Shown here in pieces: positions 1 through 38,703 of a DNA stretch of 38,703 nt. Origin of the DNA: Candidatus Moraniibacteriota bacterium. Its GTDB lineage: Bacteria > Patescibacteriota > Minisyncoccia > Moranbacterales > UBA1568. How positions within the stretch are numbered: position 1 is the first letter of the stretch; the number at the start of each line of letters is the position of its first letter. The stretch is taken from contig JAQTYF010000002.1 in assembly GCA_028688415.1 (NCBI GenBank), positions 1 to 38,703 on the forward strand, in the 5' to 3' direction. A program made the translations under genes and the position numbers. The notes below the pieces were generated by a model, which saw nothing but the letters and a program-made list of their open reading frames with translations, had not been told where the DNA came from and searched no databases.

Positions 1-1442
1 AGCCAGAGTGGAAATGCTCCAGCGTAGTGTTCGATGAGTACACTCATAAAACGTTCGATAGAACCCATAATAGCAGCGTGAATCATCACGATGCGTTCTT
101 TCTCTCCTTTTTCGTTGATGCAGACCAAATCGAATCGTTCGGGCATAATCATATCGAGCTGAATAGTAGCCACTTGCCATGAACGACCGAGAGCGTCACT
201 CACCATAAAATCAAGTTTTGGTCCGTAGAAAGCAGCTTCACCGATTCCCTCGAAAGCATTGGCATTTTTTTCTTTAGCTATTTCTTCGAGGATGTTTTCT
301 GCTGTATGCCAGCGTTCTTTATCACCGAGGTATGAATCTGGTTTTGCAGGATCGTGTTTGGAAATACGTACCTGCATTTCAAATCCGAAAGCGCCATAAA
401 ACTCATGAATGATATCCCACACCTTGAGGAACTCTTCTTTCACTTGATCGAAACGACAGAAGACGTGAGCATCATCTTGGGTGAAGGCACGTACACGAGA
501 GAGTCCTGCGAGTTCACCAGTTTGTTCATCACGATAGCACGCTGTCGAATTGGCATAGCGCTGAGGCAATTCACGATAGCTCATAAGTTTCCTTGCATAG
601 ATTTGTGTATGATGAGGGCAGTTCATCGGTTTCATAGCAAACTCATGTCCTTCGCGAGTCGTGATACGGAAGAGTTCATCTTTGAATTTGTCCCAGTGCC
701 CACTTTTTTCGTAGAGATCTTTCTTGGTAATGTGGGGAATTTCTACTTTTTCATAGCCATAACGTTTGCGGAGTTCCCACACGTATTCATCGAGCAAATT
801 GCGAACGAGTGTACCGCGTGGAGTCCAGAGCGGAAGTCCTGATCCGACCAAATCTGAGAAGGTGAAAAGATCCAATTCTATGCCGAGTTTTTTATGATCA
901 CGCTTCTTCGCTTCTTCTTGTTGTGTGAAATAGGCTTTTAGTTCTTCTTCAGTTGCGAAAGCAATTCCATAAATACGAGTGAGCATCGGACCATTCTCCT
1001 CACCGCGGAAATAGGCACCAGCCAGATGGGTGAGCGCGAAACATTTTGCAGGGATTTCGCTTGTATTATTCACATGTCTTCCTTCACAGAGATCGATGAA
1101 ATCACCCGTAGAATAAAAACTCACTGCTTCACCACTTTTTTCGATATCATCGATGATAGCCAATTTGTAAGGATTATTTACAAAATGTTTCTTGGCTTCT
1201 TCGACGGATACCTCCGTACGGATGAAGGGAAGTTTCTTGTTGATCTGTGTTCGCATCGTTTTCTCAAACGCCTTCAAATTTTCCGGAGTTGGGGTTTTCC
1301 CAACGCTGAAATCAACATCATAATAAAATCCATTGTCAGTGACTGGACCGACAGAGAGCTTGGCGTCTCGGTCATGTTCGAGCACGGCTATGGCGAGGAG
1401 GTGTGCGAGTGAATGACGTATATTGTAGAGTTTTTCTTCCAT
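1..1442 (-). CDS. thrS: Threonyl-tRNA synthetase, N-terminal and catalytic part (cut by window edge)
   Basis: Charges tRNA-Thr with threonine in the cytoplasm. About 480 codons are visible; the C-terminal anticodon-binding domain lies outside the window. The protein begins MEEKLYNIRHSLAHLLA, so the editing-domain HxxxH (H10, H14) starts almost at residue 1, and its partner motif DLCEGRH follows. The catalytic core shows MNCPHH (zinc Cys), DDAHVFC (zinc His) and MIHAAIMGSIERF (zinc His plus class II motif 3). The usual N-terminal TGS domain of about 60 residues is absent. An in-frame TAA at 1467-1469 rules out an upstream extension. A TATACT box on the minus strand (1450-1455) lies 7 nt before the ATG, so the mRNA may be nearly leaderless. 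The family assignment is certain; the lack of TGS is read directly from the sequence. Confidence 0.97.
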   Translation of the reverse strand, partial: MEEKLYNIRHSLAHLLAIAVLEHDRDAKLSVGPVTDNGFYYDVDFSVGKTPTPENLKAFEKTMRTQINKKLPFIRTEVSVEEAKKHFVNNPYKLAIIDDIEKSGEAVSFYSTGDFIDLCEGRHVNNTSEIPAKCFALTHLAGAYFRGEENGPMLTRIYGIAFATEEELKAYFTQQEEAKKRDHKKLGIELDLFTFSDLVGSGLPLWTPRGTLVRNLLDEYVWELRKRYGYEKVEIPHITKKDLYEKSGHWDKFKDELFRITTREGHEFAMKPMNCPHHTQIYARKLMSYRELPQRYANSTACYRDEQTGELAGLSRVRAFTQDDAHVFCRFDQVKEEFLKVWDIIHEFYGAFGFEMQVRISKHDPAKPDSYLGDKERWHTAENILEEIAKEKNANAFEGIGEAAFYGPKLDFMVSDALGRSWQVATIQLDMIMPERFDLVCINEKGEKERIVMIHAAIMGSIERFMSVLIEHYAGAFPLW

Positions 1443-1479
1443 ATCTTTGAGTATAGTAGCTTTTGATTACAATGCAAAC

Positions 1480-2904
1480 CTATTGTTTTTCTTCTACCGT
1501 CTGAATGGAGAAGTTGAGATCTTTTTTGAGTTCAGTGGTCTGATCAAACGTTTTACCGTCTTTGGTCTTGAGATGGACGGTGACAGGAATAGTACCGACA
1601 CCTGATTGCTTCTGGATAAGAAGTCGATAATTCTCTTCAGTCACGGTAGCAGGGAGCTCATAGGTGAGTGTGGTATGGACATCGCTTTGTCCGATCTCCA
1701 CATCGATGAATCCATCGAAGTATGTTTTGTTGAAAGCGGTTTTGGTCGTGACGACATTGATCATCGAACGAGTGAGGAAGACGGATCCTTCTGGGACGTA
1801 GGCACGGAGATAGGTGTGATAATCACTCGTACGCCAGTTGCCGTACGGAGCCGTATTGGAATAAGTGTAGACGAGGGTGCCAGTTGGTTTCTCTCCGGTG
1901 AAATCAGCAGTGTATTCGAGCGAACGCTTGATATAGAAATCGGTCTTGAGCGATCCCATGTTAGCATCGACGAGCATGAGATAGTCATTGTTCCAGTCTT
2001 TGGTCACGCTTCCGTCCCAGTGAACGCTCTCGACGAGTGATTGAAGTTCCGGGTCTTTGAAATAGAGCATGACATCTTTATTCTGGAGTTCGGTGTGAGC
2101 GAATTCTGCCAACTTGGGAATATTGCCCACGGTGACGGCTTTATTCATGATTTCCACCGCCAGTTTTTTCATGATATTTTTGCGAGCCTGTTTGAGTTCG
2201 GCAGGGACATCTTCTCCGAGATAGGCTTTTTCGACACGTTCTTCGAGTTTCTGTGCGCCATCAGTACTGGTGTAGATATTGGCATCACCTGGGATCTGGA
2301 TCGGTCCAGTGAGAGCAAGGATATTGTTGAAGGTGAGAGAATTTACTGCAATCACGCCTTCGAATTTCTCTCTACCTCCAGCGAGACGATAGAAATACTC
2401 TGCTTTTTCTGCATTGGTCGGAAAGTCGGGAGAAAAGTTTGAGTCACGAAATTTCCATTTCTTGAGCTGGAGTTTACGGACGAATGGGTAGGGGGTCGGG
2501 ACATCAGCCGAGATACGCTGATCGAGGAGGTTCGCATCTTCGACAAAGGTTGATATGACCTCACCATTTTTGGTTTTGATGATAGCGTATTGACCGAGGA
2601 ATCCTCCTCCTGGACGGAGCTCGTCGCTGTTTTGGAGCAGGACAAGGAACGTGTGAACAGTATCATCTTGTTTTGTTACCGCTTCGACCAGTTTGTTCAC
2701 CACTTCGATTTCTTTTTTGGTATCAGGGTTGATTGGGAGGAGTTTGGAAACTTTTTGGAAGAGACTGAGCGAATTGACCGCGAATTCTGTCTTATGGGTC
2801 TTTGCATATGAGAATAAAAAGACCCCTCCTCCGATCAAAATAAGGAGAACGATAAATACGATGATACGTTTGCGAGTGAAAGATGCTGGCATAGAAAAGC
2901 TCAT
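1480..2904 (-). CDS. DUF4012 family membrane-anchored protein
   Basis: A 474-residue protein of unknown function. Residues about 14-34 form one hydrophobic segment after a basic N-terminus, so it is probably anchored with the bulk outside the membrane. The region LVLLQNSDELRPGGGFLGQY followed by RDSNFSPDFPTNAE is characteristic of the DUF4012 family, which is common in Patescibacteria and some Gram-positives. No catalytic motif is recognised. An alternative start is M5 at 2892. The gene ends 37 bp before thrS on the same strand, so the thrS promoter sits directly against its stop codon. The family call is from recalled motif similarity, not a search. Confidence 0.85.
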   Translation of the reverse strand: MSFSMPASFTRKRIIVFIVLLILIGGGVFLFSYAKTHKTEFAVNSLSLFQKVSKLLPINPDTKKEIEVVNKLVEAVTKQDDTVHTFLVLLQNSDELRPGGGFLGQYAIIKTKNGEVISTFVEDANLLDQRISADVPTPYPFVRKLQLKKWKFRDSNFSPDFPTNAEKAEYFYRLAGGREKFEGVIAVNSLTFNNILALTGPIQIPGDANIYTSTDGAQKLEERVEKAYLGEDVPAELKQARKNIMKKLAVEIMNKAVTVGNIPKLAEFAHTELQNKDVMLYFKDPELQSLVESVHWDGSVTKDWNNDYLMLVDANMGSLKTDFYIKRSLEYTADFTGEKPTGTLVYTYSNTAPYGNWRTSDYHTYLRAYVPEGSVFLTRSMINVVTTKTAFNKTYFDGFIDVEIGQSDVHTTLTYELPATVTEENYRLLIQKQSGVGTIPVTVHLKTKDGKTFDQTTELKKDLNFSIQTVEEKQ

Positions 2905-3112
2905 AAAAAAAGGAAAAAATGAATTAAAACACCCTCCCAGTGTATCAGGAACGGAGCCGTTTGTGAAGCCCGAGATTCCTGATGAAAACGAAGTTTAAGA
3001 TATTTTCTGATAAAAAGAAAAGGGCCGAATGTACTTTATGTTAAAAGAGTATACTTCAATACTGAATCCAAACTTTCAAGTACATTTAACTAATAATCAA
3101 AAATAAATTCAT

Positions 3113-3140
3113 TCATAATTCCACGGCCGTGGAATTATGA
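3113..3140. repeat. 28-bp perfect palindrome
   Basis: The two 14-base halves are exact reverse complements with no loop (centre 3126/3127, core CCACGGCCGTGG). It is not followed by a T-tract, so it does not look like an intrinsic terminator. It lies 130 bp upstream of tRNA-Gly in a stretch without genes (2905-3269). Confidence 0.9.
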
Positions 3141-3184
3141 TAGGATTTGAAAAAGTGTCTACTCAGCGGTTGAACCGCCAAGTA

Positions 3185-3216
3185 ACGTTATTACGTAATT
3201 CATTACGTAATAACGT
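3185..3216. repeat. 15-bp perfect inverted repeat with 2-nt spacer
   Basis: The arms 3185-3199 and 3202-3216 (ACGTTATTACGTAAT and its complement) are separated by TC. It lies about 30 bp upstream of a TATACT box (3248-3253) that could be the tRNA-Gly promoter -10, so it could be an operator or an extruding structure. It has no T-tract. The rest of 2905-3269 holds only an AGTATACT box at 3048-3055 and no convincing gene. Confidence 0.85.
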
Positions 3217-3269
3217 ATATTCTCGACAAAGACGGGGAGATGACGTTATACTAGGAGTACGAAAGATTT

Positions 3270-3340
3270 GCGAGATTAGTATAATGGTAGTACACGACCT
3301 TCCCAAGGTTGGGGCACGGGTTCGATTCCCGTATCTCGCT
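3270..3340 (+). tRNA. tRNA-Gly (anticodon CCC)
   Basis: A cloverleaf folds by hand. The acceptor is GCGAGAT/ATCTCGC with discriminator T3340, the D arm is GTAT/GTAC, the anticodon stem is CGACC/GGTTG with loop TTCCCAA (anticodon CCC, reading GGG), and the T arm is ACGGG-TTCGATT-CCCGT. CCA is not encoded. A probable promoter -10 is TATACT at 3248-3253. The 3' end is duplicated at 3480-3497. Confidence 0.95.
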
Positions 3341-3341
3341 C
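3324..3341 (+). repeat. tRNA-Gly 3' end, first copy of an 18-bp direct repeat (att-like)
   Basis: The 18 bases from the T loop through one base past the discriminator (GATTCCCGTATCTCGCTC) recur exactly at 3480-3497. Duplication of a tRNA 3' end is the usual mark left by tyrosine-recombinase integration. Confidence 0.85.
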
Positions 3342-3479
3342 TATAAGAAATTAACATCTCCTTTTTAAGGGGATTTTAATTTTTATTTGATTGAAACGGA
3401 AATCGAAGGGCGTGAGTAGAAAGCGAGCGAGCGTAGCTTTTTGTGTGTAGCGCCCAGGCTTTTTGTCGGAGCAAAAAGG

Positions 3480-3497
3480 ATTCCCGTATCTCGCTCA
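3480..3497 (+). repeat. tRNA-Gly 3' end, second copy (att-like)
   Basis: Exact copy of 3324-3341. The 138 bp between the copies (3342-3479) hold no gene, only short GC-rich imperfect repeats and a hairpin around 3458-3479 (CTTTTTG/CAAAAAG). No integrase lies nearby, so this would be a scar or a minimal non-autonomous insertion. Confidence 0.8.
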
Positions 3498-3570
3498 AGA
3501 TCCAGGAGTTGGATTTTTATCCGCCTTTGGTGGGCTCCTTACCCGCTCAAAAAGTAGGAGTTCGCTCAAG

Positions 3571-3603
3571 AAAAAAGACCCCACATTCTATGGGATCTTT
3601 TTC
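3571..3603. terminator. Bidirectional intrinsic terminator
   Basis: The stem pairs 3571-3583 with 3591-3603 (one C/A mismatch, 7-nt loop) and has A-tracts and T-tracts on both sides. It can end the minus-strand gene at 3630-3986 and any plus-strand transcript coming from tRNA-Gly. Confidence 0.75.
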
Positions 3604-3629
3604 TTTTTTTGAGCGTATAATAGAGCGGT

Positions 3630-3986
3630 TTATACGGTCGCATCGGTAGATTCTTTGGATACTTGTGATTGAGAGAGTCTCTCGATTTCTTTGACAGTAT
3701 CGGTTGTCATGGTGTCTATCTCTACATTCTTGTTGTCGAATCGTTTTTGAACGCCGAGTTTTTCTGCGAGTACTGCATGAGTAGGATCCTCTCCTATGAC
3801 GTGCCCCCATACTTTTTGAGCATCTTCTCTTGCCCACTGAGCTTTTTCTGCTATGCGGACAATGACTTCGCCACCATAGTGTACCAGACCTTTCTCATCG
3901 ATTATTCTGGGGTATTCTGAAGATTCTGGCGTGAACGGGGTATGTTCGATACTTTCCATTCCTATTTTCTTTCTTTCCTCATTCAT
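3630..3986 (-). CDS. Hypothetical protein, 118 aa
   Basis: Not recognised. It is a soluble, acidic protein without a signal peptide or membrane segment. The middle (residues about 35-80) looks helical and the C-terminal tail is rich in Ser/Thr/Glu. M10 (MESIEHTPF) is an alternative start. Its ATG follows the stop of the 57-residue gene at 3992-4165 by 5 nt, so the two are probably co-transcribed and translationally coupled. The transcript ends at the hairpin 3571-3603. Confidence 0.65.
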   Translation of the reverse strand: MNEERKKIGMESIEHTPFTPESSEYPRIIDEKGLVHYGGEVIVRIAEKAQWAREDAQKVWGHVIGEDPTHAVLAEKLGVQKRFDNKNVEIDTMTTDTVKEIERLSQSQVSKESTDATV

Positions 3987-3991
3987 AGTAT

Positions 3992-4165
3992 TTAGAGTAA
4001 ACCGAGAGATTTTTTGATTTCTTGGATACGTTCACTCGAGAGCACTTTCTCGAATTCAGTAATAACATTGTCCTGCTCTTTTTTGAGCGTAAAGAGTTTT
4101 TCGAGATATGTCTGATAAACAGCTTCGATTTCTTGGACACGTTTCTTGATTTCTTCTTCAGTCAT
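3992..4165 (-). CDS. Small helical protein, 57 aa
   Basis: A short frame running from ATG (4163-4165) to TAA (3992-3994). It encodes MTEEEIKKRVQEIEAVYQ and continues as a charged helix ending ERIQEIKKSLGLL. The heptad-like spacing of I, V, L and Y suggests a coiled coil. It lies 5 nt upstream of the next minus-strand gene, which supports its being real. A TATATT-like box just upstream (about 4172-4177, minus strand) could be the promoter. Function unknown. Confidence 0.6.
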   Translation of the reverse strand: MTEEEIKKRVQEIEAVYQTYLEKLFTLKKEQDNVITEFEKVLSSERIQEIKKSLGLL

Positions 4166-4243
4166 AGGAATATATATTACACATGGTATAGATGGAGTAT
4201 AGGCTCTTTGGAGAGGCTTGCCAAGACCTTCGAGAGGACTGTT

Positions 4244-6223
4244 TTAGTTTTCAGTATTGAGAAAATCATTGAGTGTCGCATTGATTCTTATGAGGAGAGG
4301 TGTTTCTTCTGACGTGACCGAGGAAGAGTCAGAGAGTGGAAGAACCGCGATTTTTTCGTCTGCAGGGACGGCGAGAATGAGAGAGTGAGGTGTTTCGAGA
4401 GTGGTGCCGTAGGTGAGGATGTCTTGAGGGAGCGGACGGTCAGGATCGAGAGAAATGAGAGGACTAGTCGTTTCTTTCTCCTTGATGATTTCTTCTGGGA
4501 GCATTTCTTCTCTTAGGGGAACGATCATTTCTGGTATGATCATTGGTTCGTCGATGAGAGGAGGATTTTTTTCTTTTTCGTTTTGTTCTTTGCTCGGTGA
4601 AGGGGCAGTGACATGTACTGATGATGTATCCCATTTCCACTTACTCCCTTTTTCTTTGCGATAGACGACATCGTCCGCGATTGATTTATCGAGTTTGTAT
4701 TTGATATCTTGCAATACTTTTCCGTCAGGTGCACGGAGTTCTATCTTCCCTTTTTGATTGGGAAGAGTGAAGAGCGCCGTCGGATTACGGAGAAAGGCTT
4801 GTTTTTTCGGTTTGATGAAGAAGTCTTCACGGAGAGGATGATTGACGAGATTCTTCCATCCCGTGGCGATACTGTATCCTTTCAGATTGATTTTTTTCTT
4901 TTCTCGATTTTCTATGAGTAACCATTCGTTTCCTGTGTCATTGCCGGCAGGGTTAGGGAGAAGGGCGACAATACGGACTTCGGGATGTGGAAGAGATATG
5001 ATTTCGAGAGTAAATGTCTCTAGAATATCGTCTTTGCCATCATTCACTTTGAGCGTGATGATGTATGTGCCATTTTCTTCATATTTGTGTGTCGTTGTTT
5101 CTTTGTAGCTCTTGTGCCCATCACCGAAATTCCAAGTGTATTTGAGATGGTCGTGTTCTGTATCTCTTCCTCGCGCGTCAAAGTCGAGAGTTACTCCTCG
5201 GTAGCCTTTCTTCGGTACTTTTTCTCTCGTTTCTGGAAGACTGTTTGTATGATTGGCCATACCAGGAGTCGGAGTACCTCCTCTCCAGCCAGCTGAAGTA
5301 TTATTGTACGAGATATCTTCTTTGGCTGTCTTGTAGAACACTGTGTCTCTTGTCTCACCATTTGGATCGAGGAGTGAAACAGTCTCGTTAGAATTATTGA
5401 GAGCGAATTCGAATGTGGGTCGATAAATGACAAGAAATCCTTGTGCTGGAAGAGTTGTTCCTTCGGGAAAAATATATTTCCCACTCGCACTGCTGTCTCG
5501 GAGAGACCAGAGAGAAATATCTCCTATCGTATCAGATGAATTGTAAAGTTCGATAAACTCCATTTCTTCTTCCTTTTCAGAAGGATTAGCAAGGAACTCA
5601 TTGAGACGAATAGTGCTATCGTATGTTGATTTGGGTATTGGATCTGGCTCAGGACACAGAGTGCTTGTGCTCTTTGTCGGTGTCGGCACAAGAGAGAAAT
5701 TTGATAACCAATCATTGGTAGTGATATCTCGAACCATACTTTCGTTTGTTGTTGGGCTTGTGGTGAATTTATAGGCAGATGTATCAAACGCATAATCATT
5801 TTCCCATGATACAGAGTCAATAAGAGAATCTTCAGCACCAGATGGTAGAAAAAGAGCGAGGCTATATTTTGATGAAAGACCTGTTTTGGTTGTGGTATCA
5901 GAAATATCTGCAAATACTCCATCACCATTGGCCCAGAGATAATATCCGTAAGCTGGCATGCAGATATCTTCTCCTATTACTTTGATTGATCCTTCTTTTC
6001 CTGCACTATTTTTATAACGGAGACGATAGCCAGATATATTTATCGACGTAGAATTTGGATTGTAAAGTTCTACGAATTCATCATCGGTATGGCCAGTCCC
6101 TCCGGTAATCTGTATTTCGCTTAGGATAATCGCATTCGTCGATGCAGAAACGAAATTAGTATCAGAATAAAAAACAAAAGAGAAGAGAATAACAAAACAA
6201 AAAGAAAATATTTTTATGTTCAT
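4244..6223 (-). CDS. Secreted multidomain protein with lamin-tail (LTD) and PKD domains
   Basis: A 659-residue protein with an N-terminal signal peptide (hydrophobic residues about 4-20, then VSAS). The domains read in order: LTD at about 31-165 (EFVELYNPN), LTD at about 203-305 (MEFIELYNSS), PKD at about 335-408 (YTWNFGDG, residues 362-369) and a third LTD at about 414-515 (NEWLLIENREKKKINLKGYS). A Pro/Glu-rich linker follows at about 540-610. LTD and PKD are beta-sandwich folds common in extracellular proteins. No catalytic domain or LPxTG anchor is visible. A role in adhesion or surface structure is inferred only from the architecture. Confidence 0.85.
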   Translation of the reverse strand: MNIKIFSFCFVILFSFVFYSDTNFVSASTNAIILSEIQITGGTGHTDDEFVELYNPNSTSINISGYRLRYKNSAGKEGSIKVIGEDICMPAYGYYLWANGDGVFADISDTTTKTGLSSKYSLALFLPSGAEDSLIDSVSWENDYAFDTSAYKFTTSPTTNESMVRDITTNDWLSNFSLVPTPTKSTSTLCPEPDPIPKSTYDSTIRLNEFLANPSEKEEEMEFIELYNSSDTIGDISLWSLRDSSASGKYIFPEGTTLPAQGFLVIYRPTFEFALNNSNETVSLLDPNGETRDTVFYKTAKEDISYNNTSAGWRGGTPTPGMANHTNSLPETREKVPKKGYRGVTLDFDARGRDTEHDHLKYTWNFGDGHKSYKETTTHKYEENGTYIITLKVNDGKDDILETFTLEIISLPHPEVRIVALLPNPAGNDTGNEWLLIENREKKKINLKGYSIATGWKNLVNHPLREDFFIKPKKQAFLRNPTALFTLPNQKGKIELRAPDGKVLQDIKYKLDKSIADDVVYRKEKGSKWKWDTSSVHVTAPSPSKEQNEKEKNPPLIDEPMIIPEMIVPLREEMLPEEIIKEKETTSPLISLDPDRPLPQDILTYGTTLETPHSLILAVPADEKIAVLPLSDSSSVTSEETPLLIRINATLNDFLNTEN

Positions 6224-6268
6224 ATTGTTACATCTTTCATAACATAAAAAGAAATGTCAGACAAACTC

Positions 6269-6297
6269 TTTCCAAGAGTCTTTTTCTGTGCTATACT
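6269..6297 (+). promoter_or_regulatory. Promoter for the small membrane protein pair
   Basis: TTTCCA (6269-6274), 17-nt spacer, TATACT (6292-6297). Transcription would start near 6304. That excludes the upstream GTG at 6300 as a start codon and favours the ATG at 6318. Confidence 0.55.
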
Positions 6298-6317
6298 GAG
6301 TGTACAAAAGAAAAAAT

Positions 6318-6644
6318 ATGACAGAAGAAAAGAAAACAGTACGTGCAAAGAAGTCTGTGGAAACAAGTTTTATGGAGTTTCTTTTGGATACGGCTGTGCA
6401 GAATATACGCTCTCTCGTTGATGGAGCTCTCGACACCGTTCGTCAGACAGCAGAGAAGTTCACTTACAATGTGACCAAGCAAATCATGTTGTTCTGTCTC
6501 GCTCTCATCGGAGTGATTTTCTTCCTTGTAGGATGTGCACAGATTTTGAGTGACCTGTTTCGATTTCCTGGACTTGGATTCATCATCATAGGAATATCCG
6601 TACTGATGTTTGTTGCTACAACGTATTTTCTGAATCGTAAATAA
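6318..6644 (+). CDS. Small membrane protein, 108 aa
   Basis: It has a basic N-terminus, an amphipathic helical stretch (residues about 15-50) and two transmembrane helices (about 54-74 and 82-104). This resembles holin-like or DUF1469-type small envelope proteins, but no family is assigned with confidence. The ATG at 6318 is preferred because the TATACT box at 6292-6297 puts the transcript start downstream of the GTG at 6300. A second small membrane protein follows 28 bp downstream and probably shares the transcript. Confidence 0.75.
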   Translation: MTEEKKTVRAKKSVETSFMEFLLDTAVQNIRSLVDGALDTVRQTAEKFTYNVTKQIMLFCLALIGVIFFLVGCAQILSDLFRFPGLGFIIIGISVLMFVATTYFLNRK

Positions 6645-6672
6645 AATAATTAATTCATCAAAGAAAAAGAAT

Positions 6673-6933
6673 ATGGATAAGAAACAAGTGTCAGCGATGG
6701 CAGAAGCAGTAAAAGGAAAAGTGATCGCACAAGTGGATAAGACACAAGCAATGGCTGAGAAAGAAATGGCAAAAGTCAAAAAGCACCTCGAAGGTACATA
6801 TAAGACTGTAGAAACATTTGCCAAAAAGAATCCAGAAAAGGCTGCAGCGATTGCCGCTGGTATCGGAGCCGCTCTCGGAGCTGCTGTCGCGCTTCTTGTG
6901 AGTAGTGCTGCTAAAAAAGGAAAGAAGAAATAA
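6673..6933 (+). CDS. Small ElaB/YqjD-like (DUF883-type) membrane protein, 86 aa
   Basis: The layout is a charged helical N-terminal half, the motif KNPEKAAAIAAGIGAALGA, one Ala/Gly-rich membrane helix (residues about 58-76) and a Lys-rich tail (KKGKKK). This resembles the C-terminal anchor of the ElaB/YqjD family, which binds the inner membrane. The likeness is in layout rather than a proven homology. An intrinsic terminator follows at once. Confidence 0.7.
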   Translation: MDKKQVSAMAEAVKGKVIAQVDKTQAMAEKEMAKVKKHLEGTYKTVETFAKKNPEKAAAIAAGIGAALGAAVALLVSSAAKKGKKK

Positions 6934-6948
6934 CTCACCGTTATCTCA

Positions 6949-6975
6949 AACCCGTCCGTGTGGCGGGTTTTTTCT
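6949..6975 (+). terminator. Intrinsic terminator
   Basis: AACCCG pairs with CGGGTT, extended by an inner CC/GG with a bulge, followed by TTTTTT. It closes the two-gene unit 6318-6933. Confidence 0.8.
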
Positions 6976-7003
6976 TGGGAAGAGAATGATCCTGTAGTAT
7001 ACT
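6975..7003 (+). promoter_or_regulatory. Promoter of the amidase gene
   Basis: TTGGGA (6975-6980), 17-nt spacer, TATACT (6998-7003). It lies 30 bp before the amidase ATG and directly behind the preceding terminator. It is the only clear promoter before the cassette region, apart from the one in front of the third cassette. Confidence 0.65.
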
Positions 7004-7033
7004 GGAAGCAATAAACCGTGTAGTCTTTTATCT

Positions 7034-7783
7034 ATGGGACTTATCAGTCTTCTTATTACAGCGGGCATTATTATCCTAGGATCAGGATATTATTTGTTTT
7101 CTTTGCCTGGAAGTGAAGAAAAAGTATTGATAAACAATATTGCTCTTCCTGATATGACACAAGAAATTGCGAAGTATGAAGATGTGAAGAAGCAGGCAGA
7201 AGATGTGAAAAACCTCGTCGAACAGAAAGCGGTAGAAACGATGCAGTCTGCAGAGGAAGAAATCACTCCCACAAAACCGAAAGAGGAAGTGAAAAAAGAA
7301 ACAGTTCTAGCGGAAGAAAAAACAGACATCGTCAATCGACTGATGACAGCAGGATTTTCTGTTCCGAAAAATACGCGAAGTATTGATACAATCGTACTTC
7401 ATTCTTCCTATGACCTGAACGGCTCTGATCCGTATTCTGTCTCAGGTATCATGAAGGAATATGAGGACTATGGCGTGAGTGCGCATTATCTTATTGACCG
7501 AAAGGGTGTGATATATCGCCTCGTAGAGGACAAGAATATCGCCTATCATGCAGGAGTGAGCAAGATGCCGGACAATAGGAAAAACGTCAATGATTTCTCT
7601 ATCGGTATTGAAATAATAAACACAGAAAAAGGGTCTTTCACGAGCGCACAGTATGAAGCGGTGAATGATCTCATCGCATCGCTTAAGAAAAAATATCCTA
7701 TCAAATCTGTCGTCGGTCACAGTGATATCGCCCCAGAACGCAAAACCGATCCTTGGAATTTTGATTGGAAAAAGTTAGATTAG
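7034..7783 (+). CDS. Membrane-anchored N-acetylmuramoyl-L-alanine amidase (Amidase_2 family)
   Basis: Cleaves the bond between muramic acid and L-alanine in peptidoglycan. Residues 3-23 form a signal anchor. A Lys/Glu-rich stalk (about 45-95) leads to the Amidase_2 (PGRP-like) domain at about 115-247. By comparison with AmpD, the zinc ligands are H123 (IVLHSS), H229 (VVGHSD) and D239 (KTDPW), with catalytic E193 (GIEI) and K237; H172 lies in YHAG. The C-terminal 20 or so codons, which carry H229, K237 and D239, are repeated downstream at 8943-8972, 10054-10110 and 11097-11165 behind other genes. It would act outside the cytoplasmic membrane in cell-wall remodelling, or perhaps on a partner cell's wall (inference). 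Confidence 0.92.
   Translation: MGLISLLITAGIIILGSGYYLFSLPGSEEKVLINNIALPDMTQEIAKYEDVKKQAEDVKNLVEQKAVETMQSAEEEITPTKPKEEVKKETVLAEEKTDIVNRLMTAGFSVPKNTRSIDTIVLHSSYDLNGSDPYSVSGIMKEYEDYGVSAHYLIDRKGVIYRLVEDKNIAYHAGVSKMPDNRKNVNDFSIGIEIINTEKGSFTSAQYEAVNDLIASLKKKYPIKSVVGHSDIAPERKTDPWNFDWKKLD
7715..7783 (+). repeat. Amidase gene 3' tail, copy A (native position)
   Basis: The last 69 bp of the amidase gene, encoding GHSDIAPERKTDPWNFDWKK plus LD and a TAG stop. It is the reference for copies B-D. The first cassette gene starts 13 bp after the stop. Confidence 0.9.
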
Positions 7784-7796
7784 ATTTTTCAAATAT

Positions 7797-8936
7797 ATGC
7801 CAATAGGTGAACAATACAAACCCACCATCCTTCCAACAGAAGCAGATCAGACACAAGAAAAAACAAAAGATGTTGATGACGGTGGTCCTGAGTTTAGGCC
7901 GCGTATAGCAGAAAAACTTTTGCGATTTTTGAATATGTCGAGAAATATAGAGGCGTTTCAGGGAAAAAACGCTGAAGAGGTATTTGATAATGAAGAATCG
8001 CGCCGACAGTTTGTTCTCAATTTATCGCTTGAAGAATATATAGAATTACTTATTGGTATAAATGGTATACTTCGGAATAAAAATCGAGATGCATGGGGTC
8101 TAGATGGGAAAGAGGTGGCTATTGTTGGTTCTCATGGAGTTGTATGGGACTTCCCAGAATTCGAGGATAAGCCAATTTTGTTAGAACAATCATTGCAGGC
8201 AGCTAAAAAAATGATACAGGAAAATAGGAGTCTTACAGATGTTGCACTGTTGCTATCCTCGACTACCTCAGCGCTTCATCTTTTTAATGATGGTAATGGC
8301 CGGATGAGTAAGTTTTTGCTTACTCTTGTAAACAAGGGATATAGTAAAGATAAGCAAGAGATTTTTGCAGATGTGCTTTCGTCGAATGGTTTTTCCAATG
8401 CTGTAAACACGGGACTGTTGCAGCCGATGATTATTGCTCTTATGGGAAAGGAAATCGGTATGTATTCAGATGACGAAAACGATTTTGATTTTAGAGACGC
8501 AAAAGGAAACAGACCGCATGATGATATAGACAGTGGGAATTTAAATTTTAACGAAGGAGTGTCATCAGAACAGCAGATTTTTTTTAAGAAAAAACTTAAA
8601 GATAGTTTTGTGCATATGTCTCAGGCTATCTTTATTTATTTTAGAGAAAATAAATATAAGTATGTGGTAAATGATTCATTGTGGATAGATTTGAATTTGA
8701 TAACTCCGGATCTCACGAATGAGTCGATAGATGGGATTATCGCTCTATGGAAGCAACTAAAAAGGAGACATGTTGAGTTAATCATTGATTGTATCGCGAA
8801 TCCTAATAAAGAGGACTATCAAGTGGAGGTGAGTAGTCGTGGCGGAGTAACTAAAACCCAGCCTGTATTAGATATGTATAAAGATGATATAAAGAGCAAT
8901 ACTAAAGCAAGTATTTACAAAAAAGTATTTGAATAA
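7797..8936 (+). CDS. Cassette 1: Fic-domain protein with variant motif
   Basis: A 379-residue protein. Residues 161-172 read HLFNDGNGRMSK, matching the Fic motif HxFxxGNGRxxR except that the final Arg is Lys. Fic proteins usually transfer AMP (or another phosphate-containing group) from a nucleotide to a target hydroxyl, with the motif His as the base. No inhibitory (S/T)xxxE(G/N) motif is obvious. The C-terminal half (about 200-379) is not recognised. The N-terminus MPIGEQYKP resembles that of the next gene (MSINEQYKP). There is no signal peptide. The gene starts 13 bp after the amidase stop and ends 6 bp before tail copy B, with no promoter of its own seen. It could be an effector, a toxin, or a domesticated modifier. 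Confidence 0.75.
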   Translation: MPIGEQYKPTILPTEADQTQEKTKDVDDGGPEFRPRIAEKLLRFLNMSRNIEAFQGKNAEEVFDNEESRRQFVLNLSLEEYIELLIGINGILRNKNRDAWGLDGKEVAIVGSHGVVWDFPEFEDKPILLEQSLQAAKKMIQENRSLTDVALLLSSTTSALHLFNDGNGRMSKFLLTLVNKGYSKDKQEIFADVLSSNGFSNAVNTGLLQPMIIALMGKEIGMYSDDENDFDFRDAKGNRPHDDIDSGNLNFNEGVSSEQQIFFKKKLKDSFVHMSQAIFIYFRENKYKYVVNDSLWIDLNLITPDLTNESIDGIIALWKQLKRRHVELIIDCIANPNKEDYQVEVSSRGGVTKTQPVLDMYKDDIKSNTKASIYKKVFE

Positions 8937-8942
8937 TCTTTA

Positions 8943-8972
8943 TTGGAACTTTGATTGGAAAAAGTTAGATTA
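8943..8972 (+). repeat. Amidase gene 3' tail, copy B
   Basis: A 30-bp repeat of the end of the amidase gene. In the amidase frame it encodes WNFDWKKLD and a TAA stop, the same peptide as the native end. Similarity to the native locus continues past the stop into the start of the next gene (ATATGYCAATA, then GAACAATA). It lies 6 bp after the stop of cassette 1. Confidence 0.9.
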
Positions 8973-8981
8973 ATATATCAT

Positions 8982-10043
8982 ATGTCAATAAACGAACAAT
9001 ATAAGCCCGTTTCAGCAGAGAATGATCAGCAGAAGAAAGAACTCGAACGAAGTGTCAGTGCGGGCGATGAACAACTCCTTGATTTTTCAGTGCAAACTGA
9101 TCTGTTGCAGGCAACCACAAGAGACGAAGATGTCTTGGCAGCACAGGCAGTGTTGGATCATATCGAGCAGATTCCAGTAACAGAAAAAACTGAAGGACTT
9201 TCTTCTGAAGAAAGAGAGTTGATGGAAAAGAGATTTAGTCAATTGAAAGAAATTATTGCTACCGAAAAACTATCTCGGAAAACTGTGGAATTTCTTCTGA
9301 CGGCGGAGGTGTCTCTTGTTATTGCCGGAATGAAACCAGAGTCATATGTTCAGCCAAAAGTAGCACGTAATCTTTTATTGGCGAGTATTTTCAAATCGAA
9401 AGTTGGAATGATCCCTCAAGACCTGAAACAAAGTGAGAACGTTCTTCGTCAACTTGGCGTTGCCATGAGTCATCCGAATTATGGTGAGGTGGGAGAAGAA
9501 TTTAAAAAAGAAGAATCAATAGATCTTCTGTATGTTTATGATAAGGAAAAAGCTTTGAAGAGGATGGAGGAAAGCGCTCTTTTTACCACGGAAGAGTTGT
9601 CTATGGCGCGTGCTGATTTTGTTGGATTTCAGACAGCTGTTTTGAATCTTCAGACACAACCAATTGTCTCAGCCTATCGTTGTGGAGTTCTTTATGGCTA
9701 TCCACTAGATGATGTTAATCAGTATATCTCTACACAGAAAATAGGAGAGAAGCTCGAGGGGAGTACTGGAAAGAAATTTGTTCAATTATCAGCAGAGGCT
9801 AAAAGGAAACTCTTTGATGAATATATTCCACAGGCTACTAAAGAAGAACGTTTGGTTATAGAAAAAAATAGAGAAGGAAAAAAAGTGTTTACTATTCGAG
9901 GAAAAGGCGGAGAAAGAAGAAACTCGATTGGTTATTATGATCATGTTTCGTGGAATGGTGTTGGTGATTCTGTCGAGAGAGATATTTTGATGCGAAAGTA
10001 TCAAGAAGTTATTGATTGTCGAGACAAGTTCTTCCCTGTCTAA
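8982..10043 (+). CDS. Cassette 2: hypothetical protein, 353 aa
   Basis: Not recognised. It is a soluble, Lys/Glu-rich, mainly helical protein without a signal peptide, membrane helix or Fic motif. The ATG at 8982 is chosen because it aligns with the start of cassette 1 (MSINEQYKP versus MPIGEQYKP). The upstream in-frame TTG at 8955 would translate the amidase tail repeat in the wrong frame. Residues about 305-345 (KKVFTIRGKGGERRNSIGYY) look like a folded C-terminal unit. It ends 10 bp before tail copy C. Its position between two Fic-type genes suggests it may be a third effector or an associated regulator (inference only). Confidence 0.7.
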   Translation: MSINEQYKPVSAENDQQKKELERSVSAGDEQLLDFSVQTDLLQATTRDEDVLAAQAVLDHIEQIPVTEKTEGLSSEERELMEKRFSQLKEIIATEKLSRKTVEFLLTAEVSLVIAGMKPESYVQPKVARNLLLASIFKSKVGMIPQDLKQSENVLRQLGVAMSHPNYGEVGEEFKKEESIDLLYVYDKEKALKRMEESALFTTEELSMARADFVGFQTAVLNLQTQPIVSAYRCGVLYGYPLDDVNQYISTQKIGEKLEGSTGKKFVQLSAEAKRKLFDEYIPQATKEERLVIEKNREGKKVFTIRGKGGERRNSIGYYDHVSWNGVGDSVERDILMRKYQEVIDCRDKFFPV

Positions 10044-10053
10044 GAAGAATAAC

Positions 10054-10110
10054 ATCGCCCCAGAACGCAAGACCGATCCTTGGAATTTTGATTGGAAAAT
10101 GGTTTATTAG
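10054..10110 (+). repeat. Amidase gene 3' tail, copy C
   Basis: A 57-bp repeat encoding IAPERKTDPWNFDWKMVY and a TAG stop in the amidase frame. It matches the native tail over about 46 bp with one mismatch, then diverges in the last four codons. The operator-like repeat of cassette 3 begins at the very next base. Confidence 0.92.
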
Positions 10111-10152
10111 AACTTTATAAAGATACAAAGCATTGACATACTTTATAAAGTT
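10111..10152. promoter_or_regulatory. Twin operator-like inverted repeat at the cassette 3 promoter
   Basis: AACTTTATAAAG (10111-10122) and its exact complement CTTTATAAAGTT (10141-10152) flank the -35 box. Each arm also contains the 10-bp palindrome CTTTATAAAG. The second arm fills much of the -35/-10 spacer, so a bound protein would block RNA polymerase. The XRE-type HTH of the gene behind it is the natural candidate. Confidence 0.75.
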
Positions 10153-10161
10153 GTGTAGTAT
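10133..10161 (+). promoter_or_regulatory. Promoter of cassette 3
   Basis: TTGACA (10133-10138), 17-nt spacer, TAGTAT (10156-10161). It gives a start near 10168, at or next to the ATG, so the mRNA is probably leaderless or nearly so. Confidence 0.75.
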
Positions 10162-10167
10162 GGACAT

Positions 10168-11091
10168 ATGAATACGAAAGAGAAGTTACAAATTATCCAG
10201 AATATTTCTGGACTTACTCAAACAGCTATCGCCACAAAAATTGGTGTGTCTTTTGTTGCGTTCAATAATTGGTGGAACAAAAAATCTCAACCAAGGAGAA
10301 AACACGAAACAATCATTGATGACTTGTACAAAGAGTATACTGGTCAAAAAAATATCCCAGAAACTGTTTTGGTGGCTAAAAAGGAATTAATAATAAGAGA
10401 ATCAAAAAAATATGATTCTGTTTTGGGTATTATTCTCAAAAATTCTGATATTTATAATCAATTTCTTTTGTCGCTCACGTATAATTCCAACAAAATAGAA
10501 GGCTCGACGTTATCGGAAGATGAAACGGCAGACATCATGTTTGAAAACAGATCAATACCGAATAAAAGTCTTATAGAGCAACTTGAGGTAAAAAATCATC
10601 AAGCAGCTTTGCAATATCTTTTCCACTATTTGAAAAAAAGTAAAAGAATCGACGAGATGCTCATGCTTAAATTGCATAGCATGCTCATGAATGGAATACG
10701 GGATGACGCTGGTATGTATCGGAGACATGGTGTACGTATCGTTGGCTCGAATGTTCCGACAGCAAATTATATGAAGGTCCCAATTCTTATGAAGAACATC
10801 TCTCTCGCTATAGAGAAAAAACAGAAGGATGTTATTACGCACGTTTCCAATATTCACGGAAGATTTGAGCAAATTCATCCATTTTCTGATGGCAATGGTC
10901 GTCTCGGTAGGCTCGTCTTGGTGGCTATGTTGCTTCGGGAGAATATTGCCCCAGCAACAATACAACAGGAAGAAAAACAATTGTATTATGCAAGTTTACG
11001 GAGAGCACAGCTCAAAGAAGATTTTACTCAGCTCGAGGATTTTATTTGTGACGCGACGTTGTTTGGTTTTGGTATCTTGAAGAGGAAATAA
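10168..11091 (+). CDS. Cassette 3: Fic family protein with N-terminal XRE-type HTH
   Basis: A 307-residue protein. Residues about 5-57 form a helix-turn-helix of XRE type (LTQTAIATKIGVSFVAFNNW). The Fic core carries the inhibitory motif SNKIEG (S107-G112, the (S/T)xxxE(G/N) pattern of class II Fic proteins) and the complete active-site motif HPFSDGNGRLGR (237-248). It is therefore predicted to be a self-inhibited AMP transferase, and possibly a de-AMPylator as in related enzymes. The HTH and the palindromes around its promoter suggest autoregulation. It lies between tail copies C and D and has its own promoter. Targets are unknown. Confidence 0.92.
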   Translation: MNTKEKLQIIQNISGLTQTAIATKIGVSFVAFNNWWNKKSQPRRKHETIIDDLYKEYTGQKNIPETVLVAKKELIIRESKKYDSVLGIILKNSDIYNQFLLSLTYNSNKIEGSTLSEDETADIMFENRSIPNKSLIEQLEVKNHQAALQYLFHYLKKSKRIDEMLMLKLHSMLMNGIRDDAGMYRRHGVRIVGSNVPTANYMKVPILMKNISLAIEKKQKDVITHVSNIHGRFEQIHPFSDGNGRLGRLVLVAMLLRENIAPATIQQEEKQLYYASLRRAQLKEDFTQLEDFICDATLFGFGILKRK

Positions 11092-11096
11092 TCATT

Positions 11097-11165
11097 GGTC
11101 ACAGCGATATCGCCCCAGAACGCAAGACCGATCCTTGGAATTTCGATTGGAAGAAGATGAATTAA
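11097..11165 (+). repeat. Amidase gene 3' tail, copy D
   Basis: A 69-bp repeat encoding GHSDIAPERKTDPWNFDWKK plus MN and a TAA stop in the amidase frame. It includes equivalents of H229, K237 and D239. It begins within 6 bp of the cassette 3 stop and is the last copy, so it may be the original gene end displaced by the insertions. Confidence 0.92.
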
Positions 11166-11183
11166 TTATTTAAAGCCTCTATT

Positions 11184-11774
11184 ATGTACACGCGTATATT
11201 TTGGGAAAAGGTGATATTGATGTGCTTTTATGCTTCATTACCTGCTGTGATAATTGGATTTGTATTCGCGGCTGTACAGACAAAAGTTTTTGGACTGAGA
11301 AATTATGTCAGTATCGGCGGGTGGTCAATGTGGTTTTTAATAGGTATTGTGATAAGTTATAGTGCAATGCTGTGGGGGTATGTTTGGTATCTGAAGCACC
11401 ATATCGATGACTATCAAAAAGTGAAGGTTCCAGTGAAGCCTTTGAATAAATGGATTCAGTATGGTCGCCAACTTTCTTGGGGCTTCATGTTGTTTCTAGT
11501 TTTAGCTGGTTTCATTTTGCCCGTTATGTCTGTGTATTTACATAAAAATGCGATGCACCTTCCGTTTTGGTATGAATATCTCCTGGGTATGCTCTGGATA
11601 CCTATCATTATTTGTCCAGTAGTCATTATAGCTTTGTGCTTTTATGGTTTGCGAACTCTGGATCGAGAAAAGGAATCTGGTTTTTGGGATGGAATCATCA
11701 GAATCACGCTAGTTTCATTTTTTGAAATAATCATATGGCTGCCAGTTGTACTAGCCTATTTTCGGATGAAGTGA
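11184..11774 (+). CDS. Integral membrane protein, 196 aa
   Basis: Four hydrophobic segments (residues about 10-30, 45-68, 97-115, 130-155) and a probable fifth (about 170-192) make it a polytopic membrane protein. No family is recognised. The start follows tail copy D by 18 bp. Low GC and many rare-looking codons suggest it may belong to the accessory region rather than to the conserved genes that follow. Confidence 0.7.
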   Translation: MYTRIFWEKVILMCFYASLPAVIIGFVFAAVQTKVFGLRNYVSIGGWSMWFLIGIVISYSAMLWGYVWYLKHHIDDYQKVKVPVKPLNKWIQYGRQLSWGFMLFLVLAGFILPVMSVYLHKNAMHLPFWYEYLLGMLWIPIIICPVVIIALCFYGLRTLDREKESGFWDGIIRITLVSFFEIIIWLPVVLAYFRMK

Positions 11775-11852
11775 CTGAATTGAAAAAATTTCGAAATTGT
11801 AGTATTGAAAATTGTTTAGAAATTAAAAATTGAGAATTGAAAATTTATCCAT

Positions 11853-12164
11853 ATGGCCTATACATTCAATTTGAAAATTGAAAAAGAAAAGAGCGAGCTT
11901 TCTTTGTCGAAGGATGGTTTGGTGTTGGGGAAAAAAGAATGGGAAGAGGGGAGAGATATGGGACGGAGACTCTTTCAGGGAATCGCTGATTTGCTCGCAG
12001 AAAATAATCTCAGGGCGGACGAAGTGACTGATTTCGTTATTGATTCAGAAATTCCAGACAATTATACATCGATGCGCATTGCGGAAACAGTAAAAAGAGT
12101 GTATACTTTTGGTGTGACCTTTTCTCATCCTGTGAAGGATTCTGAAGAGGGAAATCAAAAATGA
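11853..12164 (+). CDS. Short TsaB-like protein, 103 aa
   Basis: Residues about 35-88 follow the layout of TsaB/YeaZ: a helix ending in LLAENNL, an acidic DEVTDFVIDSEI strand, and IPDNYTSMRIAETVKRVYTFG, which matches the TsaB segment GPGSFTGLRIG. In most bacteria TsaB is about 200-230 residues and helps TsaD make t6A in tRNA. Here only the first actin-like lobe is present and the glycines of the GPGSFTG-type loop are lost. It could be a reduced TsaB or a pseudoenzyme remnant. An AT-rich spacer (11775-11850) precedes it. Confidence 0.5.
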   Translation: MAYTFNLKIEKEKSELSLSKDGLVLGKKEWEEGRDMGRRLFQGIADLLAENNLRADEVTDFVIDSEIPDNYTSMRIAETVKRVYTFGVTFSHPVKDSEEGNQK

Positions 12165-12285
12165 TTCATCGAGACTGGGAGCAATACTTTCAGTCAGAGA
12201 GGAAAAAAATATTTTGATGCATCCAAAAATAAAAGGATATATTTTATAGTACAAAGGCCCGTCTGAGCCATTTTTTGGTTTTCAT

Positions 12286-12314
12286 TTGACAGAGTGGACG
12301 AAGCTTGGTATTAT
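12286..12314 (+). promoter_or_regulatory. rpoBC promoter
   Basis: TTGACA (12286-12291), 17-nt spacer, TATTAT (12309-12314). It is one of the best consensus matches in the window. Transcription from about 12321 leaves a leader of about 230 nt before rpoB. Confidence 0.8.
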
Positions 12315-12552
12315 CGAATGTATGTTTTGAAAAGTGTGTTAACTTTTCTGTGTCGAATCGCCTGTTGGTGCCAGGTCTGGAGGGCGAAAATCGGTTAGAA
12401 TGGTTGCTTAAATTGAGAAAGAAGCTAACATTCAAGCGAAATGGTGCAGTTGACGGCCTCCATAATTCAATAGTTTTATCCCATAATCTCATTTGTCCTA
12501 CTTGTTTCAAATCCTGTTTTGATCCAAGGAGTGTCCACGTGAGTGTGTTTTT
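12315..12552 (+). promoter_or_regulatory. Long rpoB leader without a recognised element
   Basis: About 230 nt lie between the promoter and the rpoB ATG. No terminator, riboswitch class or uL10-type mimic is recognised, and rpoB has no strong SD. A plus-strand frame crosses the region and overlaps rpoB, but its protein looks like chance. The upstream part of the gap (12165-12285) also holds nothing convincing beyond an 18-codon frame overlapping the end of the TsaB-like gene. Confidence 0.4.
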
Positions 12553-15500
12553 ATGTCCAACACAGAGAAAGCATTGCGGGTGAAAGATTCTTTTGGAAAA
12601 GAGTCTTCTCTCTCGAAACGTCGTTTTTTTAATAACCGTATCATGGTCTCTCTTCCAGACTTGATCGAAGTCCAGAAAGACTCGTATCAGTGGTTCTGGG
12701 ATAAGGGTCTCAAGGAACTTTTTTCTGAAATCAACCCTATCACTGATTTTACAAGTAAGGATCTCGAGCTTACTGTGGACGAATATTATCTCGACGAACC
12801 GAAGTATAGTGCTCTTGTTTCGAAGAATAAAAATATTTCGTACGAAGCACCACTCCGTGCTAAGGCGACGCTTCTCATGAAGCAGACAGGTGAAGTAAAA
12901 GAACAGGAAATCTATTTGGGAGACTTCCCAATCATGACAGAACGCGGAACATTCATCATCAATGGTGTCGAGCGTGTTGTGGTCAGTCAGCTGATCCGCT
13001 CCCCAGGAGTGTTTTTTACCATGGACTATCAGAAGGGAAAGAAACTTTTTGGTGCAAAAATTATCCCGAATCGTGGAGCATGGCTCGAAATCGAAACTGA
13101 TATGGACGGAGTGATTTCTGTCAAAATCGATCGCAAGCGTAAATTGCCTATCACGAGTTTGTTCAAGGCTTTTGGTATCGATGAAAAACATATCCGTGAA
13201 GCATTTGTTGATGAAGAAGAGCAGAAGTATCTCGATGCGACATTCATCAAAGATCCTGCAAACAATCAAGGGGAAGCCTACCGTGAAGTTTACAAGCGTC
13301 TCCGTCCTGGAGATCTCGCTACCGAAGAGAACGCTCGTCAGATGATCAACGCAATGTTTTTCAATTTTGAACGCTACGATTTCGGAGCTGTTGGACGTTA
13401 CCGATTGAACCAGCGTTTGAGTATCGAACGAGAGGATACAGAAGAAAATCGTATCTTGAATACCGATGATCTTATTCTTATCGTGAAAGAAGTAATCCGA
13501 CTCAATAATGATTTAGAAGCTCGTCCTGATGATATCGATCATCTCGGTAATCGACGCGTACGTGCTGTCGGAGAACTCATTCAGAATAAACTCCGTGTCG
13601 GTATCTATCGAATGGTACGTAATATCAAAGACAGAATGAGTACCTGTGATCCTGAGACCGTCGTCCCTGGACAGCTCATCAACCCTCGTCCAGTCGCTGC
13701 TTCAGTGAAAGAGTTCTTCTCGAGCTCACAACTTTCACAGTTTATGGATCAGGTAAACCCTCTCGCAGAACTCGAACACAAGCGTCGTTTGTCTGCTATG
13801 GGTCCTGGAGGACTCACACGTGAACGTGCTGGATTTGAAGTGCGTGATGTTCACCATTCTCATTATGGACGTATCTGTCCTATCGAAACTCCAGAAGGTC
13901 CAAACATCGGTCTCGTCGGTCATCTCGCTTCGTATGCTCGTGTGAATGAATATGGTTTTCTCGAAACCCCATACCTCATCGTGAAGAAAGAAGTGAAAGC
14001 TACCAAAGAAGAGCTCGTTAATCGTATCCTTACTGAAGATGTCGCTGGTGTTGCTAAGAGTGGTGATATGTTGGCTGAAGACATGGCCAAAAAAGTAGCT
14101 GAAAAAATGAAAGGAAAAACAGTCAAAGTGAAACCATTCGTGACACTCGATATCGAATATTTGAATGCTATTGTCGAAGACAAAAAAATTATTGCTCATG
14201 CTGGTATCGAAATCGATGAATATCACAACATCGTCCAAGGAATGGTCGAGGCTCGTGTGAAAGGTCATCCAGAAACGATCGAAGCAGAGGTTGTCGATTA
14301 CATCGATGTTTCTGTGAAGCAATGTATTTCTATCGCTACCGCTCTGATTCCTTTTGTCGAACATGATGATGCCAACCGTGCTCTCATGGGTTCGAACATG
14401 CAACGTCAGGCAGTATCTTGTATCGTCCCTGAGGCACCAATCATCGGAACCGGTATTGAAGACAAGGCTGCTCGTGATTCTGGACAGGTTGTACTTTCTC
14501 ACTCTGCAGGAGAAGTCATCGCTGTCGATGGTGGACATATTGTCGTCCGTTCCAAATCCCCAGCTGGTGCCAAAAAAGAATATTTTGATCAAGAATATAT
14601 TTTGCAAAGTTTCGAGAAGTCCAACGCGTTTACGAGTATGAACCAGATTCCACGCGTAGAGAAAGGTCAGAAAGTTGCCAAGGGTGAAATGCTCGCCGAT
14701 GGTGCTTCGACTGATCATGGAGAGCTCGCTTTGGGACAAAACATGGTTGTCGCCTTCCTCGCATGGCACGGGTATGATTATGAAGATGCTATTATCGTTT
14801 CAGAAAAAGTTGTACAGGCTGATCGTTGGAGTTCTGTCCATATCGAAGATTTCTCGATCGACGTACGCGATACGAAGCTTGGGCCTGAGGTCGTCACTCG
14901 TGATATTCCGAATATTGGAGAAGATCGTCTGAAGAACCTCGACGAAAGTGGTATCATCCGTATTGGCGCAGAGATTTCTTCCGGTGACATTATTATCGGA
15001 AAAATCACTCCAAAAGGTGAAGGTGATCTGACTGCTGAAGAGCGTTTGCTCCGTGTTATTTTCGGTGAGAAATCTCGTGATGTAAAAGACTCTTCTCTCT
15101 ATCTCCCACATGGTGAACACGGAAAAGTCGTCGATGTGAAAATCTTCTCTCGTGAACGTGGTGACAAGCTTCCAATGGGTGTCTTTCAGCAAATTCAGGT
15201 ATCGATTGCTCAGATGCGTAAGATCTCTGTTGGTGACAAACTCGCTGGACGTCACGGTAACAAAGGTGTGATCTCTTATATCGCTGCCGCAGAAGATATG
15301 CCATACCTCCCTGATGGAACTCCAGTCGATATTATATTGAACTCCCTCGGTGTCGCCTCTCGTATGAACTTGGGTCAGGTACTCGAGACTCATTTGGGCT
15401 GGGCTGCCAAGACACTCGGATACAAAGTAGCGAGCATGGCTCTCGATGGTGTTTCCGAAGGTGATATCAAGAAAGAGCTCAAAGCTGCTGGTCTTCCAGA

Positions 15501-15975
15501 AAACGGAAAAATCAAACTGATCGATGGAAGAACGGGTCAAGCGTACGACAACGAGTCAACCGTGGGTGTCATGTACATCATGAAACTGAACCACTTGATC
15601 GAAGACAAGCTTCACATGCGAAGCATCGGGCCCTACTCTCTCATTACCCAACAGCCACTCGGTGGTAAAGCACAGTTCGGTGGACAGCGCTTCGGAGAAA
15701 TGGAAGTGTGGGCACTCGAAGGATACGGCGCTGCTTATACTCTCCAAGAAATGTTGACCATCAAATCCGATGATGTCGCAGGTCGTTCCAAGGCTTACGA
15801 GTCGATCATCAAAGGAGAACCAATCAAGAGTCCAAACTTGCCAGCTTCCTTCCATGTTCTCATCAATGAAATGAAAGGTCTCTGTCTCAATGTTGAACTG
15901 AAAGGAGTCAAAACTGAATCAGATGATGATGCTCCTGTGAAAATGGCACCAATCGTCGATGCTGAAACAGTCTAG
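12553..15975 (+). CDS. rpoB: DNA-directed RNA polymerase subunit beta
   Basis: A 1140-residue catalytic subunit of RNA polymerase, shorter than the E. coli protein (1342) because lineage-specific insertions are missing. The rifampicin-binding region starts near residue 387 (FFSSSQLSQFMDQ) and continues with HKRRLSAMGPGGLTRERAG. The Asp, His and Ser positions whose mutation gives resistance in E. coli all carry the sensitive residues. KLAGRHGNKGVIS and the C-terminal GGKAQFGGQRFGEMEVWALE, which contacts beta prime, are intact. rpoC follows after 42 bp. The leader is long. rplJ/rplL are not upstream, unlike the classical rpoBC cluster. Confidence 0.99.
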   Translation: MSNTEKALRVKDSFGKESSLSKRRFFNNRIMVSLPDLIEVQKDSYQWFWDKGLKELFSEINPITDFTSKDLELTVDEYYLDEPKYSALVSKNKNISYEAPLRAKATLLMKQTGEVKEQEIYLGDFPIMTERGTFIINGVERVVVSQLIRSPGVFFTMDYQKGKKLFGAKIIPNRGAWLEIETDMDGVISVKIDRKRKLPITSLFKAFGIDEKHIREAFVDEEEQKYLDATFIKDPANNQGEAYREVYKRLRPGDLATEENARQMINAMFFNFERYDFGAVGRYRLNQRLSIEREDTEENRILNTDDLILIVKEVIRLNNDLEARPDDIDHLGNRRVRAVGELIQNKLRVGIYRMVRNIKDRMSTCDPETVVPGQLINPRPVAASVKEFFSSSQLSQFMDQVNPLAELEHKRRLSAMGPGGLTRERAGFEVRDVHHSHYGRICPIETPEGPNIGLVGHLASYARVNEYGFLETPYLIVKKEVKATKEELVNRILTEDVAGVAKSGDMLAEDMAKKVAEKMKGKTVKVKPFVTLDIEYLNAIVEDKKIIAHAGIEIDEYHNIVQGMVEARVKGHPETIEAEVVDYIDVSVKQCISIATALIPFVEHDDANRALMGSNMQRQAVSCIVPEAPIIGTGIEDKAARDSGQVVLSHSAGEVIAVDGGHIVVRSKSPAGAKKEYFDQEYILQSFEKSNAFTSMNQIPRVEKGQKVAKGEMLADGASTDHGELALGQNMVVAFLAWHGYDYEDAIIVSEKVVQADRWSSVHIEDFSIDVRDTKLGPEVVTRDIPNIGEDRLKNLDESGIIRIGAEISSGDIIIGKITPKGEGDLTAEERLLRVIFGEKSRDVKDSSLYLPHGEHGKVVDVKIFSRERGDKLPMGVFQQIQVSIAQMRKISVGDKLAGRHGNKGVISYIAAAEDMPYLPDGTPVDIILNSLGVASRMNLGQVLETHLGWAAKTLGYKVASMALDGVSEGDIKKELKAAGLPENGKIKLIDGRTGQAYDNESTVGVMYIMKLNHLIEDKLHMRSIGPYSLITQQPLGGKAQFGGQRFGEMEVWALEGYGAAYTLQEMLTIKSDDVAGRSKAYESIIKGEPIKSPNLPASFHVLINEMKGLCLNVELKGVKTESDDDAPVKMAPIVDAETV

Positions 15976-16017
15976 TCTCTACTTTCTTTATCTTATTTCT
16001 ATTCAACGTTAAAAACT

Positions 16018-19000
16018 ATGGAAAATATTACGAAGGTAAGTGATTTCGAGAGCGTCCGACTGACACTCGCGAGCACCGATCAGATTCTTGAATGGTCTCA
16101 CGGTGAAATCACCAAACCAGAAACAATCAACTATCGCACTCAAAGGTATGAGCCAGATGGACTTTTCTGCGAGAAGATTTTTGGTCCTGCCAAAGATTGG
16201 GAATGTTATTGTGGGAAATACAAAAGAATTCGTTACAACGGAATTGTCTGTGATAAATGCGGTGTCGAAGTGACTCGTTCTATTGTTCGTCGTGAACGTA
16301 TGGGACATATCAAACTCGCGACACCAGTATCTCACATCTGGTTTCTCCGAGGTGTTCCATCAAAAATCGGATTGGTACTCGGTATCTCTCCTCAGGATCT
16401 CGAACGAGTGATCTATTTTTCTTCCTACATCATTATGGAAGTGAATGAAAGTCTCAAAGCTCAGTCACTCGAACAGCTCGAGAAAGAGTACAAGAACAAA
16501 CAGAAAGAATTGAAAGGAGACAACAGCAAAGATGCGCTCGTACAGGACAAGGTTATTGATGAACTCAAAGAACAGTATCGTTCTACCAAGGATGAAATCC
16601 GTAATCTTCGCCCATATCAGATTCTTTCAGAAATCGATTATTTCAATCTTTCCAGTCGTTTTGGACAGGTCTTCACTGCTGGTATTGGTGCTGAAGCAGT
16701 CAGAAAAATCTTGGAAAAAATTGATGTCAAGAAACAGCTCCAGGTGCTCAAAGAAGAATTGGATGCGAACGAATCAGTGGATCAGAAAAAACTTCTGCAA
16801 CGTTTGAAAGTGTACCAAGGATTTGAGAAAGCAAATCTCCGTTTTGAATGGATGTTGCCGACGGCTATCCCAGTGATTCCGCCAGATCTCCGTCCAATGG
16901 TGGCTCTCGATGGCGGTCGTTTCGCGACCTCTGATTTGAACGATCTTTATCGTCGTATCATCAATCGTAACAATCGTCTCAAAAAATTGATTTCGATCGG
17001 TGCTCCAGAAGTGATCACTCGCAATGAAAAAAGAATGTTGCAGGAAGCAGTGGATGCACTTTTCGACAACAGTGCTCGTCGTGGACAGGCTTCGACAGCT
17101 GCTTCGACTGGACAGCGTCGTGCCCTCCGTTCTCTCGCTGATGCACTCAAGGGAAAACAGGGTCGTTTCCGTCAAAACCTCTTAGGAAAACGCGTCGATT
17201 ATTCTGGACGTTCCGTTATCGTCGTTGGACCGAGCTTGAAATTGCATCAGTGTGGTTTGCCAAAGAAAATGGCACTCGAACTTTTCAAACCTTTCATCAT
17301 CAATAAACTCATCGAAAAAGAATTGGCACACAACGTGCGTACCGGAGGAAGAATGGTAGATGCTGAAACAGAAGAAGCTTATGAGATTCTCGATGAAATT
17401 ATCGAGCACCACTACGTACTTCTGAACCGCGCCCCAACTCTCCATCGTCTTTCTATTCAGGCATTCCAACCAGTACTTATTGAAGGTAAGGCTATTCGTC
17501 TCCATCCTATGGTGTGTTCTGCGTTCAACGCTGACTTCGACGGTGACCAGATGGCTGTTCACGTACCGCTGACTGATCAGGCTCGTCATGAAAGTGCAAC
17601 GATCATGTTGTCTTCCAAGAACTTGCTCAAACCAGCTTCTGGAGAACCTATTGTTTCTGCAACGCTCGATATGGTGCTTGGTATTTATTACCTCACACAC
17701 ATCAAAGAAACAGGAAAAGGAAAAGGGAAAGCATTTGGAACAATGGATGAAGCTATTCTTGCTTATCAGAACGGATTGGTGGCAGTAAACGTCGCTGTGA
17801 AACTTTTGTGGGAAGGAAAAATGATCGAAACATCAGTAGGACGTATTTTGTTCAATGATATTCTTCCAGAAAGCCTTCGATTCCTCAATGAAGAAATGAT
17901 CAAGAAAGATCTCAAAGTGATTATGTCTCGCATCATCGAAACCCTTGGTCAAGATGAAGCAGCCAAGTTTGCTGATCGTATGAAAGATCTCGGATTCAAA
18001 TCGGTATCTGAATCTGGTATCAGTTGGGGTATGGATGATCTCATCGTTCCAAAAGAGAAAGTGGCATTGATGGCAAAAGCTGAAGAGCACATTGCTGAAG
18101 TCAAGGGTCAATACAACATGGGTCTTTTGACGAATGAAGAACGAAAAAATCGCGTCATCGAAATCTGGAACGAAACGAAAAACAAGATTGCTGATGTTGT
18201 ACGTGCTTCGATCGATAAAGAAGGTCCAGTGTACGCCATGGTGTATTCCAAGGCTCGTGGATCTGAATCAGTAGTTGTTCAGTTGACTGGTATGAAAGGT
18301 CTTATGGCCGGACCAACCGGTGAAACAATCGAACTGCCTGTGAAGAGCTCATTTAAAGAAGGTTTGAACGTTCTCGAATATTTCATCTCGACTCACGGAG
18401 CTCGTAAAGGTATGGCTGATACCGCTCTCCGTACTGCTTCTGCTGGTTACCTCACTCGTCGTCTCGTCGATGTTGCTCAGGATATTATCGTACGAGAAGA
18501 AGACTGTAAGGATACCGAAGGAGCATTCCTCTATCGTGAAGACTCTGACGCTATTGGACATAGCTTCGCAGCTCGTGTCGAAGGCAGAGTGTTGGTAGAA
18601 AATGTGGTTGCTCCTGAAACGAAGGAAGTGCTCGCAAAGAAAGGTGATCTCATCGATAAGGCTCAGGCCAAACTCATCGAAAATAAGGATGTGAAGAAGG
18701 TAAAAATCCGTAGTTTGGTCACGTGTAAATCTCGTCGAGGAGTATGTCGTCTCTGTTATGGTATCGACCTTGGTCGCAGTGAACTCGTGAAACTCGGAGC
18801 ATCAGTCGGAGTGGTTGCTGCTCAGGCTATCGGTGAACCAGGAACACAGCTCACGATGCGTACGTTCCATGTCGGTGGTGTCGTCGGATCAGATATTACT
18901 CAAGGTTTGCCACGCGTCGAAGAAATCGTCGAAGCTCGTATCCCGAAGACCCAGGCTATTCTTTGCGAAGTCGATGGACAAGTGAAATCAATCATCAAAG

Positions 19001-19611
19001 AAAATGCCAAAGTAGTGAAAATTACTGTAGAGGATAATGAGAAGAAACTCTATGAGTATCAGGCTCCTATCAATGTGGCACTTCGCGTAAAAGAGAACGA
19101 CCTCGTTTCTGTCGGAGCCGTTCTGTCCGAAGGGCATCTCGATCTCCACAAACTTTTCACTGTGATGGGTCAAGAAACGGTGCATCGCTATATCGTTCGT
19201 GAAATCGAAGAAATATACGCCGCACAGGGTGAAGCGATCAATGATAAACATATCGAAGTAGTTATTCGTCAGATGATGTCTCGTATTCGTGTCGTCGATC
19301 CAGGAGAGACAATGCTTCTTCCGGGAGATATTGTCGAGAAGGATCAATTCCTCGATGCCAACGAAAAAGCCGTGGAAGACGGAGGACGTGAAGCTACTGG
19401 TGAATCTATGGTACTTGGTATTACCAAAGTAGCTCTCTCAACCGAATCTTTCCTTTCTGCTGCATCATTTATGGAGACCGCTCGGGTGCTCATCAATGCT
19501 GCTATCGCTGGTAAAGAAGATCGTTTGCGAGGACTCAAGGAAAACGTCATTATCGGACGTCTCATTCCTGCTGGTACTGGGTATCGTGAACCAGGACAGC
19601 CTCGAGCTTAG
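16018..19611 (+). CDS. rpoC: DNA-directed RNA polymerase subunit beta prime
   Basis: A 1197-residue catalytic subunit. The active-site motif NADFDGDQM lies at 504-512, with three Asp for Mg2+. The N-terminal zinc site is C63, C65, C78, C81. The second zinc site has C903, C910 and C913, plus an upstream Cys near 830 (REEDCKDTEG). The trigger-loop region (GPTGETIELPVKSSF) and the bridge helix are recognisable. It is co-transcribed with rpoB and ends at a strong terminator. Confidence 0.99.
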   Translation: MENITKVSDFESVRLTLASTDQILEWSHGEITKPETINYRTQRYEPDGLFCEKIFGPAKDWECYCGKYKRIRYNGIVCDKCGVEVTRSIVRRERMGHIKLATPVSHIWFLRGVPSKIGLVLGISPQDLERVIYFSSYIIMEVNESLKAQSLEQLEKEYKNKQKELKGDNSKDALVQDKVIDELKEQYRSTKDEIRNLRPYQILSEIDYFNLSSRFGQVFTAGIGAEAVRKILEKIDVKKQLQVLKEELDANESVDQKKLLQRLKVYQGFEKANLRFEWMLPTAIPVIPPDLRPMVALDGGRFATSDLNDLYRRIINRNNRLKKLISIGAPEVITRNEKRMLQEAVDALFDNSARRGQASTAASTGQRRALRSLADALKGKQGRFRQNLLGKRVDYSGRSVIVVGPSLKLHQCGLPKKMALELFKPFIINKLIEKELAHNVRTGGRMVDAETEEAYEILDEIIEHHYVLLNRAPTLHRLSIQAFQPVLIEGKAIRLHPMVCSAFNADFDGDQMAVHVPLTDQARHESATIMLSSKNLLKPASGEPIVSATLDMVLGIYYLTHIKETGKGKGKAFGTMDEAILAYQNGLVAVNVAVKLLWEGKMIETSVGRILFNDILPESLRFLNEEMIKKDLKVIMSRIIETLGQDEAAKFADRMKDLGFKSVSESGISWGMDDLIVPKEKVALMAKAEEHIAEVKGQYNMGLLTNEERKNRVIEIWNETKNKIADVVRASIDKEGPVYAMVYSKARGSESVVVQLTGMKGLMAGPTGETIELPVKSSFKEGLNVLEYFISTHGARKGMADTALRTASAGYLTRRLVDVAQDIIVREEDCKDTEGAFLYREDSDAIGHSFAARVEGRVLVENVVAPETKEVLAKKGDLIDKAQAKLIENKDVKKVKIRSLVTCKSRRGVCRLCYGIDLGRSELVKLGASVGVVAAQAIGEPGTQLTMRTFHVGGVVGSDITQGLPRVEEIVEARIPKTQAILCEVDGQVKSIIKENAKVVKITVEDNEKKLYEYQAPINVALRVKENDLVSVGAVLSEGHLDLHKLFTVMGQETVHRYIVREIEEIYAAQGEAINDKHIEVVIRQMMSRIRVVDPGETMLLPGDIVEKDQFLDANEKAVEDGGREATGESMVLGITKVALSTESFLSAASFMETARVLINAAIAGKEDRLRGLKENVIIGRLIPAGTGYREPGQPRA

Positions 19612-19631
19612 GCAACCCTTGTTGTCTGACA

Positions 19632-19675
19632 AAAAAGAAAACACTCCTGAATATATCAGAGGGTGTTTTCTTTTT
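19632..19675 (+). terminator. rpoBC terminator
   Basis: A 15-pair stem (19632-19646 with 19661-19675, one G-T pair) with a 14-nt loop. The 3' arm ends in a TTTTT tract. Confidence 0.85.
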
Positions 19676-19686
19676 GATTTTTCTTA

Positions 19687-19739
19687 TTGACATTGAAAAT
19701 ATATTTTCTTCTCGACGTGAAAAAAAATTGTGGTATAAT
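19687..19739 (+). promoter_or_regulatory. Extended -10 promoter
   Basis: TGGTATAAT (19731-19739) is an extended -10 box. No good -35 lies at the usual distance; a TTGACA at 19687-19692 is too far upstream to pair with it. It drives the gene at 19767. Confidence 0.55.
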
Positions 19740-19766
19740 AAAATCATACAAAAATAATACAAAAAT

Positions 19767-20393
19767 ATGGACACAGAAATCAATTGGCAAAAAGTAGTAA
19801 TCATGTTTATTGCTGTGAGTAGTGTCGCTTTCATCTTCTTTCTTCTCGGAAGAAAGAGTACAGAGAGAGTAGTTATTGCACCGACAGTGATGCCAGAAAA
19901 TATCTCGGTACAGAAGACTGTGGAGCCTGAATCGGTACCGCTGGCAGAGGAACCCAATACTTATAAAAATGAACAATACGGATTTGGCGTTATCTCTCTC
20001 GCTCAAGCACAGGAATCGACAGAATGTCAGGCCGAAGCGAAATACGCGTATGATCCTGTACGTGAATATATTTTTTCAGATACGATGGTAGAATGTGCCG
20101 GAAGCGCTATCAAAGATCATGAGGATTTTTATACGAAACAAGGGGGTCAGCTTGAAACATTGGTTTTTGATATCACCAAATGTGACGACGCAGTGACTGA
20201 CAAAGTGGAGAAAGTCTTCTGTGATAAATATGTCAAGACAACAGAGATTGAAGGAAGCGCCGTCGGAGCTAGATGGCCAACTGGAAAATGGATAAAGAGT
20301 GGTGAATACCTTACCTTCTTCACTCCTCTCGCATCTCAGAATTCTGATCTTCTCAGAACGCAGTACAAGTTCTTGATGAGAACACAGGAATAA
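19767..20393 (+). CDS. Membrane-anchored hypothetical protein, 208 aa
   Basis: One hydrophobic segment (residues about 10-28) after MDTEINWQK suggests an N-terminal anchor. A low-complexity linker (about 33-68) and an extracellular domain with paired cysteines (C90, C109, C138, C149) follow. No family is recognised. It is a single-gene unit with its own promoter and terminator between rpoC and ndk. Confidence 0.7.
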   Translation: MDTEINWQKVVIMFIAVSSVAFIFFLLGRKSTERVVIAPTVMPENISVQKTVEPESVPLAEEPNTYKNEQYGFGVISLAQAQESTECQAEAKYAYDPVREYIFSDTMVECAGSAIKDHEDFYTKQGGQLETLVFDITKCDDAVTDKVEKVFCDKYVKTTEIEGSAVGARWPTGKWIKSGEYLTFFTPLASQNSDLLRTQYKFLMRTQE

Positions 20394-20422
20394 TATTTCT
20401 AGAGAAAAGAATGAAAACCAAG

Positions 20423-20452
20423 AAAACAATCCCTCATAGAAGGGATTGTTTT
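20423..20452 (+). terminator. Intrinsic terminator
   Basis: A 12-bp perfect stem (20423-20434 with 20441-20452) with a 6-nt loop, ending in TTTT. It closes the unit 19767-20393. Confidence 0.8.
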
Positions 20453-20462
20453 GGTGAAAATA

Positions 20463-20491
20463 TTGCCAGAATGACCAGAGGGTGTCATAAT
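20463..20491 (+). promoter_or_regulatory. ndk promoter
   Basis: TTGCCA (20463-20468), 17-nt spacer, CATAAT (20486-20491). The predicted start near 20498 excludes the in-frame ATG at 20490 as the ndk start. Confidence 0.7.
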
Positions 20492-20531
20492 GGGCAATAT
20501 AAATTGTATTAAGTTGATAAACGTAATGTCT

Positions 20532-21137
20532 ATGGCAACATACGAGAAAAGAGAGCGTACACTCATCATCCTCAAACCGGATGCTATCCAGCGAACACTT
20601 ATCGGGGAAATTATCAAGCGTATCGAACGTACAGGACTCAAATTTACTGCGATGAAACTCAATATCGCAACAGAAGACCAATGCTGGAAACACTATAACA
20701 AGGATGATGAATGGTACCAGAAGAAAGGGGAAAGAATGGTAAATGATCGCAAAGAAAACAATCTCCCAATAGAGAAGGAAGCTATCGAATATGGGAAAGA
20801 TATTATTCGAACGGTTGTGGGATATATCGTTTGTGGACCAAGTCTCGTCGCTGTTGTTGAAGGGCACGGTGCGACCACTATTGTGAAAAAAATTGTCGGA
20901 AGTACTGAACCTGTAACATCGGATATCGGTACGATTCGTGGAGATTTTACTATTGATTCATACGGCCTTTCCGCTCTCGATAACCGCGCAGTACGTAATC
21001 TCATTCATTGTTCAGAGAACTGGGAAGAAGCAGAAAAAGAAATTCCTATCTGGTTTGATGAAAAAGAAATTATCAATTATCGTCTCGTACAAGAACAAAT
21101 TTTGTATGATGTAAACCTTGATGGTATTTTGGAATAG
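20532..21137 (+). CDS. ndk: Nucleoside diphosphate kinase, long form
   Basis: Moves the gamma-phosphate between nucleoside di- and triphosphates through a phospho-His intermediate. The start MATYEKRERTLIILKPDA carries the conserved Lys (K15), and NLIHCSE holds the catalytic His (H159; usually NxxHGSD). At 201 residues it is about 60 longer than the usual 140-150. Between HY (54-55) and CGP (101-103) there is a charged insert of about 27 residues, and the C-terminus is extended by about 20-30. An ATG at 20526 is an alternative start. It is monocistronic, with its own promoter and terminator. Confidence 0.95.
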   Translation: MATYEKRERTLIILKPDAIQRTLIGEIIKRIERTGLKFTAMKLNIATEDQCWKHYNKDDEWYQKKGERMVNDRKENNLPIEKEAIEYGKDIIRTVVGYIVCGPSLVAVVEGHGATTIVKKIVGSTEPVTSDIGTIRGDFTIDSYGLSALDNRAVRNLIHCSENWEEAEKEIPIWFDEKEIINYRLVQEQILYDVNLDGILE

Positions 21138-21152
21138 ATTTTCTACGAAGTG

Positions 21153-21183
21153 AGCAGTCTCGTATGGATGAGACTGCTTTTTT
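21153..21183 (+). terminator. ndk terminator
   Basis: AGCAGTCTC (21153-21161) pairs with GAGACTGCT (21170-21178) around an 8-nt loop, followed by a T-run. Confidence 0.9.
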
Positions 21184-21223
21184 CTTTCGGGCTGTAGTAT
21201 ATCGGCAGTACGTATGCATGGGG

Positions 21224-21249
21224 GTAAAAGTAAATGATTTTACTTTTAC
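21224..21249. repeat. 11-bp perfect inverted repeat upstream of tRNA-Pro
   Basis: GTAAAAGTAAA (21224-21234) and its complement (21239-21249) with a TGAT loop. It lies 31 bp before tRNA-Pro. No T-tract terminator follows. Confidence 0.85.
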
Positions 21250-21280
21250 GGGAATTTCAGCGAAGCTTTATCTTTATTGT

Positions 21281-21351
21281 CGGGGTGTCGTATAGTGGTA
21301 GTACGCAAGGCTGGGGGTCTTGTAGTCGGAGTCCGATTCTCCGCGCCCCGA
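21281..21351 (+). tRNA. tRNA-Pro (anticodon GGG)
   Basis: The acceptor is CGGGGTG/CGCCCCG with discriminator A21351, the D arm is GTAT/GTAC, the anticodon stem is CAAGG/TCTTG with loop CTGGGGG (anticodon GGG), and the T arm is CGGAG-TCCGATT-CTCCG. CCA is not encoded. Its 3' end (CCCGACAATGAA, 21347-21358) recurs at 21422-21433. Confidence 0.95.
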
Positions 21352-21421
21352 CAATGAAGTTAAATTCCCCGGAGCTTATAGGTCTGGTTCCCCACCAGAG
21401 GCGGACAGGGATTCCCAGCAG

Positions 21422-21433
21422 CCCGACAATGAA
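21422..21433 (+). repeat. Second copy of the tRNA-Pro 3' end (12 bp)
   Basis: An exact copy of 21347-21358, 75 bp downstream. The sequence between has GC-rich tRNA-like pieces (ATTCCCAGCAGCCCGAC) and a 6-bp hairpin (TCTGGT/ACCAGA). It resembles the arrangement behind tRNA-Gly but is shorter. Confidence 0.6.
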
Positions 21434-21438
21434 ATTAT

Positions 21439-22110
21439 TTATTTTTTCTGTGGTTGGAGTAGGGGTAGGAGTATCTGTCCGACAAGCCAGGAAGCAAGTG
21501 CCCAAACAAGAAAGATCCAGTATGGTATGTTGAGTATCCTGAGAAATTCGCCCGTATAGTACCATTGCCCGCTCTGTGTACCAGCGATTTCGATAACGAG
21601 TCCCGTAAATACACCATAGAGAAACATGCACCAATCGTTGTATGTGTGATAGAAGAATACTGTTATCACGAAAAGAATACCGAGAAAGAATAAACGAATA
21701 TCATGTGTTCCTGCGAAATACAGTGTTCCGAGAAGCAGTATAAGAAGTGCGAGCGCAGGAAAGAGTCTCTTTTGTGAGACATGGAAGTCTGCTTTCATAT
21801 ACACACGAGTCCAGTGAAGAAAATAAAACGCCCAGAGTACCGTCTGAAAGTAGGGTATACCGAAAAATGTTGTAGTGGTAAAGAAGAATACCCCGTTTGC
21901 GACAGTAGCGATATCATTGAGTGTCATTGCTACAGATATGAGTATGAATGCAACAATTTCTTTTTTACTGAGCGGGTAAAACATTATCCACCAGAAGAGA
22001 AGAAAGAGGCAAAGTTTGATAATATCAGAGGGAACAAGTACGAGAATAAGAGTAGTCCCTATGAGTTGGAACAGAATACGCGCCCAAGAATTATTTTGGA
22101 GAGAAAGCAT
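21439..22110 (-). CDS. Polytopic membrane protein, 223 aa
   Basis: Seven to eight hydrophobic helices fill the protein. Aromatic motifs include ANGVFFFTTTTFFG, HWTRVYMK and GQWYYTGEF near the C-terminus. The family is not recognised; the layout slightly resembles carotenoid-cyclase-like membrane proteins, which is a guess. The ATG at 22108-22110 is chosen over a longer frame because a promoter-like TTTACT-N17-TATACT on the minus strand (22139-22167) places the transcript start between the two. Confidence 0.7.
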   Translation of the reverse strand: MLSLQNNSWARILFQLIGTTLILVLVPSDIIKLCLFLLFWWIMFYPLSKKEIVAFILISVAMTLNDIATVANGVFFFTTTTFFGIPYFQTVLWAFYFLHWTRVYMKADFHVSQKRLFPALALLILLLGTLYFAGTHDIRLFFLGILFVITVFFYHTYNDWCMFLYGVFTGLVIEIAGTQSGQWYYTGEFLRILNIPYWIFLVWALASWLVGQILLPLLQPQKK

Positions 22111-22138
22111 ACTGTGTGCTGAGTACTTTATACAATGT

Positions 22139-22167
22139 AGTATAGAAGAAGAGGTATACAAAGTAAA
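22139..22167 (-). promoter_or_regulatory. Promoter of the polytopic membrane protein
   Basis: On the minus strand, TTTACT (22162-22167), 17-nt spacer, TATACT (22139-22144), 28 bp before the chosen ATG. Confidence 0.5.
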
Positions 22168-22252
22168 ATAGAAACACTGCTGTAGTACTTGAAATTTCGT
22201 CGCTCGCTTCAAATGAAAATAAGCTTTCATTTAAGGGATTGTTAGGAATTAT

Positions 22253-22288
22253 AAAAATCCTCCCCGTGAGTTTGTGGGGAGGATTTTT
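22253..22288. terminator. Bidirectional terminator behind rpmB
   Basis: AAAAATCCTCCCC (22253-22265) and its exact complement (22276-22288) form a 13-bp stem with a 10-nt loop and A/T tracts on both sides. It ends the minus-strand rpmB transcript. Confidence 0.85.
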
Positions 22289-22321
22289 GATTCAGAAAAA
22301 AGAGAGTAATCAAAGAAACGA

Positions 22322-22498
22322 CTATTTCGTGACTTTGGCCAAGGTGCGAAGGGCACGAGTGGAAAGGCTCAATTTCACACCACCGACACGCTTGGTCTGG
22401 AGGTTGATCTTGAATGTGCGACGAGTAGCGATATTGGAATGACTACGGGCATTTCCTGTGGCGGTTCCACGTCCGGTGAGTTGGCATGTTCGGCTCAT
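22322..22498 (-). CDS. rpmB: 50S ribosomal protein bL28
   Basis: The 58-residue protein starts [20 protein letters not shown], the typical bL28 opening, and is shorter than E. coli L28 (78). The ATG at 22496-22498 is chosen because the upstream continuation of the frame has no bL28 similarity. It stands alone, away from rpmG. It has a terminator at 22253-22288. A TTGCCA-N17-TACCTT pair upstream on the minus strand is a weak promoter candidate. Confidence 0.9.
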
Positions 22499-22555
22499 AA
22501 GAGTATCTAGATATATTATGTAAAGTAAGGTATCATATACGTAGTCTTTTGGCAA

Positions 22556-22586
22556 GGCACGCACCGTCGCTCGCGAGCGACGTGCC
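22556..22586. repeat. GC-rich palindromic element
   Basis: The core CGTCGCTCGCGAGCGACG (22565-22582) is a perfect 18-bp palindrome, flanked by GGCAC and GTGCC. It lies between divergent rpmB and the M50 gene. Its composition differs from the AT-rich surroundings. Confidence 0.8.
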
Positions 22587-22711
22587 AAGACACTGCCTCT
22601 TGTAAGTGAGGTATCAGAAGGTATATCGAGTATTTTTCCAAATCTTTCCTTTTCTTTCCCTTTCTCCGCAAATATGACCGGCAACGACCAGGAGTTCAGA
22701 AAAGAAAAAAT

Positions 22712-22741
22712 TTGAGAAAATACCATTACTTTATTCATAAT
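22712..22741 (+). promoter_or_regulatory. Probable promoter of the M50 protease gene
   Basis: TTGAGA (22712-22717), 18-nt spacer, CATAAT (22736-22741), 17 bp before the ATG. Confidence 0.5.
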
Positions 22742-22758
22742 TTCTTCTTCTTAAAAAT

Positions 22759-23481
22759 ATGGCCAATGAAATAGTATTGATTGGATTCTATATATTGACA
22801 CTCATTTATTCTGTGATCATTCATGAGGTATCACACGGAGTGACGGCGCTCTGGCTTGGCGACATGACTGCTAAATATGCCGATCGTCTCAATCTGAATC
22901 CGCTCAAGCATATTGATCCGTTTGGTTCGGTTATCCTTCCGATACTTCTGTTTTTTAGTACAGGATTTGCTTTTGGTTGGGCCAAGCCAGTACCGTATAA
23001 CCCTTACAACCTCCGTGATCAGAAATGGGGGCCAGTTTGGGTTGCTCTCGCTGGTCCTGGATCGAATATTTTGCTTGCTATGATTGCCGCGTTTATTGCG
23101 AAAATATTGCCCCTGACACCGTTGGTCAAACGAGATATTATGGAACGTTTTATTGGGGTCGTTGGTGGTGGAGGGGATTTTATGGATCGCTTCTCATTGC
23201 TTGCAGAGTCTCTTTCTGGATCGCTGTCGAGTGTCTTTTTCGGACTATTGCTCTTGGTTATTTTTTGGAATGTTGTTTTGGCGTGTTTTAATCTTCTTCC
23301 TATACCACCACTTGATGGTTCCAAACTTCTGTACGTATTGTTTCCAATTCGTGAAAGAACGATGTTTTTCCTCGAGCAATATGGCTTGTTTCTGCTTTTA
23401 ATAGTGATTCTCTTTGTTTCTGCTCCTATTAGTATTTTCATCAACTTTGTCTTGAGTCTCTTCCTCCGGTTTGCCTTGTAA
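22759..23481 (+). CDS. Site-2 protease family (M50) intramembrane metalloprotease
   Basis: A 240-residue multi-pass protein. H22-E23-V24-S25-H26 in the first helix is the HExxH zinc site. NLLPIPPLDG (178-187) in a later helix supplies the third ligand, D186. FGWAKPVPYNPYNLRD (72-87) is typical of the short YwhC-like M50 subgroup. No PDZ domain is present. The family cuts substrates within the membrane, often in regulated proteolysis; the substrate here is unknown. It stands alone between rpmB and rpsL. Confidence 0.92.
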   Translation: MANEIVLIGFYILTLIYSVIIHEVSHGVTALWLGDMTAKYADRLNLNPLKHIDPFGSVILPILLFFSTGFAFGWAKPVPYNPYNLRDQKWGPVWVALAGPGSNILLAMIAAFIAKILPLTPLVKRDIMERFIGVVGGGGDFMDRFSLLAESLSGSLSSVFFGLLLLVIFWNVVLACFNLLPIPPLDGSKLLYVLFPIRERTMFFLEQYGLFLLLIVILFVSAPISIFINFVLSLFLRFAL

Positions 23482-23558
23482 AGAAGTGTTCATTTTTTTG
23501 ATCGTAAAAATGAGAAAATCGGTAACTTAATGAATACAAATTGAAGAGGATTTACGGG

Positions 23559-23594
23559 CCCGCCCGCAACGCTTCGCGAAGCGTTGCGGGCGGG
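23559..23594. repeat. 36-bp perfect palindrome directly upstream of the rpsL promoter
   Basis: Two exact 18-base complementary halves with no loop (centre 23576/23577, core GCTTCGCGAAGC), strongly GC-rich in an AT-rich region. Its right end is 1 bp from the -35 box of the rpsL promoter. Confidence 0.95.
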
Positions 23595-23595
23595 G

Positions 23596-23624
23596 TTGAC
23601 AAGTTTCACACTTTTCTATAGTAT
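23596..23624 (+). promoter_or_regulatory. str operon (rpsL) promoter
   Basis: TTGACA (23596-23601), 17-nt spacer, TAGTAT (23619-23624). The start would be near 23631. Confidence 0.75.
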
Positions 23625-23634
23625 AAGCAGTACG

Positions 23635-23655
23635 AAAAGCCTCAGGCTTTTTTGT
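23635..23655 (+). promoter_or_regulatory. Hairpin with T-tract in the rpsL leader (attenuator-like)
   Basis: AAAAGCC (23635-23641) and GGCTTTT (23645-23651) with a 3-nt loop, then further T. It forms within the first 5-25 nt of the predicted mRNA, so it is either an early terminator or a stabilising 5' hairpin. Confidence 0.5.
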
Positions 23656-23712
23656 TTCTCTGTAGGAACATTTATATTTTCAATACGATATTTAATTTCT
23701 TTTTTTACTCCT

Positions 23713-24132
23713 GTGGCAACGATCAACCAGCTTATCAAGCGTCCTCGTACATCAGCTATCGTCAAGTCGAAGTCTCCTGCGATGACGTATTCTACGAACA
23801 GTATCAAGAATCGTAATACCTTACACGATAGTCCTTTCAAGCGTGGAGTCTGTATCAAGGTGTCTACAACTACTCCAAAGAAACCAAACTCAGCTCTCCG
23901 AAAAATTGCTCGTGTTCGTTTGACGAATGGTATGGAAGTTACTGCCTATATCCCAGGTGAAGGACACAACCTTCAGGAACACTCGATTGTGATGATTCGT
24001 GGTGGTCGCGTAAAAGATTTGCCAGGTGTTCGTTATCACATCGTTCGTGGAATATTCGATTCAGCTGGTGTTACCGCTCGCAAACAGAGTCGATCGAAGT
24101 ACGGTGTAAAGAAAGATAAGAAGAAAGACTAG
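23713..24132 (+). CDS. rpsL: 30S ribosomal protein uS12
   Basis: A 139-residue decoding-centre protein. The start is GTG at 23713 ([12 protein letters not shown]), matching the family N-terminus MATINQL. The longer open frame upstream begins before the predicted transcript start and is not similar to S12. [19 protein letters not shown] and [20 protein letters not shown] are conserved, with the Lys residues linked to streptomycin resistance in the wild-type state. First gene of the str cluster; rpsG follows after a 112-bp AT-rich spacer. Confidence 0.97.
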
Positions 24133-24244
24133 TTATCAATTTCAAAATCTAAATTATAAATTTCAAAATAAATCCGAGTTTCAAAAATTAAAAACCTTTA
24201 AAATTGTTTTAGAATTTAAAATTTGAAATTTAGAATTAAAATAT
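24133..24244. repeat. AT-rich low-complexity spacer
   Basis: About 85-90% A+T, built of variations on AAATTTAGAATTTAAAATTT in both orientations. A similar stretch lies at 11775-11850. No gene or clear promoter is seen in it. Confidence 0.6.
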
Positions 24245-24712
24245 ATGCCACGAAGAAAACGACAATTTACACGTGAATGGAAACCAGATCCTCTGTACGG
24301 AAATCCTCTTGTAGGTCATTTCGTTGGTATGATTATGTGGAATGGAAAGAAGAGTGTTGCAGAAAAGATTATTTATGATTCTTTTGACATCATTCACGAA
24401 CGTACCAAAAAAGGCGGTCTCAACACTTTTGAACAAGCGATCAAGAACGTATCACCACTCCTTCAGCTCAAATCTCGTCGTGTCGGTGGTGCGAACTATC
24501 AGGTACCTGTACCGGTTTCCGGTGAACGTCGTCAAGTGCTCGCAATGCGTTGGATCAGAGAAGCTTGTCGCAAACGTAAAGGGAAGGCAATGGCAGAAAA
24601 GCTGGCCGATGAACTCCTGGATGCTTCGAACAAACTCGGATCTGCGATGAAAAAGCGTGAAGAGACTCACCGTATGGCCGAAGCGAACAAAGCATTTGCT
24701 CATTTCGCCTAA
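24245..24712 (+). CDS. rpsG: 30S ribosomal protein uS7
   Basis: A 155-residue primary 16S rRNA-binding protein of the 30S head. MPRRKRQFTREWKPDPLYGN at the start and RRVGGANYQVPVPV in the middle are family-typical. Length is normal. A large hairpin before fusA probably serves as terminator or processing site. Confidence 0.98.
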   Translation: MPRRKRQFTREWKPDPLYGNPLVGHFVGMIMWNGKKSVAEKIIYDSFDIIHERTKKGGLNTFEQAIKNVSPLLQLKSRRVGGANYQVPVPVSGERRQVLAMRWIREACRKRKGKAMAEKLADELLDASNKLGSAMKKREETHRMAEANKAFAHFA

Positions 24713-24723
24713 TTGAAAGCTTG

Positions 24724-24795
24724 AAAAGATTCACGATGGAAGATTATAGAATGAGAACAGTCAGTTTTCTTCTCTCTCATTGTCGTGAATCTTTT
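24724..24795 (+). terminator. Possible terminator between rpsG and fusA
   Basis: AAAAGATTCACGA (24724-24736) and its exact complement (24783-24795) form a 13-bp stem ending in TTTTTT. The 46-nt loop is unusually long but has smaller pairings of its own. It would reduce read-through from rpsL-rpsG into fusA. Confidence 0.55.
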
Positions 24796-24848
24796 TTCTT
24801 CATTAGGGAGAAAGTATATAAAATAATAATTTTTTTCTTTTTATCATT

Positions 24849-26954
24849 ATGGACCGAAAAACCCCCATTGATAAGTATCGTAATATCGGAATTATTGCTC
24901 ATATCGACGCTGGAAAAACCACGACGACAGAGCGTATTCTCTTTTACACCGGTATCACGCACAAGATAGGTGAGGTACACGAGGGGGCAGCTACGATGGA
25001 CTGGATGGAGCAAGAACAGGAACGTGGTATCACTATCACTTCTGCTGCAACAACCTGTTTCTGGAAAGGACATCATATCAATATCATCGATACTCCTGGA
25101 CACGTGGATTTTACTGTAGAGGTAGAACGATCACTTCGCGTACTCGACGGTGGTGTCGTGGTATTTGATGGAAAGGAAGGCGTCGAACCACAATCCGAGA
25201 CCGTGTGGCGTCAAGCGGAAAAGTACAACGTGCCTCGCATGTGTTTTATCAACAAAATTGACAAAGAAGGAGCTGTTTTTGAAGAAGCGCTCGATTCTAT
25301 CGTGAACCGCCTCACTCCTCATGCTGTTGCTATCCAATATCCGATGGGGCTTCGTGGTGACTTCTACGGTTTGGTTGATCTTATGACAATGAAATCGTTT
25401 ACCTTCGAAGGAGAAATGGGAGAAAAAGTTATCGAAGGAGAAATCCCAGCAGAATATCTGGACAAAGCAAAAGAGTGGCGTGAAAAAATGGTGGAAAAAA
25501 TTTCTGAAACAGATGATGCTCTCACGGAAAAATATTTGAACGCCGAGGAAATTTCTGTCACAGAACTCAAGACGGTCCTCCGTAAAGCAACTATTGATGT
25601 GAAGTTGCATCCGGTGCTCATCGGAACCGCACTTCGTAACAAAGGTGTTCAACTGATGCTCGATGCCGTTGTGGATTATCTCCCATCACCAGTAGATATC
25701 CCTCCAGTAGCCTGTATCGATATGAAGACGGACAAAGAAGTGATTCGTGAAACTCGTGATGATGAGAAATTTTCTGCACTCGCTTTCAAAATCGCCACTG
25801 ACCCATTTGTTGGACAGCTGACATTTTTCCGTGTGTATTCTGGTACCGTGAAGGCAGGATCGTACGTACTCAATTCTACGAAGAATGAGAAAGAACGTAT
25901 TGGACGCATCCTCCGTATGCATGCCAATCACCGTGAAGAAATCGAGGAATTGACAGCGGGAGATATCGGAGCGCTCGTCGGTATGAAAGCGACCACAACA
26001 GGGAACACTCTCTGTGATCCTGAATTCCCAGTGATTCTCGAATCGATCACTTTCCCAGAGCCAGTTATCGATATCTCTATTGAACCAAAGACCAAAGTCG
26101 ACCAAGAAAAAATGGGTATGGCTTTGAAGAAACTTCTCGAAGAAGATCCGACATTCCGCGTGCATACCGATGAAGAAACAGGTCAGACAATTATGTCGGG
26201 TATGGGAGAACTCCATCTTGATATTCTCGTCGATCGTATGAAACGTGAATTCAAAGTAGAAGTAAATGTCGGACGTCCTCAGGTAGCGTATCGTGAAACG
26301 ATCCGTGACAAAGCAGAATCAGAAGGAAAGTTCATTCGTCAGTCGGGTGGTCGTGGACAATATGGTCATTGCTGGCTCCGTGTGGAACCTCAAGCAGAAC
26401 CTGGTATGGGATATGAGTTTGCCAATGAAGTGAAGGGTGGTGCTATTCCTCAGGAGTTCATCAAACCTATTGACAAAGGTGTGCAGGAAGCAATGCTTAC
26501 CGGTGTTCTCGCAGGGTACCCAATGGTAGATATCAAGGCCACAGTATATGATGGATCCTATCATGATGTCGACTCATCAGAAGCTGCTTTCCGTATTGCT
26601 GGTTCGATGGCTTTCAAAGATGCTTGTCGCAAAGCTCGTCCAGTTATTCTCGAACCAATTATGAAAGTAGTGGTGATTACCCCGGAACAGTTTATGGGTG
26701 ATATCGTCGGAGATATTTCTTCTAAGCGTGGTGTGATCAAAGAAATGAATGCACGAGGCGAAGGAACATCAGCTGTGAAAGAAATCCATTGTGAAGTGCC
26801 ACTATCCTCGATGTTCGGCTACGCGACACAGATGCGTTCTATGTCACAAGGGCGCGCGAACTATTCGATGGAATTCGGTCATTATGCCGAAGTACCAAAC
26901 AACGTCGCTACTGAAATTATCGGCTCACGCACTCCAACAGGAGAGGCAAAATAA
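24849..26954 (+). CDS. fusA: Translation elongation factor G
   Basis: A 701-residue GTPase that drives ribosome translocation. The P-loop AHIDAGKT (17-24), switch region QERGITI, DTPGH and NKID (G4) are intact. Domains III-V are complete, including the domain IV stretch [18 protein letters not shown] and the C-terminal [18 protein letters not shown]. Length is standard. Confidence 0.99.
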
Positions 26955-26973
26955 TATTGTTCTGACAATATTA

Positions 26974-26990
26974 TCCTGAGCTTGTCGAAG
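26974..26990 (+). repeat. Dispersed repeat of the TCCTGAGCNNGTCGAAG type
   Basis: TCCTGAGCTTGTCGAAG lies just behind fusA. A closely related form, TCCTGAGCGAAGTCGAAGGA, lies inside rpsE at 38125-38144. Elements of this type are spread through many bacterial genomes (established knowledge). Confidence 0.75.
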
Positions 26991-27013
26991 AGTTTAAGCG
27001 AATGTTGAATTTC

Positions 27014-27040
27014 AAAAACCAGCCAAAGAGGCTGGTTTTT
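27014..27040 (+). terminator. fusA terminator
   Basis: An 11-bp perfect stem (AAAAACCAGCC/GGCTGGTTTTT) with a 5-nt loop and T-tract. It separates fusA from the following gene and from tuf. Confidence 0.85.
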
Positions 27041-27135
27041 AGTTTTATAGAGAAGGACGGTAGAATGTGTGATAAGATATATTTGTAGGAGAAATCATAG
27101 GAAATGATAGAATAATTTACAAATACAATAATCGT

Positions 27136-27483
27136 ATGAAATATACTGGCGGATGTCATTGTGGGGGAGTGAGATATGAGGTCGAGGCAGATCTTTCGCA
27201 TACGATGACGTGCAACTGTTCGCATTGTCAGAAAAAAGGATTTATTCTTGCATTTGTTCCAGCAGAACAATTCACGCTTCTTGCTGGTGAGGATCTGCTT
27301 ACGGAGTATCGATTCAATACAAAAACTATCGCGCATCTTTTTTGTAAAGTCTGTGGAATTCAGTCCTTTGGTCGTGGCACTGGAAAGGATGGCAAGCCGA
27401 CCATAATGGTCAATGTCCGTTGTCTCGATGCTGTCGATTTCTCCACACTCCATTCATCAGAATTCGATGGAAAAAGCATGTAA
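27136..27483 (+). CDS. GFA/CENP-V zinc-binding family protein, 115 aa
   Basis: The cysteine pattern is that of the glutathione-dependent formaldehyde-activating (GFA) fold: CHCGGVR (C7, C9), CNCSHC (C26, C28, C31) and FCKVCG (C70, C73). Members bind two zinc ions; activity on S-hydroxymethylglutathione is known for some but not general. It is inserted between fusA and tuf, an unusual place, and probably has its own transcript because a strong terminator precedes it and the tuf promoter follows. Confidence 0.9.
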   Translation: MKYTGGCHCGGVRYEVEADLSHTMTCNCSHCQKKGFILAFVPAEQFTLLAGEDLLTEYRFNTKTIAHLFCKVCGIQSFGRGTGKDGKPTIMVNVRCLDAVDFSTLHSSEFDGKSM

Positions 27484-27618
27484 TCCATAAGACGAGATCG
27501 GAATCTGTTCCTCTCTCTATCTGTTCTTTCTAGAAATCACAATATTTCCCGAAAGAAGGCTTGTATGCGGTTTTTTTATTGAGAATCGTCAGTGGCATTC
27601 GAGCGAAGAAATGAAGGC

Positions 27619-27647
27619 TTGACAGAATTGAAATGAGTTGGTATCAT
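27619..27647 (+). promoter_or_regulatory. tuf promoter
   Basis: TTGACA (27619-27624), 17-nt spacer, TATCAT (27642-27647). It leaves a leader of about 120 nt that can fold (for example TTTTTTC/GAAAAAA around 27670-27696). Confidence 0.7.
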
Positions 27648-27743
27648 ATCAAGTAATGCTTTCTCTCAAGCTTTTTTCATTTACTTTTGGAAAAAATGGG
27701 AGAAAGAGAAAAAGTGTAGTAATAAATATAATTCGTAATTATT

Positions 27744-27774
27744 AGGAGAGCGCATAATGCTTTACATAAAGTAA
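27744..27774 (+). promoter_or_regulatory. SD site and five-codon leader frame before tuf
   Basis: AGGAG (27744-27748) stands 8 nt before ATG 27757, which opens MLYIK and stops at TAA 27772-27774. The tuf ATG at 27777 follows after 2 nt. This suggests reinitiation or translational coupling. Confidence 0.45.
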
Positions 27775-27776
27775 AG

Positions 27777-28991
27777 ATGGCGTACTCATACGATACATCT
27801 ATGGCAGAGCAATTTGATCGCAGCAAACCACACGTAAACGTCGGTACTATCGGTCACGTCGACCATGGAAAGACAACTCTGACTGCAGCTATTCTGCACG
27901 TTCAGCATTTCTTGGGTATGGCCGCAGAAAAAGGTATCGATGAAATCGACAAAGCTCCAGAGGAACGTGAACGTGGTATCACTATCGCAACTGCTCACTG
28001 TGAATATTCTACTGAAGCTCGTCACTATGCACACGTAGATTGTCCTGGTCACGCTGACTATATCAAAAACATGATTACAGGTGCCGCTCAAATGGACGGT
28101 GCTATTCTCGTTGTGTCTGCTACTGATGGTCCTATGCCACAGACTCGTGAGCACATCCTCTTGGCTCGCCAGGTAGGTGTACCTGCTATCGTTGTGTTTT
28201 TGAACAAGGTAGATATGGTGGATGATGAAGAACTCATCGAACTCGTCGAAGCTGAAATCCGCGAACTCCTTTCCAAATACGAATTTGACGGTGACAAAGC
28301 GGTTATCGTTCGTGGAAGTGCTCTCAAAGCTCTCAATGTAAAGTCTGCTGAGGATCCAGATGCAAAACCAATTCTCGACCTCATGAAAGCTATCGATGAG
28401 AACATTCCACAACCAGTACGTGATTTGGACAAACCATTCCTTCTCCCTATCGAAGATATCTTTTCTATCGAAGGTCGTGGAACAGTAGTAACTGGACGTA
28501 TCGAACGTGGTGTGATCAACATCAACGAAGAAGTAGAAATCATCGGTCTCGCTGATACACGAAAAACAGTAGTGACTGGTATTGAAATGTTCAACAAGTC
28601 TCTCAACCGCGGAGAATGTGGTGACAATGCTGGTCTCCTCATCCGAGGTATCAAAAAAGAAGATGTACAGCGTGGTCAGGTATTGGCCAAAACTGGTTCT
28701 ATCACTCCTCATACTGAATTCGACGGTGAAGTATACGTACTGTCCAAAGAAGAAGGTGGACGTCACACTCCATTCTTCAAGGGATACAAACCACAATTCT
28801 ATATCCGTACCACTGATGTGACCGGTGAAGTAGAATTGCCAGAGGGAACAGAAATGGTTATGCCTGGTGATACTGTAAAACTGAAAATCAAACTCCTCGC
28901 ACCTGTTGCTATGGAAGACGGTATGCGATTCGCTATTCGCGAAGGTGGCCGTACAGTAGGCGCTGGTGTTGTGACAAAAATTTTGAAATAG
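27777..28991 (+). CDS. tuf: Translation elongation factor Tu
   Basis: Delivers aminoacyl-tRNA to the ribosome. GHVDHGKT (P-loop), ERGITI, DCPGH and NKVD are all present, and the three domains are complete. The start is uncertain. ATG 27777 (MAYSYDTS, then [11 protein letters not shown]) follows an SD-led leader frame by 2 nt. ATG 27801 gives the usual family N-terminus and 396 residues. It has its own promoter. Confidence 0.99.
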
Positions 28992-29007
28992 TCCGCCAGC
29001 TGGCGGA
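28992..29007. repeat. 16-bp perfect palindrome behind tuf
   Basis: TCCGCCAGCTGGCGGA begins at the base after the tuf stop codon. Such GC-rich palindromes occur elsewhere in this window as well. Confidence 0.85.
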
Positions 29008-29010
29008 TCG

Positions 29011-29063
29011 AGAGAATCGAGTGGGGAAGCAACTGAAAAAAGTTGCCCCCACGATCATTCTCT
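29011..29063 (+). terminator. Large hairpin between tuf and rpsJ
   Basis: AGAGAAT/ATTCTCT, GTGGGG/CCCCAC and GCAACT/AGTTGC stack, with small bulges, into a stem of about 19 pairs with a 6-8 nt loop. There is no T-tract, so it may be a processing site or regulatory structure rather than a terminator. Confidence 0.5.
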
Positions 29064-29099
29064 TGAAAGAGGGATAAATAGTACATCATAAATGACGCA

Positions 29100-29426
29100 A
29101 TGAAAAAGATAGAAACAACGCAAGACCTACGTGTCAGAATCAAAATCAAGGCTTATGATCACAAAGTGATCGATCAGTCGGCGAGAAAAATTGTGGAAAC
29201 AGCAGAGCGTACTGGAGCGATCATTACTGGCCCCGTACCGCTTCCGACAGAAATCCACAAAGTAACCGTCAACCGTTCGACTTTTGTCCATAAGAACTCA
29301 CGTGATCAGTACGAGATGCGTGTACACAAAAGATTGATCGACATCACCAATCCAACTGCCAAAACTATCGAGAATCTTACGAACCTCGATTTGCCAGCAG
29401 GAGTAGACGTCGAAATAAAAATGTAG
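29100..29426 (+). CDS. rpsJ: 30S ribosomal protein uS10
   Basis: A 108-residue protein with [20 protein letters not shown] and the [11 protein letters not shown] motif typical of S10 (NusE), which also takes part in antitermination with NusB. First gene of the S10 cluster. It is separated from rplC by 173 bp that contain a terminator-type hairpin. Confidence 0.98.
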
Positions 29427-29542
29427 TATCATTGCAAGTCAAGAAAACATTTATTACCAATAGATAAAATACTCGTTCAAGTCTTCATCTCCGTATCTGA
29501 TAAAAGGAAGGGAGAAGTAAGATACTAAGCGAGCCACGTTTG

Positions 29543-29578
29543 AAAAAACTGGCTGTCTTAGAAAGAGCCAGTTTTTTT
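29543..29578 (+). terminator. Intrinsic-terminator hairpin between rpsJ and rplC (attenuator candidate)
   Basis: AAAAAACTGGCT (29543-29554) and AGCCAGTTTTTT (29566-29577) form a 12-bp perfect stem with an 11-nt loop, ending in seven T. Only 21 bp remain before the rplC ATG, too few for a new promoter, so downstream expression must pass through it. Confidence 0.8.
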
Positions 29579-29599
29579 ATTACCAAACGAATCAGCCTT

Positions 29600-30208
29600 A
29601 TGAAATTTCTTCTCGGAAAAAAACTCGGAATGACAACGCTTTTTGATGAAACAAAAGGTGCTTTGAATGTTACCATGATTGCCTGTCAAGAAAACACCGT
29701 TGTTCTCAATCGTACTTTCGAAAAAGATGGCTATCTCGCCGTACAACTTGAGATTGATAAAACAGGAAAGAAATCTGTCCGTAAAGAATTCCGTGTCGAC
29801 AAGGCCATAACAATCGCAGAAAACCGCGCTGGTCTCGTAACAGAGTTGGAAAAATATCCAATCGCAAGTAAAATCAATGTTTCTCTTTTCGCTCTGGGTG
29901 ATCAGGTCAATATTTCTGGCGTGACGAAAGGAAAAGGATTTCAGGGAACAGTCAAACGATATGGATTTGCCGGAGGTCGCAAGACGCACGGTGGTAAGCA
30001 CGATTTGCGCAAGCCAGGATCTATCGGAGCAACATTCCCAGAACACGTTGTCAAAGGTCGCCGTATGGCAGGACGTATGGGCGGTGTCAATATGACTGCT
30101 CTCAATCTCACGGTTGTTTATGTCAATGAAGAAGAAGGGTTGATCGGTGTCCGAGGTGCTGTACCAGGAGTGAATGGACGTGTAGTGAAAATAATGAGCG
30201 TGAAATAA
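29600..30208 (+). CDS. rplC: 50S ribosomal protein uL3
   Basis: A 202-residue protein. The ATG at 29600 (MKFLLGKKLGMTTLFDE) is the family-typical start; the longer frame upstream runs through the terminator hairpin. GKGFQGTVKRYGFAGG and the loop around GSIGATFPEHVVKGRRMAG reach toward the peptidyl-transferase centre. rplD follows after 8 nt. Confidence 0.98.
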   Translation: MKFLLGKKLGMTTLFDETKGALNVTMIACQENTVVLNRTFEKDGYLAVQLEIDKTGKKSVRKEFRVDKAITIAENRAGLVTELEKYPIASKINVSLFALGDQVNISGVTKGKGFQGTVKRYGFAGGRKTHGGKHDLRKPGSIGATFPEHVVKGRRMAGRMGGVNMTALNLTVVYVNEEEGLIGVRGAVPGVNGRVVKIMSVK

Positions 30209-30216
30209 TCACAGAT

Positions 30217-30870
30217 ATGACCAAGATTACTGTAAAAAACACAGCAGGCAAAGATGTAAAGGAAATCGAATTAGTAGATTTCGTTTTCAATGTACCTGCA
30301 AACAATACATTGCTTCATCAGATTTACGTCGCTCAAACAAGTAACCTCCGCAAACCTATTGCTCACACCAAGGATCGTAGCGAGCGCAGTGGCTCTGGTA
30401 TCAAACCTTGGCGTCAGAAGGGAACGGGGCGTGCTCGTGCTGGTTCTGCTCAGAGTCCTTTGTGGCGTAAGGGTGGAGTGACATTTGGACCGACCAAAGA
30501 TCGAAATTTTAGCAAAGATACCAATCAGAAAATGCGTCAGAAGGCAGTTATGATTGCTCTTTCAGAAAAAATTCGTTCTGGAAAAATGATCGTGGTTGAT
30601 GAATTGAATTATACTGAAAAGAAAACAAAATTGTTTGCTGAGACACTGAAAGCTTTCGGTATCACAAACAGAAGTCTCGTGCTTTCGCTTACGGGTGATG
30701 AACGAGCACTGACTGTGATGAGCCGTAATATTCCAAAAGTAGAGAATACTCTGACTGAAATGTTGAATGTTGTGCAACTCCTCGATCGTGAATATTTGAT
30801 CATTACAGAAGCTGGTATCAAAAATCTCGAAAATCGTTTCGCAGTATGGAATAAGCAGGAGACCAAGTAA
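30217..30870 (+). CDS. rplD: 50S ribosomal protein uL4
   Basis: A 217-residue protein. The tunnel loop KPWRQKGTGRARAGSAQSPL, followed by WRKGGVTFGP, is intact. In E. coli, L4 represses its own operon by attenuation in the S10 leader. Here the only terminator-like hairpin lies behind rpsJ, so L4 is the candidate regulator (inference). Confidence 0.98.
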   Translation: MTKITVKNTAGKDVKEIELVDFVFNVPANNTLLHQIYVAQTSNLRKPIAHTKDRSERSGSGIKPWRQKGTGRARAGSAQSPLWRKGGVTFGPTKDRNFSKDTNQKMRQKAVMIALSEKIRSGKMIVVDELNYTEKKTKLFAETLKAFGITNRSLVLSLTGDERALTVMSRNIPKVENTLTEMLNVVQLLDREYLIITEAGIKNLENRFAVWNKQETK

Positions 30871-30879
30871 TATAAATGT

Positions 30880-31260
30880 ATGGCATTATTCAAGAAAACA
30901 ACTGAAGAAACGAAAGAAAAAACAGTGAAAACTGTTGTTCCAAAGGAAAAGACTGTAGCAGTCAAAGAAAGTCCTTTGGCAACACAGCTTTTGCTCCGTC
31001 CTCGTGTTACTGAAAAAGCGTACGCTCTCAACGCTCTCAATCAATTTGTTTTTATTGTTGCGAAAGAAGCAACGAAAAAATCAATCAAGAGAGCTGTCGA
31101 AGAAGCCTACAGTGTCACAGTAGAGCAAGTCAATATCGTTAAATTGCCTGCAAAGACACGAGTTATGGGAAAGAATATCGGTACAAAAGGTGCCATCAAG
31201 AAAGCAATTATTAGTGTGAAAAAAGGACAGACAATAGAACTCTTTAAGGGTGGTATGTAA
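30880..31260 (+). CDS. rplW: 50S ribosomal protein uL23 with N-terminal extension
   Basis: The 126-residue protein has the L23 core from about residue 34 (LLRPRVTEKAYAL), including the extended hairpin (TRVMGKNIGTKGAIKKA). A charged N-terminal extension of about 30 residues (KKTTEETKEKTVKTVVPKEK) precedes it. L23 lies at the tunnel exit and docks trigger factor and SRP, so the extension would project there. Confidence 0.96.
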   Translation: MALFKKTTEETKEKTVKTVVPKEKTVAVKESPLATQLLLRPRVTEKAYALNALNQFVFIVAKEATKKSIKRAVEEAYSVTVEQVNIVKLPAKTRVMGKNIGTKGAIKKAIISVKKGQTIELFKGGM

Positions 31261-31284
31261 TTCTCACTGCGGTAGCAAATCATT

Positions 31285-32112
31285 ATGGCAATCAAAATCT
31301 ACAAAAAGAATAATGCGGGACGACGTAATATGTCGGTGGTGAAACCAGATGGTTTGACTGACAGAAAACCGGAAAAATCCCTCCTCTCAGCTCTTCCAAA
31401 GAAAGCTGGTCGTTCTGGCGGAAAAATTTCCGTGCGACACCAGGGTGGTGGAGTCAAGCGTCGCTATCGTATCGTCGATTTTCGTCAAGACAAGTGGAAT
31501 ATTCCTGGACGTATCGCAAGTATCGAAAAAGATCCGAATCGTTCTGCTCTTATCGCACTCGTCCATTATGCTGATGGAGAAAAACGGTATATCCTCGCTA
31601 CCGATGGAATGCGACAAGGACAAAACGTTCTTTCTGGAGAAGAAACTCCGATCGTCAATGGTAATCGATTGCTTCTTAAAAATATTCCTGTCGGAACGAC
31701 TATCTGCAATATTGAAATGAAAATCGGCAAAGGCGGACAGATTGTCCGAAGCGCTGGAGCACAAGCAACACTCATGGCTCTTGATGGTCCGATGGCACAA
31801 ATCAAACTCACTTCTGGAGAAATCCGTTTGATCAGTAAAGATTGTTATGCTACGCTCGGGCAAGTGAGTAATTTCGAACACAGTGCTGAAACGATTGGTA
31901 AAGCGGGACGCGCCCGACATATGAATCATCGCCCAGCCGTTCGTGGTAGCGCAATGAACCCAGTCGATCATCCACACGGTGGAGGAGAAGGACGTCAGCC
32001 GATTGGTATGCATCCGAAGACCCCATGGGGTAAGCCGGCACTCGGCAAGAAAACTCGCAAGAGAAAAAATATCACGAGTAAATATATTGTGAAACGTCGT
32101 CAGAAGAAATAG
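31285..32112 (+). CDS. rplB: 50S ribosomal protein uL2
   Basis: A 275-residue protein needed for subunit association and the peptidyl-transferase centre. The conserved GSAMNPVDHPHGGGEGR with its essential His is present, and the C-terminus is Lys/Arg-rich. Normal length. Confidence 0.99.
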   Translation: MAIKIYKKNNAGRRNMSVVKPDGLTDRKPEKSLLSALPKKAGRSGGKISVRHQGGGVKRRYRIVDFRQDKWNIPGRIASIEKDPNRSALIALVHYADGEKRYILATDGMRQGQNVLSGEETPIVNGNRLLLKNIPVGTTICNIEMKIGKGGQIVRSAGAQATLMALDGPMAQIKLTSGEIRLISKDCYATLGQVSNFEHSAETIGKAGRARHMNHRPAVRGSAMNPVDHPHGGGEGRQPIGMHPKTPWGKPALGKKTRKRKNITSKYIVKRRQKK

Positions 32113-32133
32113 TATTATAATAAAGCCAACTGT

Positions 32134-32481
32134 ATGTCTAGAAGTCTCAAAAAAGGTCCATATGTCGATCCACGCGTGCTCAAAAAGCTCGAAGGGAAGA
32201 AACTTGGCGATCGTACTGTCATCAAAACATGGTCACGATCCTGCACAATATCTCCTGAAATGACTGGTTTTACGTTTGGTGTTCATAATGGAAAAATCTT
32301 CATCCCTGTTCTTGTTACAGAAGAAATGGTAGGACACAAGCTCGGTGAATTTTCCCCGACTCGTACATTCCATCGTCATGGAGGAAAGATGCAGAAAGAC
32401 CTCGAAACAGCTGCTAAACAACGTGAACTCGATGCTGCCAAAGCCGCCAAGAATGCGACTCCAGCCGCCGGTAAGAAATAG
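32134..32481 (+). CDS. rpsS: 30S ribosomal protein uS19 with C-terminal extension
   Basis: [20 protein letters not shown] is the S19 start and [19 protein letters not shown] the core end. A helical Ala/Lys-rich tail of about 25 residues ([20 protein letters not shown]) is extra compared with the usual 92. Confidence 0.98.
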
Positions 32482-32489
32482 ATACAATT

Positions 32490-33014
32490 ATGAAGGTACA
32501 AGCTACACTCACCAATCTCCGAATAGCTCCACGTAAAGTGCGTCTCGTGACCCACGCTCTTGTTGGTATTGATGCCAATGAAGCTTTGATCCAGCTTTCC
32601 AAGTTGGTGAAAAAGTCTTCTGAACCGATCGCTACTCTTTTGAAAAGCGCTATCGCCAATGCAACTCATAACAACGGATTGGATGCTCAAAATCTCTATA
32701 TTTTCGAGATTCGTGTCGGAGATGGTTTGCGACTGAAACGCTGGTTGCCTCGAGCTTTTGGACGAGCGACTCCTTTGCTCCATCGTGGTTCCAATGTGAC
32801 GATTATTCTGGAAGAAAAAATAGAAGGAAAGAATCGTACTGAGAAGAAAACTAACGAAGAAATCGTTACGATCAAAGAAGCAGACATAGTCGAAACGAAA
32901 AAAGCCCCTGCTGTTTCAAAACACACAGAAAAAATAGGATCAAACAGTGGAGTATCCAACAAAACAACCGCAGGAAAAGTAGTCAAGAAAGTATTCCAAA
33001 GAAAATCGATATAA
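32490..33014 (+). CDS. rplV: 50S ribosomal protein uL22 with long C-terminal extension
   Basis: The core (residues 1-110: RIAPRKVRLVTHALVGIDAN, then LKRWLPRAFGRATPL for the tunnel loop) is followed by about 65 charged, low-complexity residues ending KVVKKVFQRKSI. E. coli L22 has 110 residues. The 113 bp before rpsC carry a long hairpin. Confidence 0.97.
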   Translation: MKVQATLTNLRIAPRKVRLVTHALVGIDANEALIQLSKLVKKSSEPIATLLKSAIANATHNNGLDAQNLYIFEIRVGDGLRLKRWLPRAFGRATPLLHRGSNVTIILEEKIEGKNRTEKKTNEEIVTIKEADIVETKKAPAVSKHTEKIGSNSGVSNKTTAGKVVKKVFQRKSI

Positions 33015-33032
33015 TGAAAGAGCTTGTAGGTG

Positions 33033-33097
33033 GTAGCTTCTTAGCTTGTAGAGAAAAAGAGATTCTTTTTCAGAAAAGCTACAGACTAAGAAGCTAC
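33033..33097. repeat. Long hairpin between rplV and rpsC
   Basis: The arms 33033-33051 and 33079-33097 (GTAGCTTCTTAG and its complement, 19 nt, two mismatches) enclose a second hairpin (GAAAAAGA/TCTTTTTC, 33053-33071). Repeated AGCTTGTAG/TAGCTAC words make the spacer look like a dispersed intergenic repeat. There is no T-tract beyond the outer stem. Confidence 0.75.
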
Positions 33098-33127
33098 TAG
33101 CTACGGTGCTAATAAGCTATAAAAAAT

Positions 33128-33793
33128 ATGGGCAATAAAGTAAATCCAACTGGCATTCGTCTCGGTATTACCACGCAGTGGCAATCCCTTTGGTTTGGTA
33201 CGAAAAAGACATACAGTGAACAGCTCCGCAAAGACGTAGAAATACGCTCACTCATTATGAGTAAGTGGAAAGCGGCAGCCATCGCTTCTGTCCGTATCGA
33301 CCGTTCTATGAATGTGGTAAAGCTCATGGTAGAGACGGCTCGTCCAGGTGTTCTCATCGGACGAGGAGGAACAGGTATCGAAGATCTCGCACGTGTCATC
33401 AAAAAGAAATTCTTTGCTGGAAAGAAAGTGGATTTGAAAGTAGATGTGCAAGAAGTAAAAAATCCTGAAACCAGTGCGATACTTGTTGGACAGCAAGTTG
33501 CGGAACAATTGGAAAAACGTATGCCGTTCCGTCGTATTTTGAAAACAATGTTGGATCAAGTAGAAGCCAACAAGACGGTGCAGGGAGTAAAAATAGAACT
33601 TTGTGGTCGTCTCGGTGGTGCAGAAATGGCTCGTCGCGAATGGTTGTCTCGTGGAAAAATTCCTCTTCATACACTGCGTGCTGACATTGACTTTGCTCGT
33701 ACAGAAGCGCACACTACGTATGGTGTTATCGGAATCAAGACCTGGATTTATAAAGGTGAAAAGTTCGAAGAAGTAGCGGTTGAAAAAGAATAA
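33128..33793 (+). CDS. rpsC: 30S ribosomal protein uS3
   Basis: A 221-residue protein. MGNKVNPTGIRLGI at the start, the KH-domain GRGGTGIEDL loop and the C-terminal LGGAEMARREWLSRGKIPLH are conserved. S3 lines the mRNA entry channel. rplP follows after 12 nt. Confidence 0.98.
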   Translation: MGNKVNPTGIRLGITTQWQSLWFGTKKTYSEQLRKDVEIRSLIMSKWKAAAIASVRIDRSMNVVKLMVETARPGVLIGRGGTGIEDLARVIKKKFFAGKKVDLKVDVQEVKNPETSAILVGQQVAEQLEKRMPFRRILKTMLDQVEANKTVQGVKIELCGRLGGAEMARREWLSRGKIPLHTLRADIDFARTEAHTTYGVIGIKTWIYKGEKFEEVAVEKE

Positions 33794-33805
33794 TAGAAGT
33801 ATCCT

Positions 33806-34216
33806 ATGTTAATGCCAAAAAAAGTTAAACATCGCAAAATCCACCGCGGAGGTTGGTCTGGGAGTCCAGCAACGAGCGGGGATAAAGTAAGTTTTGGAAC
33901 CTATGGTTTGAAAGCTGTCGAGGAAGGTCTCGTATCTGCTCGTCAGATCGAAGCTGCCAGACGTGCGATGACACACTCTATCCAGCGTGGTGGAAAAATA
34001 TGGATTCGCATATTTCCTGATAAACCGATGACCAAGAAAGGTGAACAAACCCCAATGGGTAAAGGAAAAGGAAGTGTTGATCATTTTGTTGCCAAAATAC
34101 GATCCGGAAAAGTTCTTTTCGAACTCGACGGTATCACGAAGTCAGCAGCAGAAGAAGCAATGCGACTCGCATCACATAAATTGGCTATCAAAACAAAGTT
34201 TGTTACACGTCAGTAA
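33806..34216 (+). CDS. rplP: 50S ribosomal protein uL16
   Basis: A 136-residue protein. [11 protein letters not shown] at the start and [20 protein letters not shown] are family-typical. M3 would be an alternative start, but MLMPK is the common opening. Confidence 0.98.
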
Positions 34217-34251
34217 AGAAGATTTATAAAAGTTATAAAGTTGATAGAAGT

Positions 34252-34455
34252 ATGAAAGCAAAAGAATGGAGAGAAAAATCAGCAGGTGAATGCGAGAAGG
34301 CAATTCTCGAATTATCTGATAAGGCTCGCAAGCTTCGTTTTGATTTGGCTACTCGTGAGACAAAAATTCATAGCGAATACAGAAAAGCCAAGAAAGATAT
34401 CGCCCGTCTGAAAACGCTCAAACAAGAATCCGTGCTTTCAATTAATGTAGACTAA
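34252..34455 (+). CDS. rpmC: 50S ribosomal protein uL29
   Basis: A 67-residue two-helix protein ([20 protein letters not shown], then the RKAKKDIARLKTL helix). It sits at the tunnel exit. rpsQ follows after 4 nt. Confidence 0.95.
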   Translation: MKAKEWREKSAGECEKAILELSDKARKLRFDLATRETKIHSEYRKAKKDIARLKTLKQESVLSINVD

Positions 34456-34459
34456 GTAT

Positions 34460-34723
34460 ATGGAAAAAGGAACACCTACAATTACAAAGACACAGCACGC
34501 TCCTACAAGAACGGGTATTGTCGTCAGTAACAAGATGGACAAAACGATCGTGGTTGCTGTCGATACATTGAAGACCCATCCGAAGTATCTGAAACAGTAC
34601 CGATCGACAAAACGTTACAAGGTCCATGTTGAAGAGAATAAGTATACGATCGGAGAAAAAGTGACTTTTCAGGAATGTCGACCGATCAGTCGTGATACCT
34701 TTCATAAAATCATCGCTCTGTAA
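34460..34723 (+). CDS. rpsQ: 30S ribosomal protein uS17
   Basis: An 87-residue OB-fold protein with RTGIVVSNKMDKTIVVAVD and GEKVTFQECRPISRDT, the usual S17 motifs. Confidence 0.97.
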   Translation: MEKGTPTITKTQHAPTRTGIVVSNKMDKTIVVAVDTLKTHPKYLKQYRSTKRYKVHVEENKYTIGEKVTFQECRPISRDTFHKIIAL

Positions 34724-34741
34724 TCAAGAAATAGTATTTGT

Positions 34742-35113
34742 ATGATCCAAGCAGAATCAAAATTGATAGTCGCCGACAACAGTGGCGCAAAAATGATCAA
34801 GTGCTTCAAGGTACTTGGTGGAACCAGACGGCGCTATGCAGGTCTCGGTGATATCATTGTGGCTTCTGTCAAATCAGCTGAACCACGGGGTATGGTGAAA
34901 AAAGGAGAAATCGTCAAGGCCGTGATTGTTCGTCAAGTGAGATCATATCGTCGCAAGGACAACTCTTATATCCGATTTGATGAAAACGCAGCTGTGATTC
35001 TCGATGCAAACAAGATTGATCCGAAAGGAACACGTATCTTTGGTCCGATTGCTCGCGAACTCCGTGAAAAAGGATTTTCAAAGATTGTTTCTCTCGCTCC
35101 AGAAGTTTTATAA
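34742..35113 (+). CDS. rplN: 50S ribosomal protein uL14
   Basis: A 123-residue protein. [17 protein letters not shown] and the C-terminal [20 protein letters not shown] are highly conserved. Standard length. Confidence 0.99.
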
Positions 35114-35122
35114 AGTACACAT

Positions 35123-35428
35123 ATGAAGATTAAGAAAGGTGATCAAGTAGAAATAACAGCAGGGAAAGATTCCGGAAAACGCGGAGAAGTGTTGTTCGTA
35201 TTTCCTAAGATTGATAAAATCGTCGTCAAAGGTGCAAATATCATGAAACGTCATATCAAAGCGACTCGTGACGGAGAAAAAGGTCAACGTATTGAGAAAG
35301 AAGCCCCACTCCATGTCTCCAATGTGATGCTCGTATGTCCTCATTCAGGAAAATTGACTCGTATTGGATACAAGATCGAGGGTGGAGAAAAAGTCCGCAT
35401 CAGCAAGAAGTCAGGCAAGACTATTTAA
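35123..35428 (+). CDS. rplX: 50S ribosomal protein uL24
   Basis: A 101-residue protein with an N-terminal KOW motif ([20 protein letters not shown]) and the [15 protein letters not shown] tail. It starts 9 nt after rplN. Confidence 0.98.
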
Positions 35429-35456
35429 TTTACAAAGTGTGTAGAGGAGATCTCGT

Positions 35457-36023
35457 ATGAAAATGTTACACAAGAAACAATTGTATACCGAAAAAGTGGT
35501 TCCTGCTTTGCAGAAGGAACTTGGTATTGAAAACGTGATGGCCGTTCCTCGTCTGGGGAAAATCGTCGTGAACATCGGTACTGGTAAGATCTTGAAAGAC
35601 TCCAAGCGAGTCGAAGATGCTATAGCATCTCTCGAAGCGATCACTGGACAGAAAGTCATCGCAACCAAAGCACGCAAAGCTATCGCCGGATTCAAAACTC
35701 GTGAAGGTTTGGAGGTCGGGGCTCGTGTGACGCTCCACGGGAAACGTATGTGGAACTTTTTGGACCGACTCGTGAATATCGCCCTCCCTCGTGTACGTGA
35801 TTTCCAGGGTATTCCCAAGAGCTCGATTGATCAGAGCGGAAACTGTAACATTGGTATCAAAGAGCATCTCGTTTTTCCAGAAATTGTCGCAGAGAAAGTA
35901 CAGAACATCTTTAGTTTCCAAGTCAACATTGTTACAACGGCGAAGAATAGGAAAGAAGGGGAAGCATTGTTTCGCCTTCTCGGACTGCCGATGGAACAGG
36001 TTGAAGTAAAAAAGGAAAAGTAA
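35457..36023 (+). CDS. rplE: 50S ribosomal protein uL5
   Basis: A 188-residue 5S rRNA-binding protein. IVVNIGTGKILKDSKRV, ITGQKVIATKARKAIAGFK and the central VRDFQGIPKSSIDQSGN are conserved. The start is M1 (35457) or M3 (35463). Confidence 0.98.
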   Translation: MKMLHKKQLYTEKVVPALQKELGIENVMAVPRLGKIVVNIGTGKILKDSKRVEDAIASLEAITGQKVIATKARKAIAGFKTREGLEVGARVTLHGKRMWNFLDRLVNIALPRVRDFQGIPKSSIDQSGNCNIGIKEHLVFPEIVAEKVQNIFSFQVNIVTTAKNRKEGEALFRLLGLPMEQVEVKKEK

Positions 36024-36038
36024 TATATCGATATTTAT

Positions 36039-36224
36039 ATGGCAAAGACATCTACACAAGCTAGAGCACTCAAAACCCCGAAGTTTTCCACGCGTATCGT
36101 GAATCGTTGTTGGAAATGTGGTCGTAAACGCGGGTATCTCCGTACATATGATGTATGTCGTATCTGTTTCCGTGAGCTCGCCAATAGTGGCCAGATCCCT
36201 GGAGTAAAAAAATCATCTTGGTAA
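36039..36224 (+). CDS. rpsN: 30S ribosomal protein uS14, zinc-binding type
   Basis: A 61-residue protein with C24-x2-C27 and C40-x2-C43 ([20 protein letters not shown]), the zinc-ribbon form of S14 (also named rpsZ). It sits in the usual place between rplE and rpsH. Confidence 0.97.
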
Positions 36225-36240
36225 ATTTAAGTTAGACACT

Positions 36241-36648
36241 ATGTTAGACCCAATCGCAGACATGTTAACCAGAATTCGAAACGCACAGGCTGCTGGCCAC
36301 GCGTCAGTTTCTATGCCGATTTCGAAAATGAAATTCGTTCTTGCTTCTATTCTCGAACACGAAGGATTTATCGGTCGTTTCGAAAAACAGACGACTGAAG
36401 ATGCACACGAGAATTTGTGTATCTGGCTTAAATATACCCAGGTTTCTCCGACAAAAAAAGCTCCAGCTATCCAAGAATTGACACGTGTCAGTAAACAGGG
36501 TTGCCGTATCTATGTCAAAAAGAGTGAAATTAAAAAAGTGAAGAACGGATACGGTATCGCTATTGTGTCTACTTCAGAAGGAATAATGACTGGTACGGAA
36601 GCATATCGTCGAGGGTTGGGAGGAGAATATATTTGTAAAGTGTGGTAA
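36241..36648 (+). CDS. rpsH: 30S ribosomal protein uS8
   Basis: A 135-residue protein. MLDPIADMLTRIRNAQAAGH and the C-terminal VSTSEGIMTGTEAYRRGLGG are typical. S8 represses the spc operon in E. coli; no matching operator has been identified here. Confidence 0.98.
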   Translation: MLDPIADMLTRIRNAQAAGHASVSMPISKMKFVLASILEHEGFIGRFEKQTTEDAHENLCIWLKYTQVSPTKKAPAIQELTRVSKQGCRIYVKKSEIKKVKNGYGIAIVSTSEGIMTGTEAYRRGLGGEYICKVW

Positions 36649-36673
36649 TTGTCCGAGTTAAAAGTTATTCATT

Positions 36674-37210
36674 ATGAGTAGAATTGGAAAAAAACCTGTA
36701 AGTATCCCAAGTGGTGTCGAAATAAGTGTCGATAATCATAAGGTTACCGTAAAAGGACCGAAAGGAACACTGACATTTTCTCATACACGTGAAGTCAAAG
36801 TATCTGTCGTGGAAAACGAAGTACTGGTAACAAAAGTCGGTGATACCAAAAAAGCACGAGCACTCTGGGGAACAACAACGAAATTGATTGCGAATATGAT
36901 CGTTGGTGTGACAACTGGTTTCCAAAAACAACTTGAATTGAATGGTGTCGGATACCGTATGTCTGTCTCAGGCAAGAAATTGATACTTGCGCTTGGTTTC
37001 TCTCATCCTGTTGAAAAAATCGTATCAGAAGGATTGGAAGCAAAGATAGAAAACAACGTCCTGACTCTCTCTGGTATTGATAAACAATTGGTAGGTGAAT
37101 TCACTGCTGTTATCAGAAAATTAAAGCCAGTAGAACCATACAAAGGAAAAGGTTTTCGTTATGTTGGTGAAGTTGTCCGTCGTAAGGAAGGAAAGAAAGC
37201 CGCCGCCTAA
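36674..37210 (+). CDS. rplF: 50S ribosomal protein uL6
   Basis: A 178-residue protein. MSRIGKKPVSIPSGVEI at the start and KPVEPYKGKGFRYVGEVVRR at the end are conserved. Confidence 0.98.
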   Translation: MSRIGKKPVSIPSGVEISVDNHKVTVKGPKGTLTFSHTREVKVSVVENEVLVTKVGDTKKARALWGTTTKLIANMIVGVTTGFQKQLELNGVGYRMSVSGKKLILALGFSHPVEKIVSEGLEAKIENNVLTLSGIDKQLVGEFTAVIRKLKPVEPYKGKGFRYVGEVVRRKEGKKAAA

Positions 37211-37230
37211 TATAAGCTAGAAAAACGAGT

Positions 37231-37587
37231 ATGCTCAAGAGAGAAATGAAAAAAGTGAAACGATTTGAACGGAAACGTCGTGTCCGTGCCAAAATTTCTG
37301 GCACAGCAGAGTGTCCGCGTCTTTCAGTTTTTCGAAGTCTGAGAAACATTTCTGTTCAAGCGATAAATGATGAAACAGGAAAAACAATCGCAGCTGCAGA
37401 TCTCTTGTTGCTTGGAAAAAAAGCAGAACATACCGTCGCAGGTGCTGCGCTTGTTGGTAAAGAAATTGCTACAAAACTCTCGAAACTGGGAGTAGAGAAA
37501 GCAGTGTTTGATCGTTCTGGATACAAGTATCATGGCAAAGTGAAAGCACTTGCAGAAGCTGCGCGTATTGCTGGTCTAGTATTTTAA
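37231..37587 (+). CDS. rplR: 50S ribosomal protein uL18
   Basis: A 118-residue 5S rRNA-binding protein with RKRRVRAKISGTAECPRLSV, then FRSLRNISVQ, and the C-terminal FDRSGYKYHGKVKALAEAAR. Normal length. Confidence 0.97.
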   Translation: MLKREMKKVKRFERKRRVRAKISGTAECPRLSVFRSLRNISVQAINDETGKTIAAADLLLLGKKAEHTVAGAALVGKEIATKLSKLGVEKAVFDRSGYKYHGKVKALAEAARIAGLVF

Positions 37588-37619
37588 GTAGTGATATTAA
37601 TCGAGATTTCAAGTATCTT

Positions 37620-38162
37620 ATGGTAAAGCAAGGAAAAAAAATGGGACGTCGCGAGAAGCCGGAGTTTGATCAAAAACTCCTCAATTTGGCTCGCGTGACA
37701 CGTGTAGTAAAAGGTGGTCGACGTTTCCGTTTTCGTGCGACGCTTGTTATCGGTAACCGAAAAGGAAAAGTTGGTGTGGGTGTCGCCAAAGGATCTGATG
37801 TTTCTGATGCTATCCAGAAGGCTTTCAATGATGCCAAGAAGAATATGATCACCGTCGAACTTGCTGGCTCTACTATTTCTCATGATGTGCTCGCAAAACT
37901 CGGTAGTGCTCGAGTACTCCTCAAACCAGCATCTCAAGGACAGGGTATTATTGCTGGTGGAGCGGTACGATCGGTTGTTAACTTGCTCGGAGTGAAAGAT
38001 ATTGTTTCTAAATCTCTCGGTGCTTCCAATCCTTTGAATGTCGCTCGTGTCACTGTAAAAGCTCTTCAGATGTTGAAAGCTCCTCGCGTTCCAAAAGCAG
38101 TGAAAGCGACATCAGAAAATGTCGTCCTGAGCGAAGTCGAAGGAACTCACAATGCTAAATAA
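37620..38162 (+). CDS. rpsE: 30S ribosomal protein uS5 with repeat-derived C-terminus
   Basis: A 180-residue protein. The core is normal (RVTRVVKGGRRFRFRATLVI; GSTISHDVLAKLGSARVLLK). Residues 169-175 (VLSEVEG) are encoded by a dispersed-repeat sequence (38125-38144), so part of the tail appears to derive from a repeat insertion. rpmD, which normally follows, is missing: rplO starts 18 nt downstream. Confidence 0.97.
   Translation: MVKQGKKMGRREKPEFDQKLLNLARVTRVVKGGRRFRFRATLVIGNRKGKVGVGVAKGSDVSDAIQKAFNDAKKNMITVELAGSTISHDVLAKLGSARVLLKPASQGQGIIAGGAVRSVVNLLGVKDIVSKSLGASNPLNVARVTVKALQMLKAPRVPKAVKATSENVVLSEVEGTHNAK
38125..38144 (+). repeat. Dispersed repeat TCCTGAGCGAAGTCGAAGGA inside rpsE
   Basis: Related to the copy at 26974-26990 (TCCTGAGC, variable centre, TCGAAG). 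It lies in frame near the rpsE 3' end without disrupting the gene. Confidence 0.8.
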
Positions 38163-38180
38163 ACTCTTGAAAGACTGATT

Positions 38181-38609
38181 ATGCAAATTCATCAACTCAC
38201 TGTTACAAAAAAGAAATCACGTAAGCGTATTGGACGCGGTGGTAAGCGTGGTACGACTGCTGGTCGTGGAAGTAATGGTCAGAAATCTCGTTCTGGTGCT
38301 TCTGTGGATCCTCTCTTTGAAGGTGGACGCTCTACTTTCCTCGAGCGTTTGAAGAAAGTACGTGGTTTCAAATCTATTCATCAGAAGAAATGTCTCGTGA
38401 AATTGTTTCAATTGGAACAGGCATTTTCTGACGGAGAAACCGTTTCTCTCGCAACGCTTCTGGCCAAGAAATTGGTTCCGAAAACAGCCACAGCTCTTGG
38501 TGTAAAAATCGTCGCTACCGGTGAACTCAAAAAGAAACTCACCCTTGGTAAAGATGTGACTGCCTCTGTCAAAGCGCAGGCTTCTTTCAAAGATGTTGTG
38601 ACCGAATAG
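38181..38609 (+). CDS. rplO: 50S ribosomal protein uL15
   Basis: A 142-residue protein. The Gly/Arg-rich N-terminal arm (GRGGKRGTTAGRGSNGQKSR) and the helical C-terminal domain are present. Last gene in the window; a new promoter follows at 38625. Confidence 0.97.
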   Translation: MQIHQLTVTKKKSRKRIGRGGKRGTTAGRGSNGQKSRSGASVDPLFEGGRSTFLERLKKVRGFKSIHQKKCLVKLFQLEQAFSDGETVSLATLLAKKLVPKTATALGVKIVATGELKKKLTLGKDVTASVKAQASFKDVVTE

Positions 38610-38624
38610 ACAAGATTTCTTTCT

Positions 38625-38653
38625 TTGAAAATATTCCTTTTTTAGGGTATACT
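38625..38653 (+). promoter_or_regulatory. Promoter pointing out of the window (expected secY)
   Basis: TTGAAA (38625-38630), 17-nt spacer, TATACT (38648-38653). It lies 16 bp after rplO and no terminator separates them, so the next gene can be read both from the operon and from this promoter. That the next gene is secY is inferred from the usual spc operon order. Confidence 0.65.
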
Positions 38654-38703
38654 GCCTCTTGTAGTCGCTGGTTTTATAAAGAAACTGATTTGTTCTGTCA
38701 TGC

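Follow-up and report, generated by a model that had tools for sequence, protein, structure and literature searches.

Behind the gene for an N-acetylmuramoyl-L-alanine amidase in a Candidatus Moraniibacteriota genome stand three displaced copies of that gene's 3' end, designated B, C, and D, each following a different open reading frame. They were found in a window of 38,703 nucleotides (the whole stretch of DNA analyzed, contig C2 of the 1.02-Mb genome G000, which is 99.65% complete). All three lie on the same strand as the amidase, in the amidase frame, and each is closed by a stop codon. The question that this locus raises is why detached gene ends should look so intact. A first-pass annotation of the sequence argued that noncoding remnants ought to drift out of frame, and that retention of codons and stops suggests either a recent origin or selection for use as replacement ends. 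The features discussed below are collected in Table 1.

Table 1. Features of the amidase locus (window positions) and similar repeats elsewhere in the genome (positions on contig C1)
Feature	Position	Strand	Evidence and remarks
Host gene of the insertions, Amidase_2/AmpD-like N-acetylmuramoyl-L-alanine amidase	7034..7783	+	PF01510, E 1.7e-30; AmpD structures by phmmer; ortholog upstream of rpoB in the genus
Copy A, functional amidase 3' end, GHSDIAPERKTDPWNFDWKKLD-stop	7715..7783	+
Cargo 1, Fic-motif protein (HLFNDGNGRMSKF), 379 aa	7797..8936	+	Fic PF02661, E 0.0032, below cut-off
Displaced end B, WNFDWKKLD-stop	8944..8973	+	7 nt past cargo 1 stop; 29/30 nt identical to A
Cargo 2, orphan protein, 353 aa, N-terminus in common with cargo 1	8982..10043	+	weak DUF3793
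Displaced end C, IAPERKTDPWNFDWKMVY-stop	10054..10110	+	starts 10 nt past cargo 2 stop; 45/46 nt identical to A; 1 synonymous change
Promoter-like stretch ahead of cargo 3, two ACTTTATAAAG repeats	10112..10167	+	direct repeat; promoter call by eye
Cargo 3, HTH-Fic protein, PADLOC PDC-S04/SoFic-like	10168..11091	+	PF02661, E 7e-17; PDC-S04, E 1e-42
Displaced end D, GHSDIAPERKTDPWNFDWKKMN-stop	11097..11165	+	5 nt past cargo 3 stop; 93% over 60 nt to A
Membrane protein, 196 aa, no tail behind	11184..11774	+	not observed between amidase and rpoB in relatives
Histidine kinase gene with scar behind it	C1:157414-159138		tail SFIEAHGGKIWAESDGPDKGSRFIIELPIKNTHIQIGTSDQLAEANGREVEKEK-stop 5.5 kb downstream; 5.5-kb insert, 129-nt repeat
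rnhB gene with scar behind it	C1:467424-468140		tail FPENVNKRFANVLKPKKR-stop 2 kb downstream; 2-kb insert
Fourth gene, 51-bp repeat at its end, 100% identical	C1:151705-153132; copies at C1:153109/155128		DNA comparison
67-bp repeat of stop-plus-terminator	C1:212665		DNA comparison

Displaced ends of the amidase gene

The similarity of the tails to the amidase end is well above chance, and the reported retention of frame and stop holds for all three. Local alignment scores against the amidase end are 131 for D, 95 for C, and 60 for B; none of 300 Markov resamplings of the region scored above 43. A DNA search of the whole genome with the amidase end returned only these downstream places and one 14-nt chance match; that search did not list copy B, which was detected in other comparisons. 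Each tail is out of frame with the ORF preceding it and starts 5-10 nt beyond the stop codon of that ORF. We take K237, D239, and H229 of the amidase to be catalytic and zinc residues, as in AmpD. These positions align with the AmpD block GHxxIAPERKTDP (phmmer match to 1j3g, E 4.8e-18), and the alignment confirms the first-pass assignment of equivalents of the Lys and Asp to C and of all three residues to D; B has none of them.

Cargo 1 and cargo 2 share their first residues (MPIGEQYKP and MSINEQYKP) and are unrelated over the remainder, and the similarity of B continues beyond its stop into the start of the gene that follows. Because the two N-termini are alike and B is nearly identical to A, the amidase end with its leader looks like a single allelic slot that would hold different cargo. 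Searches found no close relatives of cargo 1, and no relative of cargo 2 among 286 genomes of the class. Predicted structures of both proteins are of too low confidence for use (pLDDT of 36 for the single-sequence model of cargo 2). The ACTTTATAAAG repeats ahead of the HTH-Fic gene, which contain the self-complementary CTTTATAAAG, are possible operators and might serve autoregulation. The membrane protein gene beyond tail D is possibly an older insert. A dispersed AT-rich intergenic repeat (AATTTTCAATTTTCAATT...), found at C1:928751-930872 between atp genes, occurs in similar form at window positions 11775-11850, before a small gene at 11853.

Similar scars at other genes

The genome was read as stretches and compared with itself, and the last 35 residues of 924 ORFs were tested against the 8 kb downstream. 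Intergenic matches at a distance of more than 500 bp comprised the three amidase tails, one histidine kinase tail, one rnhB tail, and one match in a dispersed repeat. At the left edge of every displaced tail, homology stops abruptly in a sharp non-homologous joint. The kinase and rnhB scars have no sequence in common with the amidase tail. The working kinase end, SDEPTSVEKE-stop, resembles the SDQPTTAERV-stop and SDQPSPSEKT-stop of relatives, and the left copy is therefore read as an authentic gene end; it is the displaced kinase C-terminus that is unusual among relatives. Displaced gene starts comparable to these ends were not seen in this genome, and candidate matches near 712837 were rejected as starts of paralogous genes. 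Repeats at C1 928751/930790, between atp genes, were likewise rejected as a scar, being dispersed intergenic repeats.

Codon differences between working and displaced ends

The comparison of working with displaced ends was restricted to matched codons and left out the junction codon as well as the free C-terminal residues, a choice of blocks that somewhat favors conserved codons. Synonymous and nonsynonymous differences number 8 and 0 for rnhB, 7 and 1 for the kinase, 4 and 0 for amidase tail D (20 codons), and 7 and 1 for an amidase tail in a congener, G012. For the four loci jointly, 26 of 28 differences are synonymous; the two nonsynonymous differences compare with 22.3 expected under neutrality, and none of 20,000 simulations, run under one mutation model with an assumed transition weight of 4, gave so few. 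The kinase tail of another congener, G009, is looser, with 8 synonymous and about 7 nonsynonymous changes (11.6 nonsynonymous expected). Changes typical of noncoding sequence are almost missing from the displaced copies in G000, and the differences therefore appear to have arisen while both copies ended working genes. What the scars bring together, judged from these codon comparisons, is two diverged functional alleles. Amidase tails B and C and the 51-bp repeat resemble the working end so closely that they give no indication of two alleles.

Related genomes and the empty site

The amidase lies upstream of rpoB in members of the genus with a readable locus, several of which have only a small protein between the two genes and others different inserts. 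A whole-protein search of 131 genomes of the order, from which very short tails such as B would escape, found amidase tails downstream in no genome other than G000 and G012; a tail is lacking in most relatives. In G012, an AbiEii pair (PF08843, E 9.9e-12) stands behind the amidase, and the displaced tail beyond it, PPGRKTDPWNFDWKRLK, no longer has a stop. In G009, the kinase is followed by a peptidase-like gene and then by a displaced kinase end. The AbiE cargo of other relatives stands behind other gene ends, without detectable tails. An 88-91 aa protein together with an AbiEii pair recurs behind different core-gene ends, namely the amidase (G012), the kinase (G001), and a gene ending IKGYIY (G023 and G009; also upstream in G025 and G005).

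Comparison at rnhB shows that an insertion occurred. In G003, G004, and G008, a short variable spacer separates rnhB from the sequence found in G000 behind the displaced rnhB tail, with 2 kb lying between in G000; the displaced tail is thus joined to the ancestral downstream sequence. Long direct repeats flank the inserts, and the empty rnhB site of these three genomes has a single copy. Compared with relatives, the displaced rnhB copy is closer at 29 site comparisons and the working copy at 15, so that the identity of the resident copy is weakly resolved. Synonymous sites of the amidase tail vary freely between relatives.

A contig scan found no donor genome or strain of the same species, the closest named relatives being Moranbacteria (Moraniibacteriota), and viral contigs searched against the amidase alignment gave only general amidases (27-49% identity) and no phage carrying the tail. 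A scan for displaced ends in G011 (775 kb, 20 kb masked) gave one convincing case, which is the template of a diversity-generating retroelement (DGR). This element occupies contig C2:6536-10300 of G011, with a 517-aa gene whose 3' end is variable, a template repeat at 8811-9001 with mostly adenine-specific differences, and a reverse-transcriptase-like ORF at 9044-10300.

Origin of the displaced ends

We consider it roughly two-thirds probable that three insertions, stacked one on another, left the tails as scars, each insertion bringing in an allele end with cargo by a homologous joint on the left and an illegitimate joint on the right. DNA arriving from a related strain would bring the terminal portion of that strain's amidase allele with a cargo gene behind it. 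Homologous recombination with the resident allele on the left would let the incoming end complete the resident enzyme; on the right, the distal end of the cargo would be joined illegitimately just inside the resident amidase, leaving the old end of the resident gene downstream as a displaced tail. The fragment might recircularize and enter by a single crossover, or might enter by homology-facilitated illegitimate recombination (HFIR). Nesting suggests that D is the oldest insertion, followed by C and then B. If the right joint fell past the stop, no tail would remain, as with the AbiE insert behind the G001 kinase. Since the kinase end fits those of relatives and the copies have diverged synonymously, the left copy would be the donor allele with its own authentic end, as read from the recipient and its relatives. 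The survival of short tails is probably explained by excision of longer direct repeats.

DNA uptake, a RecA crossover, and end joining are the steps we infer. The genome has a ComEC gene, and natural competence has been shown in Saccharibacteria (PMC10633639). Three insertions at a single gene seem more than chance alone suggests, which would count against the proposed mechanism, as would the weak resolution of the resident rnhB copy and the unusual C-terminus of the displaced kinase end. The genome is probably a metagenome assembly, in which mixing of strains is possible, though the unique left junctions argue against an artifact.

A process that duplicates 30-150 bp of target on gene insertion, as in Helicobacter pylori, would also produce a direct repeat, an insert of one or a few genes, and a second repeat. 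Consistent with such a process, the two 51-bp copies on C1 are identical, and the cargo includes defense-like genes, much as H. pylori cargo often consists of restriction-modification genes (PMC1643837). However, duplicated copies should begin identical, with the displaced one then decaying freely, which is hard to reconcile with the excess of synonymous differences at the four loci, and the left copy at the kinase has an authentic gene end rather than arbitrary insert sequence; target duplication therefore appears unlikely. It is very unlikely that site-specific integration, either integron-like or by an integrase acting in trans, used the amidase end as an attachment site. Units of one gene stacked with a repeat after each do recall a cassette array, but the repeats vary in length (30, 46, and 60 nt), the tail is free to vary at synonymous sites in relatives, the amidase, kinase, and rnhB scars have no common site, and the single tyrosine recombinase of the genome is on another contig. 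A 3'-end copy downstream of a gene has the look of template and variable repeats, and a relative has a genuine DGR; G000 itself, however, has no reverse transcriptase and its tails no adenine-specific changes, and the chance of such an element here is negligible.

Selection that maintains the displaced ends as spare replacement ends, with reversible loss of the cassette, is the reading favored by the kept frame, stop, and catalytic codons of C and D, and tail-to-tail recombination would indeed rebuild an intact gene. The first-pass suggestion that recombination at any tail would leave an active amidase is sound as logic, with the cargo dropped in the process, but it is an automatic by-product of duplicating a gene end. 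Equal scars occur at unrelated genes (kinase and rnhB), the tail in G012 no longer ends in a stop, the G009 kinase tail carries about 7 nonsynonymous changes, most relatives lack tails, and separate alleles account for the synonymous divergence without selection after displacement. Such selection is neither needed nor supported, and we regard it as very improbable. Amidases ending in MVY or MN, the alleles that the first-pass annotation proposed to look for, were not found among genomes of the family. Its alternative of a recent origin fares better and is supported, with the qualification that the differences are synonymous from the time when the copies were ends of separate functional alleles, not through preservation after displacement. 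On balance, the well-kept ends look like recent scars and not like spare parts held in reserve, and the retention of frame, stop, and catalytic codons would mean that the tails are young remains of once-functional ends.

Insertion of an allele end with cargo suggests a route by which very small genomes gain single genes beside core genes without breaking these, including defense-like Fic and AbiE genes. The scar is readable, and could serve to locate recent gene gain in Patescibacteria genomes; the test of synonymous differences tells allele-transfer scars apart from both genuine target duplications and conserved spare parts. A broader proposal, which we hold to be quite unlikely, is that conserved gene 3' ends are reusable landing and excision sites in these Patescibacteria, such that units of gene end and cargo would travel between strains, stack behind a housekeeping gene, and be lost precisely, as an integrase-free cassette system.

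Comparison with known systems

We found no description of this scar in Patescibacteria in the literature. The known kinds of event to which it would belong are insertion with flanking duplication and single-crossover integration of recircularized DNA. HFIR, known from S. pneumoniae, Acinetobacter baylyi, and Pseudomonas stutzeri, is similar in having one homologous and one illegitimate joint and small inserts of about 1 kb; it usually deletes resident DNA, whereas here resident DNA is retained and a short piece is present twice. In E. coli given cut DNA, 56 of 60 integrants had end duplications, 109-950 bp long in the 14 sequenced, which were ascribed to recircularization followed by a single crossover (PMC3240628). 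There, as here, the homologous end is doubled around the insert, and trimming of that end shows as a sharp edge; those were laboratory events, while the repeats described here are natural, span 30-150 bp, and involve gene 3' ends of diverged alleles. The long target duplications of H. pylori (Nobusato et al. 2000, as cited in PMC1643837) are likewise gene insertions with long direct target repeats, often of defense genes according to the citing account, but the repeat copies here belong to diverged alleles and have authentic gene ends. In integron cassette arrays, too, single-gene units are stacked with a repeat behind each; in contrast, the present locus has no nearby integrase and shares no common site with the other scars, and it repeats the end of the coding sequence of a housekeeping gene.

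Follow-up and report, generated by a model that had tools for sequence, protein, structure and literature searches.

What is a complete intrinsic terminator doing inside the S10 gene cluster? The hairpin in question lies between rpsJ and rplC in a window of 38,703 nt (the whole stretch of DNA analysed here). The source genome comprises about 1.02 Mb in 9 contigs, and the organism is regarded as belonging to Candidatus Moraniibacteriota, Patescibacteria. The rpsJ-rplC spacer quite likely encodes a transcription attenuator through which ribosomal protein S8 controls its own synthesis, and surplus S8 would probably halt transcription of about 19 ribosomal genes at once. Very small genomes are often thought to have little regulation. 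The element is a concrete regulatory feature for such genomes, and as a defined RNA it opens S8 control of ribosomal protein genes to testing in a phylum with hardly any genetics.

Gene order and sampled loci

The genes of the window run in the order rpsL, rpsG, fusA, tuf and rpsJ, followed by rplC to rplO (Table 1). Nineteen ribosomal protein genes lie 3' of the hairpin within the window. Gene families were assigned by Pfam and NCBIfam; rpmC and rpsN were assigned by place and sequence only. The promoter-like site before tuf is a possible start of the tuf-rpsJ-S10-spc transcript, on which the genes on both sides of the hairpin would be transcribed together. Two other structured regions were observed upstream of rpsJ. 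The tuf-rpsJ spacer (108 nt, -43.0 kcal/mol) forms a small and a long hairpin at 28997-29067 with no T tract, and may serve in processing or protection. Another hairpin, resembling a terminator (AAAAACCAGCC/GGCTGGTTTTT), stands at 27014-27040 after fusA, between the fusA and tuf units.

For comparison at order level, 92 genomes were searched, 91 of which had an rplC match; the rplC start was absent in two of those. The resulting sample consists of 89 rpsJ-rplC spacers including the window's own (29427-29599). In all 89 loci rpsJ precedes rplC, and the spacers are 105-438 bp long.

Table 1. Positions of the genes and RNA features discussed, in window coordinates.
Feature	Position	Strand	Basis
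Promoter-like site TTGACA-17-TATCAT (11/12), before tuf	27619-27647	+	consensus scan, sequence match only
tuf (EF-Tu), upstream of attenuator	27777-28991	+	Pfam
rpsJ (S10), upstream of attenuator	29100-29426	+	Pfam
P1 5' strand CUCGUU	29472-29477	+	
S8-like loop, 5' side CAAGUC (E. coli positions 594-599)	29478-29483	+	
P2 hairpin, length varies among relatives; first pairs continue from loop	29484-29520	+	
S8-like loop, 3' side GAUACUA (E. coli positions 639-645)	29521-29527	+	
P1 3' strand AGCGAG, common to aptamer and antiterminator	29528-29533	+	
P3, predicted antiterminator AGCCA/UGGCU + GUUU/AAAC, takes terminator 5' arm	29532-29554	+	folding
Intrinsic terminator with T7 tract	29543-29578	+	sequence, folding, conservation
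Terminator 5' arm AAAAAACTGGCT	29543-29554		
Terminator loop, 11 nt	29555-29565		
Terminator 3' arm AGCCAGTTTTTT	29566-29577		
T7 tract	29572-29578		
rplC (L3), first gene past terminator	29600-30208	+	Pfam
rplD, rplW, rplB, rpsS, rplV, rpsC, rplP	within 30217-36224	+	family tests
rpmC, after rplP	34252-34455	+	place and sequence only
rpsQ, rplN, rplX, rplE, between rpmC and rpsN	within 30217-36224	+	family tests
rpsN	36039-36224	+	place and sequence only
rpsH (S8), proposed ligand	36241-36648	+	Pfam and NCBIfam; STS motif
rplF, rplR, rpsE, rplO, downstream of rpsH	36674-38609	+	NCBIfam

The terminator before rplC

The preliminary description of this DNA reported a 12-bp perfect stem with a T7 tract 21 bp (29579-29599) before the rplC ATG, and the sequence bears out these coordinates exactly. 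Six of the 12 pairs are A-U pairs formed by the terminating T tract itself, and the part of the stem independent of the tract is CUGGCU/AGCCAG. The 81-nt RNA around the hairpin folds with a z-score of -2.96 (1 of 200 shuffles as good), and the whole rpsJ-rplC spacer with a z-score of -4.04 (0 of 200). A generic terminator scan of the window did not list the 29543-29577 hairpin because its rule takes loops of 3-8 nt only.

A terminator of comparable score precedes rplC in 80 of the 89 order spacers (window included), compared with 5.7% of shuffled spacers. This conservation confirms that the terminator is real, and transcription would be expected to end there in the cell as well. A consensus scan listed no sigma-70-like site between the hairpin and the rplC ATG, in agreement with the earlier statement that no promoter fits there. 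The interval originally assigned to the feature (29543-29599) does contain the hairpin, but covers only the last part of a conserved element that starts at 29472.

A conserved two-helix domain upstream of the terminator

The hairpin forms the last third of this larger element of the rpsJ-rplC spacer. Upstream of it, at 29472-29533, lies a two-helix, aptamer-like domain of 62 nt. The motif common to the order spacers consists of helix P1 (typically CUCGUU or CUAGUU with its complement) around the loop nnAGUC ... GAUACUn, whose two strands are separated by a P2 hairpin that differs greatly in length among loci. A systematic pattern scan detected the domain in 88 of the 89 spacers, and shuffled spacers reach the score of 12 in 4.2% of cases; in the sole exception, L084, a terminator-like end is present and the aptamer was not found. 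The loop is the nearly invariant part. Its core reads AGUC/GAUACU in 81 spacers and AGUC/GAAACU in four, and CGUC/GAAACC, AGUU/AAUACU and AGUU/AAAACU occur once each. In the latter two the 599-639 pair is kept through a double change.

The helices are supported by covariation. In 28 untrimmed aptamers 95.7% of cells pair, compared with at most 48.4% in slid controls, and RNAalifold independently predicts the same two helices, P1 and P2. The main set consisted of 80 distinct aptamers trimmed to equal length. In this set 9 of 13 pairs change on both sides, double changes were counted in 141 cells compared with 52.6 in shuffles, and 93.9% of cells are paired compared with 25-48% (at most 48.3%) in slid controls; the slid control removes relatedness and the shuffle control does not. 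The preliminary description had named absent pairing in relatives as a reason to abandon its reading; pairing is conserved among the relatives in the order.

Two other folds were considered: an H-type pseudoknot within 29488-29525 and a resemblance to a tRNA T-loop (GTTCAAGTC). Both were dropped as the common fold because P1 covariation and the GUUAAAGUC variants exclude them.

Resemblance of the loop to S8 binding sites

The primary S8 site is described in the available text of PMC4176348 as a helix broken by seven conserved loop nucleotides, among which are an invariant A642 and the members of two triples, (G597-C643)-U641 and A595-(A596-U644). The aptamer internal loop AAGUC/GAUACU carries these seven nucleotides as found in helix 21 of E. 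coli 16S rRNA, which in MG1655 reads UUAAGUC-AGAUG...CAUCU-GAUACUGG. As in 16S rRNA, the asymmetric loop stands between two helices (here the covarying P1 and P2) with its strands in the same order. All seven nucleotides are identical to E. coli helix 21 in 74 of 88 leaders, including that of the window; the other 14 deviate at position 595 or have A at 641, except L019, which deviates at 596, 641 and 644. The pair 594/645, U.G in E. coli, is mostly A.C, C.A or A.G in the leaders.

A scan with the loop and two-helix pattern ranked helix 21 first in the E. coli rrnH region (score 13.5; next 4.0 on that strand). The same pattern with position 644 free also placed helix 21 first in the organism's own 16S locus (15.5), the next hit (11.0) lying downstream of the 16S gene. 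The own helix 21 reads UUAGUC/GAAACGG and so differs from the leader at 595, 641 and 644, and all 30 16S loci examined in the order (L090-L119) read UAGUC/GAAACG, departing from the E. coli S8 site at the same positions. The leader is therefore nearer to the E. coli-type S8 site than to that of its own lineage, which weighs against the S8 reading. Sameness with the own 16S rRNA is nevertheless not taken here as a defining feature of an S8 site, because the two natural sites of E. coli are not identical either: position 641 is U in 16S and A in spc.

The S8 protein encoded in the window keeps the STS motif. The backbone of these residues is reported in the accessible part of PMC4176348 to stack on the A642 equivalent. 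Judged by its nucleotides, the loop looks like a putative S8-type protein site, which S8 would bind.

Locus specificity and the position of rpsH

A covariance model (R1) built from 28 sequences has a single match in the source genome, at 29472-29533. It matches 83 of the 89 spacer loci, training sequences included, and gives one further weak hit at E 0.99. Among 36 whole genomes, 21 had a single hit each with an E-value of 0.05 or better, and comparison with the places of rplC put all 21 hits just upstream of that gene. In 15 of the 36 genomes R1 had no hit, though the pattern scan finds the core in every spacer examined of theirs, so the model is specific and not sensitive. Under strict filters R1 was found in 15 of 285 genomes of the class, a figure that gives no prevalence because the filters missed even the source genome. 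R1 matched helix 21 in none of the 30 16S loci of the order (0/30), nor in E. coli, another point against the S8 reading.

The gene of the proposed ligand lies within the unit that would be regulated. In all 77 genomes with both genes on one contig, rpsH follows on the same strand, 6361-7682 bp past the rplC start; in 12 genomes the two genes lie on different contigs.

The predicted antiterminator and the proposed switch

When the RNA of the window is folded up to the terminator loop, a third helix (P3) occupies most of the terminator 5' arm together with the end of the P1 3' strand. Its AGCCA overlaps P1 by two bases, and there are two outer pairs in addition. The P3 analysis handled 86 of the 89 leaders (L077, L084 and L089 fell below the entry score), and the script found a terminator in 79 of these. 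Among the seven missed leaders, a hairpin with AT8 after it can be seen in L038, L039 and L050, where the script's rule overlooked it.

In 68 of 79 leaders P3 occupies three or more nucleotides of the terminator 5' arm, and in 77 of 79 it uses P1 3' nucleotides. When the P1 strand is held, P3 loses a median of 6.5 kcal/mol. The terminator is part of the MFE structure in 73 of 79 leaders with the P1 strand held compared with 31 of 79 with it free, and in 42 of 79 when the full leader folds freely. On average the gain from the real P1 strand is 6.1 kcal/mol, compared with 3.1 for its own permutations, and the real strand beats the permutation mean in 70 of 79 leaders; only 32 of 79 individually pass a 5% rank test for this energy gain. 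For the leader of the window itself, the MFE structure contains the terminator with or without the P1 strand. The absence of a thermodynamic flip counts against the proposed switch; a switch there would have to be kinetic, the decision resting on P3 forming first.

In the proposed mechanism, transcripts arriving through tuf and rpsJ would form the aptamer first. S8 in excess of free 16S rRNA would bind the helix-21-like loop and keep P1 closed. The P1 3' strand would then be unavailable for the antiterminator, the terminator 5' arm would be free, and polymerase would halt at the T tract. When S8 is consumed by ribosome assembly, the terminator 5' arm would instead pair, through its UGG(CU), with the P1 3' strand and the following CCA; P3 would then be in place, and polymerase would continue into rplC, rpsH and the genes after them. 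S8 control would extend to the S10-spc genes but spare EF-Tu and S10.

The same parts could also work with the opposite sign, S8 or another protein on the aptamer stabilising stacked P1 and P3 and favouring readthrough. P1 and P3 are adjacent, and in some leaders, the window's among them, they share only the last P1 bases. The use of P1 bases by P3 in nearly all leaders, and the energy that P3 loses when they are held, argue against this version. Positive feedback by a ribosomal protein would moreover be unusual, and such a control is unlikely; an inhibitory response to S8 is the preferred sign.

Relation to known ribosomal protein regulation

The closest parallel to negative feedback by S8 through a terminator is the L10(L12)4 attenuator of B. 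subtilis rplJL, in which the protein promotes termination of its own operon; an rRNA-like protein-site helix (anti-antiterminator) overlaps the antiterminator, which overlaps an intrinsic terminator (PMC4538822, available text). The arrangement predicted here matches that system: a terminator stands before the first regulated gene, the antiterminator extends over its 5' arm, and the protein-site helix extends over the antiterminator. The systems differ in that the B. subtilis element is a promoter-proximal leader with a kink-turn plus UAA, whereas the present one lies between two genes of a cluster in another phylum and has an S8-type loop as its predicted ligand site. Conservation, mutually exclusive helices and the aptamer-like domain together give good support to the original proposal of regulated attenuation inside the S10 operon.

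The S8 operator of the E. coli spc operon has the same loop strands, AAGUC and GA(U/A)ACU, and the S8 gene downstream (available portions of PMC4176348 and PMC10931766). In E. coli the operator sits at the rplE start with the GAAACU strand first (GAAACU at +6, AAGUC at +80), and translation is repressed. Here the sole R1 match of the genome lies before rplC and not at the rplE start, the strands are in 16S order, a terminator comes next and the S10 genes are included. The comparison suggests that a site used by a translational repressor in E. coli serves in this lineage as a transcription switch over the S10 and spc genes together.

Premature termination also limits S10-operon expression through a ribosomal protein in E. 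coli, where the L4-NusA attenuator lies in the S10 leader, upstream of rpsJ, as the preliminary description correctly stated (PMC10931766, accessible text). That description had suggested L4, or S10 itself as NusE, as possible actors, and neither is supported. L4 or another protein of the operon could be the ligand by analogy with E. coli, and rplD is the second gene past the terminator. However, the element lies behind rpsJ in all 89 loci (with the aptamer in 88), the loop fits an S8 site and not a known L4 leader, and Rfam gave no leader match: the whole window yielded two tRNAs only at gathering threshold, and a permissive scan of 28950-29700 only four sub-threshold hits. A role of L4 is very unlikely on this evidence. 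Antitermination by NusB-S10 via boxA might be expected with S10 encoded just upstream. In 29427-29599, however, there is no boxA-like 12-mer with up to 3 mismatches, and the 43 matches in the window against 43.9 expected are at chance level; both results refer to the E. coli consensus only. With the S8 signature of the aptamer also pointing elsewhere, this route is extremely improbable.

Feedback through an S8-type site remains the preferred reading. Conserved covarying RNAs upstream of ribosomal protein genes were also predicted by Eckert and Weinberg in 2020 (PMC7247131). Table 1 of that paper, as available, lists 20 new r-leaders, none with S8 as ligand and none in Patescibacteria, and the r-leader with rplC as first gene is archaeal (L4, Archaeoglobi). 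Neither an S8 leader nor an attenuator between rpsJ and rplC was found described for Patescibacteria in the literature searched, subscription papers being mostly outside the search. Autogenous ribosomal protein attenuators and S8-type sites are known; their combination, at this place and in this lineage, was not found described.

Distribution in Patescibacteria

Within the 150 nt that precede rplC, a terminator was detected in 72 of 89 loci of the order, 52 of 83 loci from other orders of the class and 22 of 47 loci of the phylum set (shuffles 1-5%), and in none of 29 loci of other phyla with spacers of at least 45 nt. The phylum set includes three loci of the same class (L244, L250, L262). 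The minimum length of 45 nt removed 1 of 84 loci from the class set and, after four loci had already been omitted, 44 of 73 from the other-phyla set. For the 80 loci L266-L345 the 450 nt before rplC were scanned in place of the exact spacer.

Clear S8-type cores are less widespread. In the class set outside the order they precede rplC in L218, L220, L282 and L314 (4 of 83 at score 14; shuffled 0.7%); the first three form a single family in which the 599-639 pair has become A-U or G-C. On the same pattern outside the order are L215 (12.5) and G291/L210, the core of the latter lying between rpsJ and rplC. Of the 47 loci in the phylum set, 8 reach score 13 (shuffled 2.8%), mostly with GAAACU forms. 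The terminator is therefore wider in distribution than the recognisable S8 loop, and the S8-like sensor is largely a feature of this order.

One alternative is a constitutive terminator of partial efficiency that does no more than set how much EF-Tu and S10 is made relative to the other ribosomal proteins, with the aptamer-like part serving RNA stability or processing. This would account for terminators kept before rplC where no S8 loop is recognisable, as in the class and phylum sets. It would leave unexplained the invariant protein-site-like loop, the covarying P1 and the overlap of P1, P3 and terminator, and is an unlikely explanation. S8-sensed attenuation is preferred for the order. For the phylum, a tentative proposal is that the rpsJ-rplC terminator may be a Patescibacteria-wide valve of ribosome synthesis with exchangeable ligands, S8 in this order and some other lineages and different, unrecognised sensors elsewhere, EF-Tu and S10 being spared.

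Several loci have features of their own. In other orders of the class (L215-L238, L266-L325), where terminators are common and the S8-type loop is mostly unrecognisable, other sensors may sit before rplC. In family f5 (L071, L074, L075, L076, L077, L080, L081, L085) a strong sigma-70-like promoter (TTGACA, TATACT-like; in L071 seen by eye only) is found between aptamer and terminator, so its transcripts would lack the aptamer yet meet the terminator. L021, L046, L058, L060 and L064 share an insert of about 150 nt between terminator and rplC, with the core ATCGCCTGCGGC and the end ...GGTGCGGGATGCTCA, which looks repeated or mobile.
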